From Rhodothermus sp. (lineage in GTDB: Bacteria > Bacteroidota > Rhodothermia > Rhodothermales > Rhodothermaceae), in assembly GCA_030950375.1 (NCBI GenBank), contig JAUZRN010000028.1, forward strand, positions 1-45,337: a stretch of DNA of 45,337 nt, read 5' to 3'. Position numbers and translations under genes: made by a program. The notes beneath the pieces are model-generated. The model had not been told where the DNA came from and searched no databases. It saw only the letters and a program-made list of their open reading frames with translations. Shown here in pieces: positions 1-45,337 of the stretch (the stretch's first letter is position 1; each line of letters starts with the position of its first letter).

Positions 1-372
1 CTCCTGGTGGCTTTAGGCGCAATATTGCTCTTTTTCAGAGAGCGAATTTTTCTTCTTTTACCGATCGGAGAAGGATTGCTCTTCCAACTGGGCGTGCTTA
101 TGCTGCTTCATCGGTTACAGCAGCGAGCGCTTACAAAGCGGAAGTTATTTCAACGGGTGGGGTTGTTAGCAGGCATTGTCGGTGTGCTGTTTCTGATCGG
201 GTTCTTTTTCGCAATGCGTTCGACTTCGGCCTATGACCGTCCTTCTCTGTTAGAATTACGAAGCCTTGATTTTATTCTGAGTTTCGTGCTTTTTATACTG
301 TTGGTCCCGGGTCCGGGCATATTGATCTACCTGCTGAGCCGGTCTCAGAAGTCATCGATTTCGTCGCATTGA
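1..372 (+). CDS. Hypothetical membrane protein, 5' end missing
   Basis: The reading frame is open from the first base to a TGA at 370-372, so the gene probably begins upstream of the window; a GTG at position 7 is the first in-frame start-like codon visible. The visible 120 or so residues are strongly hydrophobic, with three likely membrane spans (around residues 3-35, 50-70 and 88-110) and a short polar tail rich in Ser. I recognise no family. A 7-bp hairpin with a 4-base loop lies just after the stop (383-400) but has no T-run, so it is at best a weak terminator. Confidence 0.55.
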   Translation, partial: LLVALGAILLFFRERIFLLLPIGEGLLFQLGVLMLLHRLQQRALTKRKLFQRVGLLAGIVGVLFLIGFFFAMRSTSAYDRPSLLELRSLDFILSFVLFILLVPGPGILIYLLSRSQKSSISSH

Positions 373-545
373 GTGCGCATGCATGCCGCCTGAGCGGCAT
401 CGGGTGCTCCGAGCCACTGGCAAAAAGGCCGTCATTGTCGTACCTTTCCTTCCGGCTTCGTCTGTCTGGACGTGTAAAAAACGCCCGGTTTGAAAGGCGG
501 TACGGAGCTTGCAGCAGCTCGGGGCGGATGGAACCGGTATCGACC

Positions 546-1766
546 ATGCGGGCGGCACTGTTATTGTTGCTGATCGGGTGTTTTGGGGAGAGCGCATGGG
601 CCCATGCGCTGCCGCAGGTAACGCGCGTTTCGTTCGCGCCGCGCTCCGATCAGAGCGGCTACGTGATTCGCATTCACACGACCGGTCACGTAGGCGCCTA
701 CCAGGAACCGGAGTGGTTGGACGCCCATCGTCTTCAGCTGGTGCTGTATTACACCGAGCCAGCACCCGATCTGCAGCACGATCCGCCGCAGGGACCGATT
801 CGGGCCTACACGATCGAGCCCCGCAACGGCCATCTAATCTTTCAATTCGAACTGGACGAACACGTCACGGCCGAGGCAGCGGCCTATCGGGATCGTTTTT
901 CGACCGACATTCTTGTCGGGTTGACCATCGTTCGGCGCGATCCGCCGGTAGCCGAAGCGGAATCCCTGCCGCAGCCGGCTGCGACGGAATCGGCGCCAGC
1001 GCGGACGGTAGCGTTGGGGAGCGAAACTGCCACGATGCCCCGGGTGGCCGATCGCTGGCATCTGGATACGGTCGTGATCGATCCCGGCCATGGGGGGAAG
1101 GACCCGGGGGCGGTGGCAAACGGGGTGCGAGAAAAAGACGTTACGCTGGCTGTGGCGCTGAAGCTGGGTGAATACCTGGAGCGGTTGCTGGGAGTGCGGG
1201 TCGTCTACACCCGTAAAGATGACCGCTTTGTCGGGTTACGAGAACGAGGACGCATCGCCAATGAAGCCGGCGGTAAGCTGTTCATCTCGCTGCACTGCAA
1301 TGCCCTACCGGGTAACCGTCGGGTGCATGGCGCCGAGACGTATTTTCTGGGCTTGCATAAGACCGAAGCGGCACGCCGCGTAATGGAACGGGAAAACAGT
1401 GTCGTCCGTCTGGAAGATGACCCGTCGCAGTACGATCAGTTCACGGAACAGGAGCTGATTCTGATGACGCTGGCGCAGAGTGCCTATCTGCGCAAAAGCG
1501 AAAAGCTGGCCATGCTCGTACAGGAGCAATTTGCCAGGCGAGTAGGACGTGTGAATCGGGGGGTAAAACAGGCCGGTTTTTATGTGTTGTGGAGTGCCTC
1601 TATGCCGGCCATCCTGGTAGAACTGGGGTTTCTAACCAACCCCAGAGAAGCGGCTTTTCTCAAAAGCAAGCAGGGGCAGGCCTATATGGCCAGCGCGATC
1701 TTTCGGGCCGTCCGTACCTTCAAGGAACACTACGAGCGGGAGCTGGCGTTTCCTGCCACGCGTTGA
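546..1766 (+). CDS. N-acetylmuramoyl-L-alanine amidase (Amidase_3 family)
   Basis: Zinc amidase predicted to cut the bond between N-acetylmuramic acid and the peptide stem in the periplasm. A signal peptide at the N-terminus (hydrophobic core LLLLLIG, then Ala-rich cleavage region) is followed by a beta-rich ~100-residue region resembling an AMIN domain, then the Amidase_3 catalytic domain. Zinc and catalytic motifs are all visible: DPGHGG, REKDVTL, SLHCNA and the late VELGFLTN. The open frame extends upstream to 369, but those residues are not protein-like; ATG 546 starts right at the signal peptide, and ATG 528 is an equally acceptable alternative. apt follows after 35 bases. Likely used in daughter-cell separation or wall turnover. 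Confidence 0.9.
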   Translation: MRAALLLLLIGCFGESAWAHALPQVTRVSFAPRSDQSGYVIRIHTTGHVGAYQEPEWLDAHRLQLVLYYTEPAPDLQHDPPQGPIRAYTIEPRNGHLIFQFELDEHVTAEAAAYRDRFSTDILVGLTIVRRDPPVAEAESLPQPAATESAPARTVALGSETATMPRVADRWHLDTVVIDPGHGGKDPGAVANGVREKDVTLAVALKLGEYLERLLGVRVVYTRKDDRFVGLRERGRIANEAGGKLFISLHCNALPGNRRVHGAETYFLGLHKTEAARRVMERENSVVRLEDDPSQYDQFTEQELILMTLAQSAYLRKSEKLAMLVQEQFARRVGRVNRGVKQAGFYVLWSASMPAILVELGFLTNPREAAFLKSKQGQAYMASAIFRAVRTFKEHYERELAFPATR

Positions 1767-1801
1767 AGTGTTCCCCGACCCCGAAACAAAGATAGATACA
1801 C

Positions 1802-2335
1802 ATGATCGATACGGCGCTGGAGACGCTCAAGCAGGCCATTCGTACCGTTCCGGACTTTCCTGAGCCCGGCATTCAGTTTAAAGACATAACCCCTGTACTG
1901 GGGCAACCTGATCTGCTTCGGTTGGCGATTGAAGCCCTATTGGCTCCCTTCCAGGAGCAAAAAATTACGAAGGTTGTCGCGATCGAATCGCGAGGGTTTA
2001 TCCTGGGCGGTATGCTGGCGCATCATCTGGACGCCGGCTTTGTGCCGGTGCGTAAGAAAGGAAAATTGCCCTATCAGACCATTACGGAAAGCTATGAGTT
2101 GGAGTATGGCACAGATACAATCGAAATGCATATCGACGCCATTGCACCAGGGGATCGTGTGTTGATTCATGACGATGTGATTGCCACGGGGGGGACAGCG
2201 GCAGCTACGATTCGCCTGGTTGAGCGGGCGGGTGGTGAAGTGGTAGGCTGTGCATTTCTGATCGAGTTGGCTACCCTGGAAGGACGCAAACGATTGCCGG
2301 CGCATGTGCCGGTGCATGCGGTACTTCAACTTTGA
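1802..2335 (+). CDS. apt: Adenine phosphoribosyltransferase
   Basis: Purine salvage enzyme that makes AMP and pyrophosphate from adenine and PRPP in the cytosol. At 177 residues it has the usual length. The N-terminal region (PDFPEPGIQFKDITP) is characteristic of Apt, and the PRPP-binding loop VLIHDDVIATGGTAAA sits near residue 120. The ATG start lacks a strong Shine-Dalgarno sequence. It is followed six bases later by a lipoprotein gene in the same direction, so the two may be co-transcribed. Confidence 0.95.
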   Translation: MIDTALETLKQAIRTVPDFPEPGIQFKDITPVLGQPDLLRLAIEALLAPFQEQKITKVVAIESRGFILGGMLAHHLDAGFVPVRKKGKLPYQTITESYELEYGTDTIEMHIDAIAPGDRVLIHDDVIATGGTAAATIRLVERAGGEVVGCAFLIELATLEGRKRLPAHVPVHAVLQL

Positions 2336-2341
2336 AAAGCC

Positions 2342-2887
2342 ATGAAACGAAATGGGGGATGGATCGGAATAGCCCTGCTGGTGCTGCTACTGGCAGGGTG
2401 TGAATCGGTTACCAGTGAACGGCTGACGCTCCCCGACATTACCCTTTCATTTCGCTTTGAGGTGGATGGCAGCGTGCTTACCGATGGGCAGCCCTATACG
2501 GCTACCGCCATCAACACAGCTGATCTAATGGCCGCCTTGCAACAACGGGGAGGCTATACTAAAAACGAAGTGGTAGCGGCTACGGTGACGGCTGCCGAAC
2601 TTGAGCGTATCCAGCCAACGCTGACCGATCTGTCGGCTTTGCTCAGTGAGGTGCGTGTGTTGCTGACGGCCTCAGGCCTTAGCGATCTGGAGGTGGCTTC
2701 GCGGACCGGGTTCCCAGACGATGAGGTAGCCACGCTCTCTACTCGAAGTAGTAGAGACATCGCCGCTTTTGTGAAGAGCTCCGCCTTCGGTGCAAAACTA
2801 CGGCTGGTACCGAGGCAGCCAGACCCCACTGAAACGTACATCTATGAAGTGCACCTGACGTTGCAGGTTCAGGTCGAAGGCATCTGA
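2342..2887 (+). CDS. Hypothetical lipoprotein
   Basis: A 181-residue protein with a short positively charged N-terminus, a hydrophobic stretch and a lipobox LLLAGC, which predicts lipid anchoring at Cys19 or so. The mature part has no family I recognise: it looks beta-rich at both ends with an alanine-, leucine- and threonine-rich helical middle. The pattern (two predicted strands, a central helical segment, a C-terminal strand reading EVHLTLQVQV) suggests a small envelope protein. It starts six bases after apt, and its last 19 bases overlap the 3' end of the convergent ridA gene. Confidence 0.75.
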   Translation: MKRNGGWIGIALLVLLLAGCESVTSERLTLPDITLSFRFEVDGSVLTDGQPYTATAINTADLMAALQQRGGYTKNEVVAATVTAAELERIQPTLTDLSALLSEVRVLLTASGLSDLEVASRTGFPDDEVATLSTRSSRDIAAFVKSSAFGAKLRLVPRQPDPTETYIYEVHLTLQVQVEGI

Positions 2888-3267
2888 CGCACGGCGATGC
2901 AGGAGATCTCAACGCGGGCACCTCGTGGCAGCGCCGCTACCTGGACTGCTTCGCGTGCCGGAGGGGATTCATTGAAGTAACGCGCGTATACTTCGTTGAC
3001 CTGGGCGTAGTCGTTAATATCTACCAGGTAGACGGTGCAGCGCACCACATCTTTGTAATCCATGCCGGCTGCTCGTAACACAGCGCCCAGATTTTCCAGC
3101 ACCTGTTCGGTCTCTCGTTCGATGCTCTCGGTGATCAGGCTGCCTGTTTTCGGATCGATGGCAATCTGACCGGAACAGTACAGCGTGTCACCCACCAGGA
3201 TAGCCTGGCTGTAAGGGCCAATGGCCGCGGGCGCACGTGGCGTCTTGATGATTGTCCGCACAGGCAC
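2869..3267 (-). CDS. ridA: RidA/YjgF family imine deaminase
   Basis: Small trimeric enzyme that hydrolyses reactive enamine/imine intermediates released by PLP enzymes. The 132 residues match the family from the first residues (RTIIKTPRAPAAIGPYSQA) onward. The family's active-site Arg is present in SPPAREAVQVAALPRG. The start codon is GTG, chosen because the usual RidA N-terminus begins two residues later. It is convergent with the lipoprotein gene and divergent from the SDR gene; the 99-base gap to the SDR should hold both promoters. Confidence 0.92.
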   Translation of the reverse strand: MPVRTIIKTPRAPAAIGPYSQAILVGDTLYCSGQIAIDPKTGSLITESIERETEQVLENLGAVLRAAGMDYKDVVRCTVYLVDINDYAQVNEVYARYFNESPPAREAVQVAALPRGARVEISCIAVRQMPST

Positions 3268-3366
3268 GGTGAAGATTCTGTCGATGGTCTATAGATCCTG
3301 CTTCTCCATTATTAACTTGCAAAATGCAGGTGCTGAACTTCAAACGAAGAATCCGCTAAGGACGTC

Positions 3367-4182
3367 ATGGACTTAGGACTGCAGGATCGCATTGCTCTGG
3401 TAACCGGGGCCAGCAGTGGACTGGGATGGGCAGCGGCGCTGGAACTGGCCCGTGAAGGTTGCCGGGTAGCCATCTGCTCGCGTTCAGCGTCCCGCATTCA
3501 GGCCGCTGCTCGGCGTATTGTAGCAGAAGCTGGCATTGCCGAAGAGCGGGTATTGCCGCTGGTCTGTGATGTAACCGACGAGGCCCAGATCGTTCGGATG
3601 ATGGAGCAGGTGGTAGATCAATGGAATGGACTGAACATTCTGGTGACGAATTCCGGGGGGCCACCAGCCGGCTATGTTGGCGACTTTACTGCGGACGATT
3701 GGCGGGCAGCGCTGGAACTGAACCTGCTCAGCACGATCAACCTGTGTCGCCATGCCCTTCCACATTTGCGCCGGGCAGCGCGGGCGCCCGATGGCCTGGC
3801 TCGCATTCTGATGATCACATCGATTTCAGCCAAGCAACCCATCCCTAATCTGTATCTATCGAATACAGCACGGGCAGGGGTGCAGGGATTTGCTAAAAGC
3901 CTGGCCGAGGAACTGGGGCCCGAAGGCATCACAGTCAATACGCTGTTGCCCGGCTACACGCGTACCGAACGGTTACAGGAGCTGGCACGGATGCAGCAGC
4001 AGCGCACTGGCCGCTCGGTTGAAGAAATTGAGGCAAGCTGGGCCGAACAGGCAGCCCTGAAGCGCATAGGCGAACCCCACGAGTTTGCCGCGGCGGTGGC
4101 CTTTCTGGCCAGCGCACGGGCCAGTTATATCACCGGGGTGGCGTTGCCAGTCGATGGCGGACGTTCAAAGCATCTACTCTGA
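3367..4182 (+). CDS. SDR-family oxidoreductase with altered catalytic tetrad
   Basis: Short-chain dehydrogenase/reductase of 271 residues with a Rossmann fold. The cofactor loop TGASSGLG is near residue 14, NSGGPPAG takes the place of the usual NAG motif, and the C-terminal PVDGG is typical of FabG-like enzymes. At the position where SDRs have Tyr-x3-Lys, the sequence reads LSNTARAGVQGFAKSLA. Aligning on the helix that follows puts Ser and Arg in place of Tyr and Lys. This pattern is known in a FabG-like SDR subgroup annotated as lacking the canonical tetrad, so substrate and even catalysis are uncertain. mnmA follows after a 75-base gap. Confidence 0.85.
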   Translation: MDLGLQDRIALVTGASSGLGWAAALELAREGCRVAICSRSASRIQAAARRIVAEAGIAEERVLPLVCDVTDEAQIVRMMEQVVDQWNGLNILVTNSGGPPAGYVGDFTADDWRAALELNLLSTINLCRHALPHLRRAARAPDGLARILMITSISAKQPIPNLYLSNTARAGVQGFAKSLAEELGPEGITVNTLLPGYTRTERLQELARMQQQRTGRSVEEIEASWAEQAALKRIGEPHEFAAAVAFLASARASYITGVALPVDGGRSKHLL

Positions 4183-4257
4183 GGGTGGAACGGGGAGCCG
4201 TCCCTGCCGTACAAACCGCCGCATGTTTCAAAAAGACCATACATCACCTGACAGGCA

Positions 4258-5403
4258 ATGAGTCGGCACGGACGGGTTCTGGTGGCGATGAGTGGCGGTG
4301 TGGATTCGTCCGTCACTGCCGCCCTGCTACACGAGCAGGGCTATGAGGTGGTCGGCATTACCATGAAGACCTGGGATTATACCTCCAGCGGCGTGCGTAC
4401 AGGCAAGGAAGTGGGTTGCTGCTCGCTGGAGTCGATGAACGATGCCCGCGCGGTGGCCGTGCGACTGGGCTTCCCACATTTCATCGTGGATATCCGAGAA
4501 GAATTCGGTGACTGGGTGATTGAACGTTTTACAGAGGAATATCTGGCCGGACGCACGCCCAATCCCTGCATTCTCTGCAATACCCACATCAAGTGGGCCG
4601 CTCTGTTACGGCGGGCAGATCAGCTCGGATGTGAGTATATTGCCACGGGCCATTATGCCCGGATTCGTTACGACAAGAAGCTGGGGCGCTATGTCATCTC
4701 ACGCGGCCGCGACCTGAACAAGGACCAGAGCTATGTGCTCTGGGGCATTGCCCAGGAACATCTGGCACGGACGCTGCTCCCCTTGGGCGATTACACCAAG
4801 CCGGAAATCCGACGCATAGCCGCTGAAATGGGCTTCGAACGATTGGCGCAAAAGCCAGACTCCTACGAGATCTGCTTCATTCCGGATAACGACTACCGAA
4901 ATTTTCTGCGTAGGCGGGTACCTGATCTGGACCAGAAGGTCGGGCCGGGCAAGTTTGTACTTGAAGACGGTACGGTGGTAGGCACGCACCAGGGCTACCC
5001 GTTCTATACGATTGGTCAGCGTCACGGGCTCGGGTTGGCGCTCGGCTATCCTGTCTATGTTACCCATATTGATCCGGAAACCAATACGATTACCGTGGGA
5101 CCGCGTGAGGCGCTGCTTCGTCAACGGTTGGTGGCGCGTCAGATTAACCTGATCAAGTACCCGGATCTGCACGAAGAGCGTCCGGCTGTGGGCAAGATTC
5201 GATCCAGGGACGAAGGAGCGCCCTGTCTGGTCTGGCAGGAGGACGATGCGTTGCATGTGGCTTTTGCCCGGCCGCGTGCGGCCATCACGCCCGGGCAGGC
5301 GGTGGTGCTTTACGAAGGCGACGATGTGCTGGCAGGAGGCTGGATTCATGAGGTGCTGGATACGCCGGTAGCGTCGGCTACGGCCACGACTCGGCACGTC
5401 TGA
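4258..5403 (+). CDS. mnmA: tRNA-specific 2-thiouridylase MnmA
   Basis: Adds sulfur to U34 of Lys, Glu and Gln tRNAs, using ATP to adenylate the uridine and a persulfide carried by its own cysteines. The 381-residue length is normal. The ATP pyrophosphatase loop SGGVDSS is at residues 12-18. The two catalytic cysteines are visible in NPCILCN (Cys104) and YEICFI (Cys206). There is a short insertion (TSSGVRTGKEVGCC, ~42-55) after the first strand-helix unit, containing a CC pair. ATG is the start. The next gene, a response regulator, begins 56 bases later. Confidence 0.95.
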   Translation: MSRHGRVLVAMSGGVDSSVTAALLHEQGYEVVGITMKTWDYTSSGVRTGKEVGCCSLESMNDARAVAVRLGFPHFIVDIREEFGDWVIERFTEEYLAGRTPNPCILCNTHIKWAALLRRADQLGCEYIATGHYARIRYDKKLGRYVISRGRDLNKDQSYVLWGIAQEHLARTLLPLGDYTKPEIRRIAAEMGFERLAQKPDSYEICFIPDNDYRNFLRRRVPDLDQKVGPGKFVLEDGTVVGTHQGYPFYTIGQRHGLGLALGYPVYVTHIDPETNTITVGPREALLRQRLVARQINLIKYPDLHEERPAVGKIRSRDEGAPCLVWQEDDALHVAFARPRAAITPGQAVVLYEGDDVLAGGWIHEVLDTPVASATATTRHV

Positions 5404-5459
5404 ACGACTTGTCCCGGAAAACATCCTGCCGTAGATTCCTCTAAAAAGGAAAAACTACG

Positions 5460-6170
5460 ATGGGAAAAGCACGTCTGCTGCTTATTGAGGATGAAGCGGA
5501 AGTTCGTGAAGCGTTGACGTTGTGGCTGGAAGCGGCCGGTTATGAAGTTGAAGCCGTGGAGACCGGTGAAGAAGGGCGAGAAAAGGCGATGGCCGTGCCC
5601 GGTTACGATTTAATCATCTTGGATGCACGGTTGCCGGGACGTGATGGTTTTGAGGTGCTCCGGGAGCTGCGCGAAGAAGATGGTGTGTTGACGCCTGTAT
5701 TGATGCTGACCGGGTTGAACGACCGGACGCATCGTCTGAAGGGGTTTGAGCTGGGCGCCGATGACTATGTGGCCAAGCCGTTTGCACCGGAAGAGCTACT
5801 GGCCCGCGTGGAAGCCATACTGCGTCGTGCTCGGCGTCAACCACAGCCAGCAAAGCGCCGTTTTCGTGTGGGAGGGATTGAGGTTGATCTGGTAGAGGGT
5901 GTGGTGACCCGGGATGGCCAGCCGGTGGCGCTGACGGAGATGGAGTTTCGACTGTTGCGTTATTTGATTCTGCATCACGGGCGCACCGTTACCCGGGAAC
6001 AACTGCTGCGCGAAGTCTGGCAGCTGCCGCCTACGGTGCAGACCCGCACGATTGATCGGCACATCAACGCCCTGCGCAAGATCATGGACGGTGAGGACGA
6101 GAAAAGCTGGCCGATCCAGAGCGTCTACGGCATTGGCTACCGGCTGGTGGGCGGAGAGTTCGTCGATTAA
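5460..6170 (+). CDS. OmpR/PhoB-type response regulator
   Basis: DNA-binding response regulator of 236 residues. The receiver domain (1-120) has the acidic pair at 10-11, phospho-acceptor Asp55 in LDARLPGRDG, switch Thr84 and Lys106 in DYVAKPF. The winged-helix Trans_reg_C domain (~135-232) has the recognition segment VQTRTIDRHINALRK. No histidine kinase is next to it. Its stop overlaps by four bases the stop of the second, convergent response regulator of the same length. A purine-rich AAAAAGGAAAAAC lies just upstream of the ATG and can serve as ribosome binding site. Confidence 0.93.
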   Translation: MGKARLLLIEDEAEVREALTLWLEAAGYEVEAVETGEEGREKAMAVPGYDLIILDARLPGRDGFEVLRELREEDGVLTPVLMLTGLNDRTHRLKGFELGADDYVAKPFAPEELLARVEAILRRARRQPQPAKRRFRVGGIEVDLVEGVVTRDGQPVALTEMEFRLLRYLILHHGRTVTREQLLREVWQLPPTVQTRTIDRHINALRKIMDGEDEKSWPIQSVYGIGYRLVGGEFVD

Positions 6171-6877
6171 TTTTCGGTCCTGAGTCGGTATCCTTTCCCA
6201 TAGACGGTTTCGATATAGCGAGGCTGGCGCAGATCAGGTTCAATCTTTTTGCGGATCGAAGCAATGTGGCGGTCGATGGTCCGCGTTTCGACATCGCCTG
6301 CGATATGCCAGACGTCGCGCAAGAGCTGCTCGCGAGTAACCACCTCTCCCCGATGATGGATCAGGTAGCGAAGCACGTTGAGTTCCATGGCCGTAAAGTT
6401 GATGCGCTCGGTGCCTCGATAGGCTTCATGTGTACTGAAGTTGATTTCTATGTCGCCAATGCGATAGATCTGCATGGGGGCGCGGTCGGGCGGTTGGGTG
6501 CGTTGCAGAATAGCGCGCACCCGAGCAGCCACTTCGTCGGGGTCAAACGGTTTGACAATATAGTCGTCGGCCCCCAGACCGAAGCCCTGTAAGACCTGCT
6601 CGCGCTCGCCGCGTCCGGTAAGTACCAGTACAGGCGTTTCCAGTCCACGCTGACGCATTTCCTGTAGCACTTCAAACCCGCTCCTGTCAGGCAGCATCAC
6701 GTCGAGCAGCACGATGTCAAAGCGATGGGCATTGGTGAGCAGTTCAAGTGCCTGATTTCCAGCGGGCGCGTGGGTGACCCGGTAGCCTTGTGATTCGAAA
6801 AAGTCCTGAAGCGCCTGCGCCACGTCGGTGTCGTCCTCGACAATCAGCATGTGATAATGCGGTGTCGATTCGGCCAT
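6167..6877 (-). CDS. OmpR/PhoB-type response regulator
   Basis: Second 236-residue response regulator, on the opposite strand and tail-to-tail with the first. The receiver keeps all key residues: acidic pair in IVEDD, phospho-acceptor Asp59 in LLDVMLPDRSG, Thr87 and Lys109 in DYIVKPF. The C-terminal winged helix carries VETRTIDRHIASIRKK, close to that of its neighbour, so the two are probably related by an old duplication. No sensor kinase is encoded nearby, so both are orphans in this window. The start ATG at 6877 faces the decayed M42 peptidase gene across an 80-base gap. Confidence 0.93.
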   Translation of the reverse strand: MAESTPHYHMLIVEDDTDVAQALQDFFESQGYRVTHAPAGNQALELLTNAHRFDIVLLDVMLPDRSGFEVLQEMRQRGLETPVLVLTGRGEREQVLQGFGLGADDYIVKPFDPDEVAARVRAILQRTQPPDRAPMQIYRIGDIEINFSTHEAYRGTERINFTAMELNVLRYLIHHRGEVVTREQLLRDVWHIAGDVETRTIDRHIASIRKKIEPDLRQPRYIETVYGKGYRLRTEN

Positions 6878-6956
6878 GGTGCCTGGGAATGCTTAATGAA
6901 CGGGAACTCTTCTTAGAGATTAGCAACTGAAGGAGGCACTGTCAACTTTTACCTTG

Positions 6957-8105
6957 ATGAAAGAAACGATGGAAGCAAGAAAGACCGACGGGTTACTGCA
7001 GCTACTGGAAACACCCGGCCCTTCCGGATTTGAACAGTCGCTGCAGCGGACCTGAGTACACAGGGCAAGCCCCAGGCCGATGCCATTGAGCAAGATCGCT
7101 ATGGCATGGTCTGGGCTGTGCAACGTGGGAAAGCTGAACGTCCGCGACTGATGTTGGAAGCACAGGCCGACGAGGTGGGGTTGATCGTGCAGCACATCTC
7201 GGACAGAGGGTTTTTCCTCAGCGCACTGATTGGTGAGGTGGATCGGGCGCGAGCTCGTGCCCGTCGCGTGCAGGTACCGGGCAACAGGGGACCGGCGGAC
7301 GGGGGGCAAGCCCTTCATGAGGCGCAGGCCGTTGCCGTAGAGGAGTTGAGCCATGAGCAGGTGCACGCTGGATAGTTGCGCCAACATGCGCGGCACCTCC
7401 GCGCGGGTGAGGACGGTGAGCAGGCGCTTCGGCTTCTTCGCGCGCACAGCATCGATGGAGCGGTCCAGAGGCAGCCCGAGGACTTTACGGTAAAGGAAGA
7501 GCAACGCGCTGAGGGCCTGGTTCTGGATGGAGGTGGTGGCGTTCTCCTTTATAGCCAGGTATGTGAGGAAGGCTTCAATTTCCGCCGTGCCTATGTCTTG
7601 GGGATGGCGCCTTGTTGTGGAAAAAGATAGGGACATAGCGTTCGATCCAGTGAAAGTGGGCCTGCTGCGTGCGGTAGGAGTAGTGCTTACGGCACAGGGC
7701 TTAGCGGATGCGGTCCAGGAGTTGGGGTGAGCGTTGCGGACGGGTAGGTTGTTGTAGTGCGGGCCTTGACATGATTGAACTGCTTGAGTATAGGCGGTGG
7801 GTCTGTCCTGACGCACGGTACGGCTAATCATCCTCTGATGGTCGAGCGTCTGCTGGCTGTGACCGAGACCGAAGGCCTCCCCATACAGCACGAAGCTGCC
7901 TCTCGGCGTACCGGTACCGATGGCCGACGACGTTTTCCCATGCGCGGTGGTATGCCCTGTGCTGGTCTCGGTCCCACTACGCTACATGCACACGCCGGCC
8001 GAAGTGGTCGGCCTGAAAGACGTAGCCCACACGATATGCCTGCTGGTCGCCTTTGTGCGTAGCCTGAAGCCGGAAGACCGATCTCTGATCATCTCGACGA
8101 CCTGA
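6957..8105 (+). pseudogene. Broken M42-family aminopeptidase gene, interrupted
   Basis: Remnants of a zinc aminopeptidase (peptidase M42, glutamyl aminopeptidase/endoglucanase-like). The 5' part starts at ATG 6957 with LLETPGPSGFEQ and meets a TGA at 7053. The homology then continues in another frame (PRLMLEAQADEVGLIV, ISDRGFFLSALIGEVD) to about 7290, where it stops abruptly. The 3' part resumes near 7787 with GGGSVLTHGTANHPLMVE and ATETEG-like residues, then hops between two frames (GTD/ADDVF, RGGMPCA, VPLRYMHTPAEVV) to the TGA at 8103-8105. The central ~130 residues, including metal ligands, are missing and replaced by an antisense integrase relic. At least three indels are needed, so the gene is dead. 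AAGGAGG at 6930-6936 is a surviving Shine-Dalgarno-like sequence. Confidence 0.85.
7295..7755 (-). pseudogene. Degraded integron-integrase-like tyrosine recombinase fragment
   Basis: Read on the minus strand, one frame gives QLLDRIR, a stop, then HYSYRTQQAHFHWIERYV. After a frameshift a second frame gives DIGTAEIEAFLTYLAI, STQNQAL-like SIQNQALSALLFLYRKVL, DAVRAKKPKRLLTVLT and LMAQLLYGNGLRLMKG. This is the N-terminal core-binding domain and the start of the catalytic domain of the IntI-type tyrosine recombinases. Homology ends just after the first catalytic Arg (GLRLM). The rest, including the IntI-specific patch and the His-x-x-Arg and Tyr residues, is absent. With a stop, a frameshift and a truncation it cannot be active. 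Whether it was a true integron integrase or a relative used by a transposon cannot be told from this part. Confidence 0.82.
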
Positions 8106-8120
8106 ACCCGGCCGGTAAAT

Positions 8121-9596
8121 TCAGAGAAACGGTAGAAGTCGGTCGATCAGTCGCTGTGCTTGTTCGTCGTAAGGGGGATAAAGCCGGCGAAGCAGGGGGA
8201 AGTCGAACCGACGATAGACTACAGGCCGCTCGTTCGAGAAGGCCAGAAAACCGTGATAGCGGTAGGCTTTGCCAATCCCGCTGTGGCCGACCCCTCCGAA
8301 CGGCAGGTCAGGGTGGTTAAACTGCAGAAGCGTATCGTTTACGCAGCCTCCGCCGGCTGAGGTATGATCCAGGACATAACGGGCCCGCTGTGCATCGCGA
8401 GCAAACACGTACAGCGCCAGCGGTTTGGGCCGTCGGTTGATAGCGCTCAGGGCTTCATCCAGATGCTCGAAGGTCTGAAGGGGGAGCAAAGGCCCAAAGA
8501 TTTCTTCCTGCATGATGGCTGCTTCGTCCGGCACATGGGTCAGCAGCGTAGGGGGAACGAAGCGCTCCTCCGGATGCCAGGGACCGCCCAGGACTTCACG
8601 AGCCCCGTGTGCCAGGGCATCTTCATACAATTGGCGCAAACGCGCAAAGTGGCGGTCGTTAACAATGCGGGCATAGCTATTGTTCTGTCGCCAGGCTTCA
8701 GGATCCGGGCCGTAGAACGTTTCGATCTGGGTTTGCAGGGCGGCCACCAATGCGTTGTGCAAGCTTCGATGCACCAGTACATAGTCGGGAGCAATGCAGG
8801 TCTGCCCGGCATTTGTAAACTTGCCCCAGGCGATTTTTTCAGCGGCCTGTTCGACGTCGGCCGTTTCATCGACCACGGCAGGCGACTTGCCGCCGAGTTC
8901 AAGGGTCACCGAGGAAAGATGGCGTGCCGCGGCTTCCATCACGAGGCGTCCTACCCGAGGGCTTCCTGTAAAAAAGATATGATCGAAAGGAAGCTCCAGG
9001 AGGGCTTCGGCCACCGTGTGATCGCCTTCAAAGAGGGCTACTTCTTCTGGATCGAACACCTCTTCAATGATTCGCCGCAGGGTGCGGGCACTGTTGGGCG
9101 CCAGCTCTGAGGGTTTGACAATCACGCAATTGCCTGCGGCGATCGCTGTTACGAGTGGTGCGAGCGTCAACGTGAACGGGTAGTTCCAGGGCGATAGAAT
9201 GAGTACCACGCCTTTGGGCTCATAGCGGATCTCAGCACGAGTGCCCAGGTGCGTCAGGGCAGATCCTACCCGCCTGGGGCGCATCCAGTGGGCCAGATGG
9301 CGAGCCACGTAACGGGCTTCAGTAACAACAGGCGCGATTTCGGTCAGGTCTACTTCCAGCGGAGGTTTCCGAAAGTCGGCCCAGAGCGCTGCGCGGATAG
9401 CTTCGCGATGGTCCAGCACAGCTTCGCGCAGGCGAATAAGTTGGCGTCGTCGCTCGCGCACTGTACGGTTACGGATAGCCGCGTGATGCCGTCGCTGGCG
9501 CTCGAATACTTCAGCCATGGTGCGTGCCAGCTCCGGCGTGCAGGGCATGGCAGCGGGATGAGGGGTCATGGTCGCTGTTCGGGGGAGGTTCGACAT
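8121..9596 (-). CDS. Aldehyde dehydrogenase (class 3-like)
   Basis: NAD(P)-dependent oxidation of an aldehyde to the acid; 491 residues. Family motifs are complete: LSPWNYPFTL, IVKPSELAPNSA, FTGSPRVGR, the general-base Glu in LELGGKSP and the catalytic Cys in NAGQTCIAPDY. The C-terminal part has LPFGGVGHSGIGKAYRYHGF and a hydrophobic Arg/Leu-rich tail, as in class 3 (fatty aldehyde-like) enzymes. The start is ATG 9596; a second ATG ten codons in (9569) is as plausible, since neither has a clear Shine-Dalgarno sequence. It is convergent with the broken peptidase gene and divergent from pncA. The substrate cannot be inferred from context. Confidence 0.92.
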   Translation of the reverse strand: MSNLPRTATMTPHPAAMPCTPELARTMAEVFERQRRHHAAIRNRTVRERRRQLIRLREAVLDHREAIRAALWADFRKPPLEVDLTEIAPVVTEARYVARHLAHWMRPRRVGSALTHLGTRAEIRYEPKGVVLILSPWNYPFTLTLAPLVTAIAAGNCVIVKPSELAPNSARTLRRIIEEVFDPEEVALFEGDHTVAEALLELPFDHIFFTGSPRVGRLVMEAAARHLSSVTLELGGKSPAVVDETADVEQAAEKIAWGKFTNAGQTCIAPDYVLVHRSLHNALVAALQTQIETFYGPDPEAWRQNNSYARIVNDRHFARLRQLYEDALAHGAREVLGGPWHPEERFVPPTLLTHVPDEAAIMQEEIFGPLLPLQTFEHLDEALSAINRRPKPLALYVFARDAQRARYVLDHTSAGGGCVNDTLLQFNHPDLPFGGVGHSGIGKAYRYHGFLAFSNERPVVYRRFDFPLLRRLYPPYDEQAQRLIDRLLPFL

Positions 9597-9711
9597 TTAG
9601 CTATAATGGTATACGTTTTTGCTACATAGGTCAAGGGGCCGGAACTTTTAACCGGGCTGTTTCGCTTCTTATGAGAAGCCGCTACCATTCACCAGCCATG
9701 CAGGGGGAGCC

Positions 9712-10344
9712 ATGAAGGCGTTGCTCATTGTGGACGTGCAGAATGACTTTTGCCCGGGGGGTGCGCTACCTGTACCCGAGGGCGATGCAGTCGTTCCGGT
9801 GATCAACCGGTTGATCCCGTATTTTGAGAATATCCTGCAGACGCAGGACTGGCATCCGGCCGGACACTGGTCGTTTGCGTCGGCGCATCCCGGCAAAAAG
9901 CCATTCGAAACCATTCAGCTTAGCTATGGCGAACAGGTGCTCTGGCCGGATCATTGCGTACAGGGCACTCCGGGGGCCGACTTTCATCCGGCGCTGGATA
10001 CCACGCGCACGCAGCTCATCATCCGGAAAGGTTTTCGAAAAGAGATCGACTCTTATTCAGCCTTTTACGAAAACGACAAAAGGACAGCCACCGGACTGGC
10101 CGGTTACCTGAAGGAGCGGGGCCTTACGACGCTGTACGTGGTCGGTCTGGCGGCCGACTTCTGTGTGAAGTGGTCGGCGCTGGATGCACGTCGCCTGGGT
10201 TTCGACGTGTACGTGGTGACCGACGCGACGCGCGGTATTGATACGAACGGATCCCTGGCGCGTGCCTGGCAAGAGATGAAGGCAGCCGGTGTGCATCTGG
10301 TCACCGCCGATGAAGTGATGCGTCAGACCGAGCCGGTAGGATAA
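9712..10344 (+). CDS. pncA: Nicotinamidase
   Basis: Cysteine hydrolase that turns nicotinamide into nicotinic acid for NAD salvage. The 210 residues contain the full catalytic triad: Asp8 in IVDVQNDF, Lys106 in IIRKGF and Cys151 in AADFCVKWSA. Metal ligands are in QDWHPAGHW (Asp46, His48) and WPDHCVQGT (His81). A good ribosome binding site (AGGGGGAGCC) directly precedes the ATG. The gene stands alone, divergent from the aldehyde dehydrogenase and convergent with a glycosyltransferase. Confidence 0.95.
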   Translation: MKALLIVDVQNDFCPGGALPVPEGDAVVPVINRLIPYFENILQTQDWHPAGHWSFASAHPGKKPFETIQLSYGEQVLWPDHCVQGTPGADFHPALDTTRTQLIIRKGFRKEIDSYSAFYENDKRTATGLAGYLKERGLTTLYVVGLAADFCVKWSALDARRLGFDVYVVTDATRGIDTNGSLARAWQEMKAAGVHLVTADEVMRQTEPVG

Positions 10345-10368
10345 GTACCAGAACAGGGGCGATTACTG

Positions 10369-11232
10369 CTACGGGCAGGAGTGGCCGGCCTTACCGGATG
10401 TTATAGCAAGCTGCTGGCGTCGTGCACGGAACCAGAAACGGATGCGCTGCGGCAGAAAACCCCAGGCAATTCGAAGGCATAGAAAAAGCCAGGCTTTCAG
10501 TTTATAACGTGTCGACGCCTTGCAATGGCGAATGGCCTGGTGCTGAATGCGTGCACCGGAAAGTACGTAGCGCATATGGCGTCGGGTTTCAAAAGACTGG
10601 GCCGGGTGGATACGCTTGCCCACCAGAGGTAGATTGAGCAATCCCAGACGATATCCTGAAGTTGCCAGACGAACCCACAGATCATAATCCAGATTGTCCT
10701 GGAGCGTTTCACAATAGCCGCCTACTGCTGCCACAGCTGCCCGAGACATCAGCACGGAAGAATGAATTACCGGATTGAACAGCAGTAAGCCCTGCGTGAT
10801 GTCCACAAGCGGTATCCTTTCTTTTGCGTAAACCGGCCATTCACGCGGAGGGCGCTCTGCGAAGACGATGCTGGCAGAAGCAACCAGCGAGAAAGCAGGA
10901 TGGGTGCGGATTGCATGTAACTCCAGCTCCAGTCGTTGGGGATGGGCGAGGTCATCCGCGTCCAGATTGGCCACATAAGGAGCATGTGTATGCTGGAGAG
11001 CCAGATTCAAGGCCGGCCCCCTGCCAATCCCTTCGGTGGCGATAACCTGAATGCGGGCATCTTGACGGGCAAATGATCGGAGAATGCGTGGCGTATCATC
11101 GGTGGACCCGTCATCCACAATTATCAACTCCCAGTCAGACAGGGTTTGTTGCAGAATACTCTGAATGGCTGACGATACCCAGGGGGCTCCATTCCGAACA
11201 GTCATGTACACACTTACCTGCGGCGACGCCAT
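10369..11232 (-). CDS. Family 2 glycosyltransferase
   Basis: Inverting GT-A glycosyltransferase of 287 residues, probably transferring a sugar to a lipid-linked or surface polysaccharide at the cytoplasmic face of the membrane. The N-terminus has the classic VSVYMTVRNG and ELIIVDDGSTDDTP nucleotide-sugar motifs, with a DxD-type site in ANLDADDLAHP near residue 95. The C-terminal segment is basic and hydrophobic, consistent with membrane association. It is divergent from the GT4 gene; together with that gene and the EpsG-like gene it forms a small polysaccharide locus. Donor and acceptor are unknown. Confidence 0.9.
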   Translation of the reverse strand: MASPQVSVYMTVRNGAPWVSSAIQSILQQTLSDWELIIVDDGSTDDTPRILRSFARQDARIQVIATEGIGRGPALNLALQHTHAPYVANLDADDLAHPQRLELELHAIRTHPAFSLVASASIVFAERPPREWPVYAKERIPLVDITQGLLLFNPVIHSSVLMSRAAVAAVGGYCETLQDNLDYDLWVRLATSGYRLGLLNLPLVGKRIHPAQSFETRRHMRYVLSGARIQHQAIRHCKASTRYKLKAWLFLCLRIAWGFLPQRIRFWFRARRQQLAITSGKAGHSCP

Positions 11233-11401
11233 GGTTCGGGACCGGTTGTCGCAAAAGCGAAACTCTTACCAATGGGATTTAAGACGGTTCTGTACCGGTA
11301 ACGAGCAAAATTTGATGGATATCCGGTAAGGCCTGTGCAAGGCCCGGCCTTAAGGCCCTATTTTAAAAGTAGAGAATTCAAATGGTCAGGGTGGGGTAGC
11401 C

Positions 11402-12523
11402 TTGCATATTGCGTATCTGATTACCCGCACCGACGAACTCGGAGGAGCCCAGGTTCATGTGTTTGAACTGGCCCGTTGCCTTTTGCATCGGGGAGTGCAA
11501 GTCACCGTTTTAGGAGGAGGGGACGGAACATTCGCAGCGCAGCTTCGACGTGCCGGCATTCCCTATCAGCATATCCCCTGGCTGGTGCGTCCTATCCGCC
11601 CATGGATCGATATACGGTGTTTTCGGGCGTTGCGGACTGTGCTGGCGCAGCTCAAGCCGCATCTGGTGACGGTACATTCTTCCAAAGCTGGATGGCTTGG
11701 AAGGCTGGCTGCCCGAAGCCTGCGATTGCCCGTTATTTTTACGGTGCATGGTTGGGCCTTTACGGAAGGGGTGCCGCCCATGCGACGGACGCTATTTGCG
11801 TTGGCCGAACGCCTGGCAGCACCTTTTGCCGATCGAATTATTACCGTATCCGACTATGACCGTCAGTTGGCACTACGTCACCATATTGCGCCAGCGACGA
11901 AGTTGGTCACTGTGCACAATGGCATTCCAGATATTGCGCCGCATCTACGGGCACATCCCGATCGCAACGGGCGCATCCGGCTGGTTATGGTGGCGCGTTT
12001 CCGTCCGCCTAAGGATCAGTCGCTATTGCTACAGGCACTGGCAGATCTGCGCGAGCTTCCCTGGGAGCTGGAGTTGATCGGCGACGGCCCCTTGCGAACA
12101 ACCTGTCAACGACTGATAGCCCGGCTGCAGCTGACCGACCGGGTATACTTTGCCGGCGAGTGTCAGGATGTAGCAGAACGACTGGCCCGTGCGCATATCT
12201 TTGCGCTTGTCTCCAACTATGAAGGCCTGCCTCTTAGCATTCTGGAGGCCATGCGGGCAGGGCTGCCAGTCGTTGCTTCAAACGTGGGAGGTGTGCATGA
12301 GGCGGTCCTCCACGAAAAGACGGGCCTCCTGTTTCCGCGCGGAGATATAGCCGCCTTACGTGCAGCATTGCAGCGCCTGATTACGCAGCCAGCATTGCGT
12401 AAGCAGCTGGGAAGTGCTGGTCGCCGACGCTATGAGCAGGCTTTTACGATTGAACACATGGTAACCAGAACCTGGAGGGTGTACCAGGAGGTGCTTCAAC
12501 AGAAACCGGTAGCGATAACATGA
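11402..12523 (+). CDS. Family 4 glycosyltransferase (GT-B fold)
   Basis: Retaining GT-B glycosyltransferase of 373 residues. The N-terminal half has the glycine-rich DELGGAQVHVFELA loop. The C-terminal half has the donor-binding motif SNYEGLPLSILEAMRAGLPVVAS, whose E-x7-E glutamates are typical of GT4. The start is a TTG at 11402, preceded by GGGTGGGG; it is chosen because the next residues (HIAYLITRTDELGG) are the expected first strand. The stop overlaps the EpsG-like gene start by ATGA, so the two are translationally coupled. A hairpin-forming AAGGCC/GGCCTT repeat lies in the leader around 11338-11352. Confidence 0.92.
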   Translation: MHIAYLITRTDELGGAQVHVFELARCLLHRGVQVTVLGGGDGTFAAQLRRAGIPYQHIPWLVRPIRPWIDIRCFRALRTVLAQLKPHLVTVHSSKAGWLGRLAARSLRLPVIFTVHGWAFTEGVPPMRRTLFALAERLAAPFADRIITVSDYDRQLALRHHIAPATKLVTVHNGIPDIAPHLRAHPDRNGRIRLVMVARFRPPKDQSLLLQALADLRELPWELELIGDGPLRTTCQRLIARLQLTDRVYFAGECQDVAERLARAHIFALVSNYEGLPLSILEAMRAGLPVVASNVGGVHEAVLHEKTGLLFPRGDIAALRAALQRLITQPALRKQLGSAGRRRYEQAFTIEHMVTRTWRVYQEVLQQKPVAIT

Positions 12524-13554
12524 TCTACCTGATTGGCTGGCTACTGGTCTATTATTATCTGGTGGTTCGCCTGCTGGTGCGACATCGGGTACGTCTGCTG
12601 GCGCTGGGTGTGATCGTACTACTCGGGGCTCTGGCCATCTTCCGGGGAGCTGTAGGCACCGATACGTTTTCCTATGAAAAAGCAGTGATCGATTCTGAAC
12701 GCATGGCAGGCATTGAACCCGGGTTCTGGTTGCTTACAGCTCTCCTGCATAGCCTGCTTCAAGATCCGGTGCTGGTGATTCGTGGCGTTGCCTGTGTTTT
12801 TACCGTGTTACTCTGCTGGTTCGTATGGAAGGCCGATGATGATGAATTGTTTTTTGTGATGGCTTTTGTCGTACCTGTGTTTTTTTATGCGTTTAGTATG
12901 AATGTACTGCGCATGGGATTGGCCTCGGTCATTTTTCTTTTAGCGTTACAATTAGATAGAAGACAGCAGCTACAAAAGGCTCTTTTGTTGGCTTTTGTTT
13001 CAATATTATTTCATTATTCTGTGGTTTTTGTGATCCTTTATCTATGGCTTATCGATAATAAACTGAGTGGAAAAGGTAAGGTAGTAGGTATAATAGGAAT
13101 TGTTTTGTTTGTTGTTTTACTCATCCTTTTCAATGAGACATATTTTGAGATCAAGTTAAAAAGTTATGTCATGATAGAACCCCCCGGTATGTTATCTGGC
13201 TTATCCCGAATTATTCTGTGTATGGTTCTGCTGGCCGGGGTGGTATTCTCGTCGCTGCCACCGCGGGAAAAACATCGCCTCTTTTGGTGGACGCTGTTGT
13301 TTATGGGGATGTTCTGGGGTATTACACGTATTTCGTATGCCGGGCTACGTCTGTTGGATCTGCTGATTTTTACGCTGGCGGTAGCGATTATGCGTAGCTA
13401 TGGACGCACCGGCCAACCTGTGGATCGTATTGTGAAAGCCAGCTGGCTACTGGCCGGCTTGTTAGGGGCGGCAGCTATGTACCGCAATATGCTGCAGGAG
13501 CGCTTCTGGTCGCCCAGTCCCTGGCTTCCTTACCACACGCTCTTCGAGCGCTAA
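12520..13554 (+). CDS. EpsG-family polysaccharide polymerase-like membrane protein
   Basis: Polytopic membrane protein of 344 residues with about nine or ten hydrophobic segments. The early FRGAVGTDTFSYEKA and IEPGFWLL, and the NVLRMGLASVIFLLAL segment, match the EpsG family, thought to polymerise repeat units of exopolysaccharide or O-antigen. It is coupled to the GT4 gene by a four-base overlap, and its 3' end overlaps the convergent dipeptidase gene by four bases. From about 12840 to 13200 the DNA is clearly more AT-rich than its surroundings. This may reflect transfer or simply hydrophobic codon choice. Exact role is inferred from family and neighbours. Confidence 0.82.
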   Translation: MIYLIGWLLVYYYLVVRLLVRHRVRLLALGVIVLLGALAIFRGAVGTDTFSYEKAVIDSERMAGIEPGFWLLTALLHSLLQDPVLVIRGVACVFTVLLCWFVWKADDDELFFVMAFVVPVFFYAFSMNVLRMGLASVIFLLALQLDRRQQLQKALLLAFVSILFHYSVVFVILYLWLIDNKLSGKGKVVGIIGIVLFVVLLILFNETYFEIKLKSYVMIEPPGMLSGLSRIILCMVLLAGVVFSSLPPREKHRLFWWTLLFMGMFWGITRISYAGLRLLDLLIFTLAVAIMRSYGRTGQPVDRIVKASWLLAGLLGAAAMYRNMLQERFWSPSPWLPYHTLFER

Positions 13555-14762
13555 GGGGTGTGTTGCTGTTGTTGAAGTTCGGCAGCGACGGCTTCGACCG
13601 TCTCCCAGACGCGCAGCAGGTTGCCGCCCAGGATTTTTTCAATGGCCTCTTCGCTGTAGCCACGCCGCAGCAGCTCGGCTACGAGGTTCGGATACATCGA
13701 CACGTCCTGTAGCCCTTCCGGCAGGGCAAAGACTCCGTCGAAGTCGGAGCCCAGTCCTACGTGATCGATGCCTGCGAGTTGGACTACGTGATCAATATGA
13801 TCGGCTACGTCGGCCACTGTACCCAGGGGATATTGCTTGCGCTGCTGTGCCAGCCAGCGGCGTCCTTCGGGCGAATCAGGATGAAGCCCCTGTGCCTGCA
13901 GGTCGCTCCTAAGCTGCTGCCGCAGGGAATCCCCCATGGTCTGGTACTCACTACGTAAGAACGAAGAACCAAAGTTGATCATGATGACCCCGCCGTTGGC
14001 TGCCAGTGCCCGGATCATGTCGTCGCTCATGTTGCGTTCCCATCCGGGGGTAAAATGACGGGCTGACGAGTGTGAGGCGATCACTGGGGCCTTGGTGCGG
14101 CGCAGCACGTCGTAAAAAGCGCTGTCGGAAACATGCGAGATATCGATCAGCATGCCGAGCCGGTTCATTTCGTCGATTACCTGCTCACCAAACGGACTCA
14201 GGCCATTCCAGACGCGTGTAGTATCGTAGGAACTATCGCAGATCTGGTTGACCCGGGCATGCGTCAGTGTGATGTACCGGATGCCGCGCTCATAAAAGTA
14301 AGCTACGTTGCGCAGGTCCCCTTCCAGACCAGAGCCGTTTTCCATACCCATAAGTAGCGCGATGCGGCCTTCGCGGTGGGCGCGGCGCACATCATCTGGT
14401 GAGCGGGCCAGTATGAATTTGTCTGGTGCCTGACGGGCCAGCGCCTCTACCATGTCGATCAGCGAGTCGGCCAGTGCTTTGGAGGCGCCGGGCGTGTCTT
14501 GCAGCTCAGCCGGCAGGTAAATGGAGAAAAACGGGGCATCAAGACCACCGGCCCGGGCGCGTTCGTAGTCGAAGTCGCCCAGTTCGGTGCGTCGGGTGAT
14601 GTCCTCCGGAAACTGGCGTAAGCGGTAAGGTACGTCAATATGTCCGTCAATCAGAATGAACCGCTGGGTAAGCTGGCGTGCCCGTTCCAGACGCCGCTGA
14701 TCTTCGGTCCGGCAGGCGGCCACCAGACTGAGCAGCAAGAGCATGCAGGTAATGCCACGCAT
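13551..14762 (-). CDS. Membrane dipeptidase (peptidase M19) lipoprotein
   Basis: Zinc dipeptidase of the renal dipeptidase family, 403 residues. The N-terminus has a hydrophobic stretch ending in LVAAC, a lipobox that predicts a lipid anchor. Metal-binding motifs are complete: LIDGHIDVP (His-x-Asp), the bridging Glu in MGMENG, DISHVSDSAF and VIASHSSARHF, with DHVGLGSDFDG near the C-terminus. It probably cleaves dipeptides, possibly with D-residues, on the outside of the cytoplasmic membrane or in the periplasm. It lies downstream of mpl and the binding-protein gene on the same strand, which fits a peptide-recycling setting, but a shared transcript is only inferred. Confidence 0.92.
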   Translation of the reverse strand: MRGITCMLLLLSLVAACRTEDQRRLERARQLTQRFILIDGHIDVPYRLRQFPEDITRRTELGDFDYERARAGGLDAPFFSIYLPAELQDTPGASKALADSLIDMVEALARQAPDKFILARSPDDVRRAHREGRIALLMGMENGSGLEGDLRNVAYFYERGIRYITLTHARVNQICDSSYDTTRVWNGLSPFGEQVIDEMNRLGMLIDISHVSDSAFYDVLRRTKAPVIASHSSARHFTPGWERNMSDDMIRALAANGGVIMINFGSSFLRSEYQTMGDSLRQQLRSDLQAQGLHPDSPEGRRWLAQQRKQYPLGTVADVADHIDHVVQLAGIDHVGLGSDFDGVFALPEGLQDVSMYPNLVAELLRRGYSEEAIEKILGGNLLRVWETVEAVAAELQQQQHTP

Positions 14763-14814
14763 CCTTTCACGAAAGGGTTGGACCGCACAATGCTGAAAGA
14801 ATATAAAATCCCGG

Positions 14815-15624
14815 CTAAGATGGCAACCGGATGGGCAGTTGCGTACGCAGGCGTTGCAGGTACGCAGGCGTTTCTAACAGGCGTGCGCCGTACCAGGAAA
14901 ACGGCTGGCCATCGACCAGCAGAAACGTTGCACCAGGACACAGGGGGCGTAGCTCGTCGAAGTGGGTGGCTTTGAAGGGATAGGGTTCGCTACTGAGCAG
15001 TATGACCTCAGGCTGGAGTTTGCGAATCGCTTCGGGATCGAGTACTGGATAGCGCGTCTGGTGCGCACATACGTTTTCAAAGCCACCGCGCTGAAGCATA
15101 TCGTGGATGAAGGTATCGTGTCCGACGCTCATGTAGGGGTTGCGCCAGATCAGATAAAGCGTACGTACGGGGGGGAAGGTCGGCAATGCGGCAAAGCGTT
15201 CAGCAATCGTAGTGGCCAGTGCGTCGGCTTTTGAGTCGGTGCCGGTAAGGTAGCCGATCTGACGGATCATCTGAAGGGCGTCGTCCAGTGTGCGCACGTG
15301 CGTGACAAAGACTGGCACGTGCGGATCCAGCGTCTCGACGATCTCCCGGGTGTTCTCTTCCAGGTTCGCCAGCACCAGATCTGGTTGGAGGTGTAGCAGA
15401 CGCTCGATGTTGATCTGCTTGGTACCGCCCACAATTGTTTTGCGGCGTTTCCAGTCGGGTGGGCGCACGCAGAAGCGCGTCAGGCCGACTACGGCGCTGT
15501 CCAGTCCGAGCGCTGCCAGCAGCTCGGTCAGACTGGGCACGAGCGAGACGATACGTCGGGGTGGGGCACCAAGGCGGACTGTGCGACCACGTGCGTCGGT
15601 CTGCTCACGCGGAAAGGGGATCAT
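14815..15624 (-). CDS. BtuF-like cobalamin/iron-siderophore binding protein, no signal peptide
   Basis: Helical-backbone metal-receptor (class III substrate-binding) protein. It has RIVSLVPSLTELLAALGL, GGTKQINIERLLHLQPDLV and VDGQPFSWYGARL, the pattern of cobalamin-binding proteins of the BtuF group. The open frame extends upstream to 15696, but those residues are Cys/Pro/Arg-rich and overlap mpl; ATG 15624 is the sensible start (269 residues), giving a 20-base overlap with mpl. No signal peptide or lipobox is visible with either start, which is odd for a periplasmic binding protein and suggests a cytosolic role or a missed export signal. No ABC permease or ATPase gene is beside it. Confidence 0.82.
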   Translation of the reverse strand: MIPFPREQTDARGRTVRLGAPPRRIVSLVPSLTELLAALGLDSAVVGLTRFCVRPPDWKRRKTIVGGTKQINIERLLHLQPDLVLANLEENTREIVETLDPHVPVFVTHVRTLDDALQMIRQIGYLTGTDSKADALATTIAERFAALPTFPPVRTLYLIWRNPYMSVGHDTFIHDMLQRGGFENVCAHQTRYPVLDPEAIRKLQPEVILLSSEPYPFKATHFDELRPLCPGATFLLVDGQPFSWYGARLLETPAYLQRLRTQLPIRLPS

Positions 15625-17122
15625 GGGCCTGCTGGGAGGTTTTCGCGGTGGATTGCGGGGACAGTGCCTGCAGGAGACGCTCAGGCAGATTACCAAAAGC
15701 GCCGTTGCTCATGATCAAAGCCACATCGCCCGGACAAAGCGCTTCCAACAAAAGTGGCAGCAGGGCTTCGACGCCTGAAGCTACATGTGCCGGAATGCCA
15801 CGTGCTCGAATGCCGGCAGCCACCGCTTCTGGATCGAAAAAGTCCTCAGGTCGATCGTTATGCCGGAAGGGCGGCATGCTGAGCCACACGGCATCGGCAT
15901 CGTCGAAGGCTTCCGTGTAGGCCTGTTCAAAGCGTTTGCGACGGCTTGAGTTGGAGCGGGGTTCGAAGACGGCTACCAGTCGGCGGTCCGGCCAGCGCTG
16001 GCGGGCGGCGCGTAGCGTTTCGCGGACGGCCGTTGGGTGATGCGCAAAGTCGTCCACTATCAGTACACCCCCGGCCTCACCTCGAACCTCCAGACGGCGC
16101 TTTATGCCCGGGAAAGTGGCCAGCCCTTTGTGTAGCTGTTCAGGGGGCAGGCCTATCTCCAGCCCGAAAGCGCATACAGCCAGTGCGTTACGCAGATTAT
16201 GACGACCACTCAGGGGGAGGAAGAAGCGACCTCGTTCCCTGCCGTCTGCAATCAGCGTGAAGTGCTGACCATCAAAGGTCGGATATACCTGCCCGACCGT
16301 TACATCGCAGAGCGTGTGCAGCCCATAAGTGCATAGCCGTCCCCGATAGGCGCGTGCTACCTGTCGGACTGTTGGGTCGTCGCCATGCGCTACCAGGAGC
16401 CCGTCAGGAGGCAACAAAGCTACCAGCTGTTCGAAGGCCTCTCGATAGTCATCCAGATCGTCGTACAGATCGGCATGGTCAAACTCGATAGAAGTCAGCA
16501 AAATCGCCCGGGGACGATAGTGCAAGAACTTGGGACGTTTGTCGAAATAGGCACTGTCATACTCATCGCCTTCGACGACAAACCAGGGACTGGTGCCGAT
16601 GCGACCGCTTGTTTCGGTGCCGACCATAACGCCCCCGATGAAGAAGCCCGGGTCCAGGCCGGCGCTATCCAGCACGTGGGCCAGCAAGCCTGCTGTGGTG
16701 GTTTTGCCATGGGTGCCGGCTACGACCACGGGTCGACGGTTGAACAAAAAGAAATGTGCCAGCGCTTCAGGCATGGAGAGTTGCGGGAGCCGACGCGCAC
16801 GGGCGATGGCCGCTTCAGGATGGGTAGGGGTACAGGCATTGCCCACAATAACCAGATCAGGAGGGGGATCCAGATGAGCTGGATCGAAGCTTTCATGGAA
16901 CGAGATCCCATGCCGACGCAACAGCATGCTCATGGGCGGATAAGCGGCCGCGTCACTGCCACGCACATGATACCCTGCTTCATGAAGGAGCAGAGCCAGG
17001 GGCCCCATACCTGTACCGCAGATACCGATCAGGTATATATCACGCACGGCATCTGCAGGCGGAGCAGGTGGCCGCTCGAATCGCCGTAAGTGTGCGTCCG
17101 GGTAGTCCTCAAGCCGTTTCAT
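15605..17122 (-). CDS. mpl: UDP-N-acetylmuramate:L-alanyl-gamma-D-glutamyl-meso-diaminopimelate ligase
   Basis: Murein-recycling ligase that attaches the salvaged tripeptide L-Ala-gamma-D-Glu-meso-DAP to UDP-MurNAc, bypassing MurC, MurD and MurE. The 505 residues have the Mur ligase three-domain layout: Rossmann domain with GICGTGMG near 33-40, ATPase loop AGTHGKTTT near 135-143, the Mg-site EGDEYDSAYFD, and the C-terminal domain with DDFAHHPTAVRETL. The GDEYD and SIEFDHADLYDD segments favour Mpl over MurC. The gene sits three bases after the CNNM-like gene and overlaps the binding-protein gene. It implies DAP-type peptidoglycan and recycling in this organism. Confidence 0.93.
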   Translation of the reverse strand: MKRLEDYPDAHLRRFERPPAPPADAVRDIYLIGICGTGMGPLALLLHEAGYHVRGSDAAAYPPMSMLLRRHGISFHESFDPAHLDPPPDLVIVGNACTPTHPEAAIARARRLPQLSMPEALAHFFLFNRRPVVVAGTHGKTTTAGLLAHVLDSAGLDPGFFIGGVMVGTETSGRIGTSPWFVVEGDEYDSAYFDKRPKFLHYRPRAILLTSIEFDHADLYDDLDDYREAFEQLVALLPPDGLLVAHGDDPTVRQVARAYRGRLCTYGLHTLCDVTVGQVYPTFDGQHFTLIADGRERGRFFLPLSGRHNLRNALAVCAFGLEIGLPPEQLHKGLATFPGIKRRLEVRGEAGGVLIVDDFAHHPTAVRETLRAARQRWPDRRLVAVFEPRSNSSRRKRFEQAYTEAFDDADAVWLSMPPFRHNDRPEDFFDPEAVAAGIRARGIPAHVASGVEALLPLLLEALCPGDVALIMSNGAFGNLPERLLQALSPQSTAKTSQQAHDPLSA

Positions 17123-17125
17123 GGA

Positions 17126-18259
17126 TCAGCGATTCGGATGAGGGGGGCCGCCCGTCAATCCCAGGCGCACGGTAGCTGCTCGCTCGCCAGCGGCTGCTGC
17201 CGCATCTGCTGCTGCCTGCGCTTCTGGCAGTAGACCCAGCCGGACAGCGCGACGTCGCCACTGCTGACGAGCCAGCTCCTGCATGTCGCGCGTGGAATCG
17301 ACTTCGTCCACGATCTCCAGTCCCAGCAACGTCTCGACCACATCTTCAAGTGTCACAATGCCCGCTGTCCCTCCGTATTCGTCGATCACCAGCGCGATAT
17401 GTTCCAGGCGGTTCAACATGCGCTCGAACAACTCGGGAAGCGGCAGGTTCTCCGGCACCACCAGAATTTCGCGTCGCAGGTGATGCAGGGGCAGATCCCC
17501 TTCATCCCGGGCAGCATGCAGCAGAATCTCGTCTTTCAGTACGTAACCGGTAATATGGTCGCGTGTTTTGCGGTAAATGGGAATGCGAGAAAAGCGTAGC
17601 TCCGGATAGCGACGCAGCACTTCTGCGATGGTCAGGTCTTCAGGCAGGGCAAAGACAACGGTGCGTGGAGTCATGATGTCTTTGGCCCGCAGCGCATGGA
17701 AGCGCAACAGGTTCTTAAGAATGCGTAATTCTTCTTGTTCGAACACGCCCTGCTGACGGCCCAGTTCGGCGAGGGCTGCCAGTTCTTCACGGCTGACGGA
17801 AGGTGCCTGGCGTTCACGCGTCAACAGACGGGTAATGGCTTCTGAGAGTAGCACAAAGGGGTATAGCAGCCAGATCAAAACAATCAGGAGGGGAGCAGTG
17901 GGAGGGGCCAGGATGCGCCAGTAGAGGGCTCCTACGGTTTTAGGGATAATCTCTGAAAAGACCAGGATCATCAGCGTCAATCCGCCGGAGATAAGGCCCA
18001 GATACGTGTCTCCGAAGACCTTAACTGCCTGGGCTCCTACGCCTGCTACGCCCGCGGTGTGCGCAATGGTGTTCAGGCTCAAAATAGCCGCCAGCGGTCG
18101 GTCGATGTCACGTTTCAGCCGTTGAAGGAGCCGTCCCGTTGCGGTATGCTGGCGGGCTGCGACATATGAGGGCGTCACGCTGAGCAGCACAGCTTCCATG
18201 ATAGAACACAGAAACGAAACGCCCAGCGCCAGGGCAAGATAAGAGATTAGCAGTCCCAT
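17126..18259 (-). CDS. CNNM/CorC (HlyC)-type DUF21 and CBS-domain membrane protein
   Basis: Predicted magnesium or cobalt transport-related membrane protein. Residues 1-170 form a DUF21/CNNM domain with four hydrophobic segments, including MEAVLLSVTP and FSEIIPKTVGALYW. A CBS pair follows (~195-315): DIMTPRTVVFALPED at the start, then RFSRIPIYRK and DEYGGTAGIVTLEDVVE. The usual C-terminal CorC/HlyC domain is missing; instead there is a short Ala- and Arg-rich tail, so the protein (377 residues) is shorter than typical relatives. The open frame runs to GTG 18301, but ATG 18259 begins right at the first membrane segment. mpl follows after three bases, so they are likely co-transcribed. Confidence 0.87.
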   Translation of the reverse strand: MGLLISYLALALGVSFLCSIMEAVLLSVTPSYVAARQHTATGRLLQRLKRDIDRPLAAILSLNTIAHTAGVAGVGAQAVKVFGDTYLGLISGGLTLMILVFSEIIPKTVGALYWRILAPPTAPLLIVLIWLLYPFVLLSEAITRLLTRERQAPSVSREELAALAELGRQQGVFEQEELRILKNLLRFHALRAKDIMTPRTVVFALPEDLTIAEVLRRYPELRFSRIPIYRKTRDHITGYVLKDEILLHAARDEGDLPLHHLRREILVVPENLPLPELFERMLNRLEHIALVIDEYGGTAGIVTLEDVVETLLGLEIVDEVDSTRDMQELARQQWRRRAVRLGLLPEAQAAADAAAAAGERAATVRLGLTGGPPHPNR

Positions 18260-18344
18260 GGAAATATGGCCATATTGAACGCCTGTTGGTTGCCAGAGCA
18301 CTACTACGGAAAAAGTGAATGCTCGGGTTGTTTTTTGGGTTTCA

Positions 18345-18393
18345 ATAAAAAGGGACGGCGGCCTGGAAACGATGCATCCCAGGCCGCCGCCCT
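18345..18393 (-). terminator. Intrinsic terminator after the T9SS cargo gene
   Basis: On the minus strand a GC-rich stem (GGGCGGCGGCCTGG pairing with CCAGGCCGCCGTCCC, around a 12-base loop) is followed at once by TTTTTATT. It lies 20 bases after the stop of the large surface protein gene and 86 bases before the start of the CNNM-like gene, so it separates the two minus-strand units. This is one of only two clear intrinsic terminators in the window. Confidence 0.88.
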
Positions 18394-18412
18394 GCTCAAA
18401 CTACGGGCTCTG

Positions 18413-21106
18413 CTAATGGGCAACAACAAGCGAACGGGTATCAATGTGCTGGCTGCCTTCTAACCTCAGAAAGTACAGGCCTGAGGGAAGATCGGCTACG
18501 ATCCAGCGAATGTGGTGCGTGCCAGCAGCAACCAGCCCATCCAACAGACGGGCCACTTCCTGGCCCAGCAGGTTATAGACGCTGAGACGCAGACGCTCAG
18601 GCTTGGGGACCTGCACGATCACAGAAACCTGTCGGGAGGCTGGGTTGGGATAGATGCTCTCCAGCTGTAGCCGGGCAATTTCAGGAAGCGGCTCATTACT
18701 GACTGCTACGGGCAGCACCTCACCGGTCTGCATATCGATCAGGACAATGAGTGAATCCTGCTGTTGGGTGGTCAAGCCGGCCTTGGGTGCTCCCTGGCCC
18801 GCAGGTACCTGAAAGCGTACCTCCCAGATATAGCGACCTTCTAAGTGTGGGTAGCGGTCTGGCATGGCCCGGCCTTCCATGAAAATCATCGCCTCCGGAT
18901 GGTCGGCCATGAACTGACTCCCGCCGTTGGCCATGGCTACGCTCATGGCCTGATCAGAGTCGACAAAGGGTTCAGGCAGGGTGGGCCATGCAGCTAAGGG
19001 AATCTCTGGGGGTTGAAGGCGTGTCACGCTGACTTCAACAGGCGTGGCCGTCACCTCCAGCTGAGCACTGTCCGCTGGCGCATAGTAGTCGTAGGTCCAG
19101 TCCGACGCAATGCCAAAGGGATCTACTGAGTGACTCCAGATGCGCTTCAGTTCCGCATTTGAAGCGTAGGCCCGAGCAGAATCTTCAACGGTCTGTAAAC
19201 GTGCCCGTGCAGTATGCGGCAGTTCTACTGTGCTACCGACGAATTCCCCGGTAACCATGTGGGTAAAGTAACGGGCGGTCACCTGGGCGATCTGAGGGGC
19301 TGCCTGCTTGCCTGCCTGTGACCCGAGGCTTTGCAACGTCAGCCCATACAGGGGCGTCTGAAGATCCACGTTAAGTGGATAACGGCTGGCCAGTAAGCCT
19401 CCTTCCAACAGCGAGAAGAAGGGACCTGGTTGGGTCTCCAGCAACGATGCTGCGTTGTATGCCAGCATCGTATCTGCGGCCTGATCAGAGTCAAAGATGT
19501 CGGGATAAGGCAGCTTTGGATCGTTGGGCCAAGTTACATACGTAAGGGTATCTACCCGCGTGATCAGGGTGTCTTCTACCACAACCAAGAGCGGTTGCCC
19601 TCCGGCGACCAGCCCAACTTGCCAACGGCTGGCTTTACCATTGTAAGGATTAAAGTCAGCCGCAGAAAACTCGACGATGCCGTCGGCCTGCTGAACACGC
19701 TTGGCCAGCCCAGCAGTAGCCCAGGACCAGGCCCGACCCAATGCTGCCCGCGCCGTGACAGGCTGCGTGGTCAACAGTTCATTGCCGGTAGTCAGCCCGT
19801 ACACGCCGCTGTAGTCGGCCGTTCCAATCAGTGGTGCTGGTAGAGGACGCACCTCCTGCACGAACCAGAGCTGTTCGGTAGGCGGCAAGGGATAGAGGGC
19901 CGGGTCGATAAAATTGTTATAGGTTACATAAGGGAAGAGCTGGCCTGCCATCATCTGGCGATAACGGGGAGCACCTGTGCTGGGAAAAGTGGTAAGGAAA
20001 CTATTCAGGATGAAGTCCGAATCTTTCATGTTTTGCAAGTCAATGGGAGCCATCTGGTCGAAAGGCTCCGGTCTGGAAAGGGGTTGCGGGGCGCCGATAG
20101 GCATACCACCTGAGATATTAAGCGCATAGGCCGTCTGTTGGGAGGAGGAATAAGCGACAACATACCAGAAGAGCGATTGCCCGGTGCTGTCGGGCGCGCC
20201 CATCAGAAAGACAACCTGCGCATCCGCCGCTACCTGACTAAAGGCCAGCTGGGCTGCGGCTGCAGCAGGTTGGGCGGTGGTCGGTGCGAGAATAACGACG
20301 GGTATTACGAGGCCGCTTATATCGCCCGCCACCTGGAGTGAGTCCGATTCGCCGTCCCCATTCGCATCAAGGGTGCCGAACCCCATCATCTGGTCGATCG
20401 TGCCAAAGCGAAAGGCCCACAGGAAGTAAAGACCTGGCCGGACATAGTCGATCGAGAAGTTACCGGCCGGGTCGGTTACAGCAAGCCGCAGCGGGTCGCC
20501 TTCTGCATTCGGGGTGGCAAAGAGGGCCACATACCATCCACCCAGATGCCCGGATTGCACGGTAGGCAGAGACGACGGACGCTTTTCGGCGAAAGCGTAC
20601 GGAAGCGGCGAGGGTTCAGAAGGACGGATCAGAGAAGGCAGTGGAGTGTTGTGCGTACGAGAGTGCATGAAGGCGGGAGGAGGTGGGAGGTGTTTAGCAG
20701 CTCCGGCTTCAACAAGCTGGCCACTGATCGTATGGGGACCGGCTTCCGCGGCCGTCGTATAGAAGAACGTGAACGGGGCTGCCAATCGGCTACCATCGGC
20801 CGCTTTGACGTAGTGTACAATCCAGGTATAGTCCTGGTCTGTATTGTGCGTTACAATGAACGTAATTGTCTGACCATCGTCACTGAGTTGAACCGTTTCG
20901 GGACCTAACTGACTTTGCAACGTAGAGTCCAGAGGAAAAATCAGTAAGCTATCAAGTACAATCGCTTTGTTAAATGTAATGGATACGGGAGTTGCTGGAT
21001 CGACTCCGACGCTCCCATGGGAGGGGTTGGTAGCCACGACGACGAGATCCTGAGCAGAAGCAGTGGTAACCAACCACGCTGCCAACAGATAACATAGCCG
21101 CTTCAT
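18413..21106 (-). CDS. Large secreted protein with Ig-like domain and T9SS sorting domain
   Basis: Secreted protein of 897 residues. Start ATG 21106 is preferred over the ten-codon-longer frame because it is preceded by GAGGA and begins a clean signal peptide (MKRLCYLLAAWLVTTASAQ). Residues ~20-115 resemble a bacterial Ig-like domain of the SbsA/Big_5 kind (TNPSHGSVGVDPATPVSITF). A carboxypeptidase-regulatory-like fold may follow (GNFSIDYVRPGLYFLWAF). The long middle has no family I recognise. The last ~85 residues are a type A type IX secretion sorting domain (SIYPNPASRQVSV, LLGQEVARLLDG, LPSGLYFLRLEG). It should be exported by T9SS and anchored or released at the cell surface. A strong terminator follows. 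Confidence 0.88.
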   Translation of the reverse strand: MKRLCYLLAAWLVTTASAQDLVVVATNPSHGSVGVDPATPVSITFNKAIVLDSLLIFPLDSTLQSQLGPETVQLSDDGQTITFIVTHNTDQDYTWIVHYVKAADGSRLAAPFTFFYTTAAEAGPHTISGQLVEAGAAKHLPPPPAFMHSRTHNTPLPSLIRPSEPSPLPYAFAEKRPSSLPTVQSGHLGGWYVALFATPNAEGDPLRLAVTDPAGNFSIDYVRPGLYFLWAFRFGTIDQMMGFGTLDANGDGESDSLQVAGDISGLVIPVVILAPTTAQPAAAAAQLAFSQVAADAQVVFLMGAPDSTGQSLFWYVVAYSSSQQTAYALNISGGMPIGAPQPLSRPEPFDQMAPIDLQNMKDSDFILNSFLTTFPSTGAPRYRQMMAGQLFPYVTYNNFIDPALYPLPPTEQLWFVQEVRPLPAPLIGTADYSGVYGLTTGNELLTTQPVTARAALGRAWSWATAGLAKRVQQADGIVEFSAADFNPYNGKASRWQVGLVAGGQPLLVVVEDTLITRVDTLTYVTWPNDPKLPYPDIFDSDQAADTMLAYNAASLLETQPGPFFSLLEGGLLASRYPLNVDLQTPLYGLTLQSLGSQAGKQAAPQIAQVTARYFTHMVTGEFVGSTVELPHTARARLQTVEDSARAYASNAELKRIWSHSVDPFGIASDWTYDYYAPADSAQLEVTATPVEVSVTRLQPPEIPLAAWPTLPEPFVDSDQAMSVAMANGGSQFMADHPEAMIFMEGRAMPDRYPHLEGRYIWEVRFQVPAGQGAPKAGLTTQQQDSLIVLIDMQTGEVLPVAVSNEPLPEIARLQLESIYPNPASRQVSVIVQVPKPERLRLSVYNLLGQEVARLLDGLVAAGTHHIRWIVADLPSGLYFLRLEGSQHIDTRSLVVAH

Positions 21107-21168
21107 GGCACATTCCTCATTACGAATGTTATACAATATGCTGTTTAAATAATAACTTTCTTTTGTTA

Positions 21169-21810
21169 ATGCAATTGCAAAAACTTTGCAACTTAGCTTT
21201 GTTTAAACAAGTAAAGGCTACCTGGAAAACAGCTTTAGAGGCGTATCGGCAGGGCTACTTCCCAATGGCCGAGCCGGAGAGCGGTCGCATTTACTGGTAT
21301 GCGCCGGATCCGCGGGCGATTCTACCTCTGGATCGCTTTCATGTGCCGCGTAATCTGGCCCGTCTGGTGCGGCGTGGCGTTTTCGAGGTAACGTTTGATC
21401 GGGCCTTTGCGGCTGTGGTGGCGGCCTGTGCCAACCGTCCCCAGACGTGGATTTCTCGGGAACTACAAGCAATGTATCAAGGGCTGTACCAGCAGGGGTA
21501 TGCGCACAGCGTCGAGTGCTGGCAGGATGGGCAGCTTGTGGGCGGACTCTTCGGGGTGACGATTGGCGGGGCTTTTTTTGGCGAGTCGATGTTCCACCGG
21601 GTGTCTGAGGCTTCCAAAGTGGCACTGGTGCACCTGGTAGCGCACCTGCGACGTCAGGGATTTCAGCTGCTGGATATCCAGTTTCTGACGCCGCACTTCC
21701 GTCAGTTTGGGGCCGAAGAGATACCGCGAGCAGTTTTCGAGCGGTTGCTGGCCTGCGCTGTCGCTTTACCGGTGTGTTGGGATCCAAATGTTCGTAATTT
21801 GTTGTCATGA
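21169..21810 (+). CDS. aat: Leucyl/phenylalanyl-tRNA-protein transferase
   Basis: Adds Leu or Phe from charged tRNA to the N-terminus of proteins with basic N-termini, marking them for ClpAP-type degradation. Core motifs are intact: AYRQGYFPMAEPESG, WYAPDPRAILPLDRFHVPR, VECWQDGQLVGGLFGV, FFGESMFHRVSEASKVAL and LLDIQFLTPHF. ATG 21169 gives 213 residues; the first ~22 are not part of the family core, so a later start is possible. A perfect 12-bp palindrome TTGTTTAAACAA lies at 21199-21210 inside this early region. The gene is divergent from the T9SS cargo gene across an AT-rich 62-base gap, and its stop overlaps the next gene by ATGA. Confidence 0.92.
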   Translation: MQLQKLCNLALFKQVKATWKTALEAYRQGYFPMAEPESGRIYWYAPDPRAILPLDRFHVPRNLARLVRRGVFEVTFDRAFAAVVAACANRPQTWISRELQAMYQGLYQQGYAHSVECWQDGQLVGGLFGVTIGGAFFGESMFHRVSEASKVALVHLVAHLRRQGFQLLDIQFLTPHFRQFGAEEIPRAVFERLLACAVALPVCWDPNVRNLLS

Positions 21811-22637
21811 GCTGGATGTTGCTGTGGATTGGAATGCTGCTGGTGGCCGAGCCGGACTCGGCTCTGCAGGCGCGTTTTACCAAGCTGATGCGCTATGCGC
21901 GCCAGGCGCAGTTAGCGACGCGTTCGTTCGGTGAGATTATGCAGGCGCTGGGGCTTCAGTTGCGAGGTGCACCGTACGCAGCCGGCTTGCTTGATGCTGA
22001 GCCGGTCGAGACGCTACGGACGCCGCTGGACCGGTTCGACTGTGTGCTGTTTGTGGAGAGCGTGCTGGCGCTGGCCCAGGGTGTGGTGCAGGGCGATACC
22101 ACGCTGGCAGGATTCCGGCGACGGGTAGAGCAATTACGCTATCGGAACGGTAGGATGCGGGGATATTGCAGTCGGTTGCATTACTTCACGGACTGGATCG
22201 ACGACAACGCGCGTCGAGGACTGGTGCGTGAGGTCACGCAGGTGTTGGGTGGACGCCGCATGCACCGTCAGATTCGCTTTATGACGACGCATCGAAGCCG
22301 CTATCCGCGTCTGGCGGCCGATAGCACCTGGCAATGCCTACGGCGTGTCGAAGAAGCGTTGAGCCGGCGGGAACGTTTCATTTTGCTCCCTTCTCAAATA
22401 CCGCGTATTACTGAACAGTTACAGCCTGGCGATATCGTCGCGTTCGTCGCGCGTGATCCCACGCTGGATGTGGTTCATGTCGGGCTGGTCTATGTGGATG
22501 CGCAGGGTCGGCGAGGGCTGCTGCATGCTTCGCCACAGGGTGGAGTTATGGTTTCGCCGGATCTTCAAACATATGTCCAGAACAACCCTGACCAGGTGGG
22601 CATTGTCGTGGCGCGTCCCGTTGATCCGCGCCGGTAA
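21807..22637 (+). CDS. DUF1460 protein, predicted cell-wall amidase-like
   Basis: 276-residue secreted protein with a short hydrophobic N-terminus (MSWMLLWIGMLLVAEP). The DUF1460 family has an NlpC/P60-like papain fold and includes N-acetylmuramoyl-L-alanine amidases. Visible landmarks are RGAPYAAGLL, the likely catalytic Cys in RFDCVLFVESVLALAQ, the Tyr/Trp-rich RLHYFTDWIDDNARRG, and the predicted catalytic His in VVHVGLVYV followed by LLHASPQGGVMVS. Translation is coupled to aat by a four-base overlap. It is probably periplasmic and part of murein turnover, in line with mpl and Amidase_3 elsewhere in the window. The exact bond cut is inferred from the family. Confidence 0.85.
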   Translation: MSWMLLWIGMLLVAEPDSALQARFTKLMRYARQAQLATRSFGEIMQALGLQLRGAPYAAGLLDAEPVETLRTPLDRFDCVLFVESVLALAQGVVQGDTTLAGFRRRVEQLRYRNGRMRGYCSRLHYFTDWIDDNARRGLVREVTQVLGGRRMHRQIRFMTTHRSRYPRLAADSTWQCLRRVEEALSRRERFILLPSQIPRITEQLQPGDIVAFVARDPTLDVVHVGLVYVDAQGRRGLLHASPQGGVMVSPDLQTYVQNNPDQVGIVVARPVDPRR

Positions 22638-22673
22638 AGCGCCTATAGGATTGCACGATTGACCAGAGGCCCT

Positions 22674-23657
22674 ATGGAAGAAATTCGACGTATCGGGGTC
22701 TTCACCAGTGGTGGAGACGCTCCCGGCATGAATGCCTGTATCCGAGCTGTTGTACGTACGGCCATAGCCCATGATCTGGAGGTGATGGGGATTCGGCGTG
22801 GCTATGCCGGCATGATTGAGGGAGACTTCGTAGAGATGGATGGCCGTTCGGTGTCGAATATTCTGCAACTGGGCGGGACAATCCTCAAAAGTGCGCGTTC
22901 CCGGCAGTTTATGACGCCCGAGGGGCGGGCCCGGGCGGCTGAGCAGCTTCGCCAGGCCGGAATCGATGCGCTGGTAGCAATTGGTGGAGACGGGACGTTC
23001 CGGGGGGCGGCTGTCTTTTATGAGGAGCACCGTATTCCGATTGTGGGATGCCCGGGCACCATTGATAACGACCTGTTCGGCACCGACGAGACGATCGGGT
23101 TTGATACGGCCATGAACACGGCCATTCAGAACATTGATCGTATTCGCGATACGGCCGATGCACACGATCGGTTGTTTCTGGTTGAGGTGATGGGACGGGA
23201 TGCCGGCTTTATCGCCCTGAACTGTGGGATTGGTAGTGGGGCGGAGATGGTGCTGATTCCAGAGACGTTTACTGATATTGAGGAGATCAAAGAGCGCATT
23301 CTCTCCCTGATGTCGGCCCAGTCCCGCTCGTCGATTGTGGTGGTGGCTGAGGGAGATGAACACGGAGGCGCCTCGCAGATTGCGCAAGATCTTCGGCAAG
23401 ATCCAGCGTTTGCCCGGATTGATCTACGGGTGTGCATTCTGGGACATACGCAGCGGGGTGGATCGCCCACAGCCCGAGATCGCGTGTTGGCCAGTCGGCT
23501 GGGGGCTGCGGCCGTGGAAGCATTGCTACAGGGGCACACAAACGTGATGGTCGGGGTGGTCAACGGTGAGATTAAGCTGACCCCGCTCAAGCACGTCTAT
23601 AGCCGCAAGAAGACCATCGACTATGAGCTGCTCAAACTGACCCAGTTGCTGGGCTGA
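22674..23657 (+). CDS. pfkA: ATP-dependent 6-phosphofructokinase
   Basis: Commits fructose 6-phosphate to glycolysis. Signature motifs are in order: FTSGGDAPGMNACIRA at the ATP site, GGDGTFRGA, the catalytic Asp in PGTIDNDLFGTDETIGFDTA, EVMGRDAGFIAL and LGHTQRGGSPTARDR. With ATG 22674 the protein has 327 residues; a TTG five codons upstream is also in frame. The GGDGT motif, rather than GGDDS, favours ATP over pyrophosphate as phosphate donor. The stop shares one base with the start of menG, so these genes are coupled. Confidence 0.95.
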   Translation: MEEIRRIGVFTSGGDAPGMNACIRAVVRTAIAHDLEVMGIRRGYAGMIEGDFVEMDGRSVSNILQLGGTILKSARSRQFMTPEGRARAAEQLRQAGIDALVAIGGDGTFRGAAVFYEEHRIPIVGCPGTIDNDLFGTDETIGFDTAMNTAIQNIDRIRDTADAHDRLFLVEVMGRDAGFIALNCGIGSGAEMVLIPETFTDIEEIKERILSLMSAQSRSSIVVVAEGDEHGGASQIAQDLRQDPAFARIDLRVCILGHTQRGGSPTARDRVLASRLGAAAVEALLQGHTNVMVGVVNGEIKLTPLKHVYSRKKTIDYELLKLTQLLG

Positions 23658-24394
23658 TGCCACGACGTCGCAAGCACTATCCACCTGTTGGAGAGACTAA
23701 AGGCAAAAAGCAGCAGGTGGCGGCCATGTTCGACGCCATCGCGCCGCGTTACGATCTACTGAATCGTATTCTAAGCGCTGGAATTGATCGGCGCTGGCGT
23801 CGGCAGGCGGTCGACCTGATTGCGCTGGAGGAGCCGCGGCGGGTGTTGGACGTGGCGACTGGCACGGCTGATCTGGCTATTGAAGTGGCCCGTCGTCTGC
23901 CCGTCGAGCGGGTGGTGGGTGTGGATATTGCCGAATCGATGTTGCGGATTGGACAGGAAAAGGTGGCGCGCCTTGGCCTGAACGATCGTGTGGTGTTGCG
24001 CAAAGGTGATGCCGAAAAGCTGCCGTTCTCCGATGCGCAGTTTGATGCCGTGCTGGTCGCTTTTGGCGTGCGCAACTTTGAAGATCTGGACCGGGGGCTG
24101 CAGGAAAGCTATCGGGTGCTCAAGCCCGGTGGGGTGCTCGTGGTGCTGGAGTTCAGTCATCCCCGCATCCCGATCATTCGTACTCTTTACCGGTGGTATG
24201 CGCACCACATACTGCCGCGTATCGGAGCCTGGTTGTCCCGGGACGAAGGCGCTTATCGCTACCTGCCGAAATCGGTAGAGGCATTTCCAGATGGGCCCGA
24301 TTTTTTACAACGCATGGCCCGAGTAGGCTTTCGCGATTTGTACTGGAAGCCGCTGACCTTTGGCATTGCTTCGCTTTATCGGGGCAGGCGGTAG
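23657..24394 (+). CDS. menG: Demethylmenaquinone methyltransferase
   Basis: SAM-dependent C-methyltransferase that finishes menaquinone synthesis (UbiE/MenG family), 245 residues. Motif I is VLDVATGTADLAIEVA near 64-79. Family signatures are MFDAIAPRYDLLNRILSAG at the N-terminus, AFGVRNFEDLDRGL in the middle and SVEAFPDGPDF near the end. No ubiquinone genes are seen, and the Bacteroidota/Rhodothermota setting suggests menaquinone, so menG is preferred over ubiE. The ATG overlaps the pfkA stop (TGATG). The gene is convergent with the RsbW-like gene, with only two bases between them. Confidence 0.93.
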   Translation: MPRRRKHYPPVGETKGKKQQVAAMFDAIAPRYDLLNRILSAGIDRRWRRQAVDLIALEEPRRVLDVATGTADLAIEVARRLPVERVVGVDIAESMLRIGQEKVARLGLNDRVVLRKGDAEKLPFSDAQFDAVLVAFGVRNFEDLDRGLQESYRVLKPGGVLVVLEFSHPRIPIIRTLYRWYAHHILPRIGAWLSRDEGAYRYLPKSVEAFPDGPDFLQRMARVGFRDLYWKPLTFGIASLYRGRR

Positions 24395-24396
24395 GC

Positions 24397-24900
24397 TCAA
24401 GCGCTGGCCGAAGGGGGCAGTGCTGTATCCGAACGGGGCAGGTATTTGATCAGCTGCACTTCATTGTACTGGTCCCGACTCTGGTAGGTTACTTCGTCCA
24501 TAAGCTGGCGGATCAGGCGTACGCCCAGGCCGCCGCCCTGCCGTCGGCGAATGAGGGCAGGCAGGTCAGGTGCGCGATAATGGACGGGATCGAATGCTTC
24601 GCCCTGATCCCGAATGCGCACAATGAATCGATCTGGCTCAACGAGCACGGCGATGTCGATAGGCTGATCGGGACGTCCTTTATAGGCATGCTTGATCACA
24701 TTGGTACAGGCTTCATCTACGGCCAGTTTGAGCTGCTCAATCACTTCGCTGGAAAGACCGGCTGCGCGCGCGTGCCGTTCCACAAAGCGCCGGACCGTCT
24801 TCAGGTGGCGCGTTGTGCTGGGAATACGCAGGGTGTAAAGCGCGTGGCCCACGGCTTTCTCTGGTCGCTTACGTAGCGGGAAGCGTCGGACGTTCTCCAC
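24397..24900 (-). CDS. RsbW/SpoIIAB-like serine kinase (anti-sigma-type switch protein)
   Basis: GHKL-fold protein kinase of the RsbW group. The core begins TLRIPSTTRHLKTVRRFVE. It has the N box LKLAVDEACTNVIKHAY, the G1 box IRDQGEAFDP and the G2 box GGGLGVRLIRQLMDEV. It lacks a HisKA dimerisation domain, so it is not a two-component kinase. GTG 24900 is chosen because GGAG lies upstream at suitable spacing; it overlaps the STAS gene end by 32 bases. GTG 24852 would avoid overlap and also gives a normal N-terminus. Together with the next two genes it forms a full partner-switching module. No sigma factor gene is adjacent, so the target is unknown. Confidence 0.87.
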   Translation of the reverse strand: MENVRRFPLRKRPEKAVGHALYTLRIPSTTRHLKTVRRFVERHARAAGLSSEVIEQLKLAVDEACTNVIKHAYKGRPDQPIDIAVLVEPDRFIVRIRDQGEAFDPVHYRAPDLPALIRRRQGGGLGVRLIRQLMDEVTYQSRDQYNEVQLIKYLPRSDTALPPSASA

Positions 24901-25243
24901 GGGCAAAACGCTCCAGCGCTTCGGCTTCAGAAGGCAGGATGTCAAACAGTAACGGAAAGCCCAGCAGATCAAACACGTTGTACACACTGGGTTTGAGCTC
25001 GGCGATCTTCAGATCGCCACCTTTTTCGCGAATCTCTTCGATGTAGGCCATGAATACACCCAGGCCCGCACTGGAGATGTAATCCAGGTCGCGGCCATTG
25101 ATCAGGATCTGATAGTTTCCATTGCGGAGGCATTGCTGGAGGGCAGCCTCCAGTTCGGGAGCCGTATGCGCGTCCAGCTCGCCGTGCAGATCCAGAATAT
25201 GTACGCCGTCGCGTTGCCGAAATCCTACCGAAAAGTTGCTCAT
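24869..25243 (-). CDS. STAS-domain anti-sigma factor antagonist (RsbV/SpoIIAA-like)
   Basis: Single STAS domain of 124 residues, the usual size. Core strands and helices are easy to follow (VHILDLHGELDAHTAPELEA). The phosphorylatable Ser lies in GRDLDYISSAGLGVF near residue 60. When dephosphorylated it should bind the RsbW-like kinase and free its target. ATG 25243 is preceded by AGGAAA and overlaps the phosphatase stop as ATGA, showing tight coupling to the upstream gene. The longer open frame to 25360 lies inside the phosphatase gene in another frame and is rejected. Confidence 0.92.
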   Translation of the reverse strand: MSNFSVGFRQRDGVHILDLHGELDAHTAPELEAALQQCLRNGNYQILINGRDLDYISSAGLGVFMAYIEEIREKGGDLKIAELKPSVYNVFDLLGFPLLFDILPSEAEALERFARGERPTLPAT

Positions 25244-27489
25244 GGCTTTTCCTGTGAATGTTGTGAAGGTCGGGAGGAGAGGGTCGAGACTTCCCGGTTG
25301 GTCTGTGTGAAAGTTTCCGGGCGGTCTGGTGTTGGGGTGGAAGCTGGTACTTGCTGCCACTGGAAAATAACAAGCGTCAGGTCGTCCTCATAGGAGGAGC
25401 GGCCGGTAAACGACGCCAGGGTGGCGAGCAGGCGTTGGTGGAGCTGTTCGATGGAATCGAATGGGTGTGTTTCGAGGAGTTGCAACAGGCGGTTGTAGCC
25501 CAGCGCTTCGCCCTGTGCGTTCCTGCTTTCGATCAGTCCGTCGGTGTAAAGCAGCAGGCGATCGCCCGCCTGCAGGGAGAGGGTGCAGGTCTCCAGCGTC
25601 TGGCGAAAGAGCGGGCCACGGTCCAGTCCCAGGCCCAGTCCTCGGAGCCGGAGGGGGTGTGGGGACTCATGAGGGCGTAGCAGGATCGGTGGGGGATGGC
25701 CGGCACGAGCCAGGGCGAGCGTCCCCTTTTGCGCGTCGAAGACGCCATAGACGACCGAAATAAAGGTTTTGCGTTCCAACATGTCGAAAAGGGCCTGATT
25801 GGCCTGCGCCAGAAACGTTGCTGGATCAGGATTCAGCGGACTCAGGGCCCGGAAGATTCCCTGTAGCTCGGCCATGTAGAAAGCGGCCGAGGTACCTTTG
25901 CCAGCCACATCGGCCACAATAAACGCCAGCCGATGCGCGTCGAGCAGCAGGAGATCGTAGTAGTCACCGCCCACTTCCTGCGCAGGCATACTGGAGGCCA
26001 CGATCTGCAGTCCAGGCAGCTGAGGAAGCCGCTGCGGTAGCAGCCGGCGTTGTACGTCGCGGGCAATCGCCAACTCGCGGGCCAGGCGTTCTTTTTCCAG
26101 GCGTTCGTTCAGCAGGCGTGCGTTGTCGAGGGCAAGGGCTGCCTGCGTGGCAAAAACTGTGATAGCCTCGACGTCGTCCTGTTCGAAGCCATATGCCACT
26201 TCGTGGGCGACGAACAGCACGCCCAGCAATTCATTGCGGGCAACCAGCGGTACAACCAGCAGGCTCCCGATGCCGTGCTCCGGGCGTGCACGCACTCGAT
26301 GATCGATCAGGGCCTGCTCCAGCAGCAGGGACTGCCGCCGCGTAGCGACTTCCTGGTAGAGCGTTCCGATATCTACAAGCGTCTCCGGCGTTAGTCCCAT
26401 CGGCAGGTTATAAGCGGCGACGATTTGAGGACGGAAGGTCTGTTGAAAGTCGGGCAGTACCAGCCAGGCGGCCCGGGCGACGCCTGCTTCTACCGGTAGC
26501 CGAACGATCGTTTCGGCCAGCCGCTTCGTGTCGAACACCTGGCTGACCAGCTGCATCAGGGCATGCAGCGCGGCCAGCTCATCCACTTTCCGTTGAAAGG
26601 CACCGGTTGTGGGTAAGTGAAAGAGTAACGATAGAAATGAGGTCACCAGATACAGAATGCCAAAAGCCAGGCTCAGATTGACAAAGCTGCTCAGCGCAGG
26701 ACTATAATGCCAGAGGTATGCATGTGCGGGACCACTGGTAAAGGCCAGTGTGCCCGATAAAGCGAGGGTGGCAAGGACCGTCAGCCCCAGGTTGACCAAT
26801 TTCTGCCGGAACGTAAGGTACAGAATCCAGGAAACGCGAAACGCATTGCGAAGCATGAGGCCAACTGGGAGGCTCAACAGCAGTGCCAGCACAAACTCTC
26901 CCGGTTGAAACAGGTCGACTACCAGCGCCGAAACGGCCATGCTGATCAGCATCCATCGCCAGCTACGTTCACTCTGGCGCGTACGTTTGAACAGTACCAG
27001 TCCACGTAGCTGGAGCAAAAGCCAGAAGGCCAGCAGGGCGCCAAACAGCGCCAGCGCGTTCATCTGGGCGACGGCGGCCCACGTCAGCGGCACACCGGTG
27101 CCATACGCAAAGCCGGCTATTTCTCCGGAAAGCATTAGATCGGCTGAAGGGCGCCCAATGCGTAGCAACAGATAACCGATGCCCAGGAAAAGCAGCGCCG
27201 TAATCGTCAGGCTCCAGAAGGTTCGTGTCGGAGCCGTACCACGCTGGTCCGTCTCACCCCAGAGCAACAGCCAGAGAGCTCCATAGGTGATCAGCAGGAG
27301 GCTGTCATAGTAGAACAGGCGAATCCAGGTCGAAGGTGGTGTGCCTGATTTCCACACCAGTACATGAAAGATTACCGACAGGGCGTACCCCATCCCGAAG
27401 AACGGCAACAGCAAAGACAGGCGCGTGCGCCGTTGTTGAAGCAGCTTGGCCGTCTGTTGCAGTGAAGGGATCGTCACGTTGCGGATCAT
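25240..27489 (-). CDS. Membrane-bound SpoIIE-type PP2C phosphatase with GAF domain
   Basis: Sensor phosphatase of 749 residues. The first ~330 residues carry around ten hydrophobic segments. A GAF-like domain follows (~370-520: AAWLVLPDF, IGSLLVVPLVARNELLGVLFV), then a short coiled-coil linker (LNERLEKERLARELAIARDVQRRLLP). The C-terminal PP2C_2/SpoIIE domain has the metal-site residues in VGGDYYDLLLL, VADVAGKGTSAAFYMAELQ, LYTDGLIESRN and YEDDLTLVIF. It should dephosphorylate the STAS protein encoded downstream. ATG 27489 is preferred over the frame start at 27708, whose extra 73 residues are not membrane-like and overlap the divergent gene. The 205-base gap to the repeat-protein gene should contain the operon promoter. 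Confidence 0.9.
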   Translation of the reverse strand: MIRNVTIPSLQQTAKLLQQRRTRLSLLLPFFGMGYALSVIFHVLVWKSGTPPSTWIRLFYYDSLLLITYGALWLLLWGETDQRGTAPTRTFWSLTITALLFLGIGYLLLRIGRPSADLMLSGEIAGFAYGTGVPLTWAAVAQMNALALFGALLAFWLLLQLRGLVLFKRTRQSERSWRWMLISMAVSALVVDLFQPGEFVLALLLSLPVGLMLRNAFRVSWILYLTFRQKLVNLGLTVLATLALSGTLAFTSGPAHAYLWHYSPALSSFVNLSLAFGILYLVTSFLSLLFHLPTTGAFQRKVDELAALHALMQLVSQVFDTKRLAETIVRLPVEAGVARAAWLVLPDFQQTFRPQIVAAYNLPMGLTPETLVDIGTLYQEVATRRQSLLLEQALIDHRVRARPEHGIGSLLVVPLVARNELLGVLFVAHEVAYGFEQDDVEAITVFATQAALALDNARLLNERLEKERLARELAIARDVQRRLLPQRLPQLPGLQIVASSMPAQEVGGDYYDLLLLDAHRLAFIVADVAGKGTSAAFYMAELQGIFRALSPLNPDPATFLAQANQALFDMLERKTFISVVYGVFDAQKGTLALARAGHPPPILLRPHESPHPLRLRGLGLGLDRGPLFRQTLETCTLSLQAGDRLLLYTDGLIESRNAQGEALGYNRLLQLLETHPFDSIEQLHQRLLATLASFTGRSSYEDDLTLVIFQWQQVPASTPTPDRPETFTQTNREVSTLSSRPSQHSQEKP

Positions 27490-27694
27490 GCAAACCCGAA
27501 AAATGCTTAACGCAGCGCGTAAAACATGACAACAGCCTGCCCGAGTCCGACTGTCTGCATCATACTGAAAAAGGCGGGCGATTGTTACGCTTTTTCTATA
27601 AAAGCTAAACGTACCAGTAGGAGCGTTGCGTATGGTGCCGTAACTTTCAGGTGCCAGCGTACGTACGCCGGATTCAGCGTTGTAAGAGCCTGCC

Positions 27695-29449
27695 ATGTCG
27701 CGCACCACCCTGATACGTTGGCAGCTTACTGTCCTGATTTTATTGATGTTGCTGGTGGGCCTGCGGGCCTGTCAGCGCCGAGAGCCTCCGCTTAGCGAGA
27801 TTGTCGTGTTTGCCGACATGGTACCCGGTATGCTCTATCATCGGGTGCTGGTGGTAGAGCGTCCGGTTCGGCTGTTGGTGGAAGGCCTTGGCGCGCGGGC
27901 AGATGCGTCTCCGGAGGCCCCGCCGGTAGCGTATGGGTGGTTGCTACGCACGGCAGACCGGCGCGTTGTCTGGCAAATGCGGCCGCCGTCCGGTACGGAA
28001 TCGCTGCGTTTCCGTGTGCGCGATACGCTGCAACTGGCCCCGGGACGCTACGAGGTTTTCTTCACGACGCAGGGCGATGCGCCCCGCCGATCCGGCTTCT
28101 GGGCCTGGCTGATGCCAGAAGCTCCCTGGACACGGAGTCGTCGCGAGTGGACATTGCGGTTTCAGGTGTTGGACGACGTGGCGTCGCTGCGGTTAACAGA
28201 TGGCCGACCAGTACCTCCCGGGGGATCTGGATTGCTCTGGACGGCCGCACCTATGCCTTCAGCGACTGCGCGCATGGCGTTGCTGAAGGTACGGGCTCCT
28301 ACGCGTGTTCGCCTTTATGCGGTCGGCGAGTTTGAGCCGGCGCCGGCCGACTATGGGTGGATTGAACGATTGCTTGATGGCCGGCGCATCTGGGAGATGA
28401 CTTACGCCCGAACGCAACCCGCCGGAGGCTGGCATGGAAACCGGCAGGTGCAAGATACACTCATCCTGACGCCCGGCCTTTATCGCGTCTGGTTTCGGAC
28501 TGACAACGCGCATGCTTTCGGTAACTGGCGCTTCAATCCACCGTTCGACCCGGCCGCCTGGGGATTGACGCTCTGGCGTCTGCTGCCCGACGATACGACA
28601 GTAGGCCTGTGGGATCCCTGGCAGTATTTGCAACCCCGACTGCGGCTTACCGCAGTCGGGAATAACGAAAACCGCAGGGCTGACTTCGAAGTAACGGACA
28701 CCACGACTGTGCTGATTTATGCGCTGGGTGAGCTCGGCTCCCGGAACCGGCGCTATGACTATGCCTGGCTGGCCGATAGTACAGGAGGAGTGATCTGGGA
28801 GATGCAGCGTAGCCGTTCGGTGCCGGCCGGTGGTCATCCAAATAACCGTCTGGAGGTTGCTGCCCTGCGGTTGTCCCCCGGACGTTACGCGCTGCACTAC
28901 CGCACAGACGACTCACATGCCTACGGCGACTGGCGTAACGGACAACCAGAATATCCTGAACGCTGGGGGGTAACCCTGTTTGTGCTGTACCCGGAAGCCG
29001 CCGCCGTGCAGGTGCTGACGCCCGTCGAACCGTCACCCCTCGACGGTCCTTCACCCACGACCGTTGCTCCGCTGGCTGAGGGCAAGCTTCTGGTCGATCT
29101 GACACGCATCGGCAACAACGAGCATCGCGTTCAGGGGTTTACCCTCGACCGCCCCACCCGGCTGCGTATTCGAGCAGTTGGTGAGCTGTCGATCAGCGGC
29201 CGGTATGATTATGCCTGGATCGAACGTGCCGGCACGGGCGAAATTGTCTGGGAAATGACCTGGGAACATACGCGTCCGGCCGGCGGTGATCCGCGAAACC
29301 GTCTGATCGATACGACGCTGACGCTACCGCCCGGATCGTACACGGCGCATTTTCAGACTGATTTTTCGCATGCCTATGGACAGTTCGAATATCCTGCACC
29401 CAACGAACCCCAGGCCTGGGGGCTCCGGATTGAGCGTCTCAATCAGTGA
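27695..29449 (+). CDS. Exported protein with four repeats of an unrecognised ~110-residue domain
   Basis: 584 residues with an N-terminal hydrophobic segment (LTVLILLMLLVGLRAC) that is either an anchor or a lipoprotein signal. The rest is four related repeats, at about residues 30-165 (most divergent), 190-315, 316-440 and 466-584. Each of the last three has a strand reading VRLYAVGE, VLIYALGE or LRIRAVGE, then DYgWIE or YDYAWL, IWEM or VWEM, PAGG followed by NR, LxPGxY, a FxTDxSHAyG-like motif, and ends in WGLxLxxL. I do not recognise a named family; a beta-sandwich is plausible. Its stop overlaps the start of prmA. Function is unknown. Confidence 0.8.
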   Translation: MSRTTLIRWQLTVLILLMLLVGLRACQRREPPLSEIVVFADMVPGMLYHRVLVVERPVRLLVEGLGARADASPEAPPVAYGWLLRTADRRVVWQMRPPSGTESLRFRVRDTLQLAPGRYEVFFTTQGDAPRRSGFWAWLMPEAPWTRSRREWTLRFQVLDDVASLRLTDGRPVPPGGSGLLWTAAPMPSATARMALLKVRAPTRVRLYAVGEFEPAPADYGWIERLLDGRRIWEMTYARTQPAGGWHGNRQVQDTLILTPGLYRVWFRTDNAHAFGNWRFNPPFDPAAWGLTLWRLLPDDTTVGLWDPWQYLQPRLRLTAVGNNENRRADFEVTDTTTVLIYALGELGSRNRRYDYAWLADSTGGVIWEMQRSRSVPAGGHPNNRLEVAALRLSPGRYALHYRTDDSHAYGDWRNGQPEYPERWGVTLFVLYPEAAAVQVLTPVEPSPLDGPSPTTVAPLAEGKLLVDLTRIGNNEHRVQGFTLDRPTRLRIRAVGELSISGRYDYAWIERAGTGEIVWEMTWEHTRPAGGDPRNRLIDTTLTLPPGSYTAHFQTDFSHAYGQFEYPAPNEPQAWGLRIERLNQ

Positions 29450-30287
29450 GCCAACGGTTGAAGTGATACTGCCTGTCCCTGAGGCGCGTCATGAGCCGCT
29501 GATGATTCAGCTTGACGCCCTGGGCTTCGAAGCGTTCTGGGAAGAGGCCGATCAGCTGAAGGCCTACATGCCCGCCTCCCAGTGGCGGGCAGCTGTCCGC
29601 GAAGCCGTGCGTGAGTTACTGCGTCGCCAGGGCCTGTCCGATGCGATCAAGGTGCGCAGCATCGAACCGGTAAACTGGAATGCCCGATGGGAAGCGCAAT
29701 TGCGACCTATCGCGGTGGGACCGTTTCTGGTCAAACCAAGCTGGCATGCGGTCCCTGAGGCCTATGCGACGCACATTGTGCTGGAGATCGACCCGAAAAT
29801 GAGTTTCGGGACCGGTTACCACGAAAGCACCCGGCTGGTGCTGCAGATGCTGCCCGATTGTGTGGAGCCAGGCGCCCGGGTGCTTGACGCGGGCACCGGC
29901 ACCGGCATCCTGACCATTGCCGCCCTGAAACTGGGGGCCAGCTCGGCCATCGCCTTCGACATCGACCCCTGGGCCGCGGCAAACGCGCAGGAGAACTTTG
30001 CCCGTAACGGCGTAGCCGATCGCGTCGAGTTCCGGCAGGGATCTATCGAGGTGGTGCCCGAGCGCGGCTTCGACCTGATCCTGGCCAATATTCATCGGCG
30101 CGTTCTCTGCGCGTTGCTCCCGGCCTTTCGGGAAAAGGTGCATCCCACTGGCTACGTGCTCCTTTCTGGGTTGTTGCGTGAGGAGCGCGATCTGATGCTG
30201 GAGGCAGCAGCCGCGCATGATCTGGAGCTGCTTCAGGAGGCGACGGAAAATGCCTGGTGGGCCGTCATGTTGAAACGATCGGTCTGA
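29430..30287 (+). CDS. prmA: Ribosomal protein L11 methyltransferase
   Basis: SAM-dependent methyltransferase that trimethylates ribosomal protein L11. The small N-terminal substrate domain (VEVILPV, LDALGFEAFWEEADQLKAY) is followed by VNWNARWEAQLRPIAVG, the SAM loop VLDAGTGTGILTIAALKLG, IDPWAAANAQENFARNG and the ANIHRRVL catalytic-face motif in place of NPPF/NPPY. The frame is open back to 29370, but the residues before ~29430 overlap the repeat protein. TTG 29430 is preferred because of an upstream GGGGG and because it starts just before the expected first strand; GTG 29463 is the alternative. It overlaps the previous stop by 20 bases. Confidence 0.9.
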   Translation: MSVSISEPTVEVILPVPEARHEPLMIQLDALGFEAFWEEADQLKAYMPASQWRAAVREAVRELLRRQGLSDAIKVRSIEPVNWNARWEAQLRPIAVGPFLVKPSWHAVPEAYATHIVLEIDPKMSFGTGYHESTRLVLQMLPDCVEPGARVLDAGTGTGILTIAALKLGASSAIAFDIDPWAAANAQENFARNGVADRVEFRQGSIEVVPERGFDLILANIHRRVLCALLPAFREKVHPTGYVLLSGLLREERDLMLEAAAAHDLELLQEATENAWWAVMLKRSV

Positions 30288-30291
30288 GACC

Positions 30292-31215
30292 GTGCGGCTG
30301 GCTACGATCGACCTGGGGACCAACACGGCGCTGCTCCTGGTGGCCGAAGTAGCCGACGGACAGCTGCAGCCCTGCTACGAAGCCGAACGCTTCGTGCGGC
30401 TGGGAGAAGGGCTTGAACGTACGGGTCGGATCGGCCAGCCCGCACTGCGGCGGCTGCGCCGTACCTTGGAAAACTACCGGGAGGTGCTGAAGCGCTGGGC
30501 TGTTGAAACGTGCCTGGTGGTTGCCACCAGTGCCACACGGGAAGCGCGTAATGCGGCAGCCGTGGCCAATGTGGTGCGTGAAGTGCTTGGGACGGAGCTG
30601 GAAGTCATTTCTGGAGAAGAAGAGGCTCAGTGGAGCCTGGCCGGGGCGCTGGCAGCGCCCGGTATGCCTGCCGGCCCCTGGCTGGTGGTGGACATCGGCG
30701 GGGGGTCGACCGAACTGGTGATGGGCGCATACCAGGCTGACGGCACACTCGCCATTCCTTTTGTTCAGAGTCTTCCGCTGGGCACTATACGTCTGACCGA
30801 ACGCTGCTTTACGGTGTTACCACCGTCGTCCGAGGCCGTTACCGAAGCGCAGCACCAGATTCGAGCAATACTGACCGAGGTGAAACTGCCGCCGGTGGCG
30901 GCGTCGTGTGTGCTGGTGGGGGTGGCGGGTACCTGCGTATCGCTGGCGGCGCTGGAAACGTGCCGTTTCCCGCTGACATCGTCGGTTGTACTGCCACGGA
31001 CAGCCGTGGCTATCTGGCGTGACCGGCTCCTGCAGATGCCAACCGCAGCAGTGCGAGCCCTCTGGCCGGAATTGCTGCATGGCCGCGCCGACGTATTGCC
31101 CATGGGCGCTCTACTCCTCCACGAAATTATGGTATGGGGTAACTGGCCGGTATGCTACGTCAGCCCGTTCGGTCTGCGCCACGGTCTGATACTACGCCAT
31201 CTGGCCCGCCGCTGA
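30292..31215 (+). CDS. Ppx/GppA-family phosphatase
   Basis: ASKHA-fold exopolyphosphatase or guanosine pentaphosphate phosphatase, 307 residues, the short two-domain form. Motifs: IDLGTNTALLLVAEV at the N-terminus, TSATREARNAA, ISGEEEAQWSLAGAL, and the phosphate-binding DIGGGSTELVMG. The C-terminal GVAGTCVSLAALE and MGALLLHEIM segments fit the family. GTG 30292 is the start, five bases after the prmA stop. The extra HD-like C-terminal domain found in long Ppx proteins is absent. Substrate (polyphosphate or pppGpp) cannot be decided from sequence alone. Confidence 0.9.
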   Translation: MRLATIDLGTNTALLLVAEVADGQLQPCYEAERFVRLGEGLERTGRIGQPALRRLRRTLENYREVLKRWAVETCLVVATSATREARNAAAVANVVREVLGTELEVISGEEEAQWSLAGALAAPGMPAGPWLVVDIGGGSTELVMGAYQADGTLAIPFVQSLPLGTIRLTERCFTVLPPSSEAVTEAQHQIRAILTEVKLPPVAASCVLVGVAGTCVSLAALETCRFPLTSSVVLPRTAVAIWRDRLLQMPTAAVRALWPELLHGRADVLPMGALLLHEIMVWGNWPVCYVSPFGLRHGLILRHLARR

Positions 31216-31283
31216 GCTGGAACAATTCACGCAGCCCGCGGTCCCAGACACGCTATCTCGAAGCAAGCGAAAACGTACGCGTC

Positions 31284-32387
31284 ATGCCCACTCCCCAGGA
31301 AGTGTTGCACGTACTGGCCCGCGTTGTCGAGCCGGAGCGCGGTCGCGACATTGTCCGCCTCAAGATGGTGCGAAATCTCCGCGCCGAGGAGGGCCGCGTT
31401 TCGTTTACCCTGGTTCTGAAACGGCCTGATACCGACTTTGCCCGTCAGGCACCTGAGCAGTGTCGAAAGCTGCTACAGGAAGCGTTTGGATCAGATCTGG
31501 CAGTGCAGATCGAGACCGATACCGAAATGATCGGGTTGGAAGTGCAGGGAGGAGGGCCGGTGCCCTCCGTGCAGCCTGAGGGTGTGCTGAACTTCATTGC
31601 AGTAGCCTCCGGTAAAGGCGGGGTGGGTAAAAGTACAGTAGCCGTTAACCTGGCCGTGGCGCTGGCCCAGCAGGGATACGACGTGGGCCTGCTCGACGCC
31701 GATATCTATGGGCCTTCGGTGCCCACCATGTTCGGCGTGCGCGACGAGAAACCCCGGGTCAACGAGCAGCGCAAGATTGTACCACTGGTGCGGCATAATG
31801 TGCGGTTGCTCTCCATGGGCTTTCTCGTCAATCCTGAACAGGCCGTGATCTGGCGAGGCCCTATGGTGGCCAAGGCCTTGCGGCAATTTCTGGGGGAAGC
31901 CGACTGGGGCACGCTCGATTACCTGATTCTGGATTTGCCACCAGGGACGGGCGATGTGCCGCTGACCATTGTGCAATCTATTGCCCTGACTGGTGCCATT
32001 ATTGTTTCGACTCCGCAACCGGTGGCGCTGGCCGATGCCCGCAAAGGTGTGGCTATGTTCCGCAACGTGCAGGTCCCCGTGCTGGGTATTGTCGAGAACA
32101 TGGCCTACTTTTCCCCACCCGATCTGCCCGACCGCAAGTATTACCTTTTTGGACAAGGCGGGGCCCGCCGGCTGGCTGAGGAACTGGACGTTCCTTTCCT
32201 GGGTGAGATTCCTATTGAGGAGGCTGTGCGCGAAGGAGGGGATGTCGGTAGGCCCATCGTGCTGGCCGACCCCGAAAGCGCTTCGGCACGGGCATTCTAT
32301 CGGCTGGCCAGACAGGTGATCGAGCAGGTCAACCTGCGCAATGCCGAGCAGCCGCCCACGCAACGCGTTGAGGTCCTCTATCGCTAA
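31284..32387 (+). CDS. Mrp/NBP35-family P-loop ATPase, iron-sulfur carrier
   Basis: Cytosolic ATPase thought to carry Fe-S clusters to target proteins. Residues 1-95 form a MIP18-like (DUF59) domain. The ATPase follows with the deviant Walker A SGKGGVGKST at 109-118, DADIYGPSVPTMFG and LDLPPGTGDVPLTI. In many Mrp proteins a CxxC follows the VENMAYF motif. Here that place reads SPPDLPDRKYYLFGQGG with no cysteine, a form I recall from other Bacteroidota Mrp proteins, so cluster ligands must differ. ATG 31284 is chosen over the open frame from 31152, which overlaps the phosphatase gene. A NifU-like scaffold gene follows 54 bases later. Confidence 0.92.
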   Translation: MPTPQEVLHVLARVVEPERGRDIVRLKMVRNLRAEEGRVSFTLVLKRPDTDFARQAPEQCRKLLQEAFGSDLAVQIETDTEMIGLEVQGGGPVPSVQPEGVLNFIAVASGKGGVGKSTVAVNLAVALAQQGYDVGLLDADIYGPSVPTMFGVRDEKPRVNEQRKIVPLVRHNVRLLSMGFLVNPEQAVIWRGPMVAKALRQFLGEADWGTLDYLILDLPPGTGDVPLTIVQSIALTGAIIVSTPQPVALADARKGVAMFRNVQVPVLGIVENMAYFSPPDLPDRKYYLFGQGGARRLAEELDVPFLGEIPIEEAVREGGDVGRPIVLADPESASARAFYRLARQVIEQVNLRNAEQPPTQRVEVLYR

Positions 32388-32441
32388 CCCGGCAACAATT
32401 CGCCAGCTAAGGGGTTTCTCTACCGAGCAGAAGACGTAACG

Positions 32442-32741
32442 ATGCGCGTTATGGCCGATACGAAAACCACGCATGCGGCAGGCCCGATGGCGCCCAATGA
32501 CCCTGAGCTGCATCGCCGCATCGAGGAAGCGCTCGACATGATCCGTCCCTATCTGATGACCGACGGGGGATCGGTACGCTTGCTGAACGTGACCGAAGAC
32601 TATGTGGTTGAGCTGGAACTGCTGGGCGCCTGTGGAACCTGCCCGATGAGTCTGATGACGCTTCGTGCCGGAATCGAGCAAGTGCTCAAGCGGGCTGTTC
32701 CCGAAATTACCCGTGTCGAAGCGGTTCAGGCTACCAGTTAA
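32442..32741 (+). CDS. NifU-like Fe-S scaffold protein
   Basis: Stand-alone NifU C-terminal domain (NfuA-type scaffold) of 99 residues. The sequence ALDMIRPYLMTDGGSVRLLNV leads to the cluster-binding CxxC in GACGTCPMSLMTLRAGIE. It probably accepts and passes a [4Fe-4S] cluster, working with the Mrp ATPase encoded just upstream. ATG 32442 or the ATG three codons later can be the start; there is no strong Shine-Dalgarno sequence. An intrinsic terminator 24 bases after the stop ends the unit. Confidence 0.92.
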   Translation: MRVMADTKTTHAAGPMAPNDPELHRRIEEALDMIRPYLMTDGGSVRLLNVTEDYVVELELLGACGTCPMSLMTLRAGIEQVLKRAVPEITRVEAVQATS

Positions 32742-32765
32742 ATGAGGCCATCAGCTCGGACGGAC

Positions 32766-32792
32766 GCCCTGGCATCGGTCAGGGCTTTTTTA
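32766..32792 (+). terminator. Intrinsic terminator after the NifU-like gene
   Basis: A perfect 6-bp stem GCCCTG/CAGGGC with an 8-base loop is followed by TTTTTTATT. It sits just downstream of the NifU-like stop and ends the plus-strand run that starts with the repeat protein, prmA, the Ppx/GppA phosphatase and mrp. Confidence 0.88.
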
Positions 32793-32868
32793 TTGAACTA
32801 TGTGACGGCGATATATCGGTTTCATGGGGTATCAGGTATGCCAGAGGGTATGCCGGCACGATGAAGCT

Positions 32869-33429
32869 TCAGGGCTTTTCGAGGCGTAGCCATGGCACGA
32901 AGCGCCAGCGGCAACCAGGTTCGGGCCGCAGCGAACGCTCCGGCGAGAAGCGTATTTGATAGACATAGGATCGGTCAGGGGACAGCACCAGGGCCACCGG
33001 CAGGGCCAGTGTGTCGGGCTCGACGGTCAATGTGCCACTTACGTTGGGACTGAAATGAACTGACACGTCAGACAACCAAATCCACAGGGTATCGTATCGG
33101 CCGGGTGAAACCGGGACTGCTTCGAGCAAGGTCCAGGTGTGGAGAGCGGTGGCAGTGAACGTCAGTATGCGGCGAGTGGGGGGAAGCGGCTGGCGTGTGG
33201 CGTCCGTATGCTGCAGGGCAAGCAGGTGTAGCGACAGCGTGAGCGTCTGAAAGGGAGCAGGAAGTACTGTATCAGCCTTGAGTACGAGGGTCAGGCGGGC
33301 CGGCAGGAGGGTGGTATCGGGTACATGCGGGACGGCTGGACGCGGCGGTGCCATTACGATTTCGCGAGTACCGCCGCAACCTGCCAGTAGGCCGGTCAGT
33401 AGTGCGATCAGGTAGCTGCAGCGACCCAT
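32869..33429 (-). CDS. Hypothetical lipoprotein, DUF4382-like
   Basis: Lipoprotein of 186 residues: ATG 33429 starts MGRCSYLIALLTGLLAGCGG, with lipobox LLAGC. The longer frame to 33543 lies inside the next gene and is rejected. The mature part is beta-rich. The segment SPGRYDTLWIWLSDVSVHF and the following TLALPVALVLSPDRSYVYQI recall DUF4382 proteins, in which a similar segment forms part of a predicted carbohydrate- or surface-associated beta domain; this match is tentative. The gene overlaps the 3' end of the DUF2461 gene by 22 bases, so it is the last gene of a minus-strand run. Confidence 0.72.
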   Translation of the reverse strand: MGRCSYLIALLTGLLAGCGGTREIVMAPPRPAVPHVPDTTLLPARLTLVLKADTVLPAPFQTLTLSLHLLALQHTDATRQPLPPTRRILTFTATALHTWTLLEAVPVSPGRYDTLWIWLSDVSVHFSPNVSGTLTVEPDTLALPVALVLSPDRSYVYQIRFSPERSLRPEPGCRWRFVPWLRLEKP

Positions 33430-34103
33430 CCGAATTCCAGCAAAGGCAGCACGATTTCGGCAAAGCGGGTGACGGTCTGCGTAAAATCGGGGCGCAGTAA
33501 GACTTCGTCCGGCACGTCCTGCGAAACGAGGCAGGAATGCCATCGCAAGTATGGGGCTACCGGACGTCCAGCGGCCGCTTCAAAGCCCCGGGGCATACGC
33601 TTGAGCATTGTGTCGGTCTTCAGGGGCAGGTCGTGGGCCTGGAGATGACGGACGAGCTCCAGAAACGTTTCGCTTTCCTGTAGCATGCGTTGACGCCAGC
33701 GAAGAAGAAAGGCAGGGCCGGGCTTCCAGAAGCCAGCAGCCAGAAACGAGGCACCGGGCTCCACATGAATATATACCACCCCCAGTTCTCGCCGGCTGCC
33801 TGTGCGGGAGAGTACAGCTCCGATATGTGTTTTGTAGGGGCGTTTGTCTTTTGTAAAGCGCGTATCTCGATAAATGCGAAACAGGCCCTGTTCCGGATCC
33901 CCACGCAGCGGCCGTCCTTTTCGTGCCAGTTCGCGCCCTACTTCGGCTACCAGGCACTGCATGGGCCAGCGCACTTCATCTTCGTAGATCGCCTTTCGGG
34001 GTCTGAACCAGTCGCGGCGGTTGTGTTGCTTCAGTGCTCGCAGAAAGTCCAGCGCTTGAGGCCGGAAGCCCGGAAACGGTGGAAAATCAAAGGAAAGCGT
34101 CAT
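33408..34103 (-). CDS. DUF2461 family protein
   Basis: 231-residue cytosolic protein of the DUF2461 (TIGR02453) family, function unknown. Typical landmarks are the N-terminal FPGFRPQALDFLRALKQHNRRDWF, then FRIYRDTRFTKDKRPYKTHIGA, and YIHVEPGASFLAAGFWKP. ATG 34103 overlaps the stop of the M20 amidohydrolase gene by ATGA, so translation is coupled. The open frame further upstream is overlap with the M20 gene. Nothing in the context reveals its role. Confidence 0.87.
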   Translation of the reverse strand: MTLSFDFPPFPGFRPQALDFLRALKQHNRRDWFRPRKAIYEDEVRWPMQCLVAEVGRELARKGRPLRGDPEQGLFRIYRDTRFTKDKRPYKTHIGAVLSRTGSRRELGVVYIHVEPGASFLAAGFWKPGPAFLLRWRQRMLQESETFLELVRHLQAHDLPLKTDTMLKRMPRGFEAAAGRPVAPYLRWHSCLVSQDVPDEVLLRPDFTQTVTRFAEIVLPLLEFGWVAAAT

Positions 34104-35302
34104 GTCGCGGTCTGCAGGTAGCGCCAGGTCAGGTAAGCCATAAAGCCCGGTGCGATGCGCAGCGCCTCCTCGTCGATGGTAAAGCGTGGGGTGTGTAGTC
34201 CATGTATGATGCCTTTTTCCGGATTGCCGGTGCCAATGCGGTAGAAACAGCCCGGGCACTTCTTCAGGAAATAGGCAAAGTCTTCGCTGGCGAACCAGGG
34301 TTCGAGTTCAACCACTCGGTCAGGGCCCACATATTCGCGGGCGGCTTCACGCACAAGTGCTGTGGGTTGTTCATGATTGTAGAGAGCTGGATAGCCGACA
34401 ACGATTTCTACGTCCGCTTGCGCGCCGAAGGCGCGGGCCGTCTGTTCGGCGACCCGCCGGATGAGCGTGTGGGCTCGGAACCGCCAGTCTTCGTCCATTG
34501 TCCGAAACGTACCTTCCAGGCGCACAGCAGTGGGAAGCACGTTTGTGGCCCCCTCGGCCAGTACCCGTCCGATCGAGAGCACCGTGGGCACGTCGGGTGG
34601 TGCATTGCGGCTGACGACGGATTGCAATGCCACGATAATGTGGGCTGCTACGAGCACGCCATCGGCTTGCAGGCGATGTGGGGCGGCGGCATGTCCCCCT
34701 TCGGCACGAACCGTGATATAGAGCTCATCGGCCGAAGCCATGTACATGCCCCTACGTACGCCGATGGTCCCGACCGGCAGGTCCGGTTGCACGTGCTGGG
34801 CAAAGACAGCCGACGGGGCTGGCATGCCATCGGAGGCCTCCAGCACGCCTTCGTGGATCATGGCCTGGGCTCCGCCGGGCAGTTTTTCTTCACTGGGCTG
34901 AAAGACCATGCGCACCTGGCCACGTAGCCGATCGCGCAGGCGCGACAGGATCATGGCCGTGCCCAGTAGCGAAGCGGTGTGCGCATCGTGTCCGCAGGCG
35001 TGCATCTTGCCAGGATGACGTGAGCGAAAGTCGAAATCGTTTTCCTCCTGAATGGGCAGGGCGTCCATATCGGCGCGGAGCAAGACCGTCGGGCCGGTTT
35101 CGGTACCGCGCAACGTGGCTACCACGCCGGTGCGGGCTACGCCGGTCTGGAGCTCCACGTCCAGCGGCTGAAGCGTTTCGACCACCAAGCGGGCAGTCTC
35201 GTACTCTTCAAAGGCCAGCTCCGGGTTTGCGTGAAGAATTCGGCGAAGCCGGAGCACTTCTGGGAAGATTTCTTCACTCAGGGCCTGGATCTCACGTAAC
35301 AT
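34100..35302 (-). CDS. M20-family amidohydrolase (N-acyl-amino acid hydrolase type)
   Basis: Metal-dependent amidohydrolase of 400 residues (M20D, hippurate hydrolase/IAA-amino acid hydrolase type). Metal and catalytic motifs: LLRADMDALPIQEE, HACGHDAHTASLLG, FQPSEEKLPGGAQAMI and FASEDFAYFLKKCPG near the end. The lid/dimerisation domain lies between, with AEGGHAAAPH. It probably removes acyl groups from amino acids or small peptides in the cytosol; no signal peptide is visible. It lies nine bases downstream of an M28 peptidase gene and overlaps DUF2461, pointing to a peptide-use operon. Confidence 0.92.
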   Translation of the reverse strand: MLREIQALSEEIFPEVLRLRRILHANPELAFEEYETARLVVETLQPLDVELQTGVARTGVVATLRGTETGPTVLLRADMDALPIQEENDFDFRSRHPGKMHACGHDAHTASLLGTAMILSRLRDRLRGQVRMVFQPSEEKLPGGAQAMIHEGVLEASDGMPAPSAVFAQHVQPDLPVGTIGVRRGMYMASADELYITVRAEGGHAAAPHRLQADGVLVAAHIIVALQSVVSRNAPPDVPTVLSIGRVLAEGATNVLPTAVRLEGTFRTMDEDWRFRAHTLIRRVAEQTARAFGAQADVEIVVGYPALYNHEQPTALVREAAREYVGPDRVVELEPWFASEDFAYFLKKCPGCFYRIGTGNPEKGIIHGLHTPRFTIDEEALRIAPGFMAYLTWRYLQTAT

Positions 35303-35311
35303 AGACGTCGC

Positions 35312-37048
35312 TCAGTTAAAACCGGTCCCGGTAACCGGTGGACGGTTGTCCTGGTTGGCTACCTGCCAGGCTGTCCCAAAAATGAGCCGCACGATGCGCG
35401 CCATGCGGTCGTAGTCGATCTTGTGCGGCTCGTCATCTACGCCGTGATAGTCTTCATGGGTACCGGTGAAGAAGAAGATGAACGGAATGCCGTGTTTACC
35501 AAAGTTCCAATGGTCTGAGCGCGCGTAGAATCGATTAGGGTCGTCTTTGCTGTTGAAGCGTTCATCAAGCACAAGGTGCGTACCGGTGATTTCATTCACG
35601 CGCAGGTTGATCTCGTGCAATTCCTGTGAGATCAGGTTCGAGCCAATGATGTACACGTAATTGGAGTCACCTTCCCGAGAGGGATCATGGCGGCCGATCA
35701 TGTCGATGTTCAGGTTGGTCACCGTGCGTTCAAGCGGAAAGACCGGCTCATGGTCTGTGTAATAGGCCGAACCGAGTAATCCTTTTTCTTCGCCCGACAC
35801 GTGCAGGAACAGGATGGAGCGGCGAGGACGATAGCCGTCGCGGACGGCCTGCATGAAGGCTTCGGCGATTTCGAGCAGGGCAACGGTGCCCGTTCCGTCG
35901 TCGTCGGCGCCGTTGTAGATGCCGTCGCCCTTGGCGGTCGGGTCGGTGCCCACATGATCGTAATGGGCTGAAAGGATCACCACCTCGTTTTTCAACAGCG
36001 AGTCGGCTCCTTCGATATAGGCCAGCACGTTTTCGGTTTGCGCCTGAAAGGTTTCCTGTACAAGCTGGCTTTGTACTGTCACATCGGGCACGGTAAAAAC
36101 GATAGGTTGCCGACCTGCGTCGATCTGCTGTTGCAGTTCGGCAATGGTATGGCCGCTTGGAGTCAGCAGGGCGTCGGCCAAGCGGCTGCTGATTACCCAG
36201 ATCGGCGGAAGCTGGAAGCCCTCCGGTCGGGGTGGGGTAAGCGAGAGGCGACCAACGCGGGTACGCACCCGCAGGGCAGCGCGGGCAGCTCGTTCGGCCA
36301 GCGATTCGGTAGTGCGCTGGGAACGATCGCCTACCAGGAGCACTCCGGCTACGCCAGCCTGCAGGGCCTGGCGCAGCTTGAGGAATGGTTGGGTTGTCCA
36401 GCGTGAAGGTCGACCATCTGGCGTCAACAGGCTGGTCGAATCGTTTGCCATCGGCTCGTCAGCCAGAATCATCAGCCAGCGGCCCGTCAACTCAATGCTG
36501 TCGGCCGCCAGCGCGGCGTAGTCGTCGTAGCCCAGCGTCGAATCGGCAATGCCGTAACCGCCGAAGACCAGGCCACCGGTGCTTTCCGAACGGCTACCAA
36601 GCCACAGGTAGCCGTTCGGATCGGCCTGTTCCGGCCCGAACGACAGCACGGTCAGCGTGTCGCTACCCTGGAACGCTGTCAGATAGGCTCCCTGTAACCG
36701 CTGACCATAGACGGTGAAAGGCTGAAAGTAGGCTTCTGGTGCATAGGGATGATCGGGGTGCAGGGTGCCGGCAGGTTGGAGGCCCAGCTTGCGGTACTGG
36801 CTGGCCAGGTAGTAAGCGGCCAGTTTCTGACCACGCGTAGTGGTTTCGCGTCCTTCGAAGTAGTCCGAGGCCACAATAAACAGGTGTGCGGCCAGTTCCT
36901 CGGGTGTGATGGTGGCCTGGTAGCGCTGCACAAGGGCTGGATTGGCAAACACCGTGGGTGTGGGAGCTGGGCGCTGGCTCTGAGCCTGCAACCACAGAGG
37001 CCAGCCAATAAGTACCATCCAGCAAACTGCAGGAAACCGTCGTAGCAT
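35312..37048 (-). CDS. Secreted M28-family metallopeptidase with PA domain
   Basis: Zinc aminopeptidase of 578 residues. The signal peptide (MLRRFPAVCWMVLIGWPLWLQAQ) starts at ATG 37048; the frame also opens at TTG 37075. The N-terminal part (~residues 40-120) carries FIVASDYFEGRETTTRGQKLAAYYL. A PA-type insert follows (~150-290, GVAGVLLVGDRSQ). The M28 catalytic core has LSAHYDHVGTDP, GIYNGADDDGTGTVALLE, HVSGEEKGLLGSAYY, NIDMIGRHDP and a late ARSDHWNFGKHGIPFIFFF. All zinc ligands appear present. Predicted periplasmic or extracellular; the M20 gene downstream could process its products. Confidence 0.92.
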   Translation of the reverse strand: MLRRFPAVCWMVLIGWPLWLQAQSQRPAPTPTVFANPALVQRYQATITPEELAAHLFIVASDYFEGRETTTRGQKLAAYYLASQYRKLGLQPAGTLHPDHPYAPEAYFQPFTVYGQRLQGAYLTAFQGSDTLTVLSFGPEQADPNGYLWLGSRSESTGGLVFGGYGIADSTLGYDDYAALAADSIELTGRWLMILADEPMANDSTSLLTPDGRPSRWTTQPFLKLRQALQAGVAGVLLVGDRSQRTTESLAERAARAALRVRTRVGRLSLTPPRPEGFQLPPIWVISSRLADALLTPSGHTIAELQQQIDAGRQPIVFTVPDVTVQSQLVQETFQAQTENVLAYIEGADSLLKNEVVILSAHYDHVGTDPTAKGDGIYNGADDDGTGTVALLEIAEAFMQAVRDGYRPRRSILFLHVSGEEKGLLGSAYYTDHEPVFPLERTVTNLNIDMIGRHDPSREGDSNYVYIIGSNLISQELHEINLRVNEITGTHLVLDERFNSKDDPNRFYARSDHWNFGKHGIPFIFFFTGTHEDYHGVDDEPHKIDYDRMARIVRLIFGTAWQVANQDNRPPVTGTGFN

Positions 37049-37125
37049 AGCCAGTGCAAGGCAGTTGTGGATCAAAACGAGATGCTCTAAGATAGTATCC
37101 CCTCAGCACCGATGCATAGCCTTTT

Positions 37126-38145
37126 TCAACCTACCCGTTTACGTTTGTTCAGATAGGCCATCAGGGCAGTGTCATAAGGCTGACCGGTGTCAAGCTCGAC
37201 AAAGTCGATGCGATGCTCCAGACAGCGCCGACGAAACTGTTCGGTAAAAGCCTGCACAGCCTGCACGTAGGCCTTCCGAAACTGCGCTGGATGCAGGGTT
37301 AAGGCTTCGCCGGTTTCTACATCGAAGAGGCGAAGCGGACGATCTGGCAGTTCAAAATGTCGTTCCGTAGCCCCTTCCAGTACGTGGAACATCAGCACTT
37401 CGTGGCCACGGTGTCGCAGATGGCGCAAGGCGCGTAGTAGCTCATCGTGCGTCGACAGGTTATCGAACAGATCGGTGATCAGCACAACAAGTGCCCGGCG
37501 GTGGATACGCTCGGCTACTTCGTGGAGCACCGATGCCACGGCCGTGCGTCGTGTTTCGGTCACCTCCCGCCGTACCAGTCGTTCCAGATGAACCAGCAGC
37601 GTGTGCAGGTAACCTGGTTTGCTTCGGGGGGGAAGCAGGGTATGCACCCGTTCGTCAAAAGCGATCAGGCCGGTGGCATCCCGCTGGCGTAGCATGAGAA
37701 AGTGGAGGGCGGCGGCCAGATAGGCCCCGTATTCAAGTTTGGTCAGAGGCGCTCGGTACCGATAGCGCATCGAGGGCGACGTGTCGAGCACCACATAGTG
37801 CCGCAGGTTCGTCTCTTCTTCGTACTGTTTGACGTAAAAACGGTCTGTCTTGGCGTATACCTTCCAATCAATATGGCGTAGCTCATCGCCCGCATTGTAA
37901 GGTCGATGTTCGGCAAATTCCACTGAAAAGCCATGATACGGACTGCGATGTAATCCAGTGATAAACCCCTCAACGATCAGCCGTGCCCGCAACTCCATGT
38001 TTTTCAGACGCGAAAGCACGGCTGGATCAAGGTACTGTAGGGCAGGTAGACGCGGCACGGTACGTATGGGTCGATGGCAACTAACAAAAGAAGTTTTAGA
38101 ATCCGGCACAGGTCCGGGTTCCTGAAGAACGATCCAAAGGACCAT
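37126..38145 (-). CDS. DUF58 domain protein with vWA-like fold
   Basis: DUF58 protein. The diagnostic block LIVEGFITGLHRSPYHGFSV and EHRPYNAGDELRHIDWKVYAKTD are followed by a vWA-type metal site (VLDTSPSMRYR) and LVVLITDLFDNL. Such proteins usually work with MoxR ATPases in envelope or protein-folding tasks, but no moxR is next to it here. The frame opens at ATG 38145 with AGGA only three bases upstream. The first ~30 residues are not conserved, so GTG 38058 may be the true start. It has no membrane segment, unlike many longer DUF58 proteins. Confidence 0.85.
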   Translation of the reverse strand: MVLWIVLQEPGPVPDSKTSFVSCHRPIRTVPRLPALQYLDPAVLSRLKNMELRARLIVEGFITGLHRSPYHGFSVEFAEHRPYNAGDELRHIDWKVYAKTDRFYVKQYEEETNLRHYVVLDTSPSMRYRYRAPLTKLEYGAYLAAALHFLMLRQRDATGLIAFDERVHTLLPPRSKPGYLHTLLVHLERLVRREVTETRRTAVASVLHEVAERIHRRALVVLITDLFDNLSTHDELLRALRHLRHRGHEVLMFHVLEGATERHFELPDRPLRLFDVETGEALTLHPAQFRKAYVQAVQAFTEQFRRRCLEHRIDFVELDTGQPYDTALMAYLNKRKRVG

Positions 38146-38471
38146 TTTCCTGTTAGGATGTTAAAAACGGTGCAGCATGTGCAATGGCCCGTTGGAAAGT
38201 AAGTGCTCTTCGGCTCTGTTCTTCAGGACACCACACCGGGGCTTACCGGGATTGTTGCCGTCGCTATTTGATCGGGCCAAGCATCAGGTAAAAACATCGG
38301 GCGCACAGGCCGGTCGGTTTATCTCTCCGGGGCGCCTGTTCAGATGGATGAATCACGGGAGGAGGGGCCATTGGATGGCTTCACTGGGTTCATCGTTCGA
38401 AATGGGATCCTTTGAGCGGGCCTGCGCGTGTGGCCGACAGGAGACGCTATCTGGTCAAACGAACAACCCAT
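38146..38471 (+). other. Intergenic region and possible pyrR leader
   Basis: About 325 bases between the divergent DUF58 and pyrR genes. I see no convincing gene; the open frames here have no family features. An imperfect hairpin is possible: ACAGGC (38305-38310) can pair with GCCTGT (38334-38339), with further CCGG pairing inside. Because pyrR follows, RNA-based control is possible, but I do not find the PyrR-binding loop consensus of Bacillus or a T-run terminator. Promoters of both genes should lie here. Confidence 0.4.
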
Positions 38472-39050
38472 ATGGAAGCCCGGGATCGCATTAAAGCACA
38501 ACTTATGGACGAGGCCGACCTGGATCGTACGCTTGAACGTATGGCCCGGCAGATCATTGAACGGGCAGCACTCGACGCCGGTGGTCAGGAGCGTCTGGCC
38601 CTGGTTGGTATGCAAACGCGCGGTGTGTATCTGGCCCGCCGTCTGCAGGCCAAGATTCGAGCGGCGGCCGGGCTGGAAGTCCCTGTCGGCATTCTCGACG
38701 TGACCATGTATCGCGATGACGTGCGTTTGCGGGCGCATCAACCTGTAGTACGTCCCACGCATATACCTTTTGATGTGACGGGACGTCACCTGGTACTTAT
38801 CGACGATGTGATCTATACGGGCCGCACCGCGCGGGCTGCACTGGACGCGCTCATGGACCTGGGACGGCCGGCTGCTGTCTATTTGCTGGTGATGATTGAC
38901 CGTGGCCTTCGCGAGCTGCCCATCTGCCCGGACATTGTCGGGCGCCAGGTGCCCACCCTCCCTGGCGAAGAGGTGCGCGTGCGGTTGCGTGAGGTGGACG
39001 ATCAGGAAGGCGTGTGGCTTGTAGAAACACCCCGTGTGCCAGCGCCATGA
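38472..39050 (+). CDS. pyrR: PyrR-type pyrimidine regulator / uracil phosphoribosyltransferase
   Basis: PyrR family protein of 192 residues. It has LVGMQTRGVYLARRL, LDVTMYRDDVRL and the PRPP-binding loop HLVLIDDVIYTGRTARAALDAL, which separates PyrR from other phosphoribosyltransferases. In Bacillus, PyrR binds pyr mRNA leaders in response to UMP and has weak uracil phosphoribosyltransferase activity. No pyr biosynthesis gene lies in this window, so its regulatory targets here are unknown. ATG 38472 is preferred; ATG 38505 is an alternative, and the longer frame to 38412 adds unlikely residues. Confidence 0.92.
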   Translation: MEARDRIKAQLMDEADLDRTLERMARQIIERAALDAGGQERLALVGMQTRGVYLARRLQAKIRAAAGLEVPVGILDVTMYRDDVRLRAHQPVVRPTHIPFDVTGRHLVLIDDVIYTGRTARAALDALMDLGRPAAVYLLVMIDRGLRELPICPDIVGRQVPTLPGEEVRVRLREVDDQEGVWLVETPRVPAP

Positions 39051-39166
39051 TTTTTAGCGGGAATCTCAAAGAACAAAGGCCTCTCTTGTCGGATCTTTAA
39101 CCGCCTATATACGCTGTCAAAGCGAAGCTTTGAGCTGCTTCTTCGAATCGGAAAACCTACAAGAGC

Positions 39167-39523
39167 ATGACACGCAGGCAGAGCCTGGCACGATGGATCG
39201 GGCTATTGTTGGTGTTCGTGGTGGCCGGATGTGGCCGTAATGGCGAAAGGGCAGAAAGTCCGGTGCGGGTTGAGCATTTTCGCTATCAGGAATTGCCCGG
39301 AGGAACGCGGATCGTTACCGGCGTGGTCCGTAACCTGACGGATCAGCCAATTGCCAATCTGCAGCTCGAAATCGGCCTCTACGACCGTCACAATCGGCTG
39401 ATCGGTACAATGCAGGTCCCTGTCCAGAATATTCCACCCCAGGGGCACAAACGCTTTCGCCAGCCACTCGATACCGATCAGGATGTGCGGGGGGCCCGCG
39501 TACGTAGCGTGCTTGTGCTCTGA
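39167..39523 (+). CDS. Small lipoprotein, FxLYD-like
   Basis: 118-residue lipoprotein with signal LARWIGLLLVFVVAGC, lipobox at VAGC. The mature part is a single beta-sandwich-like unit: IVTGVVRNLTDQPIANLQLEIGLYDRHNRLIGT and VQNIPPQGHKRFR follow the FxLYD family pattern, in which a conserved tyrosine-containing strand sits in a small envelope-associated fold. Role unknown. The stop codon lies inside a perfect 7-bp hairpin (39517-39536) that has no T-run. Confidence 0.78.
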   Translation: MTRRQSLARWIGLLLVFVVAGCGRNGERAESPVRVEHFRYQELPGGTRIVTGVVRNLTDQPIANLQLEIGLYDRHNRLIGTMQVPVQNIPPQGHKRFRQPLDTDQDVRGARVRSVLVL

Positions 39524-40104
39524 GCTAAATCAGAGCGGTCACCGTTTGGTGTGTTGCAGGCGCAGGCAAAACGACTATGGCATGCGTCGGGGCGAACAAC
39601 CCGCAGATCCTGCGATGCCACTGACGTCTTACATGATCCGGCTTCGTCGAAAAGATTGTCGGGGTATTGCGCACCAACATCAGCCGGAAGCTTATTGCGT
39701 GGCCTCTGCAAGCAGAACGTATGGTAGTCGTGATCCCTTTAGTGTAATGCTGCGCCAGGATTGGGGGGCAGCAGGGGCTCGTTGTTGCGTGTGACCGATT
39801 CGTTTGGATACGTAGGGTTACCTATCGTAACGCGCCAGACAGACCGCCTGGAGGAAGCGAAGCGTTACGTCTCTTTATTAAATGGACAGCTTTTGAAGGT
39901 TTGTGACGGGGGAGCAGTCGTGGAGGACGCAACTGGCACATCCTGTGCAACAGAAAAACGACGGGTTTTCGAAAGAGACCGTACAGGACCGAAAGAAAAA
40001 AATCGTCCGACCATTTAAGAGGTCGGACAGACGGTCGATACCTACCCAGAAGCCTGTCAACAGGAAAACCACCAAACATCCGTTAACCAAACAGGAGGCT
40101 CGTC
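39524..40104 (+). other. Long non-coding leader before the pilin-like gene
   Basis: Almost 600 bases with no convincing gene; the short open frames lack family features or ribosome binding sites. Two perfect hairpins can form: CGTAACGC (39826-39833) with GCGTTACG (39862-39869), enclosing a CCAG/CTGG inner stem, and GTCCGACC (40005-40012) with GGTCGGAC (40021-40028) around an 8-base loop. The last 70 bases before the pilin gene are rich in A and C and mostly unstructured. The region may hold the promoter and a regulated 5' leader. I found no match to the c-di-GMP riboswitch consensus by eye. Confidence 0.45.
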
Positions 40105-40566
40105 ATGGGTCAGCAACAGCTTTTGCTCCTTGTGCTGGGCATGGTGATCGTGGGCATTGCGGTAGTGGCCGGCATCCAGGCATTTTCCGAAGGGAAAGCC
40201 AAGGCCGACCGTGATGCGGCGGTCAGCGATGCTATGCGGTTGATTTCGGACATCCAAGCCTGGATGTTGAAGCCCAAAGCCTTTGGAGGTGGGGGCGATT
40301 CGGGAGACTGGAGCAACGTGAGTTTTCAGGCGATCGGAATTCCTTCTTCCAGCCTGGATAACAACGGACGCTATCTTACCCTCAATGGGTGTTATGCGTT
40401 GAGTGGGAATACCACGGCCGCTACGCTGACAATTTATAGCCTTACAACCGTCGATGGCGAGCGCGTCTGTGATGCCAACACCACCATTGCTACGGTGACA
40501 ATTGACGGTACGACGCCCGACGATATTGCCTGGAGCTATGCAACGAACAATAACAACAACAACTAA
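40105..40566 (+). CDS. Pilin-like protein with atypical N-terminus
   Basis: 153 residues. The N-terminus is MG followed by QQQ and an unbroken ~20-residue hydrophobic helix (LLLLVLGMVIVGIAVVAGI), then a helical polar stretch, the layout of type IV pilins. Cleavage after Gly2 would give a mature N-terminus of Gln, with Leu at position 5 where Glu is nearly always found. The C-terminal half is Gly/Ser/Thr/Asn-rich and beta-like, has two cysteines ~29 residues apart that could form a disulfide, and ends in a run of six Asn. The ribosome binding site AGGAGG (40093-40098) is unusually strong for this window, suggesting high expression. Assignment rests on the helix and on the GspF- and GspE-like neighbours. 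Confidence 0.75.
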   Translation: MGQQQLLLLVLGMVIVGIAVVAGIQAFSEGKAKADRDAAVSDAMRLISDIQAWMLKPKAFGGGGDSGDWSNVSFQAIGIPSSSLDNNGRYLTLNGCYALSGNTTAATLTIYSLTTVDGERVCDANTTIATVTIDGTTPDDIAWSYATNNNNNN

Positions 40567-40597
40567 ATAATTAGTTTGTAGAGCCTTTCGTAGTAAA

Positions 40598-40647
40598 TCC
40601 GGCGGCGTTCTGTGCGGGGGAAGGCGCCCCGGCGGGGCGCCGCCGGA
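40598..40647 (+). promoter_or_regulatory. Competing hairpins between pilin-like and platform genes
   Basis: Two perfect stems share the same 3' arm: TCCGGCGGCG (40598-40607) pairs with CGCCGCCGGA (40638-40647), while GGCGCCCC (40623-40630) pairs with GGGGCGCC (40634-40641). They cannot both form fully. There is no T-run, so this is more likely an mRNA-stability or processing element that sets the pilin-to-platform ratio than a terminator. Confidence 0.6.
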
Positions 40648-40717
40648 CGGTTTCAGGCCGCCTCTACGGGAACGACTGGCCTGGTTTGCTATCCATTTTG
40701 TGTTGCAGGTATCGAAA

Positions 40718-42079
40718 ATGCCCGTTCGTGAGTTTCGCTTCAGTGGGGTCAGCATAAGCGGGGTGCCCGTGCAGGGAACCGTACTGGCTCCTTCGATGCG
40801 GGCAGCCCGTAAAAAGCTGGCTGAGCTGGCTCGGAAGCATAACTTCCGTCCTCAACTCTTGCAGCCGCGCCGCACGTTTATCTATAAGGTGCGGCACCCC
40901 AGTGGCAAGGTCATTACCGGAGAACAGAAAGCGTATACAGCCGAGGAGCTGGCCCAGGCCCTGCGCAAGATGGGCCTGGAGGTGATCCGCATTGAACGTA
41001 AGATACTCGACCTGCAGCTCAAGCCGCCACGGACGGACATCATTATGTTCGTACGTCTGGCGGCAAACCTGCTTCGTGAAAAGCTCCCCTTCGACGAAGT
41101 CCTGAATCTGCTGGTCAACGATATCTCGTCGAATTCGCTGCGCCAGGTGATCCGCGACCTGAATGCCGACCTGAAGGCAGGGATGGAGGCGCAGCAGGCA
41201 TTCATGAAGCATCAGCACATTCTGGGCAAGTTTACAGCCTACATGCTTGGCCTGGCCTCGAAAAGTGGCAACATGGCCGAGATTTTTGAATCGACCGCAC
41301 GCTTCTTAGAGCGTCAGAATGAGTTTCGCAAGAGCATCCGCAGTGCAATGATCACTCCGGCCATCACGATTATCGCGCTGGTGGCCACGTTCATCTGGTA
41401 TGTGTGGTACATTTTCCCGATGACGGCCGGGCTACTGGCCGACCTGGGTATGGAATTGCCCCCGATGACGGCAGCGACCATGAAGTTTTCGCAATGGCTG
41501 GATCGCAATATCCTGTGGCTGACGCTCAGTTTTGCGGCGGTCGTGCTGGGATTTGTGGCGTTTGCGCGTTCAGAAAAAGGGCAACTCATCGTCCATCGCT
41601 GGCTCATCAAGTTACCGCTCATCGGGGGGCTATTGCACAAGCTGAACATTGAGATCTTCTGTCGGGTCTTTGCCATCCTGTATTCCCATAGCGGCGAAAA
41701 CATCAGCGTGATCAAGATCGCCGCCGAGGCCTGCGGTAATCGCTATATGGAGCATCGAATCAAGACGGTTACGGTGCCACTGATGGTGGCGCAGGGGGTG
41801 GATCTGGTACGGGCTATGGAAGCCAGCGGCGTCTTTACGCAGATGGCACTGGCCCGCTTCCGCAGTGGAGCGGAAACGGGGAACGTGCGGGGGGCTGCCG
41901 AGCAGATGGCAAATTATTACGAAAGCGAGACCACCCTGAAATTGAAGGCGGTTGTGGAGGGGGTTCAGACGGTCATTGCCATCCTGATTACGATCGCTAT
42001 CGCCATCCTGACCATTATTTCCTCTGAAGTGGCCCTGATTCAGCCATCAACAACCGACCTGATGCGAATGGGGGGCTGA
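40718..42079 (+). CDS. GspF/PilC-like inner-membrane platform protein
   Basis: 453-residue T2SSF protein, the membrane platform of type IV pili and type II secretion. Two F domains are seen: residues ~100-210 (FVRLAANLLREKLPFDEVL, LASKSGNMAEIFEST) and ~300-420 (FCRVFAILYSHSGENISVI, ARFRSGAETGNVRGA). Membrane segments lie near 208-232, 263-283 and 418-440. The N-terminus carries the typical PilC start twice: REFRFSGVSISGVPVQGTVL, then FIYKVRHPSGKVITGEQKAY followed by a similar helix; normally there is one. ATG 40718 is chosen over the GTG six codons upstream because the family motif starts right after it. It lies between the pilin-like and ATPase genes. Confidence 0.9.
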   Translation: MPVREFRFSGVSISGVPVQGTVLAPSMRAARKKLAELARKHNFRPQLLQPRRTFIYKVRHPSGKVITGEQKAYTAEELAQALRKMGLEVIRIERKILDLQLKPPRTDIIMFVRLAANLLREKLPFDEVLNLLVNDISSNSLRQVIRDLNADLKAGMEAQQAFMKHQHILGKFTAYMLGLASKSGNMAEIFESTARFLERQNEFRKSIRSAMITPAITIIALVATFIWYVWYIFPMTAGLLADLGMELPPMTAATMKFSQWLDRNILWLTLSFAAVVLGFVAFARSEKGQLIVHRWLIKLPLIGGLLHKLNIEIFCRVFAILYSHSGENISVIKIAAEACGNRYMEHRIKTVTVPLMVAQGVDLVRAMEASGVFTQMALARFRSGAETGNVRGAAEQMANYYESETTLKLKAVVEGVQTVIAILITIAIAILTIISSEVALIQPSTTDLMRMGG

Positions 42080-42295
42080 TGAGGCGCAAAAGGGACTTCG
42101 TCATGATCGACATACGGCCAGGAAAAATGCATGCCCCGTAGGAAACGCCTGTTAACAGGCCAGACACGATGGGGGAGTCTGTCCGGATAAAGGGACATTG
42201 AGGTTGGGCAGGTGCTTCCCGGGTATGCATCTGCGGGCAGGGCAGAGAGAGCAGGATATCAAACCACGCGCAAGCGCGCCAGAACGATCAAGCGT
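42080..42295 (+). other. Intergenic region with palindrome before the ATPase gene
   Basis: About 216 bases between the platform and ATPase genes. The only frame overlapping the platform stop (ATG 42079) encodes 20 unremarkable residues. A perfect 14-bp palindrome GCCTGTTAACAGGC occupies 42147-42160 and could be an operator or a hairpin. No clear ribosome binding site precedes the ATPase ATG. Confidence 0.45.
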
Positions 42296-45200
42296 ATGGG
42301 CTGGAGTGATCTGTTCGGGCGCCGCCGTTCGCATCGTGAGTGGAACGAGGAGCTGCGGCGGCTGAAGTTCGGGAAAGCGGACGCTTCTGAAGAAACACCA
42401 TCGCCCGATGCCGCCAGGCAGTCCGCTGCCAACGACAAGAAAGCGCAGGGGGCTGCGTCGGAAGCGACCGGCCAGAACACCCCACGGCACCATGAGGACG
42501 CGCCACTGACCCAGTTGTGGCTGGAGATGGCCGGTGATGGACATTCCAAGTCGTTGCCGGCGCTGTCCGATGCATCGTTGTCGGCTTCGCAGGAAGCCGT
42601 GGAAGACACGCAGGCCACCGGGGAAGCCAATCAGACTGCTGAGCTGGCTGATGACATGGCGGCTACCGGAGCCGTGTCGGCTCGGCCACAGGCGAGTCAG
42701 TCTAATGCGTCGTCGGGACACCCTTCCCTGCGTTCGCCATCGTCCCGATCGCAGACAGAGGCTCATGATCCCCTGTCTGCGGAACGTGACCATAGCCGTC
42801 TCCATTCGGGTACAGGCGACTCTCGGACTGCCACTTTTGCTGAAGGAGGGAGCCTGTCCGAGCTGGCTGAAATGTTCGAAGACGAAGTGGTGGTGGCGCT
42901 GCTCTATGGGGGGGCTGTGCGTCTGGATCAGATTGCCCGGGCGATCGTTCTGCGTCGCCGCCAGTCTGCACCGACACTCTGGCGGTGTTTGCTGGAAGTC
43001 CCAGATGTGGACCGCGAGGCCGTGCTGGCTGAAGCTGCCCGCATCGGCGGTATCGCACCGGCTCCGGTGGATGAAGAACGGCCTTCTGTAGAATTCATTA
43101 AGGCCATCTTGTTACTCTTGCCGCCTTCAGTGCAACATGCCCTATTCGAATGGCAGTTGCTTCCCTGTGGATTTGCCCAGGGGGAGAAGGACGAGGGGCG
43201 CGTGCTTCTGCTGGCTACCTGCGATCCCACACGTCCGGAGCTGGAAGCGTGGGTCCAGCAGTTGCCCCTGGCCGTCGAGCTCCGGTATGCTCCGGAACGT
43301 ATCCTGAAAAAGCGGCTGGCCGAACTGGAAAACTTCCGGCCACCTGTACCGAGCGCAGACCAGTTGCCAACTTCATCGGTGGCTGCAGACACCTCGACAG
43401 CAGGTTCCGCAGAAAAACAGAGTGACCCTGCAGTAAAACAATCGCTTGAGATGCCGGTGTCGGTGGAGGGGGAGTCGGACGCCCAACCCGACACTGGTAC
43501 CCCCAATGGGCCGGAGACATCGGCGGTCGAAGTACGGTCGGACAACAAAAGCGCTGAAACAGCCAAGCTCACAGGTACAGCAACCACTTCTGGATGGTCC
43601 GCAACCGAAAACGCATCGGACGATCAGCCGGAAGAAGGCGAGGTCGCCTGCGGAAGAGATGAGTCTGGTGGCTCCCAGTCTTCTGTTGCTGCGGATGAGG
43701 CAACAGACCAGGAGGCGGTTGTTGATTGGGCTTCGGAACGGCACGCGGTGGACGAACTGCCGACGAAAGCGGGCCTTGAGCAGGAAACTGGCTGCGCCGA
43801 TGGGCCCCCATCGGAACCTGCCGCGGCAGAAGCACAGGCTGCAGCCGCATCAGCAACAGCATTGCCTGAAGTTACAATAGAGACGATAGAGCCGGCATCC
43901 GAGGCAGCGGGTGGAGACAGCGAACAGGTAGAAGATACTCCCTCGATCACCGACAGCGAAGCGGAAGAGACGCCTGCCTCGGTTCAGATCGTACTGGATG
44001 ATCTACCTGAGCTCAAAACGGCTATCAGCCGAGACCGGGTAGTGAGCCGGTTGCTCGAGAAGGAAGTGGTGGCCCTGCATCAGGTCTATCAGGCCTATCA
44101 GCGACAGCAGGATGAAGGGTTGAAAGAGCCCCTCTGGCGCGTGCTGGCGCAGAGCGATCATGTGCCGCAGGATGCCATTTACGAAGAGGCCGCACGGTTG
44201 TACGCCTTTCCTCTTGCCCGATTGGAGCCGGGCAAGCCCAGTCCAGAATTTGTGCGCTCGGTTATGGATACCTTTGAAGAAGAGGTACGCGAGCGTCTGA
44301 TTGCCCTTCGTGTCGTGCCCTTTGAGGTCGACCTGGATGCCCAGACCGGCGCGGTCAAACTCGTCCTGGTCACCCATGATCCCATGCGGCCTGAAGTGCA
44401 CCGCCTGATGCATCGACTCAAGCTGGAGCGCTTCGAGCTCCAATATGCACCGCAGGGCGTCATTATGCAGGCATTGCTGGAGGCTTATCCACGGCGCAAC
44501 GAATACCTGGAACGTGTTCAGGAAGAAGAAGCCTATGATCTGGGCACCAGCTATGAGGCCGAGACCGAATTGATCGATGAGGACGCCTTAGAGGCGGAGA
44601 TCAACCGTTCGAAGCTGATCAACCTGTTCGAGGCTACGCTCGTCGAGGCCGTCCGACAGGGCGCCTCCGACATCCACATCTTCCCCAACAATGAAAAGAA
44701 GGTCGAAATCCATTTTCGCATTGATGGTCGGCTTACGCGCTGGCACGTTGAGGATAAGGTGCATCCGGAGGCGCTGATCGCAGTCATCAAGGACCAGGCC
44801 ATCAATGTGGATCGCTTTGAGCGCGATGCGGCGCAGGACGGTTTTATTCAGCGCTGGATCGACGATCACCTGATCCGCTTCCGCGTCTCCGTGCTACCGA
44901 TCGCCAATGCACTTGAAGACCTGCGCTCTGAATCCATCGTTATCCGCGTGCTCGACGATCGCAAGGTCATCAAAGACCTGCGCCTGCTGGGACTGAACAA
45001 AAAAGCACTGGAACGCTTTGAGCGGGCCATCCGCCAACCCTACGGCATGGTGATCGTCACCGGACCCACCGGCTCCGGGAAAAGCACCACCCTCTACGCC
45101 GCCCTCCACCAGGTCGTCAGCCCTGAAGTGAACGTGCTGACGATTGAGGATCCGGTCGAATACATCATTCCCGGTGTGCGGCAGATCAAGCTCAATCACA

Positions 45201-45337
45201 AGCTGGGCCTGGAAGATGCGCTGCGGGCCATTTTGCGGCACGACCCCGACATCGTGATGGTCGGCGAGATGCGCGATCGACAGACGGCCGAGCTGGCCAT
45301 CAAGCTGGCCAATACGGGGCATCTGACGTTTTCGACG
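42296..45337 (+). CDS. GspE/PilB-like secretion ATPase with two N-terminal modules, 3' end missing
   Basis: The frame is open from ATG 42296 to the last base (1014 codons), so the C-terminus is outside. A low-complexity polar segment (~25-180) is followed by a first GspE_N/MshEN-like module (~184-345: LSELAEMFEDEVVVALLYGG, LEVPDVDREAVLAEAARIGG). A long acidic Ala/Glu/Ser-rich linker (~350-565) leads to a second module (~575-735: ALHQVYQAYQRQQDEGL, VPQDAIYEEAARLYAFPL). The motor domain starts near 770 (LVEAVRQGASDIHIF). Walker A GPTGSGKST is at 923-931, and the Asp/Walker B region DPDIVMVGEMRD is at 983-994. The RLGxxL c-di-GMP-binding motif of MshE is not evident in either module. It should power assembly of the pilin-like fibre. 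Confidence 0.9.
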   Translation, partial: MGWSDLFGRRRSHREWNEELRRLKFGKADASEETPSPDAARQSAANDKKAQGAASEATGQNTPRHHEDAPLTQLWLEMAGDGHSKSLPALSDASLSASQEAVEDTQATGEANQTAELADDMAATGAVSARPQASQSNASSGHPSLRSPSSRSQTEAHDPLSAERDHSRLHSGTGDSRTATFAEGGSLSELAEMFEDEVVVALLYGGAVRLDQIARAIVLRRRQSAPTLWRCLLEVPDVDREAVLAEAARIGGIAPAPVDEERPSVEFIKAILLLLPPSVQHALFEWQLLPCGFAQGEKDEGRVLLLATCDPTRPELEAWVQQLPLAVELRYAPERILKKRLAELENFRPPVPSADQLPTSSVAADTSTAGSAEKQSDPAVKQSLEMPVSVEGESDAQPDTGTPNGPETSAVEVRSDNKSAETAKLTGTATTSGWSATENASDDQPEEGEVACGRDESGGSQSSVAADEATDQEAVVDWASERHAVDELPTKAGLEQETGCADGPPSEPAAAEAQAAAASATALPEVTIETIEPASEAAGGDSEQVEDTPSITDSEAEETPASVQIVLDDLPELKTAISRDRVVSRLLEKEVVALHQVYQAYQRQQDEGLKEPLWRVLAQSDHVPQDAIYEEAARLYAFPLARLEPGKPSPEFVRSVMDTFEEEVRERLIALRVVPFEVDLDAQTGAVKLVLVTHDPMRPEVHRLMHRLKLERFELQYAPQGVIMQALLEAYPRRNEYLERVQEEEAYDLGTSYEAETELIDEDALEAEINRSKLINLFEATLVEAVRQGASDIHIFPNNEKKVEIHFRIDGRLTRWHVEDKVHPEALIAVIKDQAINVDRFERDAAQDGFIQRWIDDHLIRFRVSVLPIANALEDLRSESIVIRVLDDRKVIKDLRLLGLNKKALERFERAIRQPYGMVIVTGPTGSGKSTTLYAALHQVVSPEVNVLTIEDPVEYIIPGVRQIKLNHKLGLEDALRAILRHDPDIVMVGEMRDRQTAELAIKLANTGHLTFST

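Follow-up and report, generated by a model that had tools for sequence, protein, structure and literature searches.

The 45,337-nucleotide stretch of Rhodothermus sp. DNA analysed here (the window) ends in the genes for a leaderless major pilin, a platform and a motor. The whole locus is likely to encode a complete type IVa-like pilus that can probably retract, with subunits that are near-mature as encoded and stay unprocessed. For type IV pili, type II secretion systems, Com and archaeal filaments alike, leader removal by prepilin peptidase counts as a defining and essential step. To our knowledge, this maturation has long been held universal for type IV pilins. If our reading is true, a natural system that omits cleavage would allow a direct test of the purpose of cleavage, N-methylation and Glu5. 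Beyond a remark on Nanoarchaeota (PMC4471445), nothing relevant to leaderless pilins or to a missing prepilin peptidase was found in the literature searched.

The major pilin gene and its start

The major pilin gene (40105..40566, + strand) encodes MGQQQLLLLVLGMVIVGIAVVAGIQ (153 aa). Its N-terminus reads MGQQQLLLLVLG and lacks Glu5. The start at 40105 is certain because an in-frame TAA (40084-40086), 6 codons 5' of the start, and the Shine-Dalgarno sequence AGGAGG (40093-40098) leave no space for a longer leader. Both elements (40084..40098, + strand) were read directly from the sequence. The same pattern was seen when the start contexts of homologues were compared, and an in-frame stop lies at most 13 codons upstream in 77 of the 90 pilin genes found by HMM. 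An upstream start yielding a normal leader was ruled out, as most homologues have no alternative in-frame start. The class III signal peptide of the type IV filament superfamily, as defined in PMC4471445 (a charged leader with G/A as its last residue, followed by FxxxE), is absent from the pilin, and in both registers the residue at +5 is Leu instead of the Glu5 of type IVa pilins.

The motif G2-Q3-Q4-Q5-L6 is kept in 90 of 90 distinct HMM-found genes, with codons for residues 2-6 that differ by synonymous changes only. None of these 90 genes encodes K, R, H, D or E within residues 1-24. Residues 1-10 are identical in all 25 aligned homologues, while the full-length identity goes down to about 25%. 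The frequency of MGQQQ in loci from the contig scan was excluded from this evidence since only loci with that motif or one alternative motif passed the scan. A stable GC-rich hairpin (40598..40647, + strand; regional MFE -62.8 kcal/mol, z -1.86) lies 3' of the pilin gene, ahead of the platform gene, and may possibly serve in mRNA protection or segmentation.

Predicted fold of the major pilin

Searches of Pfam and NCBIfam gave no significant match of the pilin to any pilin family; matches to Pfam DUF7263 (E 0.06) and MacB_PCD (10 of 41 members) were treated as chance. A sequence search with the pilin profile found no solved structure. The AF2 model (pLDDT 92.6) consists of a helix (3-55) and a four-strand sheet. 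A Foldseek search of PDB with this model returned nothing better than E 0.45. VIA-align clearly set type IV pilins apart on the same candidates where Foldseek did not, and the 18 best PDB matches it gave are all type IV pilins, pseudopilins or their fusions. The predicted fold of the major pilin is thus that of a type IV pilin. The long N-terminal helix and beta sheet that characterize the superfamily occur in the predicted models of both the major pilin and the minor pilin MinB. In the structural alignment, Gln4 takes mature position 1, with three extra residues before it.

Platform, motor and remaining components

The PilC/GspF-type inner-membrane platform (40718..42079, + strand, best start ATG 40718, 453 aa) has two T2SSF matches (Pfam, E 2.5e-27), and Myxococcus PilC is its best PDB match; matches to the GspF/PilC models are below the cut-off. 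The PilB/GspE-type assembly ATPase (42296..45337, + strand, best start ATG 42296, open at the contig end) matches T2SSE (E 2.2e-66) and has MshEN-type N-terminal regions. Most likely, the remainder of its gene lies on another contig of the assembly, C4. A full-length orthologue in the related genome G004 matches PilB in the PDB (E 4.6e-86). The assembly ATPase and the polytopic inner-membrane platform of the superfamily are therefore both present. The T2SSF and T2SSE matches and the coordinates agree with the earlier note, which had described an MG-QQQ pilin without Glu5 followed by a GspF/PilC-like platform and a GspE/PilB-like motor. GspF/GspE and PilC/PilB models score about equally on the two proteins. 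The motor scores 36 bits with the TadA-family model versus 248 with PilB and thus lacks this mark of a Tad pilus.

A PilT/PilU-family ATPase gene on contig C4 scores 321.9 bits against the TIGR01420 cut-off of 319.1. The secretin of the operon is nearest PilQ, and profiles gave PilN and PilM-like matches, so that PilM, PilN and PilQ counterparts are all represented; PilM and PilN are one protein here (PilMN). PilO is a tentative assignment from its place in the operon, its length and a single N-terminal TM, as profile searches gave no match.

Conservation and phylogeny

The leaderless pilin occurs in 42 of 60 relatives and in 127 of the 394 genomes sampled from the phylum; these numbers dispose of the concern, raised in the earlier note, that the first ORF might be spurious and without homologues. 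Carriers of the gene set are Rhodothermus-like bacteria and hundreds of relatives. The order pilin, platform, motor, minor pilins, PilT, PilMN, putative PilO and secretin is conserved from Rhodothermota to Cloacimonadota, with one to four tandem major pilins per operon and no candidate protease gene. In the tree, the platforms group in a single clade with full support, divided from the type IVa platforms by a very long branch. Homologue search and platform phylogeny hence gave the monophyletic clade with conserved synteny that had been suggested as supporting evidence. Together with the single operon order and the lack of a normal pilin in the genome, this clade bears out the proposal of a separate type IV filament branch. 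The proposed placement of the branch "in this lineage" was right as to its presence there and too narrow as to its extent: besides the Rhodothermus lineage, it spans Ignavibacteria, Kryptoniota, Calditrichota, KSB1 and Cloacimonadota.

Prepilin peptidase and canonical pilins

The Pfam profile detected no A24 peptidase in this genome and none in six others of the same genus, one of which (G002) is a single contig and 100% complete. The dedicated or borrowed prepilin peptidase of the superfamily definition was accordingly not detected here. A lineage-specific A24 profile was built from 14 related peptidases; it scored 28 candidate places in this genome, none past E 0.1. In the phylum sample, A24 was not found in 112 of the 127 pilin-bearing genomes, nor in 12 of the 13 that are single-contig. 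Incomplete genomes were rejected as the cause because all 127 carriers of the sample belong to the at-least-90%-complete set. Leaderless pilin and A24 are statistically independent (15 genomes with both; Fisher p 0.75).

Canonical pilins (N_methyl) are likewise absent from this genome and the six same-genus genomes, as had been observed for the window. All six A24-positive relatives (over the Pfam cut-off) have N_methyl pilins on the same contig. In Rhodothermia genomes, A24 adjoins canonical GFxxxE pilins in a locus separate from the leaderless-pilin operon; an example of the pilins that A24 loci have of their own is GFSMTELMVVLVI. A24 is present in all seven Cloacimonadota, KSB1 and Calditrichota genomes tested. 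The Cloacimonadota A24 locus has its own platform, motor and secretin, and a clear canonical pilin was not found there. Hence, processing of the leaderless pilins may occur there.

Minor pilins

MinA and MinB, the two minor pilins of the operon, are both encoded without a leader.

MinA: The Gln at the helix start is conserved. The residue before it may be G, Y, N, A, S or P, or else the initiator Met, and such variation is unlike a peptidase site. Gly precedes this Gln in about half of the homologues, e.g., MNTG|Q and MGTG|Q.

MinB: The model resembles GspJ and Thermus TTHA1219 (Z 13.1-10.4), and the first unrelated structure reaches Z 3.7. Residue 2 of the model, which is variable among homologues, falls on the first mature residue of XcpW in the alignment; therefore, D6 corresponds to position +5. 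Residue 6 is D/E in 24 of 28 sequences. In this GspJ-like protein, Met1 thus stands directly before mature +1, with Asp at mature +5.

Proposed mechanism and alternatives

Computation gave the gene content and order, the N-termini, the predicted folds and the A24 absence; from these, we infer membrane topology, Met removal, filament formation, retraction and the absence of cleavage as follows. The locus in the window would be the first part of a complete type IVa-like pilus machine. The transmembrane helix of the major pilin is predicted to begin directly after M-G-Q, and the protein would insert N-in/C-out from its start codon. It would lose Met1 at most, since Gly2 favours methionine aminopeptidase. 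The PilB-like motor and PilC-like platform would pull the pilin out of the membrane into a filament that is primed by leaderless MinA and MinB, the latter with its acidic residue at mature +5, and assembly would need neither prepilin-peptidase cleavage nor N-methylation. The PilT-like ATPase may retract the filament through the PilQ-like secretin. As the pilins have no leader and most genomes no prepilin peptidase, the subunits probably enter the filament ready-made. For the branch, we rather favour the view that a major group of filaments, spread over the Bacteroidota-Ignavibacteria-Calditrichota-KSB1-Cloacimonadota assemblage, lost the leader, and most of its hosts the peptidase, and that assembly there proceeds without proteolysis, N-methylated Phe1 or Glu5 in the major pilin.

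Cleavage after Gly2, as the earlier note assumed, is probably wrong because a prepilin peptidase is undetectable and mature position 1 aligns at Gln4. A non-A24 substitute peptidase could still cut MG|QQQ, in which case this would be a normal type IV pilin whose ultrashort leader has two residues. The invariant Gly before the first Gln of the major pilin, as a -1 Gly would be, and the Gly in half of the MinA homologues fit such a cut and are a counterpoint to an unprocessed pilin. We regard it as unlikely, however, given the conserved operon without a candidate protease gene; moreover, the variable residue before the MinA Gln and the counting of the acidic +5 of MinB from variable residue 2 mean that no cleavage site is shared. 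Canonical maturation by a divergent A24 peptidase overlooked by our searches is very improbable. Profile absence is never proof and this genome is a 68-contig assembly, but G002 and the five other same-genus genomes, the 14-sequence profile and nearly all single-contig carriers are negative as well.

A type II secretion system, in which a short periplasmic pseudopilus exports proteins, would be compatible with leaderless subunits, and the GspJ-like MinB and the nearly equal scores of platform and motor with GspF/GspE and PilC/PilB models point that way. The PilT/PilU-family ATPase over its curated cut-off, the PilQ-like secretin, the PilN-like and PilM-like parts and the tandem major pilins argue for a pilus instead, so we give this reading little weight. 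A spurious small ORF or chance pilin likeness would explain the missing Pfam and NCBIfam matches; it has next to no probability and is already refuted by conservation, in addition to the synteny and the high-confidence predicted fold.

Comparison with known systems

The type IVa pilus (e.g., Myxococcus xanthus PilA/PilB/PilC/PilT/PilMNO/PilQ) shares with the locus a homologous motor, platform, PilT-family retraction ATPase, PilM/PilN-like parts and secretin, and the predicted pilin fold. In contrast to it, the pilin here has no class III leader, Phe1 or Glu5, most carriers have no prepilin peptidase, and PilM and PilN are fused. GspJ/XcpW of type II secretion and Thermus TTHA1219 have the predicted fold and acidic +5 of MinB, which unlike them is encoded without a leader. 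From the Akkermansia type IV-like pilus Amuc_1098-1102 (MUL2), the NCBIfam Amuc_1101 PilM-like family matches PilMN (13 of 17 members, best E 2.4e-9) and Amuc_1098 weakly matches the secretin; Akkermansia is reported to have an A24 prepilin peptidase (PMC10540074), unlike most carriers here. The Bacteroidota T2SS-like cluster CHU_3191-3202 of Cytophaga hutchinsonii, a related lineage, has GspD/E/F homologues and, unlike our locus, an A24 peptidase and a canonical pseudopilin (PMC5553014). A few genomes of this analysis also have such a cluster, apart from the leaderless-pilin operon.

Organization of the locus

The genes for the major pilin (40105-40566, 153 aa), the platform (ATG 40718 to 42079) and the motor (from ATG 42296, cut off by the contig end at 45337) lie in the same direction. 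Between the pilin and platform genes, a GC hairpin of very high stability that lacks a T run (40598-40647) could lead to more pilin mRNA than platform mRNA. The window spans all of contig C28, which belongs to a 3.03 Mb assembly that is 99.6% complete. The motor is interrupted in a stretch that it shares almost identically with a second motor on contig C24, and contigs C4 and C15 carry the 3' halves of the two motors at their ends. The half on C4 (CPACKVEDKDPDYVMLRKLGFTDEEI) matches the motor encoded by the intact operon in G002, a single-contig genome of the same genus, and in G004, which has a full-length motor orthologue. Therefore, C28 most likely runs on into C4, a join inferred from synteny and not from overlapping sequence. 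There, the motor is followed by MinA and MinB (two minor pilins), two MGK proteins, a PilT-like ATPase, a PilM-PilN fusion, a PilO-like protein and a secretin.

The second, stand-alone PilB-like motor of this genome (C24 43142-43870 and C15 104627-105181; L041, L040) has an ATPase core nearly identical to that of the window motor. This repeat is probably the cause of the assembly breaks inside both motor genes. The genome has no second platform.

Major pilin

The pilin with an MGQQQ start described in the earlier note proved to be real. The family is present in 42 of 60 relatives and, by profile search, in 127 of 394 phylum genomes. Residues G2, Q3, Q4, Q5 and L6 are invariant in 90 distinct genes from protein or profile searches, while their codons vary (four Gly codons and both Gln codons), and positions 1-24 are free of charged residues. 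The window pilin has an in-frame stop 6 codons before its start codon. In its homologues, which generally have no alternative start and in many cases a good Shine-Dalgarno sequence, such a stop usually precedes the start by 0-13 codons. Hence, the gene encodes nothing more than M-G(-Q) by way of a leader. The Cloacimonadota form of the motif is either MGQQQ or MGTQQ. An MGQQQ pilin also occurs on a contig labelled Patescibacteria (L166); this label could be a binning error.

The AlphaFold2 model (41 sequences, mean pLDDT 92.6) consists of a helix (3-55) and a four-strand sheet. Its best 18 PDB matches in VIA-align, with Z 8.0 to 5.1, are all type IV pilins, pseudopilins, or fusions or filament models thereof; unrelated chains begin at Z 4.1. 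Taken alone, a Z under 8 would be weak, but here the matches cover the full length and are cleanly set apart from unrelated chains, which is informative. For the full-length pilins PAK, GC and FimA, mature residue 1 falls on residue 4 of the model. By this alignment, the product is a pilin of mature length plus three residues, in which +5 is Leu8.

Minor pilins and MGK proteins

MinA starts with MNTGQML, MGTGQTL, MSTYQTL, MSSNQTL, MAQSFF, MSQTLL or MQTLL; the Gln is conserved and the preceding residue is not. MinB N-termini include MTVMLDIIG, MATLLDIIM, MWFIFDNLN and MITLLESIA, with D or E at residue 6 in 24 of 28. The MinB model (pLDDT 88.4) matches Thermus TTHA1219 and GspJ-type pseudopilins at Z 13.1-10.4, the next unrelated chain being at 3.7. 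In this alignment, residue 2 of MinB pairs with mature residue 1 of XcpW, which places the acidic residue at position 5 of a mature GspJ with the initiator Met in place of the leader. This is the clearest sign that a leader was lost and not overlooked. From their N-termini, both minor pilins are likewise leaderless.

The operon also encodes MGK proteins of about 375-390 aa (L039 13504-15873; L042 13765-14946) with an N-terminal helix directly behind MGK. Among the loci compared, they occur only in Rhodothermia; no family match was found. They are possibly GspK-like tip subunits or adhesins.

Prepilin peptidase

No Peptidase_A24 (A24) was found in this genome and six others of the genus, including one that is assembled as a single contig and 100% complete. 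A lineage profile (A4), derived from the peptidases of related genomes (14 sequences), recovered the same six relatives that are positive with the Pfam profile and two matches at E 0.05-0.06, and none in the genus. In the phylum sample, A24 is present in 51 genomes, the pilin in 127 and both in 15, which equals chance expectation (Fisher p 0.75). A24 is missing from 112 pilin carriers, twelve of thirteen single-contig genomes among them. A24 goes with canonical pilins rather than MGQQQ pilins: outside family f27, excluded post hoc, 19 of 20 A24 genomes have N_methyl pilins, a GF[ST][LM]TELMVVLVI-type pilin adjoins the peptidase in many A24 loci examined in detail, and none of these loci contains an MGQQQ pilin. 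In f27 itself, about 31 genomes (e.g., G128, G200) have A24-type peptidases, with neither N_methyl nor MGQQQ pilins detected. That both leader and peptidase are missing here is an important addition to the earlier reading.

All genomes of Cloacimonadota, KSB1 and Calditrichota that were tested carry A24. Processing could occur there, or the peptidase may serve another system. Cloacimonadota have a second type IV filament operon (L193 4006-4770, L194, L196) with an A24 peptidase, platform, motor, secretin and PilO-like gene, and no obvious canonical pilin near the A24 locus.

Relation to other type IV filaments

The PilT-like protein scores above the curated cut-off of the PilT/PilU family, and PilQ is the nearest family of the secretin. 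The family profile of the 578-aa protein matches PilN (3jc8, E 5e-11), and its homologues match the PilM-like family of Akkermansia Amuc_1101. Myxococcus PilB (E 4.6e-86) and PilC are nearest to the motor and platform. The motor N-terminus (in 42296-45337) has two MshEN-like regions separated by a long acidic low-complexity linker, which suggests cyclic-di-GMP control.

The same gene order is found in Rhodothermota, Ignavibacteria, Kryptoniota, Calditrichota, KSB1 and Cloacimonadota, with one to four tandem pilins at the operon front and MinA and MinB sometimes elsewhere or undetected. Of 59 genomes sampled from the same phylum as one Cloacimonadota genome, 42 have the pilin family. Platforms of MGQQQ loci form one group (100/100 support) that is separate from E. 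coli GspF and HofC, from Myxococcus PilC and from the canonical platforms that these genomes also encode (e.g., G014). Because the tree is unrooted with long branches, the exact attachment of this group is unsure. Synteny and platform phylogeny, both proposed as checks, thus support the suggested separate branch of type IV filaments.

Proposed assembly mechanism

In ordinary type IV pili, a charged leader holds the prepilin in the membrane until it is cut by PilD, which also methylates Phe1; Glu5 then aids docking. Uncut prepilin is harmful in Synechocystis without PilD (PMC8546353). For the MGQQQ pilin, we infer that cleavage is absent. A leaderless subunit would be assembly-competent as soon as it is inserted, and the conserved Gln cluster probably takes the place of the Phe1-Glu5 contact. 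The acidic +5 is retained in MinB alone, which fits a role in initiation. The literature searched contained nothing on the MGQQQ pilin family; for Melioribacter roseus, one paper notes pilT, pilQ, pilB and pilC without pilA and pilD.
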